Below are positions 1 to 64,000 of a DNA stretch of 64,000 bases, in pieces (within the stretch, counting starts at the first letter, position 1; each line of letters begins with the position of its first letter). The translations under genes were made by a program, and so were the position numbers. This DNA is from Geminisphaera colitermitum TAV2 (GTDB lineage Bacteria; Verrucomicrobiota; Verrucomicrobiia; Opitutales; Opitutaceae): the NCBI RefSeq assembly GCF_000171235.2, contig NZ_ABEA03000005.1:1-64000 (forward strand). Reading direction: 5' to 3'. A model generated the notes under the pieces. It was not told the origin of the DNA, made no database searches, and saw only the letters and a list, made by a program, of their open reading frames with translations.

Positions 1-32
1 GGGGATTGTGTCGTTGTTGTTGGGAGCGGGTT

Positions 33-1322
33 TTATGCTTTGGTTTCTCGGAGGGCTTCGAACATGGCGGTGATGTTTTGCGGGGGGACGTTGGCCATGA
101 TGTTGTGGACTTGTTGGAAGACGTAGCCGCCGGGGGAGGGGATTTGGGGGGTGGTCCAGGTGTGGAGTTGACGGGTGACGTGGGCGCGGACTTCGGCTGG
201 GGAGGCGTGGGGGAGGATGTCGCGGGTGTCGCAGCCGCCGCCCCAGAATACGATGTCGCGGCCGTATTCGCGGCGGAGTTCGGTGGGGTCCATGCCGCGG
301 CAGGTGATTTGCACGGGGTTGATGGCGTCGAGGCCCGCTTCGATGAGGTCGGGGAGGAGGTCGCGGATGCTGCCGCAAGAGTGGAGTTGAACTTTGATGT
401 GTGGGGTGAGTTGTTTGGCGCGTTGCCACATGAGGGCATGGCGGGGTTTGAAGAATTCGCGGTACATGGCGGGGGACATGAAGGGGCCGTTCTGGGTGCC
501 GAGGTCATCGCCGAAGAGGATGATGTCAACATGGGGGCCGACGGCGGCGAGGTAGTTTTCGAGGTTGGAGAGGTGGAGTTGGGTGGCGACGTCGAGGAAG
601 GCGTGGGCTTTTTCGGGTTCGGCGGCCAGGAGCATGAAGAAGTTGTCGTTGCGGTAGAGGTATTGGCCGAGTTCGAAGAGGTTGCCGCCGAAGATGGCGA
701 TGATGGCTTTGTCGGTGGTGGCACGGAGGCGGGCGGCGCCGTCGGCGAGCGCGGTGCGGCCGGCGGGAGTGTTGAGGGGGGTCTGGGGCCCTGGGGGGGA
801 GGCGATGGCGGTCCAGAGGCAGTTGGCGAGGGCGTCGGTGAGGAGCGCAGGTGTGATGTCTGCGGGGGCGTGGGTGTCGAGGGTGGAGGCGAGGGGGTAG
901 CGGGTTTGTTCAAAGTAAATGGCTTCGCGGGGCATGGCGCCGAGGGGATGGCGGGCGGGGGGCGGGCCGTGGAGTATCCAGTCGCCGGATGCGTCGCGTT
1001 CGGGGGAGGCCCAGGCTGGCATCTGGCAGGGGGTGCCGTCGGGGAGTTCCCAGTCGGTCCACCATTGGTCGTCGAGGGCGAAGGCGCGTCCGAGTTCGAT
1101 GGTGTCTACGCCGAAAAGGTCGAGGATGTCGTCATCAACGATGGCGAGTTGTTGAATGGGGTCGTAAACACGGAGGGGGCGGGGGGGGAGGGCGAGGTGT
1201 TTGCGGAGCCGGGTGTAGGCGAGGGCTGCGATGCCGGAGGAGCGGTGTCCGGAGAAGTCAATGGGGGTGCGGTCGGGCTGGCGGTGGTTGAGAGCAGCCT
1301 GGATGCGTTCGAGGGAGGTCAT
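33..1322 (-). CDS. URO-D/MtaA-like methyltransferase family protein
   Basis: About 429 aa, uroporphyrinogen decarboxylase superfamily, closest in style to the methylcobamide:CoM and O-demethylase-associated methyltransferases rather than heme HemE. Visible signs are the N-terminal MTSLERIQAALNHRQPDRTP block and a zinc-site-like pattern of H314-x-C316-G and a GGGC364-D turn near the C-terminus. The start is placed at the Met at 1322 because upstream in-frame codons are low-complexity Pro/Thr/Ser. It is the last gene of GRE module 1, 160 bp downstream of the activase. No corrinoid protein is adjacent, so the methyl acceptor is unknown. Family assignment is fairly sure, substrate is not. Confidence 0.8.
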   Translation of the reverse strand: MTSLERIQAALNHRQPDRTPIDFSGHRSSGIAALAYTRLRKHLALPPRPLRVYDPIQQLAIVDDDILDLFGVDTIELGRAFALDDQWWTDWELPDGTPCQMPAWASPERDASGDWILHGPPPARHPLGAMPREAIYFEQTRYPLASTLDTHAPADITPALLTDALANCLWTAIASPPGPQTPLNTPAGRTALADGAARLRATTDKAIIAIFGGNLFELGQYLYRNDNFFMLLAAEPEKAHAFLDVATQLHLSNLENYLAAVGPHVDIILFGDDLGTQNGPFMSPAMYREFFKPRHALMWQRAKQLTPHIKVQLHSCGSIRDLLPDLIEAGLDAINPVQITCRGMDPTELRREYGRDIVFWGGGCDTRDILPHASPAEVRAHVTRQLHTWTTPQIPSPGGYVFQQVHNIMANVPPQNITAMFEALRETKA

Positions 1323-1386
1323 GGGTAATTTGTGTGGAGGGTGGGTTGGAGGATCCGGTGAGGTGGAGTGATCTTTCGTGGTTTTT

Positions 1387-1429
1387 GTAGAGCAATTGGC
1401 AAGCATTTTGCGAGGTTTTGCGAAAATGC
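1387..1429. promoter_or_regulatory. Putative operator and repeat block upstream of the URO-D-like gene
   Basis: At 1387-1398 stands GTAGAGCAATTG, whose first nine bases are identical to the palindromic site at 4752-4770 beside the GntR-LacI regulator. At 1403-1429 the block TTTTGCGA occurs twice at 10-bp spacing inside an inverted repeat with arms GCATTTT and AAAATGC. This suggests a separate regulated promoter for the methyltransferase gene. A purine-rich G tract fills 1443-1480. Function is inferred only. Confidence 0.35.
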
Positions 1430-1481
1430 TTTGTTCTCGGCCAAGGGGGGGAGGGGGAGGGGGAGGGGGGGGAGGGGGTTT

Positions 1482-2346
1482 TTAGTGTATTATCACTGGA
1501 AATACGCAGTGGTTTTGAAAGAAGGTGCGCCATGCGTTTTTAATTTTTAGGTCGGGGAGGGAGGGCGTGATTGCGGGGCGGGGAAGTCCGAGGCGGTCGT
1601 ATTTGGTGAGGCCTGTGGGGTGCCAGGGGAGGATTTCAATGCCGGCTATGCGCGGATAGTCGGTGGCGTGGCCGTGCAATGGCTTCAAGGTGTTCCGGGG
1701 TGTCGTTGATTCCGGGAACGAGGGGGCAACGAAGGATGATGGTGGCTCCGGCATCGTAGAGGGTTTCAAAATTGCGGTGGATGAGGTCGGGGGGGGAGCC
1801 TGTAAGTTTGCGGTGGGTGTGGGGCGCGTCGGGGGTGTTGGTGGCCTTGTAATCCCAGAGGAAGAGGTTCACGTGGGGAGCGAGGCGCGCGTAAACAGCG
1901 GGAGGGGCGCAGCCGGAGGTGTCGAGGCAGGTGTGGATGTTTTCGGCACGGGCGGCGCGCAGGAGTTTTTCGGCGAAAAGGGGTTGATGTGCGGGTTCGC
2001 CTCCGGAGAGGGTGAGGCCGCCGCCGGTTGCGTCGTAATAGGCGCGGTCTTTGCAAATGAGTGGGAGGATTTTTTCGATGTTTGTCGTATGTCCGAAAAG
2101 TTGTGGTTCTTCGCCCGGGCGGGCGGGGGCGGCGTATTGGGGTTGTGGTGACAGAGATTCAGGGTTGTGGCACCAGAGGCAGCGGAGGGGGCAGCCTTTG
2201 AGAAATATCGTGGTGCGGACGCCGGGGCCGTCGTGCAAGGAGCCGCGTTGCAGGTCGAAGATGATGCCCGCAGTGTCATCGTCGGCGATGGTGGCAGGCG
2301 AGATGCGAAGCGTGGTTCGGGAAACGGGTTGCGCCTGGTGGAGCAC
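1482..2346 (-). pseudogene. GRE-activating radical SAM enzyme, apparently frameshifted
   Basis: Radical SAM activase that would install the glycyl radical on the GRE encoded 9 bp upstream. The N-terminal part carries LHDGPGVRTTIFLKGCPLRC, followed by the cluster motif C-x3-C-x2-C, and later a GGGLTLSGGEP SAM-binding stretch. It lacks the two-cluster ferredoxin insertion of longer activases. After HLEAIAR (about 1672) the frame breaks; the expected C-terminus (YPRIAGIEILPWHPTGLTKY and onward) continues in another frame to a stop at 1482. Removing one base of the GGCCAC run near 1665-1672 restores a full-length protein. Either a real mutation or a sequencing error; the short product of 236 aa would lack the last beta-strands. 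Confidence 0.8.
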
Positions 2347-2355
2347 GGGGATGGC

Positions 2356-4650
2356 TTATTCGTTGAGGGTGCGGGCGAGGACTTCGCGCTGGATTTCGGG
2401 GGAGAGGTCGATGAAGCGGGCGCTGAAGCCGCCGACGCGCACGATGAGGTGAGCCCAGTTTTCGGGTTCGCGCATGGCGGCTTCGAGGTCGTTGCGGTTG
2501 ACGACGGTAATCATGGCTTGGGTGCCGCCGGAGGCGAACCAGGCGGAGAGGAGGGCGGTGGTCTTGGCAAGGAGGGGCGGGGTGAAAAGGGAGCGGGCAA
2601 ATTTCATGTTGTGCACGGCTCCGGCATGGTGATGGGCAGGGAGTTTTTTGAGGGAATTGAGGAAAGCGGTGATGCCGCTGCGGTCGCGTCCGGGGGCGGG
2701 GTTGATGGCGTTGGCCATCGGGGCGCCGGCCAGGCGTCCGTCGGGCGAGGCGGGGGTGTTGAGGCCGAGGACGGTGTTGGCGCCGTTGTTGATGACGACG
2801 GCGAGGTAGGTGCGGAGGCCGACGCGGGGGGCCTGAGCCCGGGTGGTCTGGCAGATATGGTCGTGGACGCGGATTGCCATGGCGTCGGCGGTGTCGTCGT
2901 CATTGCCAAATTTGGGGGCGGCGAGGAGGGCGCGGCGGAGGCGGGCGGCAGCAGTGGAGCGGAAGTTGTCGTCGCAGGCGCGGGCGAGTTCTTCGAGGGT
3001 GCAGGTTTTGTGTTGGTAAACGTGGTGGTGGATGGCGGTGAGGCTGTCGGCGGTGTTGATGTTGCCGTAGGTTTCGAGGGTGCCGCCGGGGTGGCGCGCG
3101 CCGCCGGAGTGGAGGGGGGCGTGGCGGGCGGCACAGTCGTCGAAGAGGTGGCTGACGAGGAGAAGGGGGGCGTCGTTGGCGGTGATGTCGTGAGTGATTT
3201 TCTGGTGTCGTGAAAGGGCGGATACGGCGGTTTCGACGTTGGTGGCGTAAGCAGTCCAGAGGGTTTCGAAATCGGGGTAGAGTTCGTCAAGGGGGGGGGG
3301 GGAGGAGGGCGGCGCTGGGGGGTGAAGCGTTTCGTGGAGGAGGTGAAGGAGGTTGATGAGGCCGTTGGGGGAGCCGGTGCCGGAGTGGTCGATTATGTAT
3401 TCGCCACATCCATACGGGATGTAATGGAGGGCTTCTTCGCGGGGGAGATCAAAGGCGGTGGCGACGGCGGGGATGTTGGCGTCGTCGTTGTAGAGAAGGG
3501 GGAAGGTGCGGCCTTCGCCAATGCTGGTGAGTGCGGCGCGCATGAGGGCGGGGTTTTGGCCGCGGTGGAAACGGAGGGTGAGTTGGGGCTGGTTAAGGGG
3601 AACGGTGCGAGTGGCTTCGATGGCGATGAGAGCGAAGCGGTCGGAGGAGCTTTCGTCGGGCCGTCCGAGGCCACCCACGACAATGCGGTTGTTAAACATG
3701 TTGTCATAGGTGGTGGCGATGTGGCGCCAGAAGTCCTTGAGTTGTTCGAGCGCAGCGTCGGGTGTGAGGAGGCCGGCGTCGAGGTCGTGATCGAGGAAGG
3801 GCGCGAGCCAGATGTCCATGCGTCCGTAGTTGACGACGCCGGCGGCGAGGGAGGCGAGCCATGCGAGTTGGATGGCTTCGCGGAGGGTCGCGGGGGGACG
3901 TTGTGTGAGGGCGTCAAGGGTGTCGGCAATGGCGGCGGCGCCACTGGCAGGGTGAGCGCGGGCAAGGGTGCGGGCTTCGGTGGCGTGCCGGCGGATGATG
4001 GCAAGAAGGGTTTCGAGGACGGTGCAGGTGTTTTCCAAAAGGTCGTGCGCGTCGTGTGGGAGCGGGAGGGGGCCGGGGGGGGCGGCGAGTTGGCGTTGGA
4101 TGTTTTGGATGAGGCCGGGGAGTCCGTTGCGAAGGAGTTTTTTGTAATCGAGCGTGATTCCGGCGATGCGGTAGAGGGGGAAGGCGGAGCCGGGGTGGTT
4201 CGGCCAGTTGTCTTCGGGGAGGAGGCGGCGGACGTCTTCGGGGTGGGCGGCACGGATTTTCGCGTGGGTGGTGCGGGTGCGCCAGTAATCGAGCATGTCT
4301 TCGACGTGGCGCCGGTGCGTGGTGTCGATGGTTTGCGACGAGGCGTTGGCAAGGATTTGGCGGATGGGTTTTTCGAGGCAGTAGCAGCCGATGCCCATGA
4401 GCTCGGGGCTGAGGCCAACGAGAGGGTAACGGATGCGTCCGGCGAGAGGATCGCCGGGTTGGAGGGGTTGGAACATGGCGGGGAGTTGAAAGCGAAGGAT
4501 TTCAGCTTCGCGCCGGGCGGGGGATGCGTCATTGAAATGTTGATACGCGTCGGTGATGGCGAGTTCGAGAGAGAGGGGGGGGGCGGCGTCCCAAGGAGGG
4601 GGGAGGGGGCGGAGTTCGAGGGCTGCGGCAATGCTGTGGTCGGTTATCAT
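2356..4650 (-). CDS. Glycyl radical enzyme (PFL-like family), GCGE active-site type
   Basis: 764 aa, typical for glycyl radical enzymes. The thiyl cysteine is C415 in HYIPYGCGEY, with E417 two residues later as in GRE dehydratases, lyases and decarboxylases (the common form is GCVE). The radical-bearing glycine is G741 in RVGGFSARF, 23 residues from the C-terminus, as expected. It therefore catalyses an oxygen-sensitive radical C-O, C-N or C-C cleavage; the substrate cannot be read from the sequence, and PFL itself is unlikely because that has adjacent cysteines. A run of 12 G on the plus strand (3291-3302) encodes a Pro run. The activase gene follows 9 bp downstream, and a GntR-type regulator diverges 130 bp away. 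Confidence 0.9.
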   Translation of the reverse strand: MITDHSIAAALELRPLPPPWDAAPPLSLELAITDAYQHFNDASPARREAEILRFQLPAMFQPLQPGDPLAGRIRYPLVGLSPELMGIGCYCLEKPIRQILANASSQTIDTTHRRHVEDMLDYWRTRTTHAKIRAAHPEDVRRLLPEDNWPNHPGSAFPLYRIAGITLDYKKLLRNGLPGLIQNIQRQLAAPPGPLPLPHDAHDLLENTCTVLETLLAIIRRHATEARTLARAHPASGAAAIADTLDALTQRPPATLREAIQLAWLASLAAGVVNYGRMDIWLAPFLDHDLDAGLLTPDAALEQLKDFWRHIATTYDNMFNNRIVVGGLGRPDESSSDRFALIAIEATRTVPLNQPQLTLRFHRGQNPALMRAALTSIGEGRTFPLLYNDDANIPAVATAFDLPREEALHYIPYGCGEYIIDHSGTGSPNGLINLLHLLHETLHPPAPPSSPPPLDELYPDFETLWTAYATNVETAVSALSRHQKITHDITANDAPLLLVSHLFDDCAARHAPLHSGGARHPGGTLETYGNINTADSLTAIHHHVYQHKTCTLEELARACDDNFRSTAAARLRRALLAAPKFGNDDDTADAMAIRVHDHICQTTRAQAPRVGLRTYLAVVINNGANTVLGLNTPASPDGRLAGAPMANAINPAPGRDRSGITAFLNSLKKLPAHHHAGAVHNMKFARSLFTPPLLAKTTALLSAWFASGGTQAMITVVNRNDLEAAMREPENWAHLIVRVGGFSARFIDLSPEIQREVLARTLNE

Positions 4651-4751
4651 GAGGTGAGAGGGGCGGGCGCGGGGAGAGAAAATCCGGGTGGCTTGAATGG
4701 GCTGAGAATGTGAGAGCGCGGGCTTGCTTTTGATAAAAAGCTCTGTTTCAA

Positions 4752-4770
4752 GTAGAGCAAATTGCTACAC
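4752..4770. promoter_or_regulatory. Palindromic operator between GRE 1 and its regulator
   Basis: GTAGAGCAAATTGCTACAC is an imperfect palindrome around a central A, with half-sites GTAGAGCAA and GTGTAGCAA matching at 7 of 9 positions. It sits 10 bp before the regulator start codon, in the divergent promoter region shared with GRE 1. The left half-site recurs exactly at 1387-1395. It is a plausible binding site for the adjacent GntR-LacI hybrid. Confidence 0.5.
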
Positions 4771-4780
4771 TGTCAATCCA

Positions 4781-6163
4781 ATGAATGCTCTGCCAGCTCC
4801 CCAGTTGAAGTATCGCCACGTCGAAGATGAGCTTCGGAAACTTGCCCGGACTTTGCCTGTTGGCGCACGGTTTCCAGCCGAACGAAATCTCGCGGTCACC
4901 TATGATTGCAATGTGCTCACGGTGCGTCGGGCGCTAAAACATCTGGTGGATGATGGGATCATTGTGCGGCGCATCGGGAGCGGGACGTTTGTGGCGCTGC
5001 AGGGGGAATTGGCGGGCAGCGTCGGGGAAGGAATGGCGGCGGAGGCGGGTGTCAATGAAGCAAGGAGAGGTCTGGCTCCGGACCGTGCGGCAGTGGCGGC
5101 GCCTGTGGCCAACCGGATCGGTTTGCTGGTATCGACCAAGGGCGGGGCATATGCCTACCGGATTTTGCAGGCGATCGCACACGAGGGATTGGAGGAGAAT
5201 GTCGATATGTGCTCGCGGTGGGTGCGCGATTTTTGTGACGACGCGTTTTATCAGGCGGAGCTTTTGCGCAAGGAGGGTTGCGTAGCGCTGGTAATCCCGT
5301 GGTTCCCGCACGAGCGGATGGATGACGTGCGTGTGTTTGTGCAGCGCAGTTTGTTGCCGGTCTGTTTGCCGATGGCGATTCCCGGGTTGGAGCGCAACAG
5401 CTTCGTGGAACCGTCATTGTTTGGTGCGGGCACGGGCGAGGCAGTGGAGGCGTTATGCCGTTATTACCGTTCCATGGGGCGGTCGCGCATTGCATTTCTC
5501 GGCCCAGATGCGCCTGCGGATGTGATTTTCCAGCGCTTCGTGAGCGCCTACGTGTGCGACATGTCGCGCGAGGGCTTGCCTGCGTTGTGCGGTCTGGTGA
5601 AACCGGGTTCACAGGCGATGGATCAGCTCGCGGAGCGGTGGCGTGAATTTACCGGCGATGGCGACTTGGCGGTAATCAGCTATGACGACGAACACGCGTT
5701 GCGGTTCATGACCGCGATGCACAAGCTCGGACTGAGCGCACCAGGAGATTTTCGCATCATCGGTTTTAACGACACAGATGCCAGCATCTACAGTGATCCG
5801 CCGTTGAGCACGATCCACCAGAATTTTGATTTCATCAGCCACTGGCTGGTGAAAAACGCGCTGGCCTTGGCACAGGGTAAGGTATGCCAGGCGACAAAGG
5901 TGCCGCCAATTTCGTTGTTGATCCGCGGGACATGCGGCGGGCTAGGCAAGATCAACCGGGAATTGCGTGAACAACTTGAAACACTCGGCCTGCTGATTGA
6001 GGAGGGCGGGGGCGGAGATAACCGCAACAACGCGTCCGGTTCGCCCGTGTCCGCATCCACCGTTACCAATGCTGGTGACCGCGCCGGGTCCTTGGCCAGA
6101 GCCGCGAACGTGAAAAAAAACCTGACGAACAAACGCGAACGGCCTTCGCGCAAAACCGGATAA
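4781..6163 (+). CDS. GntR-type winged-helix regulator with LacI-type effector domain
   Basis: About 460 aa. Residues 8-80 form a GntR winged helix (ELRKLARTLPVGARFPAERN, then the LTVRRALKHLVDDGIIVRR recognition region and a GSGTF wing). From about residue 105 on there is a periplasmic-binding-protein-like sensor domain typical of LacI and AraR proteins (IGLLVSTKGGAYAYRILQAI, later IIGFNDTDASIYSDPPLSTI). The start is at the ATG of MNALPAPQ, since the residues before it are not GntR-like. AraR-like hybrids bind sugars, so the GRE module may be induced by a sugar-like compound; this is inference. The C-terminal 50 residues are low complexity and basic. Confidence 0.88.
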   Translation: MNALPAPQLKYRHVEDELRKLARTLPVGARFPAERNLAVTYDCNVLTVRRALKHLVDDGIIVRRIGSGTFVALQGELAGSVGEGMAAEAGVNEARRGLAPDRAAVAAPVANRIGLLVSTKGGAYAYRILQAIAHEGLEENVDMCSRWVRDFCDDAFYQAELLRKEGCVALVIPWFPHERMDDVRVFVQRSLLPVCLPMAIPGLERNSFVEPSLFGAGTGEAVEALCRYYRSMGRSRIAFLGPDAPADVIFQRFVSAYVCDMSREGLPALCGLVKPGSQAMDQLAERWREFTGDGDLAVISYDDEHALRFMTAMHKLGLSAPGDFRIIGFNDTDASIYSDPPLSTIHQNFDFISHWLVKNALALAQGKVCQATKVPPISLLIRGTCGGLGKINRELREQLETLGLLIEEGGGGDNRNNASGSPVSASTVTNAGDRAGSLARAANVKKNLTNKRERPSRKTG

Positions 6164-6257
6164 TGGCAGCGTTCACATGGTTGCCGCCAATCCCGTTCCC
6201 CGCTTCCGGAGTATTCCCCGACATCTCATGTCTGTATCATAATAAAACTACAAAACC

Positions 6258-6878
6258 ATGAAACACACCCAAACCTCACGGATTGGCCAAAAGGCCGGTT
6301 TGTATTCGTTATTCACGACGGCAATTTTGTGCGTCTTCGTTCTGGCCGCGCTCGTGACAACAGCTCCAACGGTATTCGCCGCCGAAAACCTCATCCCGAA
6401 CGGCGATTTTTCCGCCGCGACCAAAGATCCTGCGTGGCCCGACCACTGGGGAAAAATCAAAACAGGCAAATGTACATGGGAAACCGATGCCGATGGCAAA
6501 AAGTTCATGCGCCTCGAATCCACTGCTCCCGGCCAGACCGTGTTGCAATACCGGGTCATCCTGATTCCCGCCGACGCGAAGGCTGTCGAATTGAGCTGCC
6601 GTGCGCGCGTGACTGGCCTGAAGCGTGTCCCCGGTCAGTGGTTTGATGCGCGAATCATGGCGAATTTTTTGAGCGATTTCCCGACAGGCGCGAAGGTGAA
6701 GGGTGCCAAGCCCGTGGCCTTTAACAAGGATACCGATGGTTGGGTCGAAAAGAAGGTGATGTTCAACGTCCCAGAAGGTGCGAAAGCGATCGAACTCATG
6801 CCGACCTTGTTCCAAGTGGAGGCAGGACAGTTTGATTTGTCAGAGGTCGCATTGCGCGTGATTCCGGTTACTCCATAA
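6258..6878 (+). CDS. Secreted CBM4/9-like carbohydrate-binding protein
   Basis: 206 aa with a hydrophobic N-terminal segment (residues about 15-38) ending in a cleavable VFAAEN-type signal site. The mature part begins with LIPNGDFSAATKDPAWPDHW, the standard opening of CBM4/9-like beta-sandwich modules, and continues as a single domain without a catalytic part. It would bind a glycan or serve as an exported accessory protein. It runs toward the GRE 2 gene (convergent), 145 bp apart; I see nothing clear in that gap. Function beyond binding is not visible. Confidence 0.65.
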   Translation: MKHTQTSRIGQKAGLYSLFTTAILCVFVLAALVTTAPTVFAAENLIPNGDFSAATKDPAWPDHWGKIKTGKCTWETDADGKKFMRLESTAPGQTVLQYRVILIPADAKAVELSCRARVTGLKRVPGQWFDARIMANFLSDFPTGAKVKGAKPVAFNKDTDGWVEKKVMFNVPEGAKAIELMPTLFQVEAGQFDLSEVALRVIPVTP

Positions 6879-7023
6879 GTAAGCGCGGAATTGAGACGAC
6901 TTCGACCCGCCACGAGAACGCCGTTACGATTGCGAAAACGGCGGATGTTGAACATGGGATTGTGGCTTATATTTCATCAACCGAACCTCCCCCCTCCTCT
7001 GCTATGGGACAACTGTGGTTTTG

Positions 7024-9321
7024 TCACAATTTTCGCCTGGACAGGATGCGATCCACCACGAGTTGGCGAAATTGCGGCGAGAGCATGGCAAAATAGGAAG
7101 TGAATCCCGTCACGCGCACGATGAGGTCGGGAAACTTCGAAGGGTCCTTGTGCGCCTCAAGCACGCGCTCCTCGTCAATCAGGTTGATGTTCAGCAGCGT
7201 GCAGCCTTGGTCGAACATCGTCTTGATGAGAGCTGTGATTTTTTCAATCGCCTCCGGACTTTCGGCGATGGACGGATCGAGTTCCAGTTGCACTGGCGCC
7301 GTGTTGCCGTAGCCTGGTTGCACGGCGGCGATGGCGTTGACCAAAGCCGTGACCGCGCCGTCCTTGCGAAAGCCGGGCAGCGGATTCGCCCCGTGATTGA
7401 TGGGCTGGCCGGCGCGACGGCCGTTCGGTGTGGCCGAAACCGCCTCGCCAAATTCGATCGTGTTGGCCCAGGAAAAAAGTCCGGGGATGAAATTGTAGTC
7501 GGGATAGCGCCGGTTTTGGTCGCGCACCATGCCACTCCACGTCCCGGTGATCCGCACGGCCCAGCGTTCGGCGCGATTGCCGGTGGCCTGGCCGTAGCGT
7601 TCGCTGCTTTGTAGCATGAGCCGCACACGTTCGCCCTCGATGTCGGGGAAGTTTTTTTCGATATGCCAGTTCACCTCGGCCCAGGTGAGGCAGCCTTCGT
7701 CCGCCACTCGTTGTTCGAGCGCGGCAAACGAATCGGCTACGACGGCGATGCCCGCGCCGTCAATCGCGAGATTGCAATACCGCGCGCCACCGGCGGCCAT
7801 GTCCAAACCTTTTTCGAGCGGACCGTGGCAAAGGAGATTTGTCACCAGTTCCGGCTCGTTGTGCGTTTGGTGGCACATGTGAAAATGGTTTCCATCAGCG
7901 GTCTTTTCCACGGCCACGCGCAGGTGCGCGAGATAGATTTCCCAAAGCCGTTCGAGGCCTGGCGCGGCGGTGCCGTCGTTGGCGGCAGCGAACATTTCTT
8001 TCCATGCGACTTCAAAGACCTTGGCGAGATTCACTTTGACCACGTCGTTGAGCGTGTATTCGAGGCCGGGGAGTGACATCCAGTTGCAACCGACAGCGAT
8101 GCGTTGCCGCGCGAGTTCTTCCGAGTAGCCGGCGCGCATGAACCCGGCCACCAGCGCCTTGTCGCCGCTGAAGCGCGGCCAGCCTTTCTTGTGATGGAAA
8201 AGCAAATACACCCCGCGCCGGAACAGTTCGGGATCGAGGTCGTCGTGAACGCGGATCGTGAGATTGCACGGGCCGTCCATCAATTCGGCGGCATCCAAGA
8301 TGATGTGCGAAATGCGGCTCGTCATGTCGCGTCCGTCCGGGCCGGGACCAGCGAGTTGGTAATACTGCGCGTCAACCAGCAGCAGGCAGGCGATGGTGAA
8401 AGCGGCCTCCTCGTCGTCGATCAATCCGGCGGCGGCATCGCGCTCGTAGTAAGGCCGGAGCAATTCGTCCAACTGGCCGCCCGCGCCGCAGCGGTTGTAA
8501 GTGCGCTTGGCCAACACAAACCACGCGAGCCACTGGCAGGCTTCGCGCAATGTGCGCGGCGCGCCCTCCACTACCCACTCGTTTACAGCTTTCATCTCGC
8601 GCAAATTCTCGCGGAGTCGCGGGTCGGCTTCGGTAGCGAGTTGGCGGTCAACTTCGGCGATGGTGCGACGAATCCAGCCTTGAATCGCCAGCGCGGTGCG
8701 CTCCTCGCATTCATAGAAAACCGCCTTGTCGTGGCCGTTCAAGGCGCGGTAATGCCGAAGTTTTTCCAGAATGCCGCCCCAGCCGAGCCGCAATCCCATC
8801 GCGAGGTCGCAGGCATAGTGCGCGTCGTTGCCGATGCCATGCACGATGTTGTATTTTTCGTGAAAGGGCTTGAGGTGCGTGTATTCAAAATCAGCATTCC
8901 AGATGCAACTGGCCGCGCCGGGTTTTTTGCGCGCCTTTGGGCCGGCGCCATTCGCGTTGTTGGCGCAGGATGGAGCTTTCATTTTGGAGAGATAAAAATA
9001 AGTCTGCCCGGCTAGCGCATCATGAGGGTTGACGTAAACCGGCTGCGCTGCGAGCAGGCTTTCAAAATTCCGAGTCCAGCCCATGAAGCCGTAAAACGAA
9101 CCGTCGGCATGGTTTGGCGTGATCCGCCAGTGGAAGTCCGCCGGGGCGACGTGACGCCCGTAATCGCCTTCGTCCATGCCGCCTTCGTGGTCGATTTTTT
9201 CCTGGGTAACGGTGAGTTTTTTCTCTCTGAGTCGGCGCATCCGTTCGGCGAAGGAAAGCGACGCGAAATTCTCGGCAACGGGATTTTCAGTGATGATCAT
9301 GGCGGCGGTCTGGTTTTTCAT
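7024..9321 (-). CDS. Glycyl radical enzyme (PFL-like family), GCNW active-site type
   Basis: 765 aa. The glycyl radical loop is RVTGFTSYF with G739, 26 residues from the C-terminus. The expected thiyl cysteine is C412 in IAVGCNWMSLPG; the Glu normally two residues after it in dehydratase-type GREs is Trp414 here, and there is no second adjacent Cys as in PFL. It is not closely similar to GRE 1 (2356-4650). An activase follows the same operon upstream (9356-10285), so the enzyme is likely functional in anoxic conditions. Substrate unknown; a C-C bond forming or cleaving reaction that needs no Glu base is possible but speculative. An alternative start is Met8. Confidence 0.88.
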   Translation of the reverse strand: MKNQTAAMIITENPVAENFASLSFAERMRRLREKKLTVTQEKIDHEGGMDEGDYGRHVAPADFHWRITPNHADGSFYGFMGWTRNFESLLAAQPVYVNPHDALAGQTYFYLSKMKAPSCANNANGAGPKARKKPGAASCIWNADFEYTHLKPFHEKYNIVHGIGNDAHYACDLAMGLRLGWGGILEKLRHYRALNGHDKAVFYECEERTALAIQGWIRRTIAEVDRQLATEADPRLRENLREMKAVNEWVVEGAPRTLREACQWLAWFVLAKRTYNRCGAGGQLDELLRPYYERDAAAGLIDDEEAAFTIACLLLVDAQYYQLAGPGPDGRDMTSRISHIILDAAELMDGPCNLTIRVHDDLDPELFRRGVYLLFHHKKGWPRFSGDKALVAGFMRAGYSEELARQRIAVGCNWMSLPGLEYTLNDVVKVNLAKVFEVAWKEMFAAANDGTAAPGLERLWEIYLAHLRVAVEKTADGNHFHMCHQTHNEPELVTNLLCHGPLEKGLDMAAGGARYCNLAIDGAGIAVVADSFAALEQRVADEGCLTWAEVNWHIEKNFPDIEGERVRLMLQSSERYGQATGNRAERWAVRITGTWSGMVRDQNRRYPDYNFIPGLFSWANTIEFGEAVSATPNGRRAGQPINHGANPLPGFRKDGAVTALVNAIAAVQPGYGNTAPVQLELDPSIAESPEAIEKITALIKTMFDQGCTLLNINLIDEERVLEAHKDPSKFPDLIVRVTGFTSYFAMLSPQFRQLVVDRILSRRKL

Positions 9322-9355
9322 AATACGGGGGGAGAGAGGGGGAGGGGACCAGCAT

Positions 9356-10285
9356 TCAAGCGATGCGAACCTTGATGCCGTGTTTTGCGGCGACGGCGCG
9401 AAACCGGCCCATGGCCGCCTCGGAAATCATGGGCGCGTCCTTGAGCAGATAGGGTTTGCCCATGCAGCGATATTTGTCTGAGCCGAGCGGATTGTAGGCG
9501 AGCAGTTCATAGTAATCCAATGCGGGCAGCGTGGCAGCAAACATTGCGATGGCCTCGATCGCATTTGCGTTGTCGTTAAAATCGGGAATGACCGGCGTGC
9601 GAACAACCAGCGGCAAATCTAGCGCGCCGAGATGGCGAGCATTTTCGAGGATGCGCTCGTTGGCGACGCCCGTCCATTCGCGATGCGTGACGGAATCCAT
9701 GTGCTTGATGTCGAACATGACCAGATCCAGCAACGGCAGGAGCGATTCGAGCTGTTCCCACGGCACGGCCAGATTCGTTTCGATGGCCGTGTGGATGCCG
9801 CTGGCTTTCAGCAGCGCGAGGGTTTCGAGTGCGAAGTGCGTTTGCACCGTCACCTCGCCTCCGGAAAGTGTCACGCCGCCGCCGGAGTTCGCATAGAAAT
9901 TTTTGTCCTGCAACGCCTCGGCCAGAACATCCTGCGGCGCCACTTCGCGGCCAACCTTCACCAAAGCTTCCGCGTGGCAATCACCCCGGTAATGCCGCGC
10001 CACGCCGGTGTCGTCGGTGAAACACAACGCTGCATCGGCGCTGGCGCCAGCGCCGGATGTATCCGGAGCGGCAAGACAATGTCCGCAACCGATGCACCGT
10101 GAGCGGAAGAACTGAAGTTCGGGACGCGGGTTGATCGTCTCCGGGTTGTGACACCACGCGCAACGCATGTTGCAGCCCTTGCAAAAGACCGTCGTGCGGA
10201 TGCCCGGCCCGTCATGCAGCGCGAACCGCTGGATGTCGGTGATGATTCCGGTGATGACGTGAGCGGCGGGCATGGTTGTTTCCAC
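9356..10285 (-). CDS. GRE-activating radical SAM enzyme
   Basis: 309 aa. The N-terminal HDGPGIRTTVFCKGCNMRC leads into the radical SAM cluster pattern C-x3-C-x2-C. An insertion follows with CIGCGHC and further cysteines, suggesting at least one accessory iron-sulfur cluster as in the long GRE activases. A SAM-binding GGGVTLSGGEV stretch and a conserved C-terminal YYELLAYNPLGSDKY are intact, in contrast to the activase of module 1. It lies 34 bp upstream of GRE 2 on the same strand and would install the radical on G739. The promoter is shared with the divergent AraC gene in 62 bp. Confidence 0.9.
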   Translation of the reverse strand: METTMPAAHVITGIITDIQRFALHDGPGIRTTVFCKGCNMRCAWCHNPETINPRPELQFFRSRCIGCGHCLAAPDTSGAGASADAALCFTDDTGVARHYRGDCHAEALVKVGREVAPQDVLAEALQDKNFYANSGGGVTLSGGEVTVQTHFALETLALLKASGIHTAIETNLAVPWEQLESLLPLLDLVMFDIKHMDSVTHREWTGVANERILENARHLGALDLPLVVRTPVIPDFNDNANAIEAIAMFAATLPALDYYELLAYNPLGSDKYRCMGKPYLLKDAPMISEAAMGRFRAVAAKHGIKVRIA

Positions 10286-10362
10286 GCATCCAGCTTAGTC
10301 CGCGTCCCGACTGCGGGAACGAATCTTGAACGCGCCGCGCAAATTGATTGAATGATCATGCT

Positions 10363-11205
10363 ATGCCAAGCCGCGCCACCAAGCATCTCTATCTCCCCGC
10401 ACGCGACCGTTCGTTTTGGAGAAATGAGGCCAGCGCCGCATTTCCTCTCCTTTATCTGGCTTGGGGACGCCGCGACTTCCATGAGCAAGGCGTTCCCGTC
10501 AGCACGCATGAAGGCTGGGTCTGTGTCTGCATCGAGGAAGGAACCCCCACCATCATTCTGAATGATTGTCCCATCAAGCTCGCCCCCGGCCAGCTCGTTT
10601 TCATACGCGAAAACTGTCCATACGGATGGGCACGCGCCGGACACAAAAGCTGCAAGTTTTTGCTCTGGATGTGGCGGCGCCCCTTGCGTCCGGAACTAGC
10701 CGACATGGTAGACAATGCCAGCGTCATACAAAAAACTCCCGTCGCCCGGCGTCCGCTATGGAATCGGCTTCATGCGATGTGCCGTGAGGAAATCCTGCGT
10801 CAGGATGAGTGGAGCCCCGGCTGGCTTGAGAGTTGCCAGCTCCAGATTGAGGTTCTCCTGCTGCGTTTGATGAAGGCCGTTCCCGAGGAAAAACCCGTTG
10901 CCCACCGCGTTGCCCTCGCGCTGGCGTGGATGCGTCTGCATCCGGACAGTCAGGAGCCCATCGGACGTCTTTGCGACTACTTGGGCCTCTCGCAGCCCAC
11001 GCTTTACCGGCTCTTCAAAAACCAGACCGGTGAAAGTCCGCTCGCCCATTTCCATCGCATCAAGATGAATCGTGCGCGCGAACTCCTCGGCAATCCGAAC
11101 GTTTCAATCAAAGAGGCGGCCTTCATGCTCGGATACCGGCATTTCAATGATTTCAGCCGGGCCTATCGCCAGCACTTCGGTCACGCTCCGTCGCTGATGC
11201 GATAA
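10363..11205 (+). CDS. AraC-family transcriptional regulator
   Basis: About 280 aa. The N-terminal half is a cupin-like sensor (WVCVCIEEGTPTIILNDCPI and the following LAPGQLVFI). The C-terminal 100 residues form the double helix-turn-helix of AraC proteins: IGRLCDYLGLSQPTLYRLFK and then a second helix pair ending YRHFNDFSRAYRQHFGHAPS. It diverges from the GRE 2 operon with only 62 bp between, so it most likely controls that operon. The ATG at 10363 is used; a TTG at 10348 is an alternative five codons upstream. Confidence 0.9.
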   Translation: MPSRATKHLYLPARDRSFWRNEASAAFPLLYLAWGRRDFHEQGVPVSTHEGWVCVCIEEGTPTIILNDCPIKLAPGQLVFIRENCPYGWARAGHKSCKFLLWMWRRPLRPELADMVDNASVIQKTPVARRPLWNRLHAMCREEILRQDEWSPGWLESCQLQIEVLLLRLMKAVPEEKPVAHRVALALAWMRLHPDSQEPIGRLCDYLGLSQPTLYRLFKNQTGESPLAHFHRIKMNRARELLGNPNVSIKEAAFMLGYRHFNDFSRAYRQHFGHAPSLMR

Positions 11206-11271
11206 GGTGCGACGACGCCAACTCCATTGCCACCCGCAGCAATTTCCACATCCCCACTGCGAAAATTGCCA

Positions 11272-12309
11272 TCAGGGTTCCGGTCTCGGTCGCAATGTTT
11301 TCCCTTCCACCCATGTGCCTTCGACCAGCACCCGTTGCGGATGAGCCGGGATGCCGCGCTCGCCGCGATGCAAGGCCGAGACCAAAAAATCCACTGCTGC
11401 CGCCCCGATTTGTTCGTTGTCCTCCCGCATCCCGGACACCGTTTCATCAGACGATGCCAATGACGGGCACGCGATCCCAACCTCGTCCGGCACCTTGACG
11501 CCAAGCGTCTCCAGCACCTTTTCCCAACCTGAGTAAACAGGTGTCAGGATGACATCGGGGCGGTGGCGTTCAAACCATGACCGGGACTGCCACTCCGCGC
11601 ACACCGGCACATGCCGACCCTTCCCATATAGTTCCCAAGCGGCTAGATAGCCGGCCAGATAATTGTGGTCCGTGCGCTGGTCATGCCCGGCCTCCATGCT
11701 CAGACCGACGCGTTTGTATCCACGCGCCAATACCTCTTTCGTTGTTGCAAACGCCGCCCGATACTGCGCCGAGGCCACGGAATGCAGTTTCGGCTCCACG
11801 ATGCTGTAACCAAACGTCACCGCCGCAAAATCCTGCCACGGAAACGCCATCAGATTCATGTCCGGATACGGCTGCGGGCACAACAATACCCCATCAATAC
11901 CGCGTGATTTTGCGATTCCCGCCGCACGCGCCCAGGAGACGCCCATCTCCTGCAAGTCGAGCACCTCGATTTGGTAACCATGCGTCTCCGCCCGCTGCCG
12001 GGCCGCCTTGAAATAGGCGGCGAAATGCGACAACTCGCGCCAGCGAAATGGCCCCACGGTCTGCGCCAGCCATCCCAGCGTCCCGCGAAACTCTGTTGTT
12101 CTCCGCCCATGCCGGTAGGCCGCCAGCACGGACAGCATCGGATCGGGTACATAACCCATCTGTTCGCAGATTTTAAGAATCCGTTCTTTGGTTGTCGCCG
12201 GCAGCCCCGGATGTCCGTGCAGCGCGAGCGATACAGTCGCGCGATTCACACCGGCGACTCGAGCCACATCCAATTGCGTTACGCGTGTTTTCTGGGGAGG
12301 GGAGGGCAT
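11272..12309 (-). CDS. LacI-family transcriptional regulator
   Basis: 345 aa. The N-terminal helix-turn-helix reads TQLDVARVAGVNRATVSLAL with the hinge region after it; the rest is a sugar-sensing periplasmic-binding fold (GIDGVLLCPQPYP, DVILTPVYSGWEKVL, DEVGIACPSLASSDETVSG). Only one in-frame Met precedes the DNA-binding domain, so the start is firm. A palindrome-containing operator overlaps its start codon (12309-12332), pointing to autoregulation. The same 14-mer occurs before the giant beta-helix gene, the fucosidase and the dehydrogenase, so this protein is the best candidate regulator of the glycan cluster. It converges with the AraC gene, 66 bp apart. Confidence 0.92.
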   Translation of the reverse strand: MPSPPQKTRVTQLDVARVAGVNRATVSLALHGHPGLPATTKERILKICEQMGYVPDPMLSVLAAYRHGRRTTEFRGTLGWLAQTVGPFRWRELSHFAAYFKAARQRAETHGYQIEVLDLQEMGVSWARAAGIAKSRGIDGVLLCPQPYPDMNLMAFPWQDFAAVTFGYSIVEPKLHSVASAQYRAAFATTKEVLARGYKRVGLSMEAGHDQRTDHNYLAGYLAAWELYGKGRHVPVCAEWQSRSWFERHRPDVILTPVYSGWEKVLETLGVKVPDEVGIACPSLASSDETVSGMREDNEQIGAAAVDFLVSALHRGERGIPAHPQRVLVEGTWVEGKTLRPRPEP

Positions 12310-12332
12310 TCACCTGTGTAAATTACACGCCC
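12309..12332. promoter_or_regulatory. LacI-type operator at the lacI-like start codon
   Basis: TTCACCTGTGTAAA at 12309-12322 is followed by TTACACGCCC, so the core is GTGTAA-A-TTACAC, a palindrome with a central base. It overlaps the start codon and ribosome-binding region of the regulator. Matching 14-mers lie at 29961-29974, 29989-30002 and 31452-31465. A further inverted repeat TTGCTT/AAGCAA is at 12334-12350. Confidence 0.7.
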
Positions 12333-12450
12333 ATTGCTTGGGTAAAGCAAAAACATGAACTTTTGCGCCATACCGACCTGATTGCCCCGGCATCCGTTCC
12401 CGATTTCGTCCCCTGTGCATTCGCTCCATCCCTGAATTCAACCCAAACCC

Positions 12451-13206
12451 ATGAATATCCAAATCCCAAATCATCGCCACTCCGTCAGGGCATTCACCCT
12501 GATCGAATTGCTGACCGTCATTGCCATTATCGGCATCTTGGCGGCAATCATCATCCCGACTGTCGCGGCCGTCCGGAAAACCGCAAAATGGGCGCATGGC
12601 ACCTCCAACATCCGACAGGTAACCATGAGTGCGTTGCTCTGGGCGCAGGACAACAAGGGACAGATCCTCTATAATCAAGCCAACGTAAGTTACAGCGGAA
12701 ACAGCAACTGGGATCGCATCCTCTCCATGTATATCGCCAACTATCCGGACAATACCGGGCGCCCCTGTCCGCCTGTCATGCACGACCCGCTTGTCTCGGC
12801 ACGACCCGCCCCCGGCAGCGGAAATGAAAATAAAATTCTGCACTTCCAACCCCTAGGCAACTTTACGATTACAGAAGCCACGAAAAGCAGTAATGTCTTT
12901 CTGAAATACCAAAACATCAATGCCTTCACCGCCCCATCCCAGCAAATTTATATCATGGATGTTTGCGTTCAGGATGACGGGACTCCTTTCGGGATAACCA
13001 TTTCTCAAATTGACAGTGAGGCTTACCTGGCCCGCGCATCCACCAGCCCCGACGACATGGCCAACACATTGAATGTTGATGCTCCGGGCAGCGGCAGAAT
13101 CCGCTGGACGGACAAAAAAACCAAGGTCGGGTTTATGGACGGTCACGCCAGAATCATGAAGCCGGAAGAGATCAAAAAACGGATGACGAATCCGTATAAC
13201 CAGTGA
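12451..13206 (+). CDS. Prepilin-type N-terminal methylation protein (pseudopilin-like)
   Basis: 251 aa. The N-terminus has the type IV prepilin signature: a short basic leader, then AFTLIELLTVIAIIGILAAI with the glutamate at position +5 of the mature protein. The C-terminus carries the H-X9-DG type motif VGFMDGHARIM found in the many pseudopilin-like proteins of Planctomycetes and Verrucomicrobia. It would be processed by a prepilin peptidase and placed in the inner membrane or periplasm. These proteins often accompany LacI regulators and glycan genes in this phylum; their role is unknown. It lies 140 bp from the LacI gene, diverging from it. Confidence 0.85.
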   Translation: MNIQIPNHRHSVRAFTLIELLTVIAIIGILAAIIIPTVAAVRKTAKWAHGTSNIRQVTMSALLWAQDNKGQILYNQANVSYSGNSNWDRILSMYIANYPDNTGRPCPPVMHDPLVSARPAPGSGNENKILHFQPLGNFTITEATKSSNVFLKYQNINAFTAPSQQIYIMDVCVQDDGTPFGITISQIDSEAYLARASTSPDDMANTLNVDAPGSGRIRWTDKKTKVGFMDGHARIMKPEEIKKRMTNPYNQ

Positions 13207-13234
13207 CAAAAACCGGCGCGTTTCCATGCGCCCT

Positions 13235-13254
13235 CCCCCCCCCCCCCCCCCCCC
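13235..13254. repeat. Homopolymer tract of 20 C
   Basis: Twenty consecutive C in the 77-bp gap between the pseudopilin-like gene and the GH106 gene, about 30 bp before the latter's start codon. Length variation here could alter spacing of promoter or ribosome-binding elements. Comparable tracts occur at several other places in the window. Confidence 0.95.
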
Positions 13255-13283
13255 TCCCTCCATAGTCATAGTCATCCTCTTTC

Positions 13284-16200
13284 ATGCAGAAAAAAACGCC
13301 CACGATCGCCCACGCTCTTTTTGTAGTTATTTTTTCGATATTCACATCCATCCACGTCGGCGCCGCAGACGGCGTTGGGGATGATCCGCTTGAGGCGGGT
13401 TTTGTGCAACCGCCGCCCTCGGCGCGTCCGCTCACTTGGTGGCACTGGATTAACGGACACGTGAGCAAAGACGGCATCCGTGCCGATCTCGAAGACATGA
13501 AGGCCGCAGGAATCGCGGGTCTCCAATTTCTTGACGTGGACGGTCACGGCCTCGCCGCCGGGCCGATTCGGCACGGTTCGGATGCATGGCACGAAAACGT
13601 TCAATATGCGATTGAAACGGCAACCCGTCTCGGCCTCACGTTTGACATCATGAATTGCGCGGGCTGGTCCACCAGTGGCGGACCGTGGATCACGCCGGAG
13701 CACTCCATGAAAATGCTCGTCTGGAGCGAGACGCCGGTCGTTTCGGAAAACCCGGCGCGAAACATCACCGTGACGCTCCCACAGCCGGAAGCCGTGCGAG
13801 GACTTTACCGCGATGTCGCCGTTATCGCCGTGCCGTCCGATCTCGAATCCGATTCCGAATCCGGCGGGACAGACGCGGCGTTTTCCTGCAACATTATTGC
13901 TGGTCTCGACCCTACGCCGCTTGCCGCCGCCGGAAATACCAAGGCTCTGCGTCTTCCGGCCGACGCGGCCACGCCGTCATTCACCTGGAAATATGCGGAT
14001 GCGCGCGAACGCCGCATGGCGCGCCTCATATTTGGTGACAAACAACAAAAAGGACGGCTCGCCGGACAAATCGAGGCGTCCGACGATGACGGGAAAACGT
14101 TTCGCGATGTTGGCAAATTCGACTTGCAGTTTGGCCACGCCAACACGCGGACGGTTGAAATCAATTTTTCGTCGACCAAGGCGCGGATATTTCGCCTCAC
14201 CTTTCGCCGCGCCACTCCCGACGCCGCGCCCTGGCCGCTTTCGCTCGCCAGCCTTTCGCTCTCAAACGAGGACCGTATCGAAAATTTTCGCACAAAAAGT
14301 TTATCGACCCTCCTTTGGGGACAATTTCCTCAAAAACCCCGCGTCGCCACCGCGTCGTCCGAGGCCGCTTTGCGCCCCGAACAGATTATCAATCTCACCC
14401 AACAATTCTCCGAGGCGAACGGGCGCGTCGAGGCCGCGCTTCCTGCCGGACGCTGGACGCTGTTGCGTTTCGGTTACACGACGACCGGTAAAATCAATCA
14501 TCCCGCGCAACCCGAAGGCCGCGGCCTCGAAGTTGACAAATTCGACGCCTCTGCCGCGCGGTTTCACTTTGAAAAATCCCTCGGGCGTATTCTGGACACT
14601 GCTGCCGCTCGTAATGGAAAATCGGTGACAGGCGTGCTGGTGGACAGTTGGGAGGCCGGTTTGCAAAACTGGACGCCGACGTTTCCCGACGAATTTCGCG
14701 AACGGCGCGGTTACGATTTGCTGCCGTGGTTGCCGGCCCTCGCAGGTCGCGTGATCGGTTCCGTCACGGAGACTGATGCCGTGTTTCGCGACTTTCGCCA
14801 GACGGCCTCCGATCTCGTGGCTGAAAACTACTACGGTACGCTCCGAAAGCTGGCCAACGCGCAGGGACTCAAACTCTACACCGAACCCTACCACGGGGGG
14901 GCGTTTGAGGAGTTTCAGGCGGGCGCGCAGGCGGATGTCGTCATGACCGAGTTCTGGGTGAGCAACTGGGATGAGCATTCGAAGCGCGTCAAAAAAATGG
15001 CATCACTCGTTCACAGCTTGGGAAAAAATGTGCTTGCGGGAGAAGCATTCACCACAATGCCCGAAGCCGGACGCTGGCGACAGACTCCCGGCAATCTCAA
15101 ATACTACGGCGACCGCGCCTTTCTCGAAGGACTCAACCGCATCGTGTTTCACACCTACGTCCACCAGCCGCGTTCCGACTTGCAGCCCGGTTTCACTCTG
15201 GCGCGCTGGGGCAGTCAGTTCGGGCGGCTCAACACTTGGTGGACGCTGGGCGCACGCGCATGGACCGACTACCTCGCCCGCTCGCAATGGCTGCTGCAAC
15301 AGGGCCATTTTGTCGGTGATGTGCTTGTCCTGAAAACTGTCGGCATAAATACGCTGGAAGGTCCCAGCTATTCTCCGGTTTTCCCTGATGGTTACGCGTG
15401 GGATTTCATCGCGCCGGCCCAACTGAAGGACGCGAAGGTCGGGGGCGGATACGTGTCGCTGGCAAACGGTGCGAGTTATCGCGTCGTTTTTCTGCCGAAC
15501 TCGTGGGTGGCGGATGTTTCGCTTTTGCGTTGTTTGGAAAAACTCTGGCAAGCCGGCGTGCCGGTTTTTGGTCCGCCGCCCAGCGCCCCCTCTGGACGCA
15601 ATGATATCACCGGGGAGCGCGCCGAGTGGGATCGTCTGCTGAAAAAACTCTGGCACGAAGAACGCGTCCACAAAGGCGGCGAAATTGATGCATGGCTCCG
15701 CAAAAACGTCCCGCCCGATTTTACCACACTCCCCCCCCCCCCCTCCACGCGCGCCGGAGTTGACAATGCGAACACGAACGCGCCACTCCCCTTGCGTTAC
15801 GTTCACCGGAGCGTGTCCGGCGGCGACGCGGAAATCTATTTCGTTGTGAACAGCAATCCGTATCCGGTTTCGACCCGCGCCACTTTCCGCGAAAGCACAG
15901 GCCGCGCCGAAATCTGGAATCCGGTTAGCGGTGAACGTCACGCGGCTGGCGTTTTGAGAAATGAAAACGGCCACGCCACCGTCGAACTGAATCTGGACGC
16001 GATGGAATCGGTATTCGTCGTTTTTCGCAAAAAGCAGGGAACGTCTCCGTCCTCGCTCGCGCCCGCTGATGACACCGGCGGCGCAGATGGCAAAACGCTC
16101 GTGCTGGACGGCCCGTGGGAAGTGGAGTTTCGTCCGCCCATCCGAAAAGCTTTCACGCGCATTTTTCAAAGACTGGAAGCATGGAATGAGTCCGCCGATT

Positions 16201-16682
16201 CCGACGCGCGCTATTTTTCCGGAGCCGCCGTTTATCGCGCGGAGTTCTTGAACAAAGGCGGCGCAGATGGACGGCGCGCGGAGTTGTTGCTTGGCGAAGT
16301 GTGCGACATCGCCGCCGTCCGCCTCAATGATCGTGATCTGGGTGTGGCCTGGACCGCGCCATGGAGGTTATCGATTCCCGCCGGTGTCTTGCGCGAAGGT
16401 GCGAATAAAATCGAGATCACGGTCGCGAATCGTTGGGTTAATCGTCTCATCGGCGATGAAGCACTTCCGCTCGACGCCCGTTATACGACATCGAGCGATT
16501 ACCGCGCCGATGCTTTGTTGTTGGAATTGCCCGCGTGGTTCAATGACCCCGCAGCCGTGGCCAGACGCGAACGACAAACATTTTCCACATGGCGCGCTTA
16601 CACCAACGTTAACGAACCTCTCTTGAAGTCCGGTCTGCTCGGGCCTGTTTCCATCCGCATTTTTGCGGACAGGGAGGAATGA
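13284..16682 (+). CDS. GH106-like alpha-L-rhamnosidase, secreted
   Basis: 1132 aa with a signal peptide (residues 1-27, ending VGAADG). The opening RPLTWWHWINGHVSKDGIRA and AGIAGLQFLDVDG are characteristic of the Glyco_hydro_106 family, known for alpha-L-rhamnosidases acting on pectic and other rhamnose-containing glycans. The C-terminal part (about residues 935-1080) looks like a GH2-type jelly-roll (GPWEVEFRPP, later AVRLNDRDLGVAWTAPWRLS). A tract of 13 C at 15731-15743 is in frame and encodes a Pro run. It likely acts in the periplasm or outside, first in a plus-strand row with the MFS transporter, the lyase and the deacetylase. Catalytic residues are not assigned here. Confidence 0.85.
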   Translation: MQKKTPTIAHALFVVIFSIFTSIHVGAADGVGDDPLEAGFVQPPPSARPLTWWHWINGHVSKDGIRADLEDMKAAGIAGLQFLDVDGHGLAAGPIRHGSDAWHENVQYAIETATRLGLTFDIMNCAGWSTSGGPWITPEHSMKMLVWSETPVVSENPARNITVTLPQPEAVRGLYRDVAVIAVPSDLESDSESGGTDAAFSCNIIAGLDPTPLAAAGNTKALRLPADAATPSFTWKYADARERRMARLIFGDKQQKGRLAGQIEASDDDGKTFRDVGKFDLQFGHANTRTVEINFSSTKARIFRLTFRRATPDAAPWPLSLASLSLSNEDRIENFRTKSLSTLLWGQFPQKPRVATASSEAALRPEQIINLTQQFSEANGRVEAALPAGRWTLLRFGYTTTGKINHPAQPEGRGLEVDKFDASAARFHFEKSLGRILDTAAARNGKSVTGVLVDSWEAGLQNWTPTFPDEFRERRGYDLLPWLPALAGRVIGSVTETDAVFRDFRQTASDLVAENYYGTLRKLANAQGLKLYTEPYHGGAFEEFQAGAQADVVMTEFWVSNWDEHSKRVKKMASLVHSLGKNVLAGEAFTTMPEAGRWRQTPGNLKYYGDRAFLEGLNRIVFHTYVHQPRSDLQPGFTLARWGSQFGRLNTWWTLGARAWTDYLARSQWLLQQGHFVGDVLVLKTVGINTLEGPSYSPVFPDGYAWDFIAPAQLKDAKVGGGYVSLANGASYRVVFLPNSWVADVSLLRCLEKLWQAGVPVFGPPPSAPSGRNDITGERAEWDRLLKKLWHEERVHKGGEIDAWLRKNVPPDFTTLPPPPSTRAGVDNANTNAPLPLRYVHRSVSGGDAEIYFVVNSNPYPVSTRATFRESTGRAEIWNPVSGERHAAGVLRNENGHATVELNLDAMESVFVVFRKKQGTSPSSLAPADDTGGADGKTLVLDGPWEVEFRPPIRKAFTRIFQRLEAWNESADSDARYFSGAAVYRAEFLNKGGADGRRAELLLGEVCDIAAVRLNDRDLGVAWTAPWRLSIPAGVLREGANKIEITVANRWVNRLIGDEALPLDARYTTSSDYRADALLLELPAWFNDPAAVARRERQTFSTWRAYTNVNEPLLKSGLLGPVSIRIFADREE

Positions 16683-16731
16683 GCGGAGATGGTTTCGCTC
16701 ATGAATCACTGATGTTCGAGAGATTTTCCAG

Positions 16732-18078
16732 ATGGCACCTATGTCCGAACGCGTTTCCCCCATGAATCCTCCGCCCTCCGCTCCTGCCGATGCCCGGCTA
16801 AGTCCTGACACCGGAATCATCACCCGCCAGCAATGGAAATGGTCCGCGCTCGCCGGCATGGCCTCCTATCTTGACGCCGGCTCCATCGTCGCCCTCGGCG
16901 CCGGCCTCGCGCTGTTTCAGACCTACCTCGGGCTGACCGACCGCGCGATCGGTTTCCTTGGCGCGATCGGTCCCAATGCCCTCGGTTGCGCCATCGGCGC
17001 CATTTTCGGCGGCTGGCTTGGTGACAAGCTTGGTCGCAAGTTTATCTACCAGTACGACCTCATGGTCTATGCCGCCGGCATTCTGTGCATCGCTCTGGCC
17101 ATAAACTGGCCGATGCTGCTCGTTGGAACCTTTGTCGTCGGCCTTGCCGTGGGCATTGACGTGCCCACCTCCCTCGCGCTGGTTGGCGAGCTTGCCCCGG
17201 CCAATGCCCGCGGCAAGTTGCTCGGCTTCACCCAAGTCGCGTGGAGCTTGGGCCCCGTGATCGTTCTCGTGCTGGCATGGCTGCTCACTCCCTTCAACGA
17301 AGGCGAGGTACTCGGTTTCAAAATTATCGGCGCTCGCATCGTCTTTCTGCATCTCTTCGTCGCCGCTGTCGTCACATGGGCGCTGCGGCGCGGCCTGGCC
17401 GAGTCCGTCCGTTGGAAAAACGCCGCACGTTCAACGACCAAAGCCCAGCGTCAGATACGCAATCTTTTCAGAGGTGCCAATCTTCGCGCCCTTGTCTGGA
17501 CGGGAGCGATCTACCTTTTCTGGAATCTCGCCGCCGGCACCGCCGGGCAGTTCAACCCCTACATCATCAGCACGCTCAACGCCGGCAGTCAGGGGGCCAG
17601 TGTGCTGGTCTCCAGCGCGAATTTCATCATGGCCATGATCATTACGATCACGGTTTTCATGCGGTTTTCCGACCGCGGTTTCAAGACTCGCAAGACGCTC
17701 TGGGCCATAGGCGCGGTCACGCAGGTCATCAGCTATGGACTGTTCCTTGTTTTTCCGCTGACCATGACCACGGCGCTCCTGAATATCGCGCTCTTTGGCG
17801 GCGGCTGTGCGCTGGCCGGCGAGGCGTTCTACAAGGTTTTCAGCCAGGAACTTTTTCCCACGATCCTGCGCGGCACCGCGCAAGGTTTCACCTTTGGAAC
17901 GGCGCGGACGCTGCTTGCCATCTGGAGTTTCTTTGTGCCGATGCTGGCCCACACCGACCTTCGCCTGATCGCCGGGCTGCTCACACTGTTTCTCCTGATC
18001 AGCGGAGCAGTCGGCTTCTTTTTCATGCCCGACACCTCCGGCAAGTCGCTCGAACAAATCGAGGCCGAACGCGCCTGA
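16732..18078 (+). CDS. MFS sugar transporter
   Basis: 448 aa with about 12 membrane segments. The loop between segments 2 and 3 holds the MFS signature GGWLGDKLGRKFIYQYD, and the pattern GIDVPTSLALVGELAPANAR resembles sugar and inositol porters. The central cytoplasmic loop (about residues 222-245) is basic. It lies 49 bp after the rhamnosidase gene and 61 bp before the lyase gene, and is probably the inner-membrane uptake step for a mono- or oligosaccharide released by them. Several Met codons near the N-terminus (16732, 16741, 16762) could be the start. Confidence 0.85.
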   Translation: MAPMSERVSPMNPPPSAPADARLSPDTGIITRQQWKWSALAGMASYLDAGSIVALGAGLALFQTYLGLTDRAIGFLGAIGPNALGCAIGAIFGGWLGDKLGRKFIYQYDLMVYAAGILCIALAINWPMLLVGTFVVGLAVGIDVPTSLALVGELAPANARGKLLGFTQVAWSLGPVIVLVLAWLLTPFNEGEVLGFKIIGARIVFLHLFVAAVVTWALRRGLAESVRWKNAARSTTKAQRQIRNLFRGANLRALVWTGAIYLFWNLAAGTAGQFNPYIISTLNAGSQGASVLVSSANFIMAMIITITVFMRFSDRGFKTRKTLWAIGAVTQVISYGLFLVFPLTMTTALLNIALFGGGCALAGEAFYKVFSQELFPTILRGTAQGFTFGTARTLLAIWSFFVPMLAHTDLRLIAGLLTLFLLISGAVGFFFMPDTSGKSLEQIEAERA

Positions 18079-18139
18079 ACGCCGGACAAAACCCGTCCCT
18101 GAAAATCAACAGCGAAGAATCAGACTGCTGAAACCCGAA

Positions 18140-20791
18140 ATGAAAACGATATGCTTTCTCCATGTCATCGCGGCCACACTGCTGCTTGTCTCCGCTGTTC
18201 GCGCCGCGATTCCGGTTGATCCCGCCGCCGTTGCGACGCTTGCGCAAAGGGAAGCCGAAACCTGGCGTCGCAACGCTCGCACCCACGCCGTCCTTGTGGG
18301 CGCAGGCGAAAATGGCCGCGAACGGATCAACGCCCGCGCCGCCTCCGCCGAACCAAGTCTTGTCGCGCTCCACAAAGAACTCCTTGAGCAGGCGGCCCTT
18401 GTTCTCGAACTGCCGGTTCTCCCTTACCGTACGCCGGAGGAACTCGCCAAAGCTTGGTATCAAAGTCCCTACAACACGCGGCAGGAACTCTGGATGGGCG
18501 AGCTTGCCGATCAACTCGTGCTGCTCTCTGTTGCCGCCGCCGTGAAACCGGAGGCGGCCGCGCTGCGCAATCGTATCCGAGAACTCGCTACGGCGCTTTG
18601 CCGCTTCCCGCATTGGGGCGCGGAGGAGCCGGGCGTGCGCAAAGCCAATCAGGATCTCGCCGCAGGTCATGCCGCCCGCGCCCTCGCCATCACTTGGACG
18701 TGGAATCCCGACATCTGGCGGGACGACGCGGCCGCCAGCGAACTAATCCTCCAAACCGTCCGCGAACGGGTGAACATTTTGTGCGACGCGATTTCCGGAG
18801 GCGTCTACTGGGCCGGCCTTTACCAAGACAATCACAACCACATCAACGCCGTCGGCGTCGGGATATGCGGAGCGGCCTTTCTCGAAGCGCTTCCCGACGA
18901 GGCCCCCCGATGGCTTGCCGCCGCCAAGCTTAACTTCGACGAAGTGGCGCGGCATTTCCACTCCGACGGCAGCTCTTACGAGGGCGTTTCCTACTGGTCC
19001 TACAGCGCCAGCTTCATCCTGCAATATCTCGAAGGCGTCCGCGGCATCATTGACGTGGAACCGTATTACGCCGGCGCCTGGCTTCGCAACATGTCCACTT
19101 ACCGCCTCCACGCTTCCTCTCCCGGATTCGCCAGCACGCTCCCGTGGGGGGACACCGTTGCCCGCGATTCCAGCGGCCCGCACCACATCCTCAACCGCCT
19201 CGCCGCCCAATACCGCGACCCGTCCGCGCAATACCTCGCTGCCCGTCTGCCCTTCCCGCCCCAGCGGGGGCTGGACGTAGTGGCGTGGAACTGGCTCTGG
19301 CATGATCTCGCCGTTCCCGCAAACCCGCCAGTCGAACTCGACGGTCACTTGCGCGACCTTGACGTGGTGGACACGCGGAGCGGCTGGGGCGCGGGCGATT
19401 ATCAGTTGTCCATAAAATCTGGATACACCAACCGCAATCATTCCCACCTCGATGCCGGTGCGCTTGCCTTTGCCTTCGGCGGCGAGTGGCTCCTTCCCGC
19501 GCCCGGTTACGGCACCGGCAATGGCAACGCCGATTTCTGGGATTTTTACGGGAAAAATGGAAAGTCCGGAAGCCGTTGGAATTATTTTTCAAACGCCACT
19601 GAGTCGCACACAACTCTCCTCGTCAACGGGCGCAACCAACTCTCCGCAAAACAATCCCGTTCCACCGTGCGCACTTTTCTATCCACCCCTCGCACTCTCT
19701 GGACGGAGTTGGATCTTGGCGAGGCCTACGCGGATGTTCGCTCAATCTGGCGGCGCGTCCTGCACCGTCGCGGCGATTACATTTTGGTGTTCGACGACGC
19801 GACGTTCCCCGTCGCGGGTAAACTCGAATGGCTCCTGCAACTTCCCACGGACGCCCCAGTGCGGCAGCACGAGGCGAACATCCGCGGCGCGGCGGGTTCG
19901 CTCGACGTCACGTTGCTCGAACCGATCAGCGTCACGCTCGCCCGGCGCACTCCGCTCAGCCCGCACAACGACGTTCCCGCTAACCGCCTGAAGAGCTACG
20001 CCGCCGCGCTCGACGCGCCCGCCGGCAAATCCGTGAGCTTCCGTTCGCTGTTCATCCCGCGTTTCCCGGAAACGAAAAAAACGCCCGTCCTGAAACGAAT
20101 CGGCAACGACCATTACGAAATTCACGGCGACGGTTGGGTTGACGAAATCCGCGCCACCGGCGTGGAGGCAAACGCGCCCGCAAGCGTGTCGCTGGTTCGC
20201 CGCGAATCCGGAAAAATCAGCGACGAATTTCGGGCTCCGTCGGCGGGAAAAAATTTATCGGCGGATGTTCGCCACAATCCCTCCCCTCCCCCCCGGCCCC
20301 TGCCACCGTTGCCCGTCCGCGAAGCAAAACGCATGACGTCCGTTCCCGCCGCGAGCCGCGTGATTATCGAGGCCGAGGACTTTTCCCAACAGCTTTACGG
20401 CATGACAAAAATCTCCAATCGCACCGGCAATTTCGGAAAATCCCTCGGCGGTTTCGGACAGGACAGTTCGCTGCACACCATTGTCTGGAAAGTCCAGGTG
20501 CCCGTTTCCGGCACATGGCATTTGCGCATTCGTTACTGCGCCGCGCTCAACAACACCAAAATTGCCCTCCTGATTGACGGAGCCGCGCCATCAGCCGACG
20601 CCCTCGGCCTTTCGCTGCCCGGCACCGGCAGTTGGATTTACACCAACAACTGGAAGGAACACGATCTCTCCAATCCCGACGGTTCCCCGCTTCTCCTTTC
20701 ACTCAGTGCCGGCGAACATGAAATCCGCCTGACGCGCCCCACCTCGCCTCTGAATCTCGACCGTCTCGAACTCGTCAGCCCAACGCCATGA
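18140..20791 (+). CDS. Heparinase II/III-family polysaccharide lyase with C-terminal CBM
   Basis: 883 aa with an N-terminal signal peptide (ends AVRAAIPV). An alpha/alpha toroid is followed by the heparinase II/III-type beta-domain; visible motifs are YQDNHNHINAVGVG (about residue 230) and NRNHSHLDAGALAFAFGGEW (about residue 433), the His-rich segment of this fold. Family members split uronate-containing glycans such as alginate, heparin or ulvan-like chains by beta-elimination. From about residue 740 an IIEAEDFSQQ segment starts a CBM6-like module. The stop overlaps the start of the deacetylase gene by 4 bp (ATGA), so they are translationally coupled. The exact substrate is unknown. Confidence 0.85.
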   Translation: MKTICFLHVIAATLLLVSAVRAAIPVDPAAVATLAQREAETWRRNARTHAVLVGAGENGRERINARAASAEPSLVALHKELLEQAALVLELPVLPYRTPEELAKAWYQSPYNTRQELWMGELADQLVLLSVAAAVKPEAAALRNRIRELATALCRFPHWGAEEPGVRKANQDLAAGHAARALAITWTWNPDIWRDDAAASELILQTVRERVNILCDAISGGVYWAGLYQDNHNHINAVGVGICGAAFLEALPDEAPRWLAAAKLNFDEVARHFHSDGSSYEGVSYWSYSASFILQYLEGVRGIIDVEPYYAGAWLRNMSTYRLHASSPGFASTLPWGDTVARDSSGPHHILNRLAAQYRDPSAQYLAARLPFPPQRGLDVVAWNWLWHDLAVPANPPVELDGHLRDLDVVDTRSGWGAGDYQLSIKSGYTNRNHSHLDAGALAFAFGGEWLLPAPGYGTGNGNADFWDFYGKNGKSGSRWNYFSNATESHTTLLVNGRNQLSAKQSRSTVRTFLSTPRTLWTELDLGEAYADVRSIWRRVLHRRGDYILVFDDATFPVAGKLEWLLQLPTDAPVRQHEANIRGAAGSLDVTLLEPISVTLARRTPLSPHNDVPANRLKSYAAALDAPAGKSVSFRSLFIPRFPETKKTPVLKRIGNDHYEIHGDGWVDEIRATGVEANAPASVSLVRRESGKISDEFRAPSAGKNLSADVRHNPSPPPRPLPPLPVREAKRMTSVPAASRVIIEAEDFSQQLYGMTKISNRTGNFGKSLGGFGQDSSLHTIVWKVQVPVSGTWHLRIRYCAALNNTKIALLIDGAAPSADALGLSLPGTGSWIYTNNWKEHDLSNPDGSPLLLSLSAGEHEIRLTRPTSPLNLDRLELVSPTP

Positions 20792-21633
20792 CAAACATCC
20801 GTTTCCTCCCGGTTCTTTTTATTTCTATCGTCGCCACAACAATCGGCTTTGCCGAGACGTCGGCTCGTCCGGCCAGGTCATCCGACACGCCAGTCTTTGA
20901 CGCTTCGACATTGCCCGACCCGCTGCCGGCCATTGTGCTGAAGCTCGACGATCTCACCACTCGCAAGGACATTGTTCCGCCCGCATGGAAACGACTCACC
21001 GACTTTGCCCTCGAACGTAAAATAAAAATATCCATCGGCGTTATCGCCAACTCTCTGGAAGGCGATAAACCCGCCTACTTTAACTACATCAAGGAGCTTC
21101 AGAAAACCGGCCTCATTGAATTCTGGTTTCACGGATACGATCACCGGATGTGGGAGGAGGGCGGCGTGAAGTTGCAGGAGTTCAAGGGCACGTCCTACGA
21201 GCACCAGAAGGAACATTTCGAAAAATCCCAGACACTCGCCCGCGAAAAACTCGGCTTCGCATTCACCATCTTCGGCTCGCCTTTCAATGGTTTCGACCCG
21301 GCCACGATGCGCGTGTTGTCGGAGGACTCCGACATCCAGATTTTCCTCTACGGAAATCCCCGCGACACGAGTTCCGGGAAAATCATTCTCGACCGCGTTT
21401 TCGGCGTGAACATCGAGGATCCGACTTTCGTGCCAAACCCGGAAAAATTCATTTCCGGCTACATCGGCAAAGCCAAAGGCCGGCGTTTTTACGTGATTCA
21501 GGGGCATCCGGGTTCGTGGAAAGACGAGCGTTGGGACAATTTCGTTCGCATCGTGGACTTTCTACAAAAACATCGCATCCCTATCCTCACTCCGAGCGAA
21601 CTTGTGGAAGTGTTTTCCATAACCGGACGGTAA
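20788..21633 (+). CDS. Polysaccharide deacetylase-family protein, exported
   Basis: 281 aa with an N-terminal signal peptide (ending in IGFAET). The NodB-like fold is indicated by IVLKLDDLTT near residue 52 (metal and base Asp pair) and FWFHGYDHRMW near residue 115 (His-x3-His metal ligands). It would remove acetyl groups from a sugar polymer or oligomer in the periplasm. It is co-translated with the preceding lyase, which suggests that deacetylation prepares the lyase substrate. It converges with the second MFS gene, 56 bp away. Confidence 0.78.
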   Translation: MTNIRFLPVLFISIVATTIGFAETSARPARSSDTPVFDASTLPDPLPAIVLKLDDLTTRKDIVPPAWKRLTDFALERKIKISIGVIANSLEGDKPAYFNYIKELQKTGLIEFWFHGYDHRMWEEGGVKLQEFKGTSYEHQKEHFEKSQTLAREKLGFAFTIFGSPFNGFDPATMRVLSEDSDIQIFLYGNPRDTSSGKIILDRVFGVNIEDPTFVPNPEKFISGYIGKAKGRRFYVIQGHPGSWKDERWDNFVRIVDFLQKHRIPILTPSELVEVFSITGR

Positions 21634-21689
21634 ACGGACGATTGTCGAAGCGGCGTGTTTTTTTGTAAATCGCCGCCGTTTCAAGGGTA

Positions 21690-23114
21690 TTATTCCGGCG
21701 CGATGTAATTTTTGGGTCCGCCGAATTTTTTGAATTCGCGCCACACCAGTAGTCCGATTCCGGCGGACAGAAGTGCCATCAGGCACCCGGCGGTAAACGT
21801 GTGATAATACACATTGCCCGTCCAATCTATCAGCGAGCCGACCAGCGGATTAAAAACCATGCTCCCGATCGCTGTCATGGTGCCGCCAGCCGAAGAAAAC
21901 TGTGCGTATTTTATGTGAGGATACAAACGCTGTCCGAGCGAGGCGACGCATGTCCAGTAACACCCGCTCAGTACGCAGTGCAGCACTATGGCCACCGCGA
22001 AACTTCCCGTCGTCCGAGCGAAAAACGCCCCCCATAGCAACACCAGCGCGTAGCCGGTTAGCGTCGCAATGGTCATGCGCAGGGGATGGAAAACGTCGCA
22101 CAACCAGCCGAGAAAAAATGCCAGCCCGAGGGAAATGAGAAATGAGAGGGACATGCACTTCCCATAGTCGTCCATGCTCATATTGATGCTTTTCGCGTAG
22201 GGGATAATAAAGGTGTTGACCGGCATGAAGGTCAGCGCGGCCAGCATAAAAAACAGAAAAACACCGATGTAATATGAGCGCGAAAAACATTCGCGGAAGT
22301 AGGTTCGCGCACCGGTGACAAAGCCCGCCGCCAGCCCGCCTCCACTTCCGCCGCCGTCCGCTTGCTTCGGTGGAGAGAGAGAGGGGAGGGGAGGGTATTT
22401 GCCTTCGCGAATTTTCAGGCAGACCGACAAAAATCCCACCCCGTAAAAGAGGCCGATGCAAACCAGCAGGATCGTGAAATGCGTCTCCACTTTTCCCATT
22501 AACCAGTAGTTGAAAATCATGCCGTCAACCAGGCTGACGATGCGGAACAGGCCGTGAAAACGTCCCAGCAATTCCTTGGGCACGACATCGTTGATGAGTC
22601 CGCCAAACACCGCGTAAGAAGCGATGGTTGCGAACTCGAACGCAGTCCAGAACACTCCGAAGCAAACCAGCGAAGCCATCCGGTCGTCGAGCGTGACGCC
22701 GAGTCTGCCCAAAAATCCGCCCAGCATTGGACCGAAAATCGGACTCAGTCCGATGCCGATCATACCGAGTGCGGCGACAGGTGTTGTGACCAGAAGAAAC
22801 GGAATCCGCCGTCCACGCGGTCCACGATGCCGGTCGGACTTCATGCTGATAATCGGCCCGATAAGCAGCGCAATCGCCGCAGGAAACGAACTAATCAGCA
22901 GGGCAAAGACCAGATTTGAAACCCCTAGGTGTTTCAAATACCATTGCGCCATTGGCCCTGCGGACCGCTCCCGCATCGACCAAGAGAAATCCCCCCACAA
23001 CAGCCAGAAAAACAACGCTACCAACCCCGCCGATGTGTAGGTCAACATTCCCGCCCGCCACGTTTTTTTCGGAGGAGAATTCGGTGTGGCTTGGGGAGTC
23101 GAATTGGCAGACAT
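21690..23114 (-). CDS. MFS transporter (GPH/SLC45-like)
   Basis: 474 aa with about 12 hydrophobic segments. Segment 1 contains ALFFWLLWGDFSWSMRER, and the pattern ISMKSDRHRGPRGRRIPFLL after segment 2 is typical of glycoside-cation symporter-like MFS proteins that are common in Verrucomicrobia. The central loop (about residues 235-260) is Pro- and Gly-rich. It lies 32 bp downstream of a beta-helix gene, on the same strand, and probably imports a product of that protein. Sure as a transporter, unsure as to substrate. Confidence 0.82.
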   Translation of the reverse strand: MSANSTPQATPNSPPKKTWRAGMLTYTSAGLVALFFWLLWGDFSWSMRERSAGPMAQWYLKHLGVSNLVFALLISSFPAAIALLIGPIISMKSDRHRGPRGRRIPFLLVTTPVAALGMIGIGLSPIFGPMLGGFLGRLGVTLDDRMASLVCFGVFWTAFEFATIASYAVFGGLINDVVPKELLGRFHGLFRIVSLVDGMIFNYWLMGKVETHFTILLVCIGLFYGVGFLSVCLKIREGKYPPLPSLSPPKQADGGGSGGGLAAGFVTGARTYFRECFSRSYYIGVFLFFMLAALTFMPVNTFIIPYAKSINMSMDDYGKCMSLSFLISLGLAFFLGWLCDVFHPLRMTIATLTGYALVLLWGAFFARTTGSFAVAIVLHCVLSGCYWTCVASLGQRLYPHIKYAQFSSAGGTMTAIGSMVFNPLVGSLIDWTGNVYYHTFTAGCLMALLSAGIGLLVWREFKKFGGPKNYIAPE

Positions 23115-23146
23115 TAGTCAGGGGGGCGAAAGCGAAAAACATCCGT

Positions 23147-24865
23147 CTACTTTGTCTTGGAATTTCGAACGGCGACAGAGCCGAGCCGACGCAAGCGTTG
23201 ATCCTGGAACAAGGAAAACGGTTCAAGAGTGTCGCCTTTACCCTCGCCTTCGAGATAGTCGATCGGGTCGGTGCCGGCTGGGAAATCATGTTTCAGGATT
23301 ACGCGGGTGCATTCGCCGCGCGTGCCGATGATGTATCCATAACGCGCCTGTTCGCTGAGAACGACGGCGGCCCATTTCTGGCCTTTTTCTCCAGTCATCC
23401 CGCGCGTGTTCCAGAAAACGGAATGAACGCCTGCAAGCCGGTGTTGCGGCACGCTGCCATAGGGCCGGTAACGCACCTCGAAACGGCTGTCCTCTGCCGT
23501 GCACACATCAATCAGATTGGCTTGACTGAAATGCGCATGGTGGTCGCTCCCCGCCCCGCCCGTTTTGTAGTAGCCCGTCGCGCCCGTGGCACGGCCCGTT
23601 TCGGCGTCAAGACAATCGTGTATCACATTTCCCGATGCTCCCATGCCAGTGATCTGGAATCCATGGCGGGCGTAACGCGCCTCGCTGCGCTGGATGAGAC
23701 ATTCGGCGGCGTCGAACAGTTGATAGAGATAGCCGTTTCCACCGCCACCGCCATATTGGGGACGTCGGAGCGAACAATTTTCCACAGTCACGCGAGTTGA
23801 CTCACGAATACGTATGCCACAACTGAGCAAATGAGCGGTGGAGGTATTTCCTTCCGGCTGAAAACTAGAAACCCTCCGCACCCAACAGTCCTCGGCGCGT
23901 TCGACCGTGATGAACCATGCGTCGGTGATTTCATAACCCGGCATCCCTTTCACCGGGCTGTCCCCCTCCTGCCACCGGGTGCCCGGGTGCTGGATGTTGC
24001 CAACCGAAAAATCCTCTAGCCCCACTTCGGAAAGCGGGGCGCTGGCAAGCAAAACGACGCGTGCCTTGTCCCTCAATTTCAACGAATAGCGGATTGGAGC
24101 GCTGACCGTCAGGATGCCCGCGGATATATCCACTTTTTTAACGGTCCGTCGATAGACCAGTCCGCGGAGCGTTCTGGCTCCCGCATGTCCTTCCCACGCG
24201 GTTTCCTTGTGTTCGCGTATCCACTCTTCGGTAATGTCGTTGCGGACGATGACCGTGTCGCTTGGCTTGAATCGGCGGGCGTCGCTCACGGGAATTTTTG
24301 TGGTTGAGTTCAGAAGATCACGCGAGAGTGGCGTCTGAAATGAGCCAGCTTGCCAGAGATCACCGTCTCCGGGATTGCGAACGCGAATGACCGTCTTGTA
24401 TCTCATTAGCGAATACGTAGTGTTGAGCAAAAAAGTATGTTCGCTTCCCGCGCCACGCAGGACGACTTTCGGTTTGTCGATCAACAGTGCTTCGTTTTTT
24501 TCGGAGGGGACGGAGAGGCGGAAGGTTCCGGCCGGGAGAAAAACCACGCCGCCGCCCGCCTTGCCCGCGGCGTTAATGGCGGACTGGATTGCGGTGGTGG
24601 CATCGATCGCGCCTGTCGGGTCGGCGGAGTAAGGAGCAGCGGTCACGTCGAAAACCGGTCCCTTCACGTCGGGAATCGCGGCCTCGCCTGAATGATAACC
24701 GGCGTAGGAAAAGTCCTGGAGCACCTTGTCCGTATCGAGATTGGCCGCCTCCGGTTTATTTCCGTTTTCCGGATACAATTCGGAACGCCATTTTCCGTCA
24801 CCGGCTGCAAGCAGCGTCGAGGAAATGAACAACGGCAGAAGGAATTGGCGGATTGTTTTATTCAT
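23147..24865 (-). CDS. Secreted beta-helix protein, pectate-lyase-3 superfamily
   Basis: About 572 aa. Start at the Met of MNKTIRQFLLPLF, which begins a signal peptide; the longer frame upstream is not signal-like. The fold is suggested by GGGVVFLPAGTFRLS, VVLRGAGSEHTFLL and repeated short beta-strand units with YGGGGGNGYLYQLFDAAEC and GFQITGMGASGNVIHDC, as in pectate_lyase_3/right-handed beta-helix proteins. It is strongly similar over its whole length to the first roughly 590 residues of the giant protein at 25532-29869, so the two are paralogs. A PEP-CTERM gene starts the same-strand row upstream. The enzymatic activity is not certain. Confidence 0.8.
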   Translation of the reverse strand: MNKTIRQFLLPLFISSTLLAAGDGKWRSELYPENGNKPEAANLDTDKVLQDFSYAGYHSGEAAIPDVKGPVFDVTAAPYSADPTGAIDATTAIQSAINAAGKAGGGVVFLPAGTFRLSVPSEKNEALLIDKPKVVLRGAGSEHTFLLNTTYSLMRYKTVIRVRNPGDGDLWQAGSFQTPLSRDLLNSTTKIPVSDARRFKPSDTVIVRNDITEEWIREHKETAWEGHAGARTLRGLVYRRTVKKVDISAGILTVSAPIRYSLKLRDKARVVLLASAPLSEVGLEDFSVGNIQHPGTRWQEGDSPVKGMPGYEITDAWFITVERAEDCWVRRVSSFQPEGNTSTAHLLSCGIRIRESTRVTVENCSLRRPQYGGGGGNGYLYQLFDAAECLIQRSEARYARHGFQITGMGASGNVIHDCLDAETGRATGATGYYKTGGAGSDHHAHFSQANLIDVCTAEDSRFEVRYRPYGSVPQHRLAGVHSVFWNTRGMTGEKGQKWAAVVLSEQARYGYIIGTRGECTRVILKHDFPAGTDPIDYLEGEGKGDTLEPFSLFQDQRLRRLGSVAVRNSKTK

Positions 24866-24890
24866 TGGATTGGACGACAGGGGGAGGAGG

Positions 24891-25496
24891 CTATGGGTGA
24901 CGGCGGCGAATGAAGGCAAATGTCAGCGCGATTGCCGCTGCTAAAAATACAGATGTCGCCGGCTCGGGAACCGCACCGGCCACGGTGATCGTAACGCTCG
25001 CATGTTGGCCAAGCTCATGCGCAGTGAAATTGTTGCTCACCCATCCGTCACCAGGCTGGCTGTATGTCTGAAGAACGTAAGATCCCACGGCGGAAGCATC
25101 GGCAAGAAAACTGTATCGGCCAATTAACCACATGCCATTACCGATCGCCGCCGAATAGTCCTCAAGCGCGGCGCCCAAGGGCGACGAGTTTACCGGATTA
25201 AGGAGACTTGAAGGCGGTAGCACGGGTGTTCCTAAAAAGGTGAACGGGCTTCCAGTGATGTCGCGCCCGATAAGGCTGAACTTTCCTGATGCGTTCGCAT
25301 CCTTCCAAAAGAAGTCAAATGCGTTGAGCGGCTCATTGTTGGTGACTTCGACGCGTAAGGTTACGGAGAACGTATCGCCAGGGTTGATGGTGATGTTGGT
25401 TTCGTCGGTGACGAAGTTGACGGCGGCTTGCGCGGTCAACGCGGAGAGCAGGAGGAGCAGAAGCAACAGGACGGGTTTGCTTAGTGGTTTTTTCAT
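24891..25496 (-). CDS. PEP-CTERM sorting-domain protein
   Basis: 201 aa. A signal peptide (LLLLLLLSALTAQAAVNF) is followed by a cohesin-like or small beta-sandwich body (TNITINPGDTFSVTLRVEV) and ends with VPEPATSVFLAAAIALTFAF and a basic tail, the PEP-CTERM sorting signal recognised by an exosortase. Such proteins are delivered to the outer surface or the exopolysaccharide matrix. The opening resembles cohesin-type domains; because the neighbouring giant protein has dockerin-like repeats, a cohesin-dockerin pairing is conceivable but unproven. It sits between the two beta-helix genes. Confidence 0.8.
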   Translation of the reverse strand: MKKPLSKPVLLLLLLLLSALTAQAAVNFVTDETNITINPGDTFSVTLRVEVTNNEPLNAFDFFWKDANASGKFSLIGRDITGSPFTFLGTPVLPPSSLLNPVNSSPLGAALEDYSAAIGNGMWLIGRYSFLADASAVGSYVLQTYSQPGDGWVSNNFTAHELGQHASVTITVAGAVPEPATSVFLAAAIALTFAFIRRRHP

Positions 25497-25531
25497 GGGA
25501 GGACGGAGGAGGAGGTTTTTGAAGATTTTGT

Positions 25532-28500
25532 TCAGAAGGCGCGGAGTTGCGGGAGATAGAACCAGATTTCGCCGTTGATGGGTTCGTCCGCGCTGCGACC
25601 GGCGATTTGAATCAATTGCAGAACACGAGTGGCGTCCTCCGGCAACGTGCCGAGGGCGGGATGCAACACGCCGCGAACGCCGAAATCGGGGAAATATTCG
25701 CGATTGGCCGAACCGCCGTCACCGCCGTCGCTGGCGGTGGGCGCGCCGGCTTCGTCGCTCTTGACTGGGAACCATCCACTCTTGCTGTTGGTAATCATGG
25801 ACACGGCGGCGATACCGGTCAAACCGGGTCGCACTTCATAGCCGACCACGCTGTCAACTTTGCTCGTTCCGGGAACGAAGCCGTGAAGCGAAACGGGGCC
25901 GTTGAATTGCACAACAACGCCGCTTGTTCCAGTCACGTTGTTAAAAATGACTTTGCGCACGGCCACACCGTCAATCACCTCGTCGCCGATGCTGGCGCCG
26001 GCAGGCAACGCTGGCAGTGTCCAGCCCGACCAATCGTTCGGATTGTAGAGCGCGTTCGGGCGCTCGAAGAGTTGCGTGTAGTTTTGGAAACTATGGCGGG
26101 TCGCGCTGAAAATCGCCTTTGCCATCGCCGCCGCGCCGCGAGGCGTGGGGTGCACGTTGTCAGTTTTCAAGTAACCCTCGCGCGTGACAAAACCGCGCGG
26201 TTCCGTCGTCATAGCATCCCAAATATTGGCGACCCAAACGCCGTTCGCGGGATCGTGTTTGGTGTCGATGTAATCGCGGATGGCAAGGTGGTCGGCAAGT
26301 TTCGCGCCTTTGACGGCGGGGTCACTGTCGCCGACGTAAGTTTGAAACGGATATTCGTTGAGAAGGATGAGTGCTTTGCCCGCCGTTTGGTGCGCGGCGA
26401 TAATGGTGTTGATGTTCGTTTTCCCCTTCGCAACGGAGATGCCCATATTGCGGTCGTTGGCGCTGATGAGAACGATGCTGCCGACGGTCGGTTTGTTCAC
26501 CAAGGGCGTGAGGTAGGTGGCGACAAATTGATCCGAACTGATGCCGCCTTTTGAAGAGAGGTTGTCTTTTTTGATGGTAATCGCGCCTTGCAAAAGTTGC
26601 TCGGCCCATATCTGCGGATAACGGCTGTCGCGTGTGCCGGAATTGTAGGCGACCGAACGACTGTCACCGCCAACTCCCCAATCTCCAACGGGCAAACGCG
26701 GGATTCCAAGACTTAGAACGCTGCGTTCTCGATTAACATCCGCCATGTTTATAGTGCCGTCACAAGTCACATCAAAATGGAATCCGGAAGCATCCACGGA
26801 AGTGCCCAAACGACTGCGCGACAAATTGACGTCAACCATGTTTATGTTGCCATCGCCGTTCAAATCGCCCGGCAAAATGCCCGCCGTAAGCGAGACCGCG
26901 TCGAGCATTCCGCCGTCTTCGGCGATGATGTTTTGCAGTTGGATTTTCAGCACTTGCGCATTGGCGACACCCGTAACGGTGACGACGGCCTGATAGTCCA
27001 CGATTTCCACGGGCAACTCGACTTCACCCTCACCGATGACAACCTCCGCCGCACCGACGGACGCAACTGCTTTGTCGAACTCGACAACAAACGTCAGCTC
27101 GTCGCCGAAGCGGCATTCGACAGATGGCGGTTCGAGTGGCTCGTCAAAATCGTCGACCCAAAACTGAACCGGGATGCCGAATGTTCCCGCGCTTCCGTGG
27201 GCGCGTATGGAAAGCGCCTCGACCGGTTGCGGCGGCAATGCCGACCCCGGCTCCTCCGGGATTTCAGGTTCGCCCGGAGTTTCAGGATCCTCCGTCTCGT
27301 CATCGCCGACGCCGGAGAGGGGGGGGATGACGGCTTCGTCGGTCAGCGAAAAATTATCCAACAAAATTTCGCCGACAAAATCACTTGTTGCGCTGCCGTT
27401 GGCGGGATTGCGCGTGATGTTAAAGTTGTTGATGGTGACCGGCGCAGTTTCGTTCGTCCAGTCGCTGCCCTTGCCGCCGCTGCCGGCGACCCCCGAGGCG
27501 ATTTTAGTGTTGTCAAGCCAGACATCCATTGTGCCCGTGGCGACGCTGCCGCCATTGTAAACGAGCGTTTCGGCGGAGCTGTTAAAAACGATTCGTAAGG
27601 TATGCTTTTGGTTTTGTGAAAACTCGCCGAGCGTGGCCGACGTGTCGGGCACGTTGTTTGTTCCCGTGACGCGCCGCACGCCACCCTGTCCGATGCAAAG
27701 CGCGAAGACGGTGTTGCCATTCGCCGCCCAGCCGTTGCCGAGCCGCAACATCCAACCTATGCCCTGCGCAGCGGCGTTTTCCGGCTCGTAAAAATCGAAC
27801 GCCAACATGCCGCTATCACTCTCGCCGCCGAGAGCGTTGGATGCCGTTGAAAGAAGAAAATTGTAATTCCCGTAACTCGCCGTGCCGTTCGCGTTGCTGG
27901 TGTCGGCGACGCGCAAATACCGGTTTTCCGTTCCGCTGCCGAAATGGTTTCCCGAGTCGGTGACGATGCGCGAAAACAATGTGTTGCCGTCGTCGGTTGT
28001 TTGCGGCGCGGTTTGCGGCGACCAGCCGTTTAGCGTGTAGGAAAGCGGCAGGGCGGAGCCGCTCGTGTAATCATTAAAATCGTTTGAAAAATTTGTGTTT
28101 CCCTGCGAGCTGAGCCGCCGCGCGCGCTGGTCGAGGAAGAGCGAAAACGGTTGCAACGTATCGCCCAGGCCCTGGCCCTCGAAGTGATCCTCCGGCGTGG
28201 TGAGCACATTGACTTCGGGATGGCTTCTGCGCTGCAAATTTGGACGGGGGCCGCGCGACCCGATGGCGTATCCGAAACGCGCCTGCTCGCTGAGCACGAC
28301 GGGCTGCCACGACGGCCAATCTGTGTCGTTGGTGGCGGTGCCTTCGAGGTTCCAGAAAATGGAATGAATCGCACTGAGACCGTGCGAAATGCTGCCGGAG
28401 GGTCCGCGGAAACGAGCCTCAAAACGGCTGTTCAAGGTTGTGCAAACATCAATCAAATTGGCCTGGCTGAGATGCGCGTGAAAATCGCTTGCCAAGCCGC

Positions 28501-29869
28501 CCGTCGCGTAACCGCCCGCCGGAGCGTTCGGTCCGCCCGTGGCGTGACCCGTCAGCGCGTCGAAACAATTATGAATCACATTTCCCGCCGCGCCGATTCC
28601 TGTGATTTGAAACCCGTGTCGCGCGAAACGCGCTTCGCAATGCTGGATGAGACTTTCGCCAGTGTTGTAGAGTTGAAACATGTAACCGTTGCCACCGCCG
28701 CCGCCGTATTCGGGACGTCCGAAAGCGCAGCGTTCAATCGTCACGTGCGTCGAATCCTCTGCCGAAATACCACCGCTCAAAATGTGCGCGGTGGTGGTGT
28801 TTCCCGACGGTTGATAGCTCGAAATCCGCCGTGCCCAGCAATCGCGCACACGCTCGAATTTGATGAAAAAACAACCCGTCACATCGTAACCCATCGTGCC
28901 TGATTTGCTCGTGTCGTTTTCGTCCCAGGTGGTGCCGATGTGCTGGATGTTGCCGACGGAAAAATCTTCGAGGCCGACTTCGGAGAGCGGAGCGGCGGTG
29001 AGACGGACGACGCGGGCATTGTCGCGCAATTTCAGCGAATAACGCACGGGCGCGTCCACGGTGAGCGTGTTATTGGCGGCGTCCACGGCGAGCACGGTGC
29101 GGCGGTAACGCAAACCGCGCAGGCCGTTGGGCGAGGAACTGCGGGCTTCCTCATTTTGCCAGTCGTTGGGGCCGAATTTGGCGGCGTTTTCAGTGTAATC
29201 GGAGCGGGATTTCCAATCGGTGCCGTGTTCCGTCACCCAGGCCTCCGTGATGTCGTTGCGAACGACGACAGTGTCGCCAACCGCGAACGCGGAGGTGTCC
29301 GTGACGGGGATGGTTTTGGTCGAATGCAACAAATCTTGCGAAAGCGGCGCGTAGGCGTTTCCCACGGCGAGCGGCGCGCTATTGAAGGAGCCTTTGACGC
29401 GAATGACGTGTTTGTAACGCATCGAGGTCGAGGCGTGCAGGAGGAAGGTTTGGCCGCGACCCGCGCCGCGCAAGACGACGTTCGGTTTGTCCATCAACAA
29501 TGCCTCGTTTTTGTCGCCTGCCGTGGAGAGCCGGTAAGTGCCGACAGGAAGAAAGACTACGCCGCCTCCCGCGTTACCCGCAGCGTTGATGGCGGTCTGA
29601 ATCGCGGCGGTGGCGTCGGTCGCTCCGGACGAGTCGGCATTATAAGGCGCGGCAGTGACGTCATACACCGGGCCGGTGATGTTCGGGATCGTCGCCTCGC
29701 CCACGTGGTAGCCGGCATAGGACAAATCTTGAAGAACCTTGCCGGTGTCGAGATTGGCGGACTCCGGATAGTAGCCGATTTCCGGATACAGTTCCGAGCG
29801 CCACGAGGCGGCCGAGAGTGTGGCGGCGGAAAGCACGGAGAGAAGAACGAGGCGGAATGAGAGGTGCAT
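25532..29869 (-). CDS. Giant secreted multidomain protein: beta-helix, LamG-like, dockerin-like, SGNH esterase
   Basis: About 1445 aa from the Met of MHLSFRLVLLSVLSAATLSA (signal peptide). Approximate order: beta-helix pectate-lyase-3 domain, 25-590; a LamG-like beta-sandwich, 595-845, also found in the PEP-CTERM protein at 32631; an acidic Pro/Glu linker, 850-890; an Ig-like domain, 890-990; two dockerin-like calcium loops (GDLNGDGNINMVDVNLSRSR and a second DVTCDGTINMADVN), 995-1045; an SGNH hydrolase, 1060-1240, with GDSRS, SANDRN and DNVHPT blocks; and a C-terminal beta region. It probably trims and de-esterifies a polymer. Two LacI-type operators lie upstream at 29961-30002. The PGEP-type linker coincides with a G-rich tract at 27317. 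Confidence 0.8.
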   Translation of the reverse strand: MHLSFRLVLLSVLSAATLSAASWRSELYPEIGYYPESANLDTGKVLQDLSYAGYHVGEATIPNITGPVYDVTAAPYNADSSGATDATAAIQTAINAAGNAGGGVVFLPVGTYRLSTAGDKNEALLMDKPNVVLRGAGRGQTFLLHASTSMRYKHVIRVKGSFNSAPLAVGNAYAPLSQDLLHSTKTIPVTDTSAFAVGDTVVVRNDITEAWVTEHGTDWKSRSDYTENAAKFGPNDWQNEEARSSSPNGLRGLRYRRTVLAVDAANNTLTVDAPVRYSLKLRDNARVVRLTAAPLSEVGLEDFSVGNIQHIGTTWDENDTSKSGTMGYDVTGCFFIKFERVRDCWARRISSYQPSGNTTTAHILSGGISAEDSTHVTIERCAFGRPEYGGGGGNGYMFQLYNTGESLIQHCEARFARHGFQITGIGAAGNVIHNCFDALTGHATGGPNAPAGGYATGGLASDFHAHLSQANLIDVCTTLNSRFEARFRGPSGSISHGLSAIHSIFWNLEGTATNDTDWPSWQPVVLSEQARFGYAIGSRGPRPNLQRRSHPEVNVLTTPEDHFEGQGLGDTLQPFSLFLDQRARRLSSQGNTNFSNDFNDYTSGSALPLSYTLNGWSPQTAPQTTDDGNTLFSRIVTDSGNHFGSGTENRYLRVADTSNANGTASYGNYNFLLSTASNALGGESDSGMLAFDFYEPENAAAQGIGWMLRLGNGWAANGNTVFALCIGQGGVRRVTGTNNVPDTSATLGEFSQNQKHTLRIVFNSSAETLVYNGGSVATGTMDVWLDNTKIASGVAGSGGKGSDWTNETAPVTINNFNITRNPANGSATSDFVGEILLDNFSLTDEAVIPPLSGVGDDETEDPETPGEPEIPEEPGSALPPQPVEALSIRAHGSAGTFGIPVQFWVDDFDEPLEPPSVECRFGDELTFVVEFDKAVASVGAAEVVIGEGEVELPVEIVDYQAVVTVTGVANAQVLKIQLQNIIAEDGGMLDAVSLTAGILPGDLNGDGNINMVDVNLSRSRLGTSVDASGFHFDVTCDGTINMADVNRERSVLSLGIPRLPVGDWGVGGDSRSVAYNSGTRDSRYPQIWAEQLLQGAITIKKDNLSSKGGISSDQFVATYLTPLVNKPTVGSIVLISANDRNMGISVAKGKTNINTIIAAHQTAGKALILLNEYPFQTYVGDSDPAVKGAKLADHLAIRDYIDTKHDPANGVWVANIWDAMTTEPRGFVTREGYLKTDNVHPTPRGAAAMAKAIFSATRHSFQNYTQLFERPNALYNPNDWSGWTLPALPAGASIGDEVIDGVAVRKVIFNNVTGTSGVVVQFNGPVSLHGFVPGTSKVDSVVGYEVRPGLTGIAAVSMITNSKSGWFPVKSDEAGAPTASDGGDGGSANREYFPDFGVRGVLHPALGTLPEDATRVLQLIQIAGRSADEPINGEIWFYLPQLRAF

Positions 29870-29960
29870 GATCGGAAAAGGGTTAACCGGAGCGGGAGGG
29901 GAAATGGATGAACGTCCACGACTGTTTCCGTCCGTGGACAGATTGGCCAACACCGGTTCA

Positions 29961-30002
29961 TTTACACACGTGAACGACCGAAGGGATCTTCACCTGTGTA
30001 AA
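29961..30002. promoter_or_regulatory. Two LacI-type operators in the divergent promoter region
   Basis: TTCACCTGTGTAAA occurs at 29989-30002, and its reverse-strand variant TTCACGTGTGTAAA at 29961-29974, 28 bp apart start to start. They lie between the giant beta-helix gene and the fucosidase gene. Arms GTTCA and TGAAC flank the first site, giving a palindrome at 29956-29975. Two sites in such a spacing could allow cooperative repression of both genes. Confidence 0.7.
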
Positions 30003-30052
30003 CAGGACGCCTGTTGTCACGGGGCCCCTAGCCGCGCGAGCCTCTTCCTCCC

Positions 30053-31468
30053 ATGATCCCGCACAGCCCGCATAAAAACGCCTCCGACCAAGACCGGCCC
30101 GCTCCCGCCAATCCGCACGCATGGTTTCGGGAGGCAACCTATGGACTTTTTATTCACTGGGGCCCGGCCTCCCGGCATGGACGAGGCGAGCAGATTCTCA
30201 TGCGTGATCTGCGCGACCAGCGCGAATACGCCCGACAGGCCTGCGCGTGGAATCCTTCCGCATTCGATGCCGGGGAATGGGCGCGAATCGCTATGCGCGG
30301 CGGGTTTCGTTACGCGGTCTTGGTCACACGTCATCACGACGGTTTTTGTATATGGGATACCGATACGACCGATTACTCCAGCGCGAGCCAGGCGGCGGGC
30401 CGTGATTTTGTGCGCGAGTATGTCGAGGCGTTCCGCGCCGCCGGCCTGCGTGTGGGGCTTTATTATTCGTGGAATGATTTTCGCATCCCGGCGATGTTCG
30501 CCGGACCCAAGGACGATCCCGCCGGATGGGCCCGCTTCTGCAACTATACACACGCTCAGGTGCGCGAATTGATGACCCGCTACGGCAAGATAGACCTGCT
30601 CTGGTTTGACGGTGTGTGGCCGGGTTCCGCCGCCGATTGGCGTAGCGCCGAACTCGTCGAGGAAGTGCGCCGCCTGCAACCCGGCATCCTCATCAACAAC
30701 CGGCTCGGTTTCGTCGGCGTGGAGGAGGATCAGTATGGCGCGGGCGGCGATTTCGGCACGCCGGAGCATCACAGCACGGCGCTTCCCGGTCGCCTCTGGG
30801 AATCGTGCCAGGTGAGCACATGGCGACTCTGGGGATATTGTCCCGGAGAACGCTGGCGCGCCGCGGATGTCCTGCTGGATTCGCTGACCGAAGCGTCCAC
30901 CCAGGGAGGCAATCTATTACTCAATGTTGGCCCCGACGCCGAGGGCCGGATTCCGGCGGAATTTGTCGAACGCAGCAACGCCATCGGAGACTGGTTGCGC
31001 ATCCACGGCGAGGCCGTTTACGGCACGGAGACCGTCGCCGTCGGTGAATGCACACTGTTCGGACGCCAGACCCGGCGCGGCAATACGCTGTATCTGATCA
31101 TTCGCTTCTGGCCCGGCTCCACCTTGCGCTTTCAAGGTCTGGCTACGTCGGTTCGTCGCGCAACGTTGCTGACCACCGGCAGGGAAATAAGCTGTCGGCG
31201 GGATGACGGCGGGCGAGGCATCATTTTGGAAGGACTTCCGGAAACGTCACCACATCCCATGTTCCCGGTCATCCGCTTGGAACTGGACGGCGAACCGCGA
31301 ACGTTGCCGACATTTCTATCCGGCATGTGGGGTGGCAACCCTGCGCGGCTGCTTGCTTGGGCGCGAGAACGCGGCGACGGCGTCATGGCCGACGGCTCCC
31401 ACCGTCCGATTACACAGCCTCTCTCTCGTAGTGATAAAATGATGACACCTGTTCACCCGTGTAAATAA
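30053..31468 (+). CDS. Alpha-L-fucosidase (GH29)
   Basis: 471 aa. Opening WFREATYGLFIHWGPASRHG and VLVTRHHDGFCIWDTDTTDY are GH29 hallmarks, and the catalytic nucleophile is probably D186 in DLLWFDGVWP. It removes terminal alpha-L-fucose. No signal peptide is visible, so it may act in the cytoplasm on imported oligosaccharides, in contrast to the secreted proteins around it. Its stop codon (31466-31468) lies within the operator for the next gene, which suggests that the dehydrogenase has its own regulated promoter. The start at 30053 is the first in-frame ATG after the operators. Confidence 0.9.
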   Translation: MIPHSPHKNASDQDRPAPANPHAWFREATYGLFIHWGPASRHGRGEQILMRDLRDQREYARQACAWNPSAFDAGEWARIAMRGGFRYAVLVTRHHDGFCIWDTDTTDYSSASQAAGRDFVREYVEAFRAAGLRVGLYYSWNDFRIPAMFAGPKDDPAGWARFCNYTHAQVRELMTRYGKIDLLWFDGVWPGSAADWRSAELVEEVRRLQPGILINNRLGFVGVEEDQYGAGGDFGTPEHHSTALPGRLWESCQVSTWRLWGYCPGERWRAADVLLDSLTEASTQGGNLLLNVGPDAEGRIPAEFVERSNAIGDWLRIHGEAVYGTETVAVGECTLFGRQTRRGNTLYLIIRFWPGSTLRFQGLATSVRRATLLTTGREISCRRDDGGRGIILEGLPETSPHPMFPVIRLELDGEPRTLPTFLSGMWGGNPARLLAWARERGDGVMADGSHRPITQPLSRSDKMMTPVHPCK

Positions 31469-31473
31469 CACAC
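31452..31473. promoter_or_regulatory. LacI-type operator before the dehydrogenase gene
   Basis: TTCACCCGTGTAAA at 31452-31465 continues with TAACACAC, so the half-site symmetry GTGTAA/ACAC is kept. It spans the fucosidase stop codon and ends 19 bp before the dehydrogenase ATG. It differs from the site at the regulator gene by one base in the 14-mer. Confidence 0.7.
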
Positions 31474-31491
31474 CACTGGCAAGTGCGCATC

Positions 31492-32583
31492 ATGTCGGTG
31501 AACAGTCAGGCGATGCTCCAGACCCTTCAGATTGCCTCCACCATTGGAGACGGGATACCGTCGCCACGGAGCCGTGCAGGCGCTCAGGTAGTATTCACAT
31601 TAGCCGACGAGGACCGCCGCCTGTTTTTCCCGGATCACAACGATTGCCTGCCCGTCGAAACCATCTGGATCAACGCGCCGTGGATGGAGCGTGCGGAGTG
31701 GGACGAGTGCCTCGCAGAGCATCGCCCGCGCGTGCTCGTCACCGGATGGAACACGCCCGCGCTGCCGGAGAGGCACGCCGCGGTGCGAGGAGGCTCGGTT
31801 GACTATGTATGCCATGTGACGGGGTCGGTGCGGCAGATCGTAACGCGCGAACTCATCGCCTGCGGTCTGAAAGTCAGCAACTGGGGAACGCTAGCCGCCC
31901 CGCAGGTCGCTGAACATGCGTTGCTGCTGGCGCTGGCGGCGTTGCGCAACCTTGGTGCCTGGCGGGAATTCATGTGTCGCCCTGCCGATGAACAACATTG
32001 GCATAAACATCAACTGGCGACGCGCACGTTGCATGGCAAACGCGTGGCGATTCACGGTTTTGGCAGCATTGCCCGCGAATTTATCGCACTCCTGCAACCA
32101 TTCCACGCGCAGGTGACGGCCTTCTCAGAGGGCGTGCCCCCGTCATTCATGCAAAAGCACGGAGCGTCCCCGGCGGCATCGTTGCGCGAACTGGCCGAGA
32201 ACGCGGACGTGTTTATTGAATGCGAGGCGTTGACGGAGGCGAACGTAGGAAGCGTCAACGCCGCCGTGTTGTCCGCGTTGCCGCGCGGAGCCGTATTCGT
32301 AAACGTAGGACGCGGAGCCGTCGTGAATGAGACCGCGCTTGTCGAGATGGCCCGTGAATACGGCCTGCGAGTGGCGGGCGATGTGTTTGCCAGTGAACCC
32401 TTGCCGCCCGATTCGCCCATTTTCGCGCTGCCCGGCGCAGTCCTTTCCCCGCACATAGGCGGCCCCGCGTTCGACACTTATCCGGCCTGTGGCGCGCGTG
32501 CACTGGAAAACGTCCGCCGTTACCTCGCCGGTCTTCAACCCGAAGGTCTTATCACCACCGAAATTTTTGACCGCTCCACCTGA
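31492..32583 (+). CDS. D-isomer-specific 2-hydroxyacid dehydrogenase family protein
   Basis: About 363 aa. Two-domain NAD-dependent dehydrogenase: Rossmann motif IHGFGSIAREFI, then VFVNVGRGAVVNETALVEM, GDVFASEPLPPDSP and SPHIGGPAF with the catalytic His (the D-lactate/phosphoglycerate dehydrogenase pattern). It could reduce a 2-keto acid, such as a keto-deoxy product of uronate, rhamnose or fucose breakdown, but the substrate is inferred only from the neighbours. The ATG at 31492 is preferred; a GTG at 31483 is in frame. Confidence 0.85.
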   Translation: MSVNSQAMLQTLQIASTIGDGIPSPRSRAGAQVVFTLADEDRRLFFPDHNDCLPVETIWINAPWMERAEWDECLAEHRPRVLVTGWNTPALPERHAAVRGGSVDYVCHVTGSVRQIVTRELIACGLKVSNWGTLAAPQVAEHALLLALAALRNLGAWREFMCRPADEQHWHKHQLATRTLHGKRVAIHGFGSIAREFIALLQPFHAQVTAFSEGVPPSFMQKHGASPAASLRELAENADVFIECEALTEANVGSVNAAVLSALPRGAVFVNVGRGAVVNETALVEMAREYGLRVAGDVFASEPLPPDSPIFALPGAVLSPHIGGPAFDTYPACGARALENVRRYLAGLQPEGLITTEIFDRST

Positions 32584-32630
32584 GTGGCAAAATAGAAACC
32601 CGAACATCAACCCAAAACAATGGATCGCAT

Positions 32631-33587
32631 ATGCATATATACATAAAAACCTCGCTTGTCCGCATCCTGTCCGCGCTCTGCGCGTTCTTGGTCGGAGGCA
32701 TGACAGCTCACGCCGCCGACGTTTTCTATCAAGACTTCGATTCCTACACAGCCGGAGCCGCGCTGCCACGTGCTTATTCGGGGGCGAACACCTTCAACAC
32801 GGAGTCGTCTGGGGACGTTCACGACGGAATCAATTACTTCACCAATATTGTCCAAGACACCACCAACCTCTTCGGACGCGGCACCACCAACCAATACCTG
32901 CGTTATGAGGATACGAATGCCTTGGGCGGCAATTTGATGCGGCTCTCCACCGGCACCAACCGCATCAGCACCCAAGTCGGTACACTCTCGTTTGATTTCG
33001 TCATCCCCTCCGCCGGCACACGCACCGGCTGGGGCATTTATCTGGGCAACGGCTGGCCCGGAAGTGGAAACTCGGTGTTCGGTATGCTTCTCAGATTTAA
33101 CGACAAGGGCATCTACGCATTCCAAAACAAGGGTGCCTCTTTAGCGACTGCTCCAATGTCAGAGGATGCCTATTACACCTTCGGCACGGCCGCCACTCTG
33201 TCCATTGTGTTCAACAGTTCCCCGACCGCCATCACCTATGACGGCTACACGCTCGCATCGGGCGCGATGGACGTGTGGCTCGGCACGACGCGCATCGGAC
33301 AGGGCATCCCCGCGGCAGGCGGCAAAGGCCAACCCGATCCAGATGGTTGGGTTCCTGGCTCCAGGGTAGGCGCCACAGCAATCGACATCAACAATATCAA
33401 CATATCCTTCAACTATGGCAACGAGTTCACCGGCGCCCTCCTCATCGACAACTTCAAGATCACCGACACGGCGATCGCCCCGTCCGCGGTTCCTGAGCCC
33501 GCCTCGGCGGCCTTGTTCGGTGGTATCGGAATTCTGGTGACGACGCTCGTCTGGAAGCGCCATCGCGCCATGTCCGCCGGTCTGTAA
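32631..33587 (+). CDS. PEP-CTERM protein with LamG-like domain
   Basis: 318 aa. A signal peptide (to GMTAHAADVF) precedes one domain with YQDFDSYTAGAALP, TTNQYLRYEDTN, GAMDVWLGTTRIGQGIPAAG and ALLIDNFKITDTAIAP; the same blocks occur in order in the middle of the giant protein (25532-29869). The end, VPEPASAALFGGIGILVTTL with a basic tail, is a PEP-CTERM signal. It is likely a surface-anchored glycan-binding protein made with the fucosidase and dehydrogenase cluster, though no operator precedes it in the 47-bp gap. Confidence 0.85.
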   Translation: MHIYIKTSLVRILSALCAFLVGGMTAHAADVFYQDFDSYTAGAALPRAYSGANTFNTESSGDVHDGINYFTNIVQDTTNLFGRGTTNQYLRYEDTNALGGNLMRLSTGTNRISTQVGTLSFDFVIPSAGTRTGWGIYLGNGWPGSGNSVFGMLLRFNDKGIYAFQNKGASLATAPMSEDAYYTFGTAATLSIVFNSSPTAITYDGYTLASGAMDVWLGTTRIGQGIPAAGGKGQPDPDGWVPGSRVGATAIDINNINISFNYGNEFTGALLIDNFKITDTAIAPSAVPEPASAALFGGIGILVTTLVWKRHRAMSAGL

Positions 33588-33968
33588 GAGCCTGTTTGTT
33601 GTTTTCCGGAACGCGCCGGACCGGACATGGTCTCGCGTTCTGGAATCACTGAGCTTATCCGCCGCTCCATCGCGCTGTTCGACGTAGTTCAGTCGCACAA
33701 GCGCGGTTGCCTGATGCTTGCTCTGCCTGAAAACGCCGTCGACCTAGAAACGCTCCTGCATGCCCTGCACGCGGGCAACCAGCGTTTCGAGGTTTTCGCC
33801 GCGCATAACTTCCCATCCGGACTTGATCCGCCCTCAAGAGAAGTCCTCAGTCCTTCGTGATTGTCCGTGATTCTCTTGGCTGGAATACTGCCAGCATGTC
33901 GCTTCCAGCATCCGACAACGACGACGTGACGAGCCTCACGACCTTTGAGGTTCTGGTTTTCGCGCCTT
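33588..33968. other. Gap without a recognisable gene
   Basis: I cannot recognise a product in either strand here. Short open frames exist but do not look like a known family or have a good start. The stretch leads into gene fragments and is probably the left edge of an eroded island. Confidence 0.5.
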
Positions 33969-34295
33969 CGCGCTGAGCACGCCGAGGCGCAATACACTGC
34001 TCGCGGCCGCATCCGCCGCATGACCGAGGACGTGGCGCTCATGGAGAAGCAAATTGCCGGCATGGAAAAGGACCTGTCGGTCCGGGCGGATACGCGCGGC
34101 GATAAGTTTTCTGTGATCGTAGATCGGCGTCACTTCGTGGAACGGCTGGAAGCCGGCGCCGCGTTGATCAAGGCCGTGGACCGTCTCCTCGACAAGCGGG
34201 CCTCGGAAATCGTCATGCAGATCGCCGGCTTCAACGTGGAGTTCCGCCACACGCTGCCGGATACGCTGACGATCCGGGGAGCAGCACGAACCTGA
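33969..34295 (+). pseudogene. Fragment of a helicase/N6-DNA-methylase type protein
   Basis: About 108 residues in frame, without the ends of a real gene. MTEDVALMEKQIAGMEKDLS, DTRGDKFSVIVDRRHF and IVMQIAGFNVEFRHTLPDTL resemble the late coiled-coil-plus-core segment of large SNF2-like helicase/DNA methylase proteins found on plasmids, phages and integrative elements. No helicase or methylase core motif remains. It meets a truncated nuclease fragment on the opposite strand near 34284. The family match is a judgment from memory, so moderate confidence. Confidence 0.45.
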
Positions 34296-34620
34296 CCGCG
34301 CGCTGATCTTGGGCCACCATGGCCCAATAATGGTTCAGTGCTTCGACCACCTCGTCGGATCGCAGCGTGAGCGACCGGCTTGTTCCGGCTTTCGCCTGCA
34401 CGGTTTTGACAACTGCAGCCGTTATGACCTCGAAATCCTCGGAAGACTCGATGTAAAGCGCCTCCGCGTCGCCCAACTCCAGCCAAGCGAAAACCGTTAA
34501 CCACCATTGGAACACAAAGCCCTCCGTTGTCGCCGTGGCGCGGCGACGTTCATCCGCCGGCAGGGCTGGAGGGATTCCCGACACGAATCCCATATCATGG
34601 ATGCGCAGCGGGTAGCGCAA
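34280..34620 (-). pseudogene. Truncated Cap4/DUF4297-like nuclease N-terminus
   Basis: About 110 residues. ELGDAEALYIESSEDFEVI followed by VVKTVQAKAGTSRSLTLRS and EALNHYWAM resembles the N-terminal dsDNA-nuclease domain (DUF4297, as in CBASS effector Cap4), with an E-(x)n-Q-x-K arrangement compatible with a PD-(D/E)xK-like site. It ends abruptly at RFVLL near 34284 and then runs into unrelated sequence. It diverges from the 562-aa gene (34771). No CD-NTase is seen. This is an inference from motif memory. Confidence 0.5.
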
Positions 34621-34739
34621 GAATGTTCACTGCGACGCTCACTTGCCCGGCAAGACATGAGGCACTGTCCGGCGATGGAGCCTTGGTATCGTGTCGAGCG
34701 TTGGTCTGATCGTTTCTCTTTTTTTGGGTTTTTTCTTGA

Positions 34740-34756
34740 AATAACAATATGTTATT
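34740..34756. promoter_or_regulatory. AT-rich inverted repeat before the 562-aa gene
   Basis: AATAAC-AATAT-GTTATT, 15 bp before the ATG at 34771 and centred in the 150-bp divergent region. It is an island of low GC in a GC-rich region and a plausible operator or promoter element. The binding protein is unknown. Confidence 0.4.
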
Positions 34757-34770
34757 ACTATTTGTAAATA

Positions 34771-36459
34771 ATGGCAGCAAAACGTGCGCTTAACGAAGAC
34801 GACTACACCCGCGCGGCCCTTTCCCGCGAGATTGCCCGACTTAGATCCGATGCTGTGGTATTGGACCGGTTTCTCGCCTTCGCGGAGACCGAAGGTGGCG
34901 TGGACCGAGCACGGTTTCTGCCCCGTTTGCGCGTAATTTTTTCCGGCCGCGCAGCGCCGGCCTTTATCGCTCTGCTGATCCAGAAGTTTTTTTCCCATCA
35001 TCTCCATCTGGGTATTCAGCGCGAGGTTTGCGCCGGAGTGGAGTTTCGAGCGACGCCAAGCATGTTACCCATCCTGAAAGCGTTCGCCTTTTCCCATCCG
35101 GGAGTGGATGTCATTTCCTCCTGGGCCTGGGTTCCGGAAGGACAGGTTTCGAGCGGATCGATCTACGGCACCATTCACAAGCCATCGCTCGACGACGAGG
35201 CGGCCAAGGCGGCTGGGCTCGACCAAGCGGCCATCGCCAAGCGCACTAAGGCGTATCAGAAATGGTTCAGTAAGGAGCTGGAATCGTGGCCTGACGTCTA
35301 TGAGAGAAACGGGGAACGGCATTCAGTTTTTTACCGCATGCATCGCGGATACGATCCGCTTGATCCATACGCCGCAGATGAAGACTCGAAGGACGACGCC
35401 CACGATCAGGCACTATACCTCTGGGAAGCCTGCGCCTTACTCGACGTGGTGCACCGAGGGGAGTCCTTTTGCCTCTTCTCGCCGTTGATCGATGAGTTTT
35501 ATTTGCAAGAATTCTCCCGCATCGCGAAAGAAGATGGACAGAAACGATCGTGTGACGGCCTGCGGGAACTATGGGAAAAGCCTGAAAGCCATTACCTACA
35601 TTGGCTAGCGGTGCTAGCGAGAGCAGGCCGATTACCGGCACTTTTACAAACGGCCTTCGCGGACCTGCGAGCGTCCCTGATTCCGAGATCACGACGACTT
35701 GAACGATCAATCGATGAAATCCTGCTCTATGCTCACGAGGATACGATCTTGCGTGCGCCGCCGTTGCTTCGGGCGGACTTTCTTCTCGCGCGCAATGAGA
35801 TTAATCGGGCGACCAGTAGTTTCTATCTCAAGCACGCAGAGGAGATGGGCCGAGTCCTCGAACGGCTCTTGGCTGAGGGTGAAGCGTTTGCGGCGATCGA
35901 AAGCGAGGCGCTTAAATATGTAACGCCGACGATCACCGCGACGCTGGGCAGCATTACCGATGACGAAATCGACGCGTTCCTGCATGATTGTAGTTACCAA
36001 TCAAGCAGGCTGGCGATGCGATGCATTCGTAGTGAGCTGCAGAAACCGGCTCCGTCTGCTCGCACCCCTCGTTATCACTTCGGGTTGGATTTGAAGAAAA
36101 TGGTTCTAGAAATGGCAGCAGGAGCCGGACCAAATGCGACGCCATATTGGCTTAGCGCCGAGGGCGCCTACACGATTTCAGCGGAATTATACGGTGCTCT
36201 TCGTGTAAAATACGACGCTGTCGCCGAACTTACTTCGGCGACTGACTACGGAGTTCTGAAAGTGCGATTGAAGGGTTCGAAGGCGAATCCGGTGGTGTTT
36301 GATGTGAAGCTTGAACAGAATGTTCGAGAGCGGTGGGAGCAAGAGGAGTCAGAGATATTCGAGCGCATTCGGAGGTTTGTCACGGTTCTGCGCAATGCCA
36401 ACAGTGTCGGGACCACTTTTGGGCGACGCAGCCCGGGCCAGCCCGCCATCACAACATAA
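34771..36459 (+). CDS. Unrecognised 562-aa protein in defence-island remnant
   Basis: 562 aa with no motif I recognise. It is largely helical by composition, soluble, and has no signal peptide or membrane segment. Visible features: a glutamate- and aspartate-rich middle (residues about 195-225), a repeated acidic-basic alternation, and a C-terminal RERWEQEESEIFERIRRFV coiled stretch. Its gene is in a divergent pair with a truncated Cap4-like nuclease and is followed immediately by a small membrane-protein gene. By position it may belong to a defence or mobile-element system, but this is context only. Confidence 0.7.
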   Translation: MAAKRALNEDDYTRAALSREIARLRSDAVVLDRFLAFAETEGGVDRARFLPRLRVIFSGRAAPAFIALLIQKFFSHHLHLGIQREVCAGVEFRATPSMLPILKAFAFSHPGVDVISSWAWVPEGQVSSGSIYGTIHKPSLDDEAAKAAGLDQAAIAKRTKAYQKWFSKELESWPDVYERNGERHSVFYRMHRGYDPLDPYAADEDSKDDAHDQALYLWEACALLDVVHRGESFCLFSPLIDEFYLQEFSRIAKEDGQKRSCDGLRELWEKPESHYLHWLAVLARAGRLPALLQTAFADLRASLIPRSRRLERSIDEILLYAHEDTILRAPPLLRADFLLARNEINRATSSFYLKHAEEMGRVLERLLAEGEAFAAIESEALKYVTPTITATLGSITDDEIDAFLHDCSYQSSRLAMRCIRSELQKPAPSARTPRYHFGLDLKKMVLEMAAGAGPNATPYWLSAEGAYTISAELYGALRVKYDAVAELTSATDYGVLKVRLKGSKANPVVFDVKLEQNVRERWEQEESEIFERIRRFVTVLRNANSVGTTFGRRSPGQPAITT

Positions 36460-36465
36460 TTGGAT

Positions 36466-36756
36466 ATGCCGGCCGGTGCCAACATGTCGCGTAACGACCC
36501 CATGACCTCCCGGGCTCCGCCGATGCGCAACCGTGACCGAAAATCGGAACTGAGCTATGCACTGAAGCGCCAAGCCCTCTGGAGTGTATCCAGTTTGGTC
36601 GCGCTGCTGATTGGTGTGGGAATCATCGTCACAATGCAGAGACCAGAAAGCGCAGAAAAGATGTGGGATTTGCTCGGTCCCATCATCTCGATGGCGATTG
36701 GTGGGATTCTTGTCTATGTAGGATCGGCTAAGAGATTATCCCTAAATTACTCTTGA
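36466..36756 (+). CDS. Small two-TM membrane protein, C-terminus altered by IS insertion
   Basis: About 96 aa with two hydrophobic segments (SLVALLIGVGIIVTM and LGPIISMAIGGILVYVG). It starts 4 codons or less after the stop of the 562-aa gene, so the two form an operon. The IS5-family element inserted into its last codons: the present frame ends SAKRLSLNYS, whereas joining the flanks with one copy of the TAA duplication gives GSAKSRR and a stop at 37651-37653. The ATG at 36466 is used; others at 36484 or 36502 are possible. Probably still made. Confidence 0.7.
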   Translation: MPAGANMSRNDPMTSRAPPMRNRDRKSELSYALKRQALWSVSSLVALLIGVGIIVTMQRPESAEKMWDLLGPIISMAIGGILVYVGSAKRLSLNYS

Positions 36757-36786
36757 TATTCAGGAGAAGAAAGAAGAGAGAGGAGC

Positions 36787-37335
36787 ATGAGCCGAACGAA
36801 GCGATGGGAAGTGAGTGACGGATTGTGGGAGCGGGTGGAGCCGCTGCTGCCGAAGGAGGCGCAGAGGGATGCGGGGAAGCAGTATAAGCGAAGGCCGGGG
36901 GCTGGGCGTCCCGGGGTGGACAAGCGCAAGGTGTTCGAGGCGATAGTGAGGGTGTTGCGAACGGGATGCCAGTGGAACAGCATCACGAAGGGAAGGGACG
37001 GGGTGGGGTCGAGCAGCGTGCACCGCTACTTTCAGGCTTGGACGAAGGCCGGAGTGTTTCTGGAACTATGGCGCAAAGGTCTGGCCGAATATGATGAGAT
37101 GGAGGGGATCGCGTGGGAATGGCAGTCGATTGACGCCACCCAACTGAAGGCCCCCCTTGCGCAAGAAGCAGTCGGACCCAATCCGACGGACAGGGGGAAA
37201 AAATGGGACCAAGATAAACGCCCTGACCGAAGGCGGTGGAGTCCCTCTGTCTGTGTTCATAACCGGCGCAAACGTGCACGAATCAACCACGGTGAGCCAG
37301 CTCATCGGGGCCAAGGTGCTTCATCAACAGCCTGA
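36787..37335 (+). CDS. IS5-family transposase, first frame
   Basis: 182 aa. MSRTKRWEVSDGLWERVEPL and RVLRTGCQWNSI belong to the DUF4096-type N-terminal domain of IS5 transposases; the first DDE aspartate is in WQSIDATQLKA. After the G5A6 run at 37191-37201 this frame leaves the transposase sense (its continuation does not look like transposase). The rest is supplied by the overlapping frame from 37157, so full-length protein needs a shift of frame near the slippery run. Confidence 0.88.
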   Translation: MSRTKRWEVSDGLWERVEPLLPKEAQRDAGKQYKRRPGAGRPGVDKRKVFEAIVRVLRTGCQWNSITKGRDGVGSSSVHRYFQAWTKAGVFLELWRKGLAEYDEMEGIAWEWQSIDATQLKAPLAQEAVGPNPTDRGKKWDQDKRPDRRRWSPSVCVHNRRKRARINHGEPAHRGQGASSTA

Positions 37336-37627
37336 CGGCGAAGAAATGGATGAAAACCTCTGCGCCGACAACGCCTACACCGGACGAGCCGATTTGATCC
37401 GCGCACTCGGTTACATCCCCCACATTTGCCCCCGCAGGCAGGAGGCCGAGGCTCTCAAACATCAGCCGGGATTCAAAGCACGCCGTTGGGTCGTGGAGCG
37501 CTTCTTCTCATGGCTTAAGCGCAGCCGAAAAATCCTGGTGCGCTATGAAAAATCGCTCCTCTCCTATTGGGGCTTGGTCTGCCTCGCCTGCTCCCTGATC
37601 TCCCTGCAACGATCAGACATTATTTAG
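37157..37627 (+). CDS. IS5-family transposase, second frame (catalytic part)
   Basis: 156 aa. GKNGTKINALTEGGGVPLSV, ENLCADNAYTG (second Asp) and RWVVERFFSWLKRSRKI (Glu) are the DDE and C-terminal signatures. This frame is at +1 relative to the first (or -2), and starts within it, overlapping by about 180 bp. Typical of IS427-type elements, which produce the enzyme from two frames. Confidence 0.88.
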   Translation: MRKKQSDPIRRTGGKNGTKINALTEGGGVPLSVFITGANVHESTTVSQLIGAKVLHQQPDGEEMDENLCADNAYTGRADLIRALGYIPHICPRRQEAEALKHQPGFKARRWVVERFFSWLKRSRKILVRYEKSLLSYWGLVCLACSLISLQRSDII

Positions 37628-37653
37628 GGATAATCTCTAAATCTCGACGATAG

Positions 37654-38374
37654 GCCATCAGGTTGAGGAAGCGCCGCTTGTGCGAACGGATAACCTGACA
37701 AAACTACTCGTGAAGAAATGAATATTTGGCCTTGGATGTATACCGACCTCAGCCTCCCATCGGAGAGCGACGCAATAGGGGACAACAGCAGAGGGCGGCG
37801 GTCGTGCCGGTCGATCGCGAGGTAAAGCAGCAGCAGGACGATGCCTCTGGCGCCGGGCGAAAGTTGCTCCACGTTGGTGCCATCGTATTCAAGACCATAC
37901 CCGCCCCTCCACCTCTCGCCCCTTTTCTCTCTCCTCAATCGCACGCATCGACCAATCCACCAAGTTACCCACATTGTTCCGTCGTGACAACATCGCCGCA
38001 TGGGACCAATGAGTTGAATACCGAGATTCGAACTCCGTGAGATTCCTTGACGCTTTTGTAAGCCGTCCCGCAGAGTTGAGACGAGACAGACACCATTCTT
38101 TCGATTCAAATTCGCTCCGTAAGTTGCTGGAGGTTCGTGTAAAGCATTCAAATGGGCAGCCATTTATCAAAAGCCCTCGCAACGAATAAGTTGCGGGGGC
38201 TTTTGTTGTATGCATATTCTGGACTCGATCGGTTGCATTTGTGTGTATTGACAAATTCTTAGCCATGCCATCAGCCACACAAATTCAGGCTCCGTTATTC
38301 GTTGAAGTTACGCGGGTTGGAAAAACGAAGGAGGCCAGATCGTGTAGAACTGATAACCGGCCTCGACATGCTTT
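37654..38374. other. Gap without a recognised gene
   Basis: About 720 bp right of the IS. Short open frames are of shadow type, and I recognise no gene. A strong hairpin terminator lies at 38169-38204. At 38020-38060, on the minus strand, GGAGTTCGAATCTC resembles a tRNA T-arm but no tRNA fold can be built around it. It ends where a stress-type promoter motif starts. Confidence 0.5.
38169..38210. terminator. Rho-independent terminator, bidirectional
   Basis: Stem AAAAGCCCTCGCAAC paired with GTTGCGGGGGCTTTT (one mismatch) around a 6-nt loop GAATAA, then a T-rich run. It can serve either strand and may end transcripts from the IS side. Confidence 0.75.
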
Positions 38375-38392
38375 GGTAGCATAACACCCCAT
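38375..38392 (+). promoter_or_regulatory. ACCCCAT-type motif, site A (sigma factor 1)
   Basis: GGTAGCATAACACCCCAT, about 140 bp before the ATG of the first ECF sigma gene. Matches the recurring motif described in the findings (GGTAGGATTAGACCCCAT at 44169) at 14 of 18 positions by eye. Confidence 0.55.
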
Positions 38393-38531
38393 TTTCAGCG
38401 GGACAGGTTCGGGTAGTCTTGGGCTGATGGTAAAGTTACGACGTTTTTGCGATCCCTCGTCGTCATGCGGCCGACTTCCGCCCGGCCCACGACCCGCCGC
38501 CGATGCGCAAGCGAAGCCCCGCTGGCCGTCC

Positions 38532-39224
38532 ATGTCCGAGCCTTCGTGTCATGGTTCTGCCGATACGATTCCCAGTCCGGAGACAGAGCATGACGCAACG
38601 CTGGTGAAACGAGTGAACGCCGGGGATGCCGCAGCCTTCGCCGAGATCGTCATGCTTCATCGCGGGAAACTATTCGCCATCGCCTTCTCCCTGCTGCGCA
38701 ACCGCGCCGATGCTGAGGAAATCGTCCAGGACACGTTCATCCGCGCGTATCGCGGCCTGGCGCTCTTCCGCGGCGAATGCCCGTTCGCCGCCTGGCTGCG
38801 CCGGATCGCCGTCAATCTCTCGCGCAACCGCTACTGGTATTTCTTCTGCCGCCACCGCCATGCGACGCTCTCGTTTGACTGCACACTCAATGCCGGAAAC
38901 ACCGCGACCTTCGCGGACCTTATCGCGAGCGATGATCCCGATCCTGTGCGCGAAACGATGAAACACGAATTTCTCGCGCACGTCGCCGCGTGCATGAAGG
39001 AGCTCGGCGCCCTTCAGAGCGAAATCCTCACGCTGCGCAATCGCAAGGGCTGCTCCTATGACGAAATTGCAGAAACCCTCGGCATCAGCGAGGGCACGGT
39101 GAAAAGTCGCATCGGACGGGCGCGGGAAGATCTTCTCAAACTTCTTGCCCGGATCTATCCCGAGGCTGCAGGGGGAAGCCCGCTCTTTTCCCGCTGGTTC
39201 GAACCCGGCCGGCCGGCCACGTAG
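38532..39224 (+). CDS. ECF-type RNA polymerase sigma factor
   Basis: About 230 aa. Region 2 is recognisable by AIAFSLLRNRADAEEIVQDT and AYRGLALFRGECPFAAWLRR; region 4 by SYDEIAETLGISEGTVKSRI. Start at MSEPSCHG because upstream residues are unstructured. Unusual are about 50 residues N-terminal to region 2 and a Cys-containing YFFCRHRHATLSFDCTL linker. No anti-sigma gene is adjacent. It is a paralog of the protein at 40800 and heads the stress island. Confidence 0.9.
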   Translation: MSEPSCHGSADTIPSPETEHDATLVKRVNAGDAAAFAEIVMLHRGKLFAIAFSLLRNRADAEEIVQDTFIRAYRGLALFRGECPFAAWLRRIAVNLSRNRYWYFFCRHRHATLSFDCTLNAGNTATFADLIASDDPDPVRETMKHEFLAHVAACMKELGALQSEILTLRNRKGCSYDEIAETLGISEGTVKSRIGRAREDLLKLLARIYPEAAGGSPLFSRWFEPGRPAT

Positions 39225-39340
39225 TTGACTTTGACCGATTGGGAGTCACCGGAAGACAGGTGGTGGCCGTCCGCTGTTTTTCTTTCAAAACTTCGGGCCG
39301 ACGAGGGAACCACCCGCCTTGCGTGACCACAGTGGGAGCC

Positions 39341-39448
39341 ATGAGCAAAATATCATCAACGCCCCGCGACCTTCTGGTCGAAGAACTCAAGGGCCTCTGG
39401 AACGCCGAGAAGCAGCTTCTCGTTCACGATTTGGGTCGCCCGGTCTGA
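39341..39448 (+). pseudogene. 5' fragment of a DUF892 (YciE/YciF-like) gene
   Basis: 36 codons: MSKISSTPRDLLVEELKGLW and NAEKQLLV resemble the conserved start of DUF892 ferritin-like stress proteins (LYxxELKDLYxAEKQL), after which the frame leaves the family and stops. It lies between the sigma gene and a small membrane gene, so it is probably a decayed member of the island. It could also be a coding-length leader peptide; this is less likely. Confidence 0.5.
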
Positions 39449-39532
39449 ACCGGCTTTCCGCCGATGTGCGGAATGTGTATCCGAATTATAATTACCAAGT
39501 AATCAAGCAACCACTACTGAAAACACTGTTTT

Positions 39533-39661
39533 ATGAATGACATCGTCCACATCCTCCCTCCCATCGCCGCAATCGGCTATTCGCTCGTTTATATTCTTCT
39601 CGGCGGCGGCCTGCTCGGCGCGGCTCTGATTTTCGTGATCGCCAAGGTTCTAGGCAGGTAA
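39533..39661 (+). CDS. Small 42-aa membrane protein
   Basis: A short reading frame: MNDIVHILPPIAAIGYSLVY then ILLGGGLLGAALIFVIAKVL and GR. One or two membrane segments with a Gly-rich core. It begins 85 bp after the DUF892 fragment and ends 50 bp before the next membrane-protein gene, so it is probably part of the same transcription unit. Codon use is like its neighbours (GC at third positions). No family recognised. Confidence 0.6.
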   Translation: MNDIVHILPPIAAIGYSLVYILLGGGLLGAALIFVIAKVLGR

Positions 39662-39711
39662 AGCCGCCCGCGCCCGAAAATTCAGCTTATTGAAAATTAA
39701 CAAATTATTTT

Positions 39712-40680
39712 ATGAATTCCGTCTCATTACTTTCTCCCTCGGAGCATGCCGTCTCGTCCGTCACCTATGACAGGCTGGGCCATGCGTTCCGCTCCGTCTC
39801 TTGGGCAGCCATCCTGGCTGGCCTCATTGCAGCCATCGCCCTTCAAGTGTTGTTCATGTTGCTGGGAGCGGGTCTGGGGTTTGCCATTTACAGCCCACTG
39901 ACGGACGAGAGTCCTGTCGTCTCCTTGGGGGCGGGCGCCCTGATCGTTCAGGGCCTGAGCGCCGTCGTCTCGCTTTGGTTTGGCGGCTGGGTGGCCGGCC
40001 GTTTTACGCCGGCGGGTGTACGCGGCACCGCCTGGCTGCACGGTTTTATCGTTTGGAGCGCGGCCACCGTGGCTGGAGTCTTATTTGTTTCCGCCGGTGC
40101 GGGCTGGGCGTTGGGTGATTTATCCAAAATCGTAGGCGGCGGCCTCTCCTTGGCCGGCCAGCCGGCGGCGGCACTCGCGGGCGGCGCAGCGGACATGGCC
40201 AGGGACGCGATCAGGCAATCCGACAACACCTTCGCCAGCTTCACCGACGAAGCAGTAGGCAGCCGTCCTGCGGGCGAGACCGGCAACACCTCCATCCGCG
40301 CCAAAAGAGAGGTAGGCATGGCCGTGGCCCGGTTTTTTAATCCGATGCAGGAGGAAAACAGGGATGTGAACCGCACCGCCTTGGTCAAAGTCCTCGTCGA
40401 TGAAGCCGGTCTGAGCGAGGCAGCCGCCAACAAAGCGGTCGCGGATTGGACGGCGACGTATGAGCGGCTGAAAGCCGATCTCACCGCGGTGAAGGAGGCG
40501 GCGGAGGTCAAGGCGCGCGAAGCGGCCGAAGCGGGGGCGAGGACGCTGGCGATCCTTTCGTTCGGTTATTTTATCGCTTTCGCCATCGGAGCGGTGGCGG
40601 CCACTTGGGGCGGGTATCAGGGGGGCGGATACGCGCGAACCTGCGAGACCCGGATCGTCCACGCGGCGGTGAAGGAGTGA
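39712..40680 (+). CDS. Polytopic membrane protein with Ala-rich soluble domain
   Basis: 322 aa. Three hydrophobic segments in the first 145 residues (SWAAILAGLIAAIALQVLFM, LIVQGLSAVVSLWFGGWVAG and VWSAATVAGVLFVSAGAGWA), an Ala/Glu-rich coiled-coil-like middle (about residues 150-280) and a last segment near the C-terminus (GYFIAFAIGAVAATWGGYQG). It resembles the PhnA-like/YrzE-like membrane proteins that occur in stress-gene clusters; the function is unknown. Confidence 0.7.
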   Translation: MNSVSLLSPSEHAVSSVTYDRLGHAFRSVSWAAILAGLIAAIALQVLFMLLGAGLGFAIYSPLTDESPVVSLGAGALIVQGLSAVVSLWFGGWVAGRFTPAGVRGTAWLHGFIVWSAATVAGVLFVSAGAGWALGDLSKIVGGGLSLAGQPAAALAGGAADMARDAIRQSDNTFASFTDEAVGSRPAGETGNTSIRAKREVGMAVARFFNPMQEENRDVNRTALVKVLVDEAGLSEAAANKAVADWTATYERLKADLTAVKEAAEVKAREAAEAGARTLAILSFGYFIAFAIGAVAATWGGYQGGGYARTCETRIVHAAVKE

Positions 40681-40749
40681 GGCTGGCTCCTCGCCATCCG
40701 GCTGAGCATCCGGCTGAGGACCGCCTCAGCGTTAACCTCCTTCACGGAC

Positions 40750-40765
40750 GGGCACATCACCCCAT
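40750..40765 (+). promoter_or_regulatory. ACCCCAT-type motif, site B (sigma factor 2)
   Basis: GGGCACATCACCCCAT, 35 bp before the GTG start of the second ECF sigma gene. Keeps the ACCCCAT half and a GGG half at similar spacing; the middle differs from the other sites. Confidence 0.45.
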
Positions 40766-40799
40766 GTTCGCAGGCGCCGGGATGTAATAAGCTGCAGGC

Positions 40800-41540
40800 G
40801 TGATTTCCTTTGCCGATTCGGTTTCGCCTGCATCCCGCCCGGATTCCCCTACTCGAGAGGAGCGCGCCGAAAAATCACGCCGGGAGGCCGTTTACGACGC
40901 CGCCCTGGTGGTTCGTTTTGGCGGCGGGGATGAAGCCGCGTTTATTGAAATCGTGGGCCGGCACCAGGTGCGCTTGTTTTCGGTCGCGTTTTCCATGCTT
41001 CGAAACCGCGGGGACGCCGAGGAGATCGCGCAAGACGTCTTCATCCATGCCCACCGGTGTCTCGGCACCTTCCGGGGCGAGTCCTCGCTCGCGACCTGGC
41101 TGCACCACGTCGCCCTTAATCTGGCGCGCAACCGCTATTGGTATTTCCATCGCCGATACCGCCATGCGACCATCTCGCTCGACTACACGGTCGGCGAGGA
41201 GGGTGCGTCCACCCTGCTGGATTTGATGGAGTGCGGCACCCCCAGTCCGCCCCGCGAGGCGGTGACGCGCGAATTCACCGAATTGATCGCCGTCGGCATG
41301 GCACGGCTCGAAGACCGGCAGCGCGCGATTCTCACGCTGAGTCACACGCTCGCTTACGGTGAGATCGCCCGGGTGCTGGGCATCAATATCGGCACGGTGA
41401 AAAGCCGCATCGCCCGGGCCCGGGACAACCTCCGTGCGTGCTTGTCCGCTGCATGTCCCGAGTTCGAGGCTGGCGCCCGGCCGATGGCGTGGCTGGAGCC
41501 GGCTCGCCATCCTGAAGGCCTCACGCTCGGGCGAGGATGA
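40800..41540 (+). CDS. ECF-type RNA polymerase sigma factor, second paralog
   Basis: 246 aa, GTG start. Region 2 includes VAFSMLRNRGDAEEIAQDVF and STFRGESSLATWLHH-like blocks; region 4 includes YGEIARVLGINIGTVKSRIA. It shares the RNRYWYFHRRYRHATISLDY linker with the sigma factor at 38532 (RNRYWYFFCRHRHATLSFDC), so the two are paralogs. No anti-sigma gene is visible next to either. It probably directs transcription of stress genes. Confidence 0.9.
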   Translation: MISFADSVSPASRPDSPTREERAEKSRREAVYDAALVVRFGGGDEAAFIEIVGRHQVRLFSVAFSMLRNRGDAEEIAQDVFIHAHRCLGTFRGESSLATWLHHVALNLARNRYWYFHRRYRHATISLDYTVGEEGASTLLDLMECGTPSPPREAVTREFTELIAVGMARLEDRQRAILTLSHTLAYGEIARVLGINIGTVKSRIARARDNLRACLSAACPEFEAGARPMAWLEPARHPEGLTLGRG

Positions 41541-41631
41541 ACGCGGGACGTTGCGTCCGCCCGCCGCCGCCAAACAAATATTGTCGAAATAAACGAACCA
41601 CGGGCAACCGGAGGTTACCATCCATCTCGTA

Positions 41632-41958
41632 ATGAAAACTTCCTTTAAATCCATCGCGCTCTCCGCGCTCCTCTGCACCGCCCCCGGCGTTTTATTCTTC
41701 GCCACGGGCTGCGCTTCCTCCTCCACGGGTGAAAGCACCGGTGAATACGTCGATAACAGCGCCATCACCGCGAAGGTGAAGACCGCCTTGCTGAACGACC
41801 CGATCGTAAAGAGCTTCGATGTGAGCGTCGAATCCTACAAGGGCGTCGTGCAATTGAGCGGCTTCGTTAACACCTACGAAGAAAAAGCCCAGGCAGGCCG
41901 CGTCGCTGCTGGAGTGAAGGGTGTGGCCGGCGTGAAGAACAACCTCATCGTCAAATAA
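41632..41958 (+). CDS. BON-domain lipoprotein
   Basis: 108 aa. Signal peptide with lipobox FFATGCASS (Cys about residue 27), so it is lipid-anchored in the envelope. A single BON domain follows: ITAKVKTALLNDPIVKSFDV and GVVQLSGFVNTYEEKAQAGR. BON domains occur in OsmY-type periplasmic proteins that protect membranes under osmotic and other stress. It lies 91 bp after the sigma gene. Confidence 0.85.
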   Translation: MKTSFKSIALSALLCTAPGVLFFATGCASSSTGESTGEYVDNSAITAKVKTALLNDPIVKSFDVSVESYKGVVQLSGFVNTYEEKAQAGRVAAGVKGVAGVKNNLIVK

Positions 41959-42074
41959 CGATCCCACCGGGATCTCGCCAAGAGAGGGCCGGAACGGACG
42001 AAAATCTCCGGCTGCGCCTCGGGGGATCAAGCATTCCTCGATACGCAGTGAAAGCCGGCCCTTCATGGTGTCCG

Positions 42075-42181
42075 GGAACTGGCGTAACAATGACTCGGAC
42101 CGGCATACCATGCGCATCCACGACCAAATGTATCTTGGTGTTTCGCCCCCTTTTGTCAGGCTGATCGCCAACATATATCAT
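42075..42181 (-). pseudogene. IS5-family transposase fragment
   Basis: A short minus-strand reading frame with KRGRNTKIHLVVDAHGMPVR, a well-known segment of IS5 (ISL2-like) DDE transposases. No ends, no second half, no inverted repeats found. It is a decayed fragment between the BON lipoprotein and the antiporter. Confidence 0.6.
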
Positions 42182-42203
42182 AAGCCCTTAAGGGCAGTGA
42201 AAA

Positions 42204-43940
42204 TCATCCGGTCCGTTTATCAAACAGCTCTTCCCGAATCCGCTCGCGTTCCCGGTCGATCTGCTCGCGTGTCGCGTTGAACTGGCCGAGGATAAATTCC
42301 GTCATCGCCAGCGCGACTTCACCCTCGCCTGTAAAGACGCGATCCGCCCCCGCGATGCGCAGGGCGGCCACTTCGTGCAGGGAAGCGGTCCGCGCGAGCA
42401 CACGAATGCGCGGATTGAGTTCGCGCGCGATGCGAATCACCTCGCGACCTGCCTCGATGCTTGACGCACTGAGGATGAGAACGGCGGCTTGTCTGAGGCC
42501 CGCCTGACGGAGCGTCTCGGGACGGCCGGCATCGCCGTACACCGCCTCCACCCCTTCGGATCGCAGGTGTTGTACCGTCTTGAGATCGAGTTCGACGACG
42601 GTTGATTCGATGTCGTTGTCCTTCATCAACCGGACCACCGTCTGCCCCACCGGCCCGTAACCCACCACCACGGCCCGATGTCGCGCATCCACCTTCGGCG
42701 TTCTGGTGGCCGCGCGCGCACCGTGATCATGCACGTTGAGCCAATGCCAGAGCCACGGCATGCGCGAGACCCATGCTTCGACCGGCTTCACGGTGCGATA
42801 GAGAAGCGGGTTAAGCGTGATCGAGACGACTGCGGCTGCGACCAGGATGTTGCTCGCCTGCTCGGGCAGGACGCCCAACTGGCGACCCATGGCCGCGAGG
42901 ATGAAGGAAAACTCGCCGATCTGGGCCAGCGCCACCGACACCGACAAGGCCACCCGGAACGGATAACGCATCGCCACGACGAGGACGAGTGCGGCCACTG
43001 GTTTTCCGATCAGGACGACGCCGAGCGTGGCGAGCGCGATCCAGGGCGTGGCCAGCAGACTGCCAAAATCGAAAAGCATGCCAATCGAAACGAAGAAGAG
43101 CACCGCGAACGCGTCGCGCATCGGCAGCGCGTCCGTGGCCGCCCGCAGGCTGAAGTCCGACCGCCCCACGACCATGCCGGCCAGGAACGCCCCCAGCGCC
43201 ATCGACACGCCGAACAACGCCGCCGATCCCACGGCGATGCCGAGGGCGATCGCCAGCACGCCAAGCGTGAACAACTCCTGCGAACCCGTGGCGGCGATGG
43301 CCGTGAGCAGGCGCGGGATCAGCCAGTTGCCGACCGCAAAGGTAAACGCGACCAGCGCGCCGATCTTCAGGGCCGCCACACCCATCGCCAGCGAAATCCC
43401 GCCGCCGCCAGCATGTCCGCCCGGTCCGAAAAGCGCCGGGAGCAGGACAAGCACGAACACCGTGAGCAGATCCTCCACCACCAGCCAGCCGATCGCGATG
43501 TGCCCGGTCGGCGTGTGCAGATGATTGTTGTCCACCAGCACGCGGGTCAACACGACCGTGCTCGCGACGGAAAGGGCGAGGCCGAAAACGATGCCCGCCG
43601 GCCAGCTCCACCCGAACCAATGCACCACCACGGCGCCCAGCAGTGTTGCCACGGCACTCTGCACCAGCGCACCCGGAATCGCGACGCGCCTGACTGCCAG
43701 CAGTTCCTTGAAATGAAACTGCAGGCCCACACCGAACATCAGCAGGATGACGCCGATTTCCGAAAGCTGCTCCGCCATCTCCTTGTTGGCGACAAAACCG
43801 GGCGTGTGCGGGCTGACAACGATGCCGGCCAGCAGATAGCCGACGATGGGAGAAAGTCCCAGGCGCTGCGTGCCCAGACCCAGCACGAGTGCTGTGATGA
43901 AGCCGCCGGTCAGGGTCAGAATAAGGTCGAATTGATGCAT
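42204..43940 (-). CDS. CPA2-family cation:proton antiporter (YbaL/KefB-like) with TrkA-N domain
   Basis: About 578 aa. Residues 1-390 contain about 12-13 membrane segments of the Na+/H+ exchanger fold (LSPIVGYLLAGIVVSPHTPG, then GVILLMFGVGLQFHFKELLA), and residues about 400-540 hold a TrkA-N domain with AVVVGYGPVGQTVVRLMKDN, VVELD and VYGDAGRPETLRQAG. The fold exchanges K+ or Na+ for H+ across the inner membrane. A short basic and acidic tail ends the protein. Site C lies about 105 bp upstream. Confidence 0.93.
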   Translation of the reverse strand: MHQFDLILTLTGGFITALVLGLGTQRLGLSPIVGYLLAGIVVSPHTPGFVANKEMAEQLSEIGVILLMFGVGLQFHFKELLAVRRVAIPGALVQSAVATLLGAVVVHWFGWSWPAGIVFGLALSVASTVVLTRVLVDNNHLHTPTGHIAIGWLVVEDLLTVFVLVLLPALFGPGGHAGGGGISLAMGVAALKIGALVAFTFAVGNWLIPRLLTAIAATGSQELFTLGVLAIALGIAVGSAALFGVSMALGAFLAGMVVGRSDFSLRAATDALPMRDAFAVLFFVSIGMLFDFGSLLATPWIALATLGVVLIGKPVAALVLVVAMRYPFRVALSVSVALAQIGEFSFILAAMGRQLGVLPEQASNILVAAAVVSITLNPLLYRTVKPVEAWVSRMPWLWHWLNVHDHGARAATRTPKVDARHRAVVVGYGPVGQTVVRLMKDNDIESTVVELDLKTVQHLRSEGVEAVYGDAGRPETLRQAGLRQAAVLILSASSIEAGREVIRIARELNPRIRVLARTASLHEVAALRIAGADRVFTGEGEVALAMTEFILGQFNATREQIDRERERIREELFDKRTG

Positions 43941-44045
43941 GGTCCCGGACAAGGACGGACGGCGATCTTCGGTCGGGCGGTTCGCTCGGGATCGACTTGC
44001 CGGTTGGCCCCGGTGAAAATATAAGCACGAACGTTGCCGTCCGAC

Positions 44046-44060
44046 ATGGGGTGTTCACCC
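44046..44060 (-). promoter_or_regulatory. ACCCCAT-type motif, site C (antiporter)
   Basis: On the minus strand GGGTGAACACCCCAT, about 105 bp before the antiporter start, in the divergent region with the triple-BON gene. Conserved ACCCCAT half. Confidence 0.55.
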
Positions 44061-44168
44061 ACCCCGGCGGCGATCCTCCGACGGGGCAGGCTCCGCCAGC
44101 GATTGCCGACGCGCACAGACCCGGGATCTCGCCTTTGCCACGAGACAACCAAGGGGCGGTGGCACGAT

Positions 44169-44186
44169 GGTAGGATTAGACCCCAT
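44169..44186 (+). promoter_or_regulatory. ACCCCAT-type motif, site D (triple-BON gene)
   Basis: GGTAGGATTAGACCCCAT, 41 bp before the ATG at 44228. It is one of the best copies and matches site E (GGTAGGGTAAGACCCAAT) at 15 of 18 positions. Confidence 0.6.
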
Positions 44187-44227
44187 AGCGGCGGCGGCGC
44201 GGATGGCGTAGGGTTGTGCTTCAGCAT

Positions 44228-44974
44228 ATGAAAATTCAAAACATGTCAGTCCTGTTAGCCGTCCTCATTGTCAGCCCGATCGTCCTGTTCGCCTCACCCG
44301 AAACCGATCGCAAGATCGAGGATGCCGCGAAGGCGTCCTGGAACTATCGCGCAGTCCTTGATGGCAACGTAAAGGTGAAAGCCCGCGACGGCGTGGTCAC
44401 CCTCACCGGCACCGTGCAGGACAAGGACGAAAAAGCCCTCGCCGAAGACACCGTGGAAAATCTCCCGGGCGTCACCAGCGTGGACAACAAACTCGCCATC
44501 AAGTCCACCTATCCAGAGCACTCTGACGCGTGGATGGCCTTCAAAATTCGCAGCCGGTTGCTGACGAAAGCCAACGTCAGCATCGCCACCACCAAGGTCG
44601 ACGTGCAGGACGGTGTCGTCACTCTTACCGGCACGGCCGACAATGTTGCCCAGAAAGAACTCACCGGGATTTATGCCGGAGAGATCGACTGGGTGAAATC
44701 GGTCACGAACAACATCGTGGTGGAAGCCAAACCCGCCACGGAGACAACGGTCGGCGAGACGATCGACGACGCCTCCATCACCACCCAGGTGAAATACGCG
44801 CTCTTCAGCCACAAGTCGACCAGCGCCCTCAAGACCAAGGTCACCACGGTCAACGGCGTGGTCGCCATCACCGGTGAAGCCGACTCCAATGCCGAAAAGG
44901 CTCTCGTCACCAAGCTCGCCGGAGACGTTCGCGGCGTGAAGTCGGTCAACAACAACATGACCGTAAAAAGCTAA
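44228..44974 (+). CDS. Triple BON-domain periplasmic protein (OsmY-like)
   Basis: About 248 aa. Signal peptide (MSVLLAVLIVSPIVLFASPE). Three BON domains follow in a row: GVVTLTGTVQDKDEKALAED, GVVTLTGTADNVAQKELTG and GVVAITGEADSNAEKALVTK mark them. Diverges from the antiporter gene. Likely a periplasmic envelope protector induced by osmotic or similar stress. A run of 12 G (44987-44998) follows 13 bp after the stop. Confidence 0.88.
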   Translation: MKIQNMSVLLAVLIVSPIVLFASPETDRKIEDAAKASWNYRAVLDGNVKVKARDGVVTLTGTVQDKDEKALAEDTVENLPGVTSVDNKLAIKSTYPEHSDAWMAFKIRSRLLTKANVSIATTKVDVQDGVVTLTGTADNVAQKELTGIYAGEIDWVKSVTNNIVVEAKPATETTVGETIDDASITTQVKYALFSHKSTSALKTKVTTVNGVVAITGEADSNAEKALVTKLAGDVRGVKSVNNNMTVKS

Positions 44975-44986
44975 GCGCCAGCGGCC

Positions 44987-44998
44987 GGGGGGGGGGGG
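44987..44998. repeat. Homopolymer tract of 12 G
   Basis: Twelve G directly after the triple-BON gene, 100 bp before the DUF3185-like gene. One of about ten such tracts in this window. Confidence 0.95.
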
Positions 44999-45098
44999 AG
45001 CCGGGTTTCTTCAAACACCACTATCCATCCCCGCCACGAACATCGGCGCCTGCCCATTGCAGGCGCCTTGTTACGCAAACGTTCAAACTGCAAAAAAC

Positions 45099-45305
45099 AT
45101 GAATAAAATCATATCAGTCGCTCTGCTCGCAGGCGGCATCGTTCTCATCATCTACGGCGTCAGCGCCTCCGACTCGATCGGTTCCGCCTTCTCCCGCTTT
45201 TTCACCGGTGCTCCGACCGACAAAACCATATGGCTGCTCCTAGGTGGCATCATCGCCTCCATCGCGGGTCTGGTCGGTTTGCTCCGCGGACCCAAAACCC
45301 TGTAA
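45099..45305 (+). CDS. DUF3185-like small membrane protein
   Basis: 68 aa. [20 protein letters not shown] and [20 protein letters not shown]: two membrane segments and the GASxS-like [18 protein letters not shown] centre, as in the DUF3185 family found in stress clusters. Start at ATG 45099, since the earlier in-frame part is not conserved. Starts a row of short membrane-protein genes on the plus strand. Confidence 0.75.
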
Positions 45306-45318
45306 CCCACATCCTCAC

Positions 45319-45477
45319 ATGCTAAGCTACGCTCTCATCTTTCTCATCGTCTCGCTCATCGCGGGCGTCCTCGGCTTTGGCGTCATCTCCGGCACTGCCG
45401 CCACGATCGCCAAGGTTCTCTTCATCATCTTCCTCGTTCTCTTCATCATCTCGCTGGTCCGCTCAAGGCGGACCTGA
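45319..45477 (+). CDS. DUF1328 (YtjA-like) small membrane protein
   Basis: 52 aa: [20 protein letters not shown], then [20 protein letters not shown] and a basic tail. The pattern of one or two TM helices, a GF.GI.AGTA-like middle and an RR end is that of DUF1328. It follows the DUF3185 gene after 13 bp, so it is in one transcript. Function unknown; associated with envelope stress in many Proteobacteria. Confidence 0.8.
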
Positions 45478-45513
45478 CCGCTTCCGGTCATCTCCATTCA
45501 ATCACCTGTTTAT

Positions 45514-45837
45514 ATGCCTATGAAAACCAATACAGAAACCGCTGCCCGCACCTCCAAGGAACTCCTGGACGAACTTCACACCCTCGTCGCTGAAGTCGAA
45601 AAGCTGGCCAATGAGCCCGCCAATGAACAAACCGCGGACATCCTCGGCAGACTGCGCGAACGCTACGACGCTGCTCAGGAAAGCCTGGCTGGTCTCTGCG
45701 CGTGCGCGAAGAAAAAAGTCGCCGCCGGCGCGCACTGCGCCGACGAGGCCATCCGCTCCCATCCCTATCAGTCTCTGGCCATCGCGGTCGGCGCCGGCCT
45801 GCTCGCCGGCGTCCTGATGGGCCGCCGCAGCAAGTAA
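45514..45837 (+). CDS. ElaB/YqjD/DUF883-family protein
   Basis: 107 aa. A helical, acidic N-terminal part (KELLDELHTLVAEVEKLAN), a middle with LRERYDAAQESLAGL, and the family's C-terminal membrane anchor HPYQSLAIAVGAGLLAGVLM followed by RRSK. Such proteins bind ribosomes at the inner membrane in stationary-phase E. coli. A Cys pair (CACAKKK) is unusual in the family. Followed by YqjE- and YqjK-like genes, mirroring the yqjDEK operon. Confidence 0.85.
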   Translation: MPMKTNTETAARTSKELLDELHTLVAEVEKLANEPANEQTADILGRLRERYDAAQESLAGLCACAKKKVAAGAHCADEAIRSHPYQSLAIAVGAGLLAGVLMGRRSK

Positions 45838-45850
45838 CCCGTTGCTTGAA

Positions 45851-46243
45851 ATGCAACCGTCAACTCCTCCCGATTCGCCCGGTTTCGTGGACTCGGTGCG
45901 CGCGTTGAGCGATGGTTTCATCGCCAGCCTGCAACACCGTCTCGAACTGTTTTCCGTCGAACTCCAGGAAGAAAAGTTTCGCCTGATCCAGGCCTTCATC
46001 TGGATCAGCGCGATTGCCTTCACCGCCATGATGGCGGTCATGTTTGCCAGCTTCACGCTGGTTTATTTCTTCTGGGAGAGCGCCCGCCTTGCCGTGCTCG
46101 GCGGGTTGACGGTCATCTATGCCGGGACGCTGGCGGCGCTCGTCATCGCGTTTCGCCGCCACCTCGCCCGCCAGGCAAAACCATTTGCCGCCACGCTGGA
46201 TGAAATCGGGAAAGACCGCACATGTATCCGTCCCGGGAACTGA
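45851..46243 (+). CDS. YqjE-like (holin family, DUF1469-type) membrane protein
   Basis: 130 aa. A basic-amphipathic start, FIASLQHRLELFSVELQEEK, then two membrane segments (FIWISAIAFTAMMAVMFASF and LAVLGGLTVIYAGTLAALVI). Matches the phage-holin/YqjE type. The ATG at 45851 is preferred over the upstream TTG. Overlaps the following small gene by 22 bp, so they are transcribed together. Confidence 0.78.
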   Translation: MQPSTPPDSPGFVDSVRALSDGFIASLQHRLELFSVELQEEKFRLIQAFIWISAIAFTAMMAVMFASFTLVYFFWESARLAVLGGLTVIYAGTLAALVIAFRRHLARQAKPFAATLDEIGKDRTCIRPGN

Positions 46244-46575
46244 GCATACTGGCTGGCCGCAAGGCCGCGTTGCGGCGGGAGATCGCACTTCATCGCACAC
46301 GATGCGCAGAGGCGGCGGCCCGCGTGGCGCGGCCTTTGGCGTGCCTGGACCGGGCGCTGGCAGCATGGCGGCGGCTTCCGCCGCTTGCGCGGTTTACAGC
46401 CATTTCGCTGGGCTTCCGCCTCCAGAGCGCCGTTTTTCCACGTCTGAAATTCCTGGGCCCGCTCTTCGGCTGGAGCTCGCTCGCCATCGCCGTCATTCGT
46501 ATCATTGCTTCGGATACATCAAACAGGGAAGGTTCCCGCGTCGCCACCTCGTTAGACACCCGGAGCCGGGTCTGA
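46222..46575 (+). CDS. YqjK-like protein
   Basis: 117 aa. An Arg-rich amphipathic N-terminus (ELSILAGRKAALRREIALHR) and one hydrophobic segment near residues 80-95 (FGWSSLAIAVIRIIA). It resembles the YqjK family by length, charge and position behind a YqjE-like gene; no clear motif. It overlaps the YqjE-like gene by 22 bp and is the last of the plus-strand row before the convergent histidine kinase. Confidence 0.55.
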   Translation: MYPSRELSILAGRKAALRREIALHRTRCAEAAARVARPLACLDRALAAWRRLPPLARFTAISLGFRLQSAVFPRLKFLGPLFGWSSLAIAVIRIIASDTSNREGSRVATSLDTRSRV

Positions 46576-46608
46576 CGTTTCGATATCGGGTATTGGAAAA
46601 CGAATGAA

Positions 46609-47988
46609 TCAATCCGGAATGTCCTGAACCGGCACCTCAGCCCGGACGGTCGTGCCCGCGCCGGGCGCCGACTCGACGCTGAAGCGACCGCCGACCATCT
46701 CCACGCGCTCGCGCATACCGACCAGACCGAGGCGCTGGTTCCAACGGGCGGAGGTGAGACGGGCCACGTCGAACGCCTTGCCGTCGTCGCTGATCTCCAA
46801 GATCACCCTGCCCCCGATCTTGAGCAGACGCACCGTCACCACGCGCGCCTGCGAATGCCTGGCCATGTTGACGAGAGATTCCTGGGCGACCCGGTAGAGA
46901 ACCGTGCGCCTGTCGTTGTCCAGGACGTCGGCGTCGGTCGAGGCCATGAACCGGATGCAGCGGCCCTTCTTCCGGTGGAAACTGTCGATGTAGGCGCGAA
47001 GCGCCGGGATCAGACCGAGGTCGTCCAGCATCGCGGGCCGGAGCTCGCGGGCGAAGCGGTGCACGGTCAGCACCGACTTTTCGACCAGCCGGCGCAGGGG
47101 AGTAATTGTTTTTCGGATACGATCCGGGTTGAGCTCCGCCTCCTTCGTGAAGTTGACCAGATGGACGATGATGCCCACGAGGAGCTGGCTGATTTCGTCG
47201 TGCAGTTCGCGGCTGATCTTCTTCCGCTGGTCTTCCTGCACCGTCAGTATCTGGTGGGAGATGCGGCGCAGCTTTTCCTGAAGTTGCCGCGATTGCTCCA
47301 GCAGCCGGCGGGTGTGCAACTCGCTTTTTTTGAGTGCTGTCTCCGTCGCCTGACGCCGGACAATCTCCTCCTCCAGCTTCCGGTTCGAGGCGGCGAGGAG
47401 TTCGACGCGGCGTTGCGCCTCCTCCGCCTGTTTGCGCGCCTCGATGTTGGTGACCGCCACCCGGCACCAGGTGTCCGCGCCAGCCCGGGGTGTGGCCGAC
47501 GTGGCTTGCAGGTCCGCCCAAAAAACGGTCCGGTCGGCTGCCATCAGCGATGTTTCGCAGGACTGCCGGCCTTGTCCGGTGAAGATTTTTTCGAAAAAGG
47601 CGTCGAAGGCCGGCCTGCTGCGCGGTGCCACGAAGGTCTGGAAACAGCGGCGAATAAGTTGGCATCGCACGACCCCGAGCAGGGTGGACCCGGTCAGGTT
47701 CGCGTCGAGGATCAGGCCTTTTTCGTCGAGGGAAAAATAGCCGACCGGAGCGAATTCATAGAGGTCGGTGTATTTTTCCAGACCTTCCTCCACCCGGGCC
47801 TTGGCCTGCTTCAGCTCTTCGTTCTGCAGTTCCAGTTCGATCTGGTGGATCTGCAATTCCTGAACGAGACGCTGCGAGTCGGCATGGAGCGCGGTGAGCG
47901 ATTTTCGGGCCGGCCTCCGGCTCAGCCGGTCCTCGGCGCGGCGGCGCAGCGCGTGGGCGGTCTCCGGAGGCGTCGGCTGCTTTTTCAT
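46609..47988 (-). CDS. PAS-domain histidine kinase (NarX-like, HisKA_3)
   Basis: 459 aa. An N-terminal coiled-coil (VQELQIHQIELELQNEELK), a PAS domain (residues about 75-190, FAPVGYFSLDEKGLILDANL), a second coiled-coil and the HisKA_3 dimerisation helix with phosphoacceptor H263 in ISRELHDEIS. The HATPase domain follows (AQESLVNMARHSQA, ISDDGKAFDV, LGLVGMRERVEMVGGRF). No membrane segment, so a cytoplasmic sensor. The start is at MKKQPTPPE (47988), which overlaps the stop of the CheB-CheR gene by 4 bp. Partner is likely the NarL-type regulator at 53965. Confidence 0.9.
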   Translation of the reverse strand: MKKQPTPPETAHALRRRAEDRLSRRPARKSLTALHADSQRLVQELQIHQIELELQNEELKQAKARVEEGLEKYTDLYEFAPVGYFSLDEKGLILDANLTGSTLLGVVRCQLIRRCFQTFVAPRSRPAFDAFFEKIFTGQGRQSCETSLMAADRTVFWADLQATSATPRAGADTWCRVAVTNIEARKQAEEAQRRVELLAASNRKLEEEIVRRQATETALKKSELHTRRLLEQSRQLQEKLRRISHQILTVQEDQRKKISRELHDEISQLLVGIIVHLVNFTKEAELNPDRIRKTITPLRRLVEKSVLTVHRFARELRPAMLDDLGLIPALRAYIDSFHRKKGRCIRFMASTDADVLDNDRRTVLYRVAQESLVNMARHSQARVVTVRLLKIGGRVILEISDDGKAFDVARLTSARWNQRLGLVGMRERVEMVGGRFSVESAPGAGTTVRAEVPVQDIPD

Positions 47989-50747
47989 GGCCTGGGTTTC
48001 CTCGCGGCGGGCGCGGGTTTGTGGGGCGGCGGAGGCCCGGGAGCCGGATCTGGGGAGCGGTGCTGCCCGGCGAGTTGCCTGGCCAGTCGGTCGTGCTGCT
48101 CGCGCAGGTCGGCCTCCACTTTCTTGGACGCGGTCACGTCGGTGAAGGTGATGACCACGCCGTCGATCCGGTTGTCCATGGTGCGATAGGGCATGATACG
48201 CACGATGAACCAACGTCCGTCCTTGGTGGTGATCGAGGTTTCCGAAAACACGAGGGTCCGCAGCACTTCCCGCGCGTCCTCGACGAGGGCGGGGTAGAGC
48301 AGGTCGGAGGCAAGGTCGGTGATGGGCCGGCCCACGTCGCCCGGGATGAACTTGATGATGGTCCCGGCCTGGAGGGTGAAGCGCCGCACGCAGAGCGCAT
48401 TGTCCAGAAACACCGTGGCGATGTCGGTGCTGTTGAGCAGGTTTTTCATGTCGTTGTTCGCCGCGGAAAGTTCGTCGAGTTTGGATTGCAGCTCGGCGTT
48501 CACGGTTTGCAGTTCCTCGTTGAGCGACTGCATCTCTTCCTTCGAGGTGGTGAGTTCCTCGTTGGTGGACTGCAGTTCCTCGTTGGTGGATTGCAGCTCT
48601 TCGTTCATGGACTTGAGTTCTTCCTGCGATGTCTGCATCTCCTCGCGGCAGGCGTGCGCCTCCTGCCGGGCGCGTTGCAGTTCGCGCTCCAGTTCGCGGA
48701 TGGCGGGACTGCGAAGGGAGGCTTTCCCGGCTTTGCCGATGGGGGAGGTCTCGACCGGGCCGGCGGTGTCGGAAAAGACGATCAACACCATGCCGCGCAA
48801 TTCCCCGGGTTCGTCGAGCACCTGCACGAGAAGGTCCACGGAGCGCGCGCCGTCCCCGACCTTGATGCCGCGGACGGTGATGGCGGTTTTTTTCTGGTGC
48901 GCTTTTTGGAGGGCGTCGACCAGCGGGTGGCGCAGTCCTTCGCGGGCCATGGCGATCACGTTCCAGTTGGCCTTGCCGGCGGCGGGTTCGAGGTAGTTGC
49001 CGGTGCGGCCGTTGATGTAGAGGATGTCTCCCCGTTCGTTGACGAGCACCGCCGGTGGGGCGAAGCGGGCTTGGAGCAGATGATCGGCGAGCGACTGGAG
49101 GCTGGGGCTGGGGCGTTGCGCCGCCTGCGGAGTGTCCGTCCGTTCCGCCGCGGCGGACGCGAAGACGGCGGGGAAGTCGAGATGGCTGCCGGGCGGCGCC
49201 GATTCGGTCCGCCGGAAAATCCGCTCCTTGATCGCCAGCGGAGTGAACAGGCCGGCAAAGCCGCCGATGCTCTCCGCGCTGCCGAGAAACAGCACGCCGC
49301 GGGGGTTGAGGCAGTAGTGGAAAAGGGGGAATAGTTTCCGCTGCAATTCCGGGGTCAGGTAGATCAGCAGGTTCCGGCAGCAGAGGAGGTCCAGCTTGGT
49401 GAACGGCGGGTCCATGATGAGGTTTTGCGGAGCGAAGGTCACCGCCGCGCGGATCTGCTTGTTCACGCGGTAACCATCGGGTTCCTTGACGAAAAACCGG
49501 TCGAGCCGCGTCGGCGACACGTCGGCAGAGATGTTTTCCGGGAAAAGCCCCTGGCGGGCACGGGAGATTGCGTCCTTGTCCAAGTCGGTCGCGTAGATTT
49601 GCAGGGCAACATGGTCCGCGGGCCGGGCGTTCTGGAGCGCCTCGGTGAGGAGGATGGCGAGCGAGTAGGCTTCCTCGCCGGTCGAGCAGCCGGCCACCCA
49701 TGCCCGCAGGGTCCCGCCGGGGCCGCGGCCCGCGAGCAGGGCAGGGAGCGTTTGGGCCAGTTGCTGCCAGGCCGGGGGGTCGCGAAAGAAGCGCGTCACC
49801 CCGATCAGCAGTTCCTTGAAGAAGATGTCCAGCTCCTGAGGATTTTCCTGCAGATACCGGACGTAGGCGTCGATTTTGCTGATCCGGTGGATGCCCATGC
49901 GGTGTTCGACCCGGCGGTCGAGCGTGCTGCGGCGATACAGGGTGAAATCGTTGCCGGTGTGGGCGCGCAGCAGAATCACGATCTTTTCCAGAGCGCCCCG
50001 GATGTTTCCCTCCAGAAGCAGCGGGCCGGTCTTGCCGATGCGCGGGCGGTGCTGGCGGTAGGCGATCAGCCTGTCGGCCAGTTGCCCGGCGGGAGCCACG
50101 ATATCCGCCAGACCCGCATCGATCGCGCTGCGCGGCATGGCGTCGAACTTCGCCGTGGCCGGGTCCTGCACCAGGGTGACCCCGGCCTTTTCCTTGATGG
50201 CGCGCAGGCCCAGCGTTCCGTCGCTGCCCATGCCGGAGAGGATGATGCCCACGCTTCGCTGTTGCTGGTCCTCGGCGAGGGAGCGGAAAAAGAAATCGAT
50301 GGGCAGGCGCAGGCCGCGGGGCGCGGCGGGGACGAGCAGGTGCAGCGTCCCGTGGAGGAGCGACAGGTCGCGGTTGGGCGGGATCACGTAAACGCGTCCC
50401 GGACGGACCCGGATGCGATCCGTCACCTGCGTCACCTTCATGGAGGTGGAGCGCTGGAGCAGTTCCGGCATCATTCCCTTCTGCGTGGGGTCCAGATGCT
50501 GGACGACCGCAAAGGCCATGCCGCAGTCCGGCGGCACCTGTTCGAAGAACTGCACGAGGGCCTCCAAGCCTCCGGCCGAGGCTCCGATGCCCACGATGGG
50601 GAAGGAGCGATCTACCGGTCGTTTGATCGGCGCGGAGGGCGCGGGGGTGGCAAGTGATGCCGCACGGGCGGGCCGGCGCTTCTGCGATTTAAGGGGTGTT
50701 GGATTTTTCAAAATGTGATCAAGCCTTCCCATGTCCGGGTTTTGCAC
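47985..50747 (-). CDS. CheB-CheR fusion with PAS domains
   Basis: 920 aa. Residues 48-240: CheB methylesterase without its receiver (Ser57 in GIGASAGGLEAL, VVQHLDP and SGMGSDG). Residues 250-500: CheR methyltransferase (AGCSTGEEAYSLA near 350, NLIMDPPFTKLDLLCCRNLL). Residues 570-890: two PAS domains separated by a glutamate-rich coiled-coil (NEELQSTNEELQSTNEEL). In this family such proteins are sensor/adaptors for a coupled histidine kinase rather than chemotaxis enzymes. It is translated just before the kinase (overlap at 47985-47988). Confidence 0.93.
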   Translation of the reverse strand: MQNPDMGRLDHILKNPTPLKSQKRRPARAASLATPAPSAPIKRPVDRSFPIVGIGASAGGLEALVQFFEQVPPDCGMAFAVVQHLDPTQKGMMPELLQRSTSMKVTQVTDRIRVRPGRVYVIPPNRDLSLLHGTLHLLVPAAPRGLRLPIDFFFRSLAEDQQQRSVGIILSGMGSDGTLGLRAIKEKAGVTLVQDPATAKFDAMPRSAIDAGLADIVAPAGQLADRLIAYRQHRPRIGKTGPLLLEGNIRGALEKIVILLRAHTGNDFTLYRRSTLDRRVEHRMGIHRISKIDAYVRYLQENPQELDIFFKELLIGVTRFFRDPPAWQQLAQTLPALLAGRGPGGTLRAWVAGCSTGEEAYSLAILLTEALQNARPADHVALQIYATDLDKDAISRARQGLFPENISADVSPTRLDRFFVKEPDGYRVNKQIRAAVTFAPQNLIMDPPFTKLDLLCCRNLLIYLTPELQRKLFPLFHYCLNPRGVLFLGSAESIGGFAGLFTPLAIKERIFRRTESAPPGSHLDFPAVFASAAAERTDTPQAAQRPSPSLQSLADHLLQARFAPPAVLVNERGDILYINGRTGNYLEPAAGKANWNVIAMAREGLRHPLVDALQKAHQKKTAITVRGIKVGDGARSVDLLVQVLDEPGELRGMVLIVFSDTAGPVETSPIGKAGKASLRSPAIRELERELQRARQEAHACREEMQTSQEELKSMNEELQSTNEELQSTNEELTTSKEEMQSLNEELQTVNAELQSKLDELSAANNDMKNLLNSTDIATVFLDNALCVRRFTLQAGTIIKFIPGDVGRPITDLASDLLYPALVEDAREVLRTLVFSETSITTKDGRWFIVRIMPYRTMDNRIDGVVITFTDVTASKKVEADLREQHDRLARQLAGQHRSPDPAPGPPPPHKPAPAARKPRP

Positions 50748-50862
50748 CGTTGTTCGGCTCTGTCCTCAGCAAACTCCATAATCGGCAACGTGTCCAGTCT
50801 GCGTCCGGCAAGTGACTGGTGTATTGTTAAAAATACTACAAATCCAACATGAGTCCCGGTTT

Positions 50863-51735
50863 TTACGCGGCCGCTTTGCGATGACCCTGACGCCGCCGCC
50901 AGAGGGTGAAGCCGAGGGCGCCGAGGGGGGCCAGCCAGAGAACCGCGGCCGGCTCCGGAACGGGCACCATGGTAATGCCGTCGGCGGCATACGTCAGGCC
51001 GCCGGTCCAGTCGCCGCCACCGAGTCCTCCCAAGGCATCAATCTGGTTGTTGCCGAGGGTGACGGCGGCCAGCGCGAGGAGCCGGGCTCCGCCAGCGGTT
51101 CCGTCGCCAGCGGTGATGCTGGTGCCGGAAATGTAATTTCCCGCGATCACGTTGTCGGCGCCGAATGTGATTTCAGTCCCGGTGTTCCAGAAAATGCCGA
51201 GGTCGCTGCCGCCGTTGGAACCGGCATTGATTACCGTGACCGAGGCCCCCACGGAGGTGGTGAGCGAGGTGCCGATCTGGAAAACCCAGAACGCGTCATC
51301 CTGTCCGTTGGCGTCGAGCACGAGTGCTCCGGTCAAAGCCGCCGCGGAGTCAAATTTGTAAATACCCGGGAGCAGGGTTTGCCCGCCCAGATTCACGTTA
51401 CCCAAGTTCGTGTCGAACGCCATGAGGGCCAGCCCTGTGGCTGCCTTGATGAGATCGAGATGCGCTTGGTTGGTCACACTGCCGGTTTCGATGATGCCCC
51501 CGTTTACGATCAATGCCGGAGGAAAGCCGGAGACCGCGGTGCCCGGACCGACACCAACGTTACCGTTGCTGATCACCGTGCCACTGGCACCGGAACTGGT
51601 GATGGTCGTGCCGCCAAGCAGCGTGAAGTCACCTGCGGAAAGCAGGATTGACTGGGCGGAAACGGTGGCCGGAACGCCAAACGTTGCGGCGAACACCGTC
51701 ACAGGTAAAAGAATCGGACGTATGATTTTTAGCAT
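50863..51735 (-). CDS. Ice-binding-like (DUF3494) PEP-CTERM protein
   Basis: 290 aa. Signal peptide (PVTVFAATFGVPATVSAQSI), then the DUF3494 ice-binding-like beta-solenoid: DFTLLGGTTITSSGASGTVI, NGGIIETGSVTNQAHLDLI, TLLPGIYKFDSAAALTGALV, and GNYISGTSITAGDGTAGGAR near the end. Ends in VPVPEPAAVLWLAPLGALGF and a basic tail (PEP-CTERM). In most non-polar bacteria such proteins are surface adhesins, not antifreeze proteins. Start at the Met of MLKIIRPI; upstream codons are low complexity. Site E is 34 bp before the start. Confidence 0.85.
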   Translation of the reverse strand: MLKIIRPILLPVTVFAATFGVPATVSAQSILLSAGDFTLLGGTTITSSGASGTVISNGNVGVGPGTAVSGFPPALIVNGGIIETGSVTNQAHLDLIKAATGLALMAFDTNLGNVNLGGQTLLPGIYKFDSAAALTGALVLDANGQDDAFWVFQIGTSLTTSVGASVTVINAGSNGGSDLGIFWNTGTEITFGADNVIAGNYISGTSITAGDGTAGGARLLALAAVTLGNNQIDALGGLGGGDWTGGLTYAADGITMVPVPEPAAVLWLAPLGALGFTLWRRRQGHRKAAA

Positions 51736-51768
51736 GGAATAGTATACGCCGTTTGAAGCTCTGCCGTT

Positions 51769-51786
51769 ATTGGGTCTTACCCTACC
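51769..51786 (-). promoter_or_regulatory. ACCCCAT-type motif, site E (ice-binding-like gene)
   Basis: On the minus strand GGTAGGGTAAGACCCAAT, ending 34 bp before the start at 51735. The ACCC half is degenerate (ACCCAAT) but the GGTAGG half is the best match of all sites. Confidence 0.55.
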
Positions 51787-51861
51787 AGAGGACGCGCGCC
51801 CGCTGTTTTTGGCCTCCGTCCTCCCCGCGGTCGTCACCGGTCCGCACCATTACCGTTATCA

Positions 51862-52083
51862 TCAAGGACGCACTCCGTTTTCCACGGAGAAGCCGACCTT
51901 GATGGTGACCTGCCAGTGTTGCACCTTGCCCTTGTCGATGTTGCCGCGCGTTTCCACCACTTGGAACCAGCAGAGGTTTTTTACAGTTTTGTGGGCGCGC
52001 CGGATGGCCTTGTCCACCGCGTCCTCAATGGACGTGGTCGAGGTGCCGGTGAGTTCGACGAGCTTGTAGACGTGATCTTTCAT
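51862..52083 (-). CDS. Dodecin-family flavin-binding protein
   Basis: 73 aa. [40 protein letters not shown] and [12 protein letters not shown] are the dodecin pattern, with the conserved Trp of the flavin-sandwiching site in LCWFQV. Dodecins form hollow 12-mers that bind and buffer flavins. It is co-transcribed with the CsbD gene: its ATG overlaps the CsbD stop by 4 bp (ATGA). Confidence 0.9.
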
Positions 52084-52277
52084 GGCCGTTTTCCGTATTC
52101 GTTGATCGCCTTTTCGATTGCGTCACGGCTTTCACCGGTGCGCTTCTGTATCCGGCCGATCAATTCATCCTGTTTGCCTTCGGCGCATTGGAGATCGTCA
52201 TCGGTGAGTCTGGCCCACTTTTGCTTCAACTTTCCCTTGATGATGTTCCAGTCGCCTTTGATTTCGAGTGTGTTCAT
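52080..52277 (-). CDS. CsbD-like stress protein
   Basis: 65 aa. [20 protein letters not shown] and [20 protein letters not shown] are the CsbD signature (general stress protein, often under a general stress sigma factor). The start is at the Met of MNTLEIK (52277). Followed by the dodecin gene with a 4-bp overlap. Site F lies 111 bp upstream. Confidence 0.92.
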
Positions 52278-52387
52278 GGTGAGTTTTTCGATTCCTTGTT
52301 TCCGTTTGTCGCCAACGTGACGGCAAACGTGCATTCCGTTATCGGGGTGCCGACCCATACTCTATGGTCAGGGCGGGCCCGGCTGCC

Positions 52388-52405
52388 ATGGGGTGTAACC
52401 CTAAC
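52388..52405 (-). promoter_or_regulatory. ACCCCAT-type motif, site F (csbD-dodecin)
   Basis: On the minus strand GTTAGGGTTACACCCCAT, about 111 bp before the CsbD start. It agrees with site D at 15 of 18 positions and with site G in GGGTTACACCCCAT (14 of 14). Confidence 0.65.
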
Positions 52406-52460
52406 GGCGGAGGATGGATGCCTCCGCCCGAGGGGCGTCGGGATGCGCGATCCTATGAAA

Positions 52461-53351
52461 TCAGGAAGACGGGCTCACCGGGATCATGGTATCCGGAGGC
52501 GGAAGCCGGTAACCTGAATCCCAAGTCTGTCCGCCGGACGGCATGCGGAGGAGCACGACTTCCAGAGATGTTCGGTTATAGGTTCCGTTGATCATGCTTA
52601 GCGTTCCGTTCCGGACGCGGTCATTCAGTATGGGGCTCAGATCGAGGATGCGGTTTCTTGCGTTCGTCGCAATCCGGTCGAGCGCGTCGTCCATCTGCGA
52701 CTTCGAGCCGCCGTATAGGGCTTCAAGTTCGGGTGTCGGCTGCACGAGCACCAAGAAAAGAGGCGCATTGGTGGTGAGGAATTTTTCGACAATGCGCCGG
52801 ACGTCGTCCTCGGTAATGTTCTCAAGGTCCACCGCCTCCGTTACAATCGCGCCTGGTTCGGCATCGAGGATTTCGGGGACCAAGGGCGCCAGTTCCACAC
52901 TGGTCACCACGAAAGCATCCACCGCCCTGACCCTGCCGGACGGGGGCTGCTGCCCGGATGACGGTCCCTGTAATCCTGTCTCTTGGGAGTGGCCTGTTCG
53001 CATGCGTTGATTGCCGGCATTGAGCTTACGAACGACATCGGATGCCTGCATCGAAGAGGCGGTTTCCTGACTGCCGCCTTGGGACTGATTCGTGGTGGCG
53101 CCGGACGAGGGTCCGTCAGCGCCCAAGGTGAACACCGAGGTTAGCATGGCGGCCGACAAAACAGATGCGAGCCGGAGGGATTTCAGGCCGCCCTCCGATC
53201 TGAATTTTTCGGGCCGAGGCAGAAACCGGAAGAGGTTTTTCAGGGCGTTGCGTGCGTGCCGGACGAATTGGCCAGACTGTTCGACCACGAGCCCGGTGGA
53301 CATGTCCGGGGCGTCGGTGGGAACGATAAATTTGCAGATGTAGTTTTCCAT
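52461..53351 (-). CDS. Carbonic-anhydrase-like protein lacking zinc ligands
   Basis: 296 aa. N-terminal 45 residues are unusual (MENYICKFIVPTDAP), then a hydrophobic stretch (LRLASVLSAAMLTSVFTLGA), a Gln/Ser-rich spacer and a domain from about residue 100. SDVVRKLNAGNQRMRTG and LDLSPILNDRVRNGTLSMIN correspond to N- and C-terminal beta-carbonic-anhydrase blocks. Where real enzymes have C-x-D-S-R and H-x-x-C, this has FVVTSVELAPLVPE and VLVQPTPELEAL, so no zinc site. Probably inactive or a different function; the family reading is by eye. Site G is about 114 bp upstream. Confidence 0.55.
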   Translation of the reverse strand: MENYICKFIVPTDAPDMSTGLVVEQSGQFVRHARNALKNLFRFLPRPEKFRSEGGLKSLRLASVLSAAMLTSVFTLGADGPSSGATTNQSQGGSQETASSMQASDVVRKLNAGNQRMRTGHSQETGLQGPSSGQQPPSGRVRAVDAFVVTSVELAPLVPEILDAEPGAIVTEAVDLENITEDDVRRIVEKFLTTNAPLFLVLVQPTPELEALYGGSKSQMDDALDRIATNARNRILDLSPILNDRVRNGTLSMINGTYNRTSLEVVLLRMPSGGQTWDSGYRLPPPDTMIPVSPSS

Positions 53352-53464
53352 ATATTTTGTTTCTCGTGCATTCCGAGGCTTGGAGTTCCGGCTGTTTGCC
53401 GGAGCTTGGGCGGAGGGGGATGCCAGCGTGAAACAACAATACGGCAGGAGGCCGACCGTTCACT

Positions 53465-53482
53465 ATGGGGTGTAACCCACAT
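53465..53482 (-). promoter_or_regulatory. ACCCCAT-type motif, site G (CA-like gene)
   Basis: On the minus strand ATGTGGGTTACACCCCAT, 114 bp before the start of the CA-like gene. The 14-mer GGGTTACACCCCAT is identical to that of site F. Confidence 0.65.
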
Positions 53483-53601
53483 CGCGGACGACGAAATGCC
53501 GCCACGCCCCGGAAACGGCGGCGGGGCGTCGGAGCGGATGGATGATGATGAACTCTGTTGCACGACGACGCATCGCAGGAAAAACAACTGGATAGGTTCA
53601 G

Positions 53602-53617
53602 TGGGGTGATCACCCCA
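53602..53617. promoter_or_regulatory. Palindromic TGGGGTGATCACCCCA, site H
   Basis: Perfect 16-bp palindrome between the CA-like gene and the response-regulator region. Contains the ACCCC half on both strands, so it may be a strong symmetric site for the same factor that binds sites A-G, or for the response regulator itself. Confidence 0.6.
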
Positions 53618-53746
53618 CAAACGACTTCTCGCCATCATCGGCCGTTCGCATTAGGTAACAGACAGACGCAGGTACCGATATGCCTTCCCCGGCCCTGAGA
53701 GGAACCGCCATCCGGCGACAAAAACCCCGCGTGACAGGACGCAGTC

Positions 53747-53968
53747 ATGAGAACCGACACCAATATAAAATTCGAGAAACGGTATCACATCGCGTTGCAA
53801 CGTCACCTTCGCCAGCAGACGCATGGCAGGTTGCCTGTCCGTTCGGCAGGTTTGCCCGGGCGCGCAGCCGTAACTTCAAGGCTGAATATCGTGTCGGCGC
53901 CGGGCGAGGGCACCACCGTGCGGGCCCAGATTCCATTTCACCGCAATCAGGGAGGAACGGATTCATGA
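53747..53968 (+). pseudogene. 3' remnant of a histidine kinase gene
   Basis: The last 30-40 residues, NIVSAPGEGTTVRAQIPFHR, are the end of an HATPase domain (compare SVESAPGAGTTVRAEVPVQD of the kinase at 46609). The upstream 40 codons resemble nothing and no kinase core exists. The stop overlaps the response-regulator start by 4 bp, the normal arrangement of a kinase-regulator operon, so the rest of the kinase appears to have been deleted. Confidence 0.65.
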
Positions 53969-54642
53969 AACGGATCACCGTATTACTCGCCGAAGACCAT
54001 GCCATCGTCCGCGAAGGATTGCGGTCGCTGCTGGCGCTGGATGCCGCCTTCGAAGTCGTCGGCGAAGCCTCGACCGGCCGCCAAGCCGTGGACTTGGCCC
54101 GAACACTCTGCCCCGCCGTTGTCGTGATGGACATCGCCATGCCCGTGCTCAACGGCTTCGAGGCGACGCGCCAGATTCTGCTCATCGCACCCGCCACCAA
54201 GGTGCTGGTGCTCTCCGCGCACAGCGACGACGAGTATGTGGCGAAAATGGCCGCGGTCGGCGCGTCCGGTTATCTGGTTAAGCAAAACTCCGGGCAGGTG
54301 CTGGTCCGCGCGATCAAAGAAATCGTTGCCGGGCATCCGTATTTCAGCCCGTCGATTTTGAAACGCCTGCAGGACGCGGCGCGACGGTCCCTCGAAACCG
54401 GCACACCTCGTGCGAAGCCCAGCCAGTCGCTGACCACGCGTGAGGCGGAGGTGCTGCAACTTGTGGCTGAAGGTGCCGCCAACAAACAGGTCGCGGCCGA
54501 ACTCGGCATCAGCATCAAGACGGTCGAAAAACACCGGCAGCAACTGATGAACAAGCTCGACATCCACGACACCGCCGGACTCACCCGCCACGCCATTGCC
54601 ACAGGCGTCATCGAGAACAGCATCCAAGTGACGACCGACTGA
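53965..54642 (+). CDS. NarL/FixJ-type response regulator
   Basis: 225 aa. Receiver domain with VLLAEDHAIVREGLRSLL, phosphoacceptor D56 in VVVMDIAMPVLNG and the conserved Lys in GYLVKQN; LuxR-type helix-turn-helix from about residue 155 (LTTREAEVLQLVAEGAANKQ, then GISIKTVEKHRQQLMNKLDI). The start is at MKRITVLLAE. The nearby kinase at 46609 (a HisKA_3 type) is of the matching class, while a former partner is now a 3' remnant just upstream. It is the best candidate for binding the ACCCCAT-type sites. Confidence 0.93.
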   Translation: MKRITVLLAEDHAIVREGLRSLLALDAAFEVVGEASTGRQAVDLARTLCPAVVVMDIAMPVLNGFEATRQILLIAPATKVLVLSAHSDDEYVAKMAAVGASGYLVKQNSGQVLVRAIKEIVAGHPYFSPSILKRLQDAARRSLETGTPRAKPSQSLTTREAEVLQLVAEGAANKQVAAELGISIKTVEKHRQQLMNKLDIHDTAGLTRHAIATGVIENSIQVTTD

Positions 54643-54660
54643 CACATGCCGGTAATCTCT

Positions 54661-54676
54661 CCCCCCCCCCCCCCCC
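54661..54676. repeat. Homopolymer tract of 16 C
   Basis: Sixteen C between the response-regulator stop and the rpoZ region. One of the tracts listed in the findings. Confidence 0.95.
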
Positions 54677-54865
54677 TTAAACTATAAACATTTCAAGCGG
54701 TTGCCCCGCGAGCACGTTGCCCGACCCAGCCGCCGGGAACGGTGATATATATCGCGTTTTTGATAAATTAGTTATAAAATGCCTGAACCAGCCGAGAACC
54801 AGGGGCTGGGAATCTGTCATTCACCACCACAACCACAATGCCGTGCAGCACGGCCCGCCATTTTT

Positions 54866-55084
54866 ATGAGAGACGACTACATCCAAAACGCACTCAAAGT
54901 CATCGACGACCCATACATCCTGATCAATGTCGTGTCGCGCCGAGTCAAACAGCTCCGGCAAGGCCACCGCCCGCTCGTGGAATCGCTGGAAAAAATGGAG
55001 CCCGAAGACGTCGCCTTGCGCGAAATCTTCGAAGGCAAAATCATCTACAAACTCCCGACTGTCCAAGAACTGGCGCGTCGGTGA
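54866..55084 (+). CDS. rpoZ: RNA polymerase omega subunit
   Basis: 72 aa. DDYIQNALKVIDDPYILINV and VSRRVKQLRQGHRPLVESLE, followed by KMEPEDVALREIFEGKI: the omega fold, with the RR-x-K-x-L pattern typical of RpoZ. Start at MRDDYIQ (54866), since the upstream frame is not conserved. It is a small RNA polymerase assembly factor. Confidence 0.88.
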   Translation: MRDDYIQNALKVIDDPYILINVVSRRVKQLRQGHRPLVESLEKMEPEDVALREIFEGKIIYKLPTVQELARR

Positions 55085-55094
55085 GTTTCACCCT

Positions 55095-55113
55095 CCCCCC
55101 CCCCCCCCCCCCC
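55095..55113. repeat. Homopolymer tract of 19 C
   Basis: Nineteen C between rpoZ and the groEL-like gene, about 60 bp before the start of the latter. Confidence 0.95.
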
Positions 55114-55145
55114 TCCGCGTCACCGCCCGGCCCTCCATTTTTTAA

Positions 55146-56756
<1,611 letters not shown>

Positions 56757-56794
56757 TTACGGCCGCATTCCGTATCATTTAACCGAATACATTT

Positions 56795-56989
56795 ATGCAA
56801 AAGACCAAAAAATCCATCTCCAAGCGATTCAAGATAACCGGCACCGGCAAGATGCTGCGCCGGACACCCGGCTTCCGGCATCTGCTCGCTTCAAAAAGCA
56901 CGAAATCCAAACGGCGCGCGTCGAAGGACAAACTCGTTGCCCCCGGGCACGCCGCTGCGCTGAAGCAGTGCCTGCCCTTCGGTCTCTGA
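56795..56989 (+). CDS. rpmI: Ribosomal protein L35
   Basis: 64 aa. KTKKSISKRFKITGTGKMLR and RTPGFRHLLASKSTKSKRRA are L35; the last residues ALKQCLPFGL match the LKxxLPYG end. Usually rpmI lies between infC and rplT, but neither is here; this copy stands alone after groEL. It could be a second copy or the only one. In the window it is followed by a convergent radical SAM gene 11 bp after. Confidence 0.9.
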   Translation: MQKTKKSISKRFKITGTGKMLRRTPGFRHLLASKSTKSKRRASKDKLVAPGHAAALKQCLPFGL

Positions 56990-57000
56990 CAGACCCTCGC

Positions 57001-58473
57001 TTACAACCGGGCGGCGACGCAGCGGAAATGGTGGCCGATGATCGCCAGCTCGATCGCCACGCGAAACTGGCCGGGACGGCGGAGCAGGGTGACCAGGGAA
57101 AACCGGCAGTAGGCGAAGCGGCCTCGATGCCAGACGCCCAGAAGCCAGAACGATTTCAGAAACGCCGACACATCCGCCCACGACAACCGCAGCCGCCCGC
57201 CCGTTGCCTGGTAGGTTTTCAGGAAAACGCGGATGCGCCGGTAGTAGTTGCGTGGTTCGTAGAGCCGGCGCATCAACTCGCGGTAGCCGGACTCGAGATA
57301 GTCGCGGTTGAGCTGGGGCAGAAAATTGAGCGTGGCATCCGTGTTGTTGCCCGTGGAACTGGCGAGAAGCCGGCCCTCGCGTTTCAGCCGCTCATAAAGC
57401 CGCGTCCGCGGCAGGGCGGTGAGCAGCCCGACCATCGCCGTCACCACGCCGGAACGCTGGATGAAATCGAACTGCTGCTTGAAAATGTCGCGGGTGTCGC
57501 TGTCGAAGCCGACGATGAAGCCGCCCATGACCTCGAGCCCGGACCGTTGCAGAACCTGGACCGAGGCGACGAGATCGCGGCCGCGGTTTTGCACCTTGTG
57601 ACACTCGTCGAGCGACGCGGCCGAGGGCGTTTCGATCCCGACAAACACCTTGCGGAAGCCGGCCGTGATCATGAGCGCGATCAGGTCGGCGTCGTCGGCG
57701 AGATTGATCGAAGCCTCGGTGAGGAAACCCATCTGCGGCCGCGTGCGTTCGCGCCACGCGATAATGGCGTGCAGGAGGGCGCGGGTGCGCGCCTTGTTGC
57801 CGATAAAATTGTCGTCCACCACGAACACCATGTCCTTCCAGCCGCACTGGCGCAGGGCCTCGAGTTCGGCGACGAACTGTTCGGGCGACTTGGTGCGCGG
57901 CACGCGTCCGTTCATCACGATGATGTCGCAGAACTCGCAATCGAAGGGGCAGCCGCGGGAAAATTGCGCGGACATCGTCACGTAGTCCCTCATGCGAATC
58001 AGGTCCCAGCGCGGCACGGGCGTCCCGGCGAGGCCGGGGAAGGGGGGGGCGCGGTAAACGGGCTGCAGCGCGCCGTGTTGCAGGTCGGCGATCACTTCGG
58101 GCATGATCATCTCCGCTTCGCCCAGAACGAAGTGCGGGATCTCCGGAAAATTCTCGTGGCCGGTGGTGAAGAGCGGTCCGCCCGCGATGATCTGCCGGTC
58201 GAGGGCGGCGCAACGCCGGGCGATTTCCCGCACGGAATCGCCGTGCACAATCATGGCACCGAGAAAAACGTAGTCGGCCCAGCGCAGGTCGGCGTCGTCC
58301 AAGGAGCGGACGTTGAGATCGACGAGCCGCAGTTCCCAGTCGCGCGGCAGCATGGCGGCGACGGTCAGCAGGCCGAGCGGCGGGAAGGCCGCTTTTTTCG
58401 CCACGAAACGCAGCACGTGCTGGAAATTCCAGAATGTGTCGGGGGTCTTTGGGCTGACCAAAAGTATCTTCAT
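57001..58473 (-). CDS. B12-binding-domain radical SAM protein (DUF4070-type)
   Basis: 490 aa. N-terminal B12-binding-like Rossmann domain (MKILLVSPKTPDTFWNFQHV, GAMIVHGDSVREIARRC, IIAGGPLFTTG), then radical SAM domain with SRGCPFDCEFCDIIVMNGR (C-x3-C-x2-C), VVDDNFIGNKARTRALL and FVGIETPSAASLDECHK, and a C-terminal DUF4070. Such proteins modify diverse substrates, including hopanoids; no specific reaction is assigned. The start is at the ATG at 58473. Nothing else of its pathway is adjacent. Confidence 0.9.
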   Translation of the reverse strand: MKILLVSPKTPDTFWNFQHVLRFVAKKAAFPPLGLLTVAAMLPRDWELRLVDLNVRSLDDADLRWADYVFLGAMIVHGDSVREIARRCAALDRQIIAGGPLFTTGHENFPEIPHFVLGEAEMIMPEVIADLQHGALQPVYRAPPFPGLAGTPVPRWDLIRMRDYVTMSAQFSRGCPFDCEFCDIIVMNGRVPRTKSPEQFVAELEALRQCGWKDMVFVVDDNFIGNKARTRALLHAIIAWRERTRPQMGFLTEASINLADDADLIALMITAGFRKVFVGIETPSAASLDECHKVQNRGRDLVASVQVLQRSGLEVMGGFIVGFDSDTRDIFKQQFDFIQRSGVVTAMVGLLTALPRTRLYERLKREGRLLASSTGNNTDATLNFLPQLNRDYLESGYRELMRRLYEPRNYYRRIRVFLKTYQATGGRLRLSWADVSAFLKSFWLLGVWHRGRFAYCRFSLVTLLRRPGQFRVAIELAIIGHHFRCVAARL

Positions 58474-58698
58474 AACTTGGCTACTGACCGTTTTTCCAAA
58501 GACATGACACCGCATTTTCCGGCCAATTACCATGCATATCTTGCTGAGTGGACAGCGAACCCGCCACGGCCTCTGCTGAAAATGTAACATTACAAGGTTT
58601 GCTGGCGAGAGAGGCGATGTGTTACGGATGGGTAACAAACTGGATCGTAGCCGGGTGATTGCCCGGCGGCGATCACTCAACCCAGGAAACAAAATACC

Positions 58699-59028
58699 AT
58701 GAGCAAAACGAAAAAGCAGGTAACCAAAACCGCCGACAAGACAGCAGCAACGGAGCTTCATCAGGAAGTGGAAAAGGCGTTGAAGCGATTCGAGGCGGCA
58801 CACGCATTGGTGAAAGCGGCCAAAGCCGGAGTCAGAAAAGCCCGCAAGGCGCTCGCGGAAGCAAAAGCAGCCGCGAAACACGCGCGAAAGAAACTCAAAC
58901 ACCTCAATAAAACCGCGGACAAGGCGGTCAAAAAGACGGTGGCAAAGGCACCGGTTCCGAAAGCAGCCAAAGTTGCGGCCTCGAAAAAGACCGTGTCGCG
59001 GAAGCGGACCAAGGCACCATCAGCCTGA
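58699..59028 (+). CDS. Histone-H1-like Lys/Ala-rich protein
   Basis: 109 aa, very rich in Lys and Ala (KALKRFEAAHALVKAAKAGV, ARKALAEAKAAAKHARKKLK, KKTVAKAPVPKAAKVAASKK). It resembles bacterial H1-like nucleoid proteins and ribosome-associated basic tails. The N-terminal 70 residues could be an amphipathic helix; the C-terminus is a PAKKA-type basic tail. DNA binding is likely but unproven. Its 225-bp upstream region contains the inverted repeat TGTTAC/GTAACA near 58620. Confidence 0.7.
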   Translation: MSKTKKQVTKTADKTAATELHQEVEKALKRFEAAHALVKAAKAGVRKARKALAEAKAAAKHARKKLKHLNKTADKAVKKTVAKAPVPKAAKVAASKKTVSRKRTKAPSA

Positions 59029-59074
59029 CGTTTTTGGATGTGGAGTATTCCGGGCAGCGTTGTGGGCGATTTGT

Positions 59075-59090
59075 CCCCCCCCCCCCCCCC
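59075..59090. repeat. Homopolymer tract of 16 C
   Basis: Sixteen C about 45 bp after the histone-like gene and before the MITE-like element. Confidence 0.95.
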
Positions 59091-59111
59091 GCCACACGCA
59101 TTGATGATAAC

Positions 59112-59292
59112 TAGAGCGTTTTCAGTTGAATTGTGTCCGTTGTCTTAACGGTAGGGAGGCCTCTCCGAGGCCTCCGTTGTGCGTGGTGAGAGGATGCGAA
59201 ACTCATAGGTGGTTAGAGCGTGATTTCGGAGGCCTCGGAGAGGCCTCCCTACCAGGTATCAAATGGCTACAGCTTAAATGAAACTGCTCTAT
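59112..59292. mobile_element. MITE-like element with nested inverted repeats
   Basis: The ends TAGAGCGTTTTCA... and ...TGAAACTGCTCTA are imperfect inverted repeats that start GAGC and are flanked by TA on both sides (a possible TA target duplication). Inside, a perfect 26-bp inverted repeat (59150-59175 against 59228-59253) is built on GGAGGCCTCTCCGAGGCCTC; its arms are each nearly self-complementary. There is no coding capacity. It lies between the histone-like gene and the end of purF. Confidence 0.7.
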
Positions 59293-59340
59293 GTTGGAGG
59301 AGGCTTTGTCGTTTTTTGTCGGGATGGCGGGCGGGAGCCG

Positions 59341-59351
59341 GGGGGGGGGGG
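59341..59351. repeat. Homopolymer tract of 11 G after purF
   Basis: Eleven G just beyond the purF stop codon (in its 3' region) on the plus strand. Confidence 0.9.
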
Positions 59352-59357
59352 AGGGCG

Positions 59358-61271
59358 TCAGTAGCTGCGGCCTTCGTGTTTTTCGTAGTAGTTCAGGTAA
59401 GCTTGGTTCACGACGTGGAAGCCGCCGGGAGTTGGGTATTTGCCAGAAAAATACCAGTCGCCGGGATGATCGGGCACGGCGGCGTGGAGGTTTTCTATGG
59501 TTTGGAAAATGATCTGGAACTCGCCTTGCCATTCGATGTTCCGCGGGCGCACGAGTTGCGTGATCTTGGTCGAGATTTCCTCGGCGCTGAAGGGAGCGTA
59601 GATTTTGCGGACGTGGTTGACGGTCTCGCCGGTTCGCACGGCGTCACGACAAAGTGAATACACTTCTTGCAGGACGTCGGCTTTGCCGCGTTCCTTGAGG
59701 AGGGCGACGGCGGCCTCGAAGGCCACAAACTTGCCGATCTCCGACATGTCGATGCCGTAGCAGTCGGGGTAGCGGATTTGCGGCGCGGTGGAGGCAATGA
59801 CGATTTTCTTGGGGTTGAGGCGCGCGAGGATGCGCAGGATGGAGCCGCGCAGGGTGGTGCCGCGCACGATGGAGTCGTCCACGCACACGAGGTTGTCCAC
59901 GCCGGGGCGCACAGAGCCGTAAGTGATGTCGTAAACGTGGCTGGCGAGGTGATTGCGCATGCCTTCCTGACCGATGAAGGTTCTTATCTTGATGTCCTTG
60001 GAGACGACTTTTTCGCCGTGCGGCCAGTTGCGCAGGATGAGGTCGTCAAGGAGGTCTTCGGTGAGGGCGCCTTTCTGGCAGGCGTCCATGATGGATTTTT
60101 TGACGATGTCGCGGCGGCGTTCGCGGAGGGCGTGGAGGAGTCCGTAGTAGGCAACTTCGGCGGTGTTGGGCACGTAGCCGAACACGGAGTTGCCCCACTC
60201 GTGATTCACGGCGTCGAGGACCTGATCGGCGAGGCGCGCGCCGAGGGCCTTGCGTTCTTCGTAGATGTTGAGGTCGTTGCCGCGCGAGAAGTAGATGCGC
60301 TCAAATGAACACGAGGCGCGGGGGAGCGGGGCCATGAACGGGGTGGAGGTCATGGCACCGCTTTTTTTGATGACCATGACGTGGCCGGGCTGCACTTCGT
60401 GCACGTCGGTTGCGTTGCCGATGTCGAACACGGTCATGAGGGGGGCGCGTTCGGAGGCGAAGGCGATGACTTCGTCGTTCTGGTAATACCAGGCGGGGCG
60501 GATGGCCGAGGGGTCGCGGGCGACGAAGGCGTCGCCGTTGCCGATGAGGCCGCAGAGGGCGAAGCCGCCGTCCCAGTGGGTGGAGGAGCGTTTGATGACG
60601 CGGGTGAGGTCGAGTTCGTCGCTGATGCGATGGGAAATTTCCTCGCCGGGCAGGCCTTGGTCGCGGAGGGCGCGGTAGAGGTCAACGTGTTCTTCGTCGA
60701 GGTAGAAACCGATTTTTTCGAGGAGTGCCTGGGTGTCGGTCGCGAAGATCGGATGCTGCCCCATTTTGATGAGACTGTCGTTGAGCTCCGCAGTATTGGT
60801 CATGTTGAAGTTGCCACATAGCGCGAGGTTGCGCGTGGGCCAGGGGCTGCGGCGGAAATAGGGGTGGCAGGAGGAGAGGCTGTAACCGCCGCTGGTGCCG
60901 TAGCGGAGGTGGCCCATCAAAAGTTCGCCGCCGAAGTCGAAGTGCTCTTTGACGGTTTCGGTAAACTCGGGGTGGATGGTGCCGTCGGCGACTTTTTCGT
61001 TGTACTGGCCGAGGAGGGTTTTGAAGATTTTGTCGAGCGGGTTGGCCTTTACGCAGCGCTCGCGGAACATGAAGGGGTCGCCGGGGGCGATGTTCGTCTT
61101 GACGCAGGCGACGCCGGCACCGTCCTGACCGCGGTTGTGCTGCTTTTCCATGAGGAGGAAAAGCTTGGTGAACCCCCATAGTGGCGTGCCGTATTTTTGC
61201 TGGTAGTAGGAGAGCGGCTTGAGGAGCCGCACCATGGCAATGCCGCATTCGTGGGTGAGTTTATCGCTCAT
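59358..61271 (-). CDS. purF: Amidophosphoribosyltransferase (long form)
   Basis: 637 aa. First committed step of purine synthesis: PRPP and glutamine to phosphoribosylamine. Class II glutaminase with nucleophile Cys9 in THECGIA, then LMGHLRYGTSG; PRPP-binding loop LVCVDDSIVRGTT at about residue 460. It is longer than E. coli PurF (505 aa) and resembles the long form seen in Bacteroidetes and related phyla. N-terminal residues before Cys9 may be a short propeptide or retained. It diverges from the TPR gene with 164 bp between starts. Confidence 0.9.
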   Translation of the reverse strand: MSDKLTHECGIAMVRLLKPLSYYQQKYGTPLWGFTKLFLLMEKQHNRGQDGAGVACVKTNIAPGDPFMFRERCVKANPLDKIFKTLLGQYNEKVADGTIHPEFTETVKEHFDFGGELLMGHLRYGTSGGYSLSSCHPYFRRSPWPTRNLALCGNFNMTNTAELNDSLIKMGQHPIFATDTQALLEKIGFYLDEEHVDLYRALRDQGLPGEEISHRISDELDLTRVIKRSSTHWDGGFALCGLIGNGDAFVARDPSAIRPAWYYQNDEVIAFASERAPLMTVFDIGNATDVHEVQPGHVMVIKKSGAMTSTPFMAPLPRASCSFERIYFSRGNDLNIYEERKALGARLADQVLDAVNHEWGNSVFGYVPNTAEVAYYGLLHALRERRRDIVKKSIMDACQKGALTEDLLDDLILRNWPHGEKVVSKDIKIRTFIGQEGMRNHLASHVYDITYGSVRPGVDNLVCVDDSIVRGTTLRGSILRILARLNPKKIVIASTAPQIRYPDCYGIDMSEIGKFVAFEAAVALLKERGKADVLQEVYSLCRDAVRTGETVNHVRKIYAPFSAEEISTKITQLVRPRNIEWQGEFQIIFQTIENLHAAVPDHPGDWYFSGKYPTPGGFHVVNQAYLNYYEKHEGRSY

Positions 61272-61435
61272 TGGTGGTCAGTGTGATGGCGTTGGTGTTC
61301 ACGAGCCTGAAAAGGGAAACGATCACGTCCCGATGGCGGATGCGGTCAAGGTTTTTGCCGTGGCGGGTTTGCAAGCGGCGCAGGACGTGCGAAAAGCAAC
61401 TTGCGGGGGGACGGCGAAACAGATCAGAACGCGCC

Positions 61436-62239
61436 GTGAACTTTTCTGATTTTTACTCTATCTCCATCCCCACGCTGATTGAGCTGGCTGCGAAGGTCGC
61501 CTGCATTGTGCATCTCATAAAAACAGGGCGCAGTTACATGTGGTTTTGGGTTATCCTGCTGTTTCCTGTGGGCGGGGTGTTGATTTATTTTTTTATGGAA
61601 ATTTATCCCGATTTGCGCGGCGGACGCGGATTTTTGGGAGGCGGCGGCGGGGGGGGATTGGGTTTGGGATTATCCATAAAACTTCCGCAAACGTCGGCCC
61701 GCAAGATCGCCAGGCTGAAGGACGAACTGGAATTCGCCAACACGATCGAAAATCGTGTGCAACTCGCGCAGGCGTATTCCTCGGCGGGACGTCACGGCGA
61801 GGCGATCGAGACGCTCAACGCGTGTCTGCGCGGCGCATTCAAGGACGACCCGCTGCTCACCTACGAACTGGCGCGGGCGCGCTTCGTCGCAGGGCAGCAC
61901 CGCGAGGCGCTGGCGGCGTTGCAAACACTGGCGGCGCAGGGCTGGCGTCACGATGTGGCGGGCCGGCTGCTGCTCACCGCGCGCGGCCACGAGGCGCTGG
62001 GCGACGACACCGGGGCAAGCATTTACTACCAAGAGGCGCTGAAATCGGCCTCTGGTGAGGAGGCGCGCTGCCGTTACGCGCTGCTGCTGGAGCGCCGCGG
62101 GCAACGGGAGCCGGCGCGCGCGATGTTTGCGGAGACCGTGGACTACTCGCGGCGTGCCGGCGGGCGTTATCGTCGCCTGAATCGTGAGTGGATTCAGATT
62201 GCCAAGGCGCGGCTTGCTGCGCTCAAGGCGGGGGCGTGA
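61436..62239 (+). CDS. Membrane-anchored TPR-repeat protein
   Basis: About 267 aa. GTG start at 61436, chosen because upstream in-frame residues are basic and unstructured. Two hydrophobic segments in the first 55 residues (IPTLIELAAKVACIVHLIK and WFWVILLFPVGGVLIYFFM), a Gly-rich linker with 7-9 Gly, then TPR-like helical repeats (ENRVQLAQAYSSAGRHGEAI, LLTYELARARFVAGQHREAL, ALGDDTGASIYYQEALK). The N-terminal part resembles a PLD-N/phage-shock-like anchor. Function is scaffold-like; no partner is visible. Confidence 0.75.
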   Translation: MNFSDFYSISIPTLIELAAKVACIVHLIKTGRSYMWFWVILLFPVGGVLIYFFMEIYPDLRGGRGFLGGGGGGGLGLGLSIKLPQTSARKIARLKDELEFANTIENRVQLAQAYSSAGRHGEAIETLNACLRGAFKDDPLLTYELARARFVAGQHREALAALQTLAAQGWRHDVAGRLLLTARGHEALGDDTGASIYYQEALKSASGEEARCRYALLLERRGQREPARAMFAETVDYSRRAGGRYRRLNREWIQIAKARLAALKAGA

Positions 62240-62355
62240 CCGCGATCGGACCTTGGAGATCGGCATAAAAATCGTGCTGCATTTGCGTAAAGTCACTTCT
62301 CTGCTTGAACATCGGGGCTGCACACCATAGCCGTTCTCTCCCAACCAACATCTTC

Positions 62356-62916
62356 ATGGACACTATTTCTCGCGAAAGTAACGGACCCAGCTACCTCCCG
62401 GTGGCGGCGGTCATTGTCGGCGTCATTGCCCTTGTGCTCGGTGGCGTGGCACTGGCCAAGGTCTCTTCCATCAACAAGCAACTCGTCGCCCAAGACGACA
62501 AGCTCGCCCGTGTCTCCGAGGCGGAAAATCAGGCGGCTGCGGCCGTCGCCGCGGTTGAGCAGGCGAACCGGAAGATCGACACCGTGGCCCGCGACACCGG
62601 CAAGGCTTTCGGTGACGTGGCCAACGTGATCACCGAAGTCCGCGGCGAACTCGCCAAGGTGCAGGAACTCGCCTCCCGCCGTGGCTCCGCCCCGGCTGCT
62701 GCCGCCGCCGCGAATGCTTCCGGCGCGGCTGCCGCGACTCCGCGTGCCCCGGCCGTTGCCGGTCCCGATGAATACATCGTCAAAAGCGGCGACACCGGCG
62801 TGAAGATTGCCCGTGGCAACAACGTTTCGCTGAGTGATCTCCAGGCGGTGAATCCCGATGTGAACTGGAACAAACTCCACGTCGGTCAAAAGGTGAAGTT
62901 GCCCGCCAAACGCTAA
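62356..62916 (+). CDS. LysM-domain protein with N-terminal membrane anchor
   Basis: 186 aa. One N-terminal hydrophobic helix (LPVAAVIVGVIALVLGGVAL), a long helical stretch (residues about 35-105, Ala-rich coiled-coil with heptads), an Ala-rich linker and one LysM domain at the C-terminus (EYIVKSGDTGVKIARGNNVS, then LQAVNPDVNWNKLHVGQKVK). It would sit in the inner membrane and reach peptidoglycan. The start is at MDTISRES (62356). Confidence 0.82.
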   Translation: MDTISRESNGPSYLPVAAVIVGVIALVLGGVALAKVSSINKQLVAQDDKLARVSEAENQAAAAVAAVEQANRKIDTVARDTGKAFGDVANVITEVRGELAKVQELASRRGSAPAAAAAANASGAAAATPRAPAVAGPDEYIVKSGDTGVKIARGNNVSLSDLQAVNPDVNWNKLHVGQKVKLPAKR

Positions 62917-62938
62917 GCAGTCGTCCACGTGGACTGCT
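62916..62938. terminator. Hairpin after the LysM gene
   Basis: AGCAGTC and GACTGCT arms with an inner palindrome GTCCACGTGGAC just after the stop codon at 62914-62916. Possibly a weak terminator or an RNA stabiliser; no T-run follows. Confidence 0.5.
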
Positions 62939-62981
62939 ACGGAGGGCGGGGCTCCTCATGAGTCTTCCCTCGATATTTTTG

Positions 62982-63015
62982 CCTCCCTTCTTTGCCGAAG
63001 GGAGGTTTTGTTTTT
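62982..63015 (+). terminator. Rho-independent terminator
   Basis: CCTCCCTTC-TTTGCC-GAAGGGAGG with a perfect 9-bp stem, followed by TTTTGTTTTT. It ends transcripts from the LysM gene just before the Nudix gene's start codon, so that gene needs its own promoter. Confidence 0.85.
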
Positions 63016-63021
63016 GGGCGC

Positions 63022-63657
63022 ATGAGCACGCATCCAGAGAGCCACGCTTCGTCACCCACCCCGCCGCGTTGGGACCGGCTTGACCACCGCACGGTGGCGA
63101 GCACCCGCGTGTTTGATGTGCAGGGGGTTCGCTTTCGCCATCCGCGCCGGAACGTGGAACGCGAATTTTTCGTCATTGATGCGCCGGACTGGGTCAACGT
63201 GCTGGCGGTGACGACGGGCGGGCAGATCGTGCTGGTGAACCAGTTTCGCTACGGCACGAACGACTTTTCGTGGGAGATTCCCGGTGGCGTGATCGAACGC
63301 GGCGAGGACCCGGTGGCGGCGGGGATGCGCGAGTTGCTGGAAGAAACGGGTTATGCGATGGCCGCGGAAGGGGGGGGGGGGGGAGGGAGGGCAGAGGCGC
63401 GGCTGCTGGGCAGCGTGCGGCCCAATCCCGCGATCATGAACAACTGGTGTCACTTCGTTCTGGCCGATGGGGTGCGCCTGCTGCATTCGCAGGCGTGGGA
63501 TGAGGACGAGGAGTTGCAGGTTTCGACGCTGCCGGTGGACGACGTGTATGCCTTCGCCCGCCGGGGTGGAATCACGCATTCGCTGGTGCTGGATGCGCTG
63601 ATGCTTTTTGAACCGATCTGGCGGGCGCGGCAGGGTGGAGGAGGGCGGGTCTCCTGA
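63022..63657 (+). CDS. NUDIX hydrolase (ADP-ribose pyrophosphatase-like)
   Basis: 211 aa. The Nudix box (G-x5-E-x7-R-E-x2-E-E-x-G) is intact at about residues 90-112 (GEDPVAAGMRELLEETGY inside it). Upstream VNVLAVTTGGQIVLVNQFRY is typical of ADP-ribose/sugar-nucleotide pyrophosphatases. A run of 14 G (63370-63383) lies in frame after the box and encodes a Gly run, so length change would frameshift the gene. The C-terminus (GGGRVS) and the stop codon lie in an inverted repeat. Start at MSTHPESH, as a terminator stands upstream. Confidence 0.88.
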   Translation: MSTHPESHASSPTPPRWDRLDHRTVASTRVFDVQGVRFRHPRRNVEREFFVIDAPDWVNVLAVTTGGQIVLVNQFRYGTNDFSWEIPGGVIERGEDPVAAGMRELLEETGYAMAAEGGGGGGRAEARLLGSVRPNPAIMNNWCHFVLADGVRLLHSQAWDEDEELQVSTLPVDDVYAFARRGGITHSLVLDALMLFEPIWRARQGGGGRVS

Positions 63658-63730
63658 CCCGCCGACGGCGCGAAGCGCCGCTCATCCGGAATTGCGCGGC
63701 TGCGCCGCGTCAGCGGGTCGGGAGACCCGC
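63645..63730. repeat. REP-like inverted repeat at the end of the Nudix gene
   Basis: GCGGGTCTCCTGACCCGC (63645-63662) and GCGGGTCGGGAGACCCGC (63713-63730) are inverted copies with one mismatch; each is itself nearly palindromic. Between them are two GC hairpins (CGGCGCGAAGCGCCG and GCGCGGCTGCGCCGCG). The left copy contains the Nudix stop codon. Arrangement resembles the nested hairpins of the MITE at 59112. Confidence 0.75.
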
Positions 63731-63752
63731 TTTCCTCAGTCAAACATCGTGC

Positions 63753-64000
63753 TTACACCGACACGGGCGCGTGCAACTCGTCGGACTGGAAGCAGGCGTC
63801 GAGCACCTTTTGCACCTCGGCGCCGCGCTCGAAATCAGGCTGGTCCTGCTTGCCGGTGCGGATGCTGGTGATGAAGCGCTGGTAGTTGCTCGGCGTGGCC
63901 TTGACGGTGACGTCCTTCCACTGGGCTTTGTCGAAGTCGGAACCGGTGCAGATGCGGTAGCCCGTGGTGGTGCGTTCGGAGTCGATCTCGATGGAGCCGA
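63753..64000 (-). CDS. Gfo/Idh/MocA-type oxidoreductase, C-terminal end
   Basis: Partial (about 82 residues; runs past the right edge). Reading back, ATPSNYQRFITSIRTGKQDQ and PDFERGAEVQKVLDACFQSD are the C-terminal helix of NAD(P)-dependent Gfo/Idh/MocA sugar dehydrogenases. The stop is at 63753-63755, just after the REP-like element. No N-terminal Rossmann part is visible. Confidence 0.72.
   Translation of the reverse strand, partial: GSIEIDSERTTTGYRICTGSDFDKAQWKDVTVKATPSNYQRFITSIRTGKQDQPDFERGAEVQKVLDACFQSDELHAPVSV

Follow-up and report, generated by a model that had tools for sequence, protein, structure and literature searches.

Glycyl radical enzymes (GREs) are oxygen-sensitive. Can an eliminase-like GRE work without the glutamate of its Cys-x-Glu (CXE) motif, and if so, how? 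The CXE glutamate is regarded as a mark of the GRE eliminases, the majority of which are considered to use it as their base, and the question is raised here by a GRE that we refer to as GRE2 and by the widespread clade to which it belongs, in which this position is held by a fixed Trp. In those parts of their texts that were accessible, two studies describe the CXE motif as conserved among GRE eliminases (PMC8473560, PMC7077986), with the Glu of most of them hydrogen-bonding the substrate hydroxyl and proposed as the base, while that of HypD is essential in a role other than that of a base; the E470Q variant of isethionate sulfite-lyase is described in the former as inactive (PMC8473560). GRE2 is encoded in the stretch of 64,000 nucleotides of Geminisphaera colitermitum TAV2 that was analysed as a whole (the window), and the features of its surroundings are collected in Table 1.

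Table 1. GRE2 and features of its surroundings in the window
Feature	Coordinates	Strand	Remarks
Secreted protein, carbohydrate-binding-like domain	6258..6878	plus	convergent with GRE2; no Pfam family
GRE2, glycyl radical enzyme	7024..9321	minus	Cys412-Asn-Trp414 replacing Cys-x-Glu; radical Gly739
Radical SAM GRE-activating enzyme	9356..10285	minus	34 bases upstream of GRE2, same strand; TIGR02494
AraC-family regulator, cupin-like N-terminus	10348..11205	plus	divergent from activase
GH106 alpha-L-rhamnosidase-like protein	13284..16682	plus	PF17132, E 8.2e-176; context, functional link to GRE2 putative
MFS sugar transporter-like protein	16732..18078	plus	PF00083, E 5.6e-27; context only

The 765-residue translation of GRE2 matches the Pfam families PFL-like (E 1.3e-79) and Gly_radical (E 4.2e-12) and carries both hallmarks of the GRE superfamily, the catalytic Cys and a radical Gly in the pattern RVxG[FWY] (here RVTGF), which are kept in all 43 aligned rows of the clade described below. 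The thiyl cysteine lies within IAVGCNWMSLPG, in the context GCNWMSLPG, and the radical glycine within RVTGFTSYF. A sequence-only reading had placed C412 in a Cys-Asn-Trp motif and G739 in this radical loop; the translation bears out both, and for the former a HMMER alignment to the B12-independent glycerol dehydratase (1r8w) agrees, placing C412 opposite Cys433 and W414 opposite Glu435. The same CNW is present in relatives from other genomes (L007/G046 and L008/G076, with 84-86% identity to GRE2) and a Trp stands two residues after the Cys in 43/43 clade rows, so a sequencing error is an unlikely source of the GRE2 Trp and was rejected. Four shorter fragments (L033, L045, L082, and L083) also have Trp at this position; the gene of the first (G319:C18:2855-5011) contains an in-frame TGA within the matched region.

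The clade was assembled from relatives at the family level (8 of 150 genomes, E <= 1e-60), at the phylum level (21 of 387 genomes, E <= 1e-120), and, at the latter threshold, in the phyla of a Planctomycetota member (4 of 246) and an Armatimonadota member (10 of 151), the starting genome being included in each count. Of seven further loci taken from genome contigs, six fall in the clade and one (L024) lies outside it. Members are distributed among the Verrucomicrobiota, Planctomycetota, Armatimonadota, and Bacteroidota, and two are plasmid-borne, in Flammeovirga and Persicobacter. Members reach 602-1296 bits with the clade profile, a fragment (L015) that does not span the Cys loop scores 540, and the next GREs score 116-214. 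The residue alignment left out the clade rows of less than 630 residues (L015 and the four fragments named above) as well as the non-clade GREs L001, L002, L004, and L024, and the residue between Cys and Trp is Asn, His or, in L037, Gln. Duplicate sequences were collapsed but near-identical pairs (e.g., L035/L036, L042/L043, and L080/L081) were retained, and the 43 rows are therefore not 43 independent events. On the sequences read, Trp414 is a fixed feature of the clade and no oddity of GRE2.

The expectation that most non-PFL GREs have a Glu two residues after the Cys, also voiced in the earlier reading, holds in both control sets. Among the 30 Bacillota loci read, out of 35 matches to the eliminase-type model TIGR01774, all 24 non-PFL GREs have Glu at this position and the other six are PFLs with CCVS. 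In three clade-bearing genomes (G888, G758, and G253) the Glu is present in 19 of 20 other GREs, the sole exception being a Gln in L229 of G888 (GCMQ, with the radical loop RVGGFSARF). Cys-x-Trp is confined to the clade among the GREs read, and other exceptions to CXE do exist elsewhere, as in the plasmid-encoded GRE of Peptoclostridium acidaminophilum (L114:988-3357), in which CVV replaces it.

All 45 Cys-x-Trp sequences group together on a long stem, with a support of 100/100, in a phylogeny of 56 rows. The clade does not fall within any of the eight enzymes used as references, in a tree without X-succinate synthase (XSS) sequences, and its position relative to these and other GREs has a support of only 30/94, with long branches flagged. 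For all 12 NCBIfam models that it matches, GRE2 stays far below the cut-off, the best score being 215.4 bits against 678.2. It reaches 167.4 bits with the PflD model NF007437 (PRK09983; cut-off 1109), 65.1 bits with the PFL model TIGR01255 (cut-off 994.2) and 157.6, 123.2, 162.8, 97.7, and 87.5 bits with the HypD, CutC, HpsG, IAD, and HPAD equivalogs, respectively, the cut-offs of which are 1000-1150 bits. With these scores we rejected an assignment of GRE2 to PFL or to a named eliminase; the Cys-Cys pair of the PFL type is also absent, since Cys412 is preceded by Gly411. The best match among sequences with solved structures is PflD (150.5 bits, E 4e-43); PFL matches more weakly (64.7 bits), as do the XSS enzymes MasD (46.1 bits) and TutD (43.7 bits), the latter two with partial coverage. 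No XSS alpha model is among the 12 NCBIfam models, and the gaps of 34 and 145 bases that flank GRE2 contain no gene for an FeS accessory subunit, so that an XSS was likewise rejected as far as solved-structure similarity and the adjoining genes tell.

The suggestion, made from the GRE2 sequence, that it represents a separate GRE subclass is strengthened by the fully supported clade, the invariant Trp, the NCBIfam scores and the position outside the eight references, and, as far as the comparison extended, GRE2 fell into neither an XSS-like nor a PFL-like subclass. Among the papers listed by a literature search, judged by title and abstract opening and with subscription journals largely outside it, none describes a Cys-x-Trp GRE, and the clade may lie among the uncharacterised clusters of a published GRE network, to judge from the accessible part of that article (PMC6453916). 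It is well supported by sequence comparison that the clade is a real, apparently undescribed subfamily of GREs whose active-site hallmark is changed and which is matched to no named family.

The structure predicted for GRE2 from an alignment of nine sequences (pTM 0.80, overall pLDDT 75.3) has the PFL-like fold, as GREs fill the top ranks of the structural comparison with Z scores of up to 28.8. The list is headed by PflD (8yjo, Z 28.8 over 649 residues; 8id0, with 1,5-anhydromannitol-6-P, Z 28.5); a number of other eliminases come within 1-2 Z units of it, and the XSS enzymes BSS and MAS, which share the fold and the catalytic Cys and Gly, follow at Z 23.2-25.3. The Gly loop (residues 730-743) is modeled with a pLDDT of under 50, too poor for the model to tell which acid or base faces the substrate.

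In addition to Cys412, Trp414, and Gly739, both His168 and Asp426 are invariant in all 43 rows, and the alignment to 1r8w pairs them with His164 and Asp447, which we take to be active-site positions of glycerol dehydratase. Hence the CXE Glu is gone and two other positions of the dehydratase site are kept. PflD also carries His and Asp at these positions, and HypD has a His at the former, its His160 being called essential in the accessible part of its description (PMC7077986). All rows of the clade also share Arg407 and Asp521, which no reference GRE of the eight has, and Glu421 (43/43), which two of them have, Pepto_GRE (CVV) and Fuso_GRE (CVE); the likewise invariant Glu491 and Asn711 are also found in PflB.

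Several known systems resemble GRE2 in part. The GRE eliminases, including glycerol and propanediol dehydratases, CutC, HypD, and IslA, have in common with it the Cys loop, the Gly loop, an activase, and the fold, but the CXE motif is missing from the GRE2 clade. PflD and YbiW, which according to the accessible text of a review cleave 1,5-anhydromannitol-6-P and 1,5-anhydroglucitol-6-P (PMC12441222), have the GRE fold and act on a sugar-type substrate, as is suspected for GRE2, and PflD is its top match in both sequence and structure; they differ in having Cys-x-Glu in place of Cys-x-Trp, and PflD is about 20% identical to GRE2. The XSS enzymes show a lower similarity of partial coverage (43.7-46.1 bits), and no accessory subunit gene adjoins GRE2. 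The aminoacyl radical enzymes are, like the Cys-x-Trp clade, an offshoot of the GREs with a changed hallmark residue, but as far as their description was accessible it is the radical Gly that is replaced in them (PMC11528403), whereas GRE2 keeps the Gly and has lost the Glu of the Cys loop.

The gene next to GRE2 encodes an activase that scores 310.8 bits with TIGR02494 (cut-off 174.35), and from homology and adjacency we infer that it activates GRE2. It had been taken for a complete activase, and the radical SAM motif CX3CX2C, read by eye, and the TIGR02494 score agree with this; its ferredoxin-like insert, however, lacks by eye the two canonical CX2CX2CX3C motifs that are present in, for example, the activase of L052. 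The closely related activase of L099 appears by eye to be similarly reduced in its insert, unlike that of L052.

Across the clade the supply of activases is less uniform. In 27 of the 42 clade loci besides the window an activase lies within 1 kb on the strand of the GRE, and the other 15 are without one nearby; some of these are short contigs, and six (L062, L087, L088, L091, L093, and L101) have no nearby activase within stretches of 18-20 kb. Each of the 21 genomes tested, the 15 with these loci among them, encodes an activase somewhere (TIGR02494 above its cut-off), and the idea that such loci come from genomes with no activase was therefore rejected. The activase supply was examined at loci L202-L221 and L227-L246. 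Among 20 stretches around activases, 11 contain no recognised GRE within 4.5 kb and 7 contain a GRE or GRE fragment, and in the other 2 (L208 and L214) no activase was located in the stretch although the genome-wide search places one there. Nine genomes (G888, G843, G849, G758, G820, G762, G414, G647, and G253) have 8-14 PFL-like matches, fragments included, versus 1-5 activase matches. The single activase match of G888, G843, and G849, near a contig end in the first two, adjoins no recognised GRE, while these genomes have 9, 10, and 10 PFL-like matches, respectively, with fragments counted separately. No activase was found in the 6-9 kb stretches of 20 further GREs of G888, G758, and G253 in a search of ORFs of at least 250 residues with an HMM built from the clade activases; two of the nine G253 matches are outside that set, and one of these (contig C146) has an adjoining activase match. 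It is therefore likely that one activase is shared by many GREs in some of these hosts, which makes an adjoining activase a weaker argument for function across the whole clade and, if correct, means that the picture of one dedicated activase per GRE needs revision. Beside the sole activase match of G758 is an ORF of 147 residues (L205:10206-10646) with the glycyl radical loop RVGGFSARF, in which a pattern search found no Cys loop, and which is either a partial GRE or a spare radical domain.

The neighbors of GRE2 had been considered to give no clear substrate. No single substrate is fixed by them, in agreement with this view, but they are not without information. In each of the three closest relatives read (L066/L007, L018/L008, and L019/L099), a homologue of the AraC-type regulator lies divergently to the GRE operon, with a cupin gene between the two in L099. 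The carbohydrate-binding-like domain of the convergent gene, of which the genome has one further copy, is present in two copies ahead of a GH5 cellulase in L063, at a distance of about 4 kb from the GRE; no other of the 42 loci has a match to the domain. Heparinase-like, LacI, GntR, and fucosidase genes likewise follow or flank in the window, along with the GH106 and MFS sugar transporter genes. Genes for Gfo/Idh/MocA dehydrogenases are found in 19 of 42 clade loci versus 2 of the 20 controls (p 0.009 in a Fisher test), or 31 genes in 652 kb versus 5 in 400 kb (four of these in one stretch), although the HMM was built from the neighbors themselves, which biases the count toward the clade loci, these loci differ in length and come in part from closely related genomes, and such genes are common in these phyla. 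As controls, 20 stretches, each 20 kb long and picked by round coordinates, were taken from nine of the genomes that carry the clade loci. In 14 of the 42 loci the Gfo/Idh/MocA gene is on the GRE strand within 1.5 kb; in the window none is among the genes adjoining GRE2. One cluster of cupin-like proteins is represented in 7 of 42 loci and in 0 of 20 controls, again with a self-built HMM. Of 20 chosen neighbors four match no Pfam family, and Pfam confirmed Gfo/Idh/MocA, xylose-isomerase-like TIM barrels, a ManA-like cupin, GH47, GH130, GH106, BNR/sialidase-like, and beta-helix proteins among them, with fusions of TIM barrel and Gfo in L052 and L071. The neighborhoods of the clade vary, and together they point to carbohydrate without fixing one common substrate.

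We tentatively propose, giving it a little less than an even chance, that GRE2 is a working member of a carbohydrate-directed GRE subfamily in which the CXE base has been given up and proton transfer is carried out by other residues. The activase would install the radical on Gly739, which in turn would generate the thiyl radical on Cys412 as in other GREs. The gene context and the nearest solved relative, PflD, make a polyol, keto-sugar, or anhydro-sugar derived from carbohydrate the most likely substrate, ahead of small diols, choline, or amino acids. With Trp414 in the place of the CXE Glu, the residue at that position cannot deprotonate a substrate hydroxyl. The base must then sit elsewhere, unless the reaction needs none; the mechanism of the clade probably differs from that of the CXE eliminases. 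Next to the thiyl, the sugar ring may stack on Trp414, and the kept His168 and Asp426, perhaps together with Glu421 or Asp521 (both invariant in the clade), would carry out proton transfer. The likely outcome would be the cleavage of a sugar C-O bond or a rearrangement of the sugar, linked in some hosts to the action of a Gfo/Idh/MocA dehydrogenase. The clade also points to an unrecognised anaerobic sugar route in glycan-degrading bacteria. A bolder and rather doubtful version is that it represents a new GRE reaction class for unphosphorylated plant or algal sugars or sugar acids, in which a ring stacked on Trp414 and the absence of a ketyl-forming Glu base would give a deoxy-keto or rearranged sugar to be passed to Gfo/Idh/MocA, some members relying on a shared, distant activase.

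The most serious competitor, to which we would give a real if minor chance, is an ordinary eliminase (dehydratase or lyase) that uses the known ketyl-radical elimination with its base moved to Glu421 of the Cys loop or to Asp521. Both residues are invariant in the 43 rows, His168 and Asp426 are kept, and the closest relatives in sequence and fold are eliminases; on the other hand, with the Gly loop so poorly modeled no model puts Glu421 or Asp521 near the substrate, and Glu421 is not a specific replacement, as Pepto_GRE and Fuso_GRE share it with their CVV and CVE motifs. The loss of the Glu would also be expected of a GRE that is no eliminase but forms or breaks C-C bonds, by an XSS-like addition or a PFL-like cleavage that needs no CXE base, and the six Bacillota control PFLs (CCVS) have no Glu there; yet the similarity of GRE2 to eliminases exceeds that to PFL (64.7 bits) and to XSS (43.7-46.1 bits), it does not have the PFL-type Cys pair, and the 34- and 145-base gaps beside it are too small for an accessory subunit gene, all of which makes such chemistry unlikely.

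Still less likely is a radical isomerase or epimerase of sugars, limited to hydrogen abstraction and return. Such an enzyme would need no base to replace the Glu, and isomerase-like TIM barrels, a ManA-like cupin, and other cupin-like proteins do occur near some members, but this context is only suggestive and we know of no radical isomerase or epimerase among the GREs. That the clade consists of catalytically dead or non-radical proteins with the PFL fold, as the 15 of 42 loci without a nearby activase might indicate, is very improbable given that Cys412 and Gly739 are invariant in 43/43 rows and that an activase above the TIGR02494 cut-off is held by 21/21 genomes, including the 15 behind those loci.

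The window encodes a further GRE, GRE1, on the minus strand (2356-4650), with the Cys loop GCGE and the radical loop RVGGFSARF, and a second GRE of this type is found at G000:C216 (L004). The activase gene that adjoins GRE1 (window 1482-2346, minus strand) appears to be interrupted by a frameshift, either real or an assembly error, as the frame at 1636-2346 stops early and the expected C-terminal part is in an overlapping ORF at 1482-1769. It is followed by a gene of the URO-D family (33-1406, minus strand).
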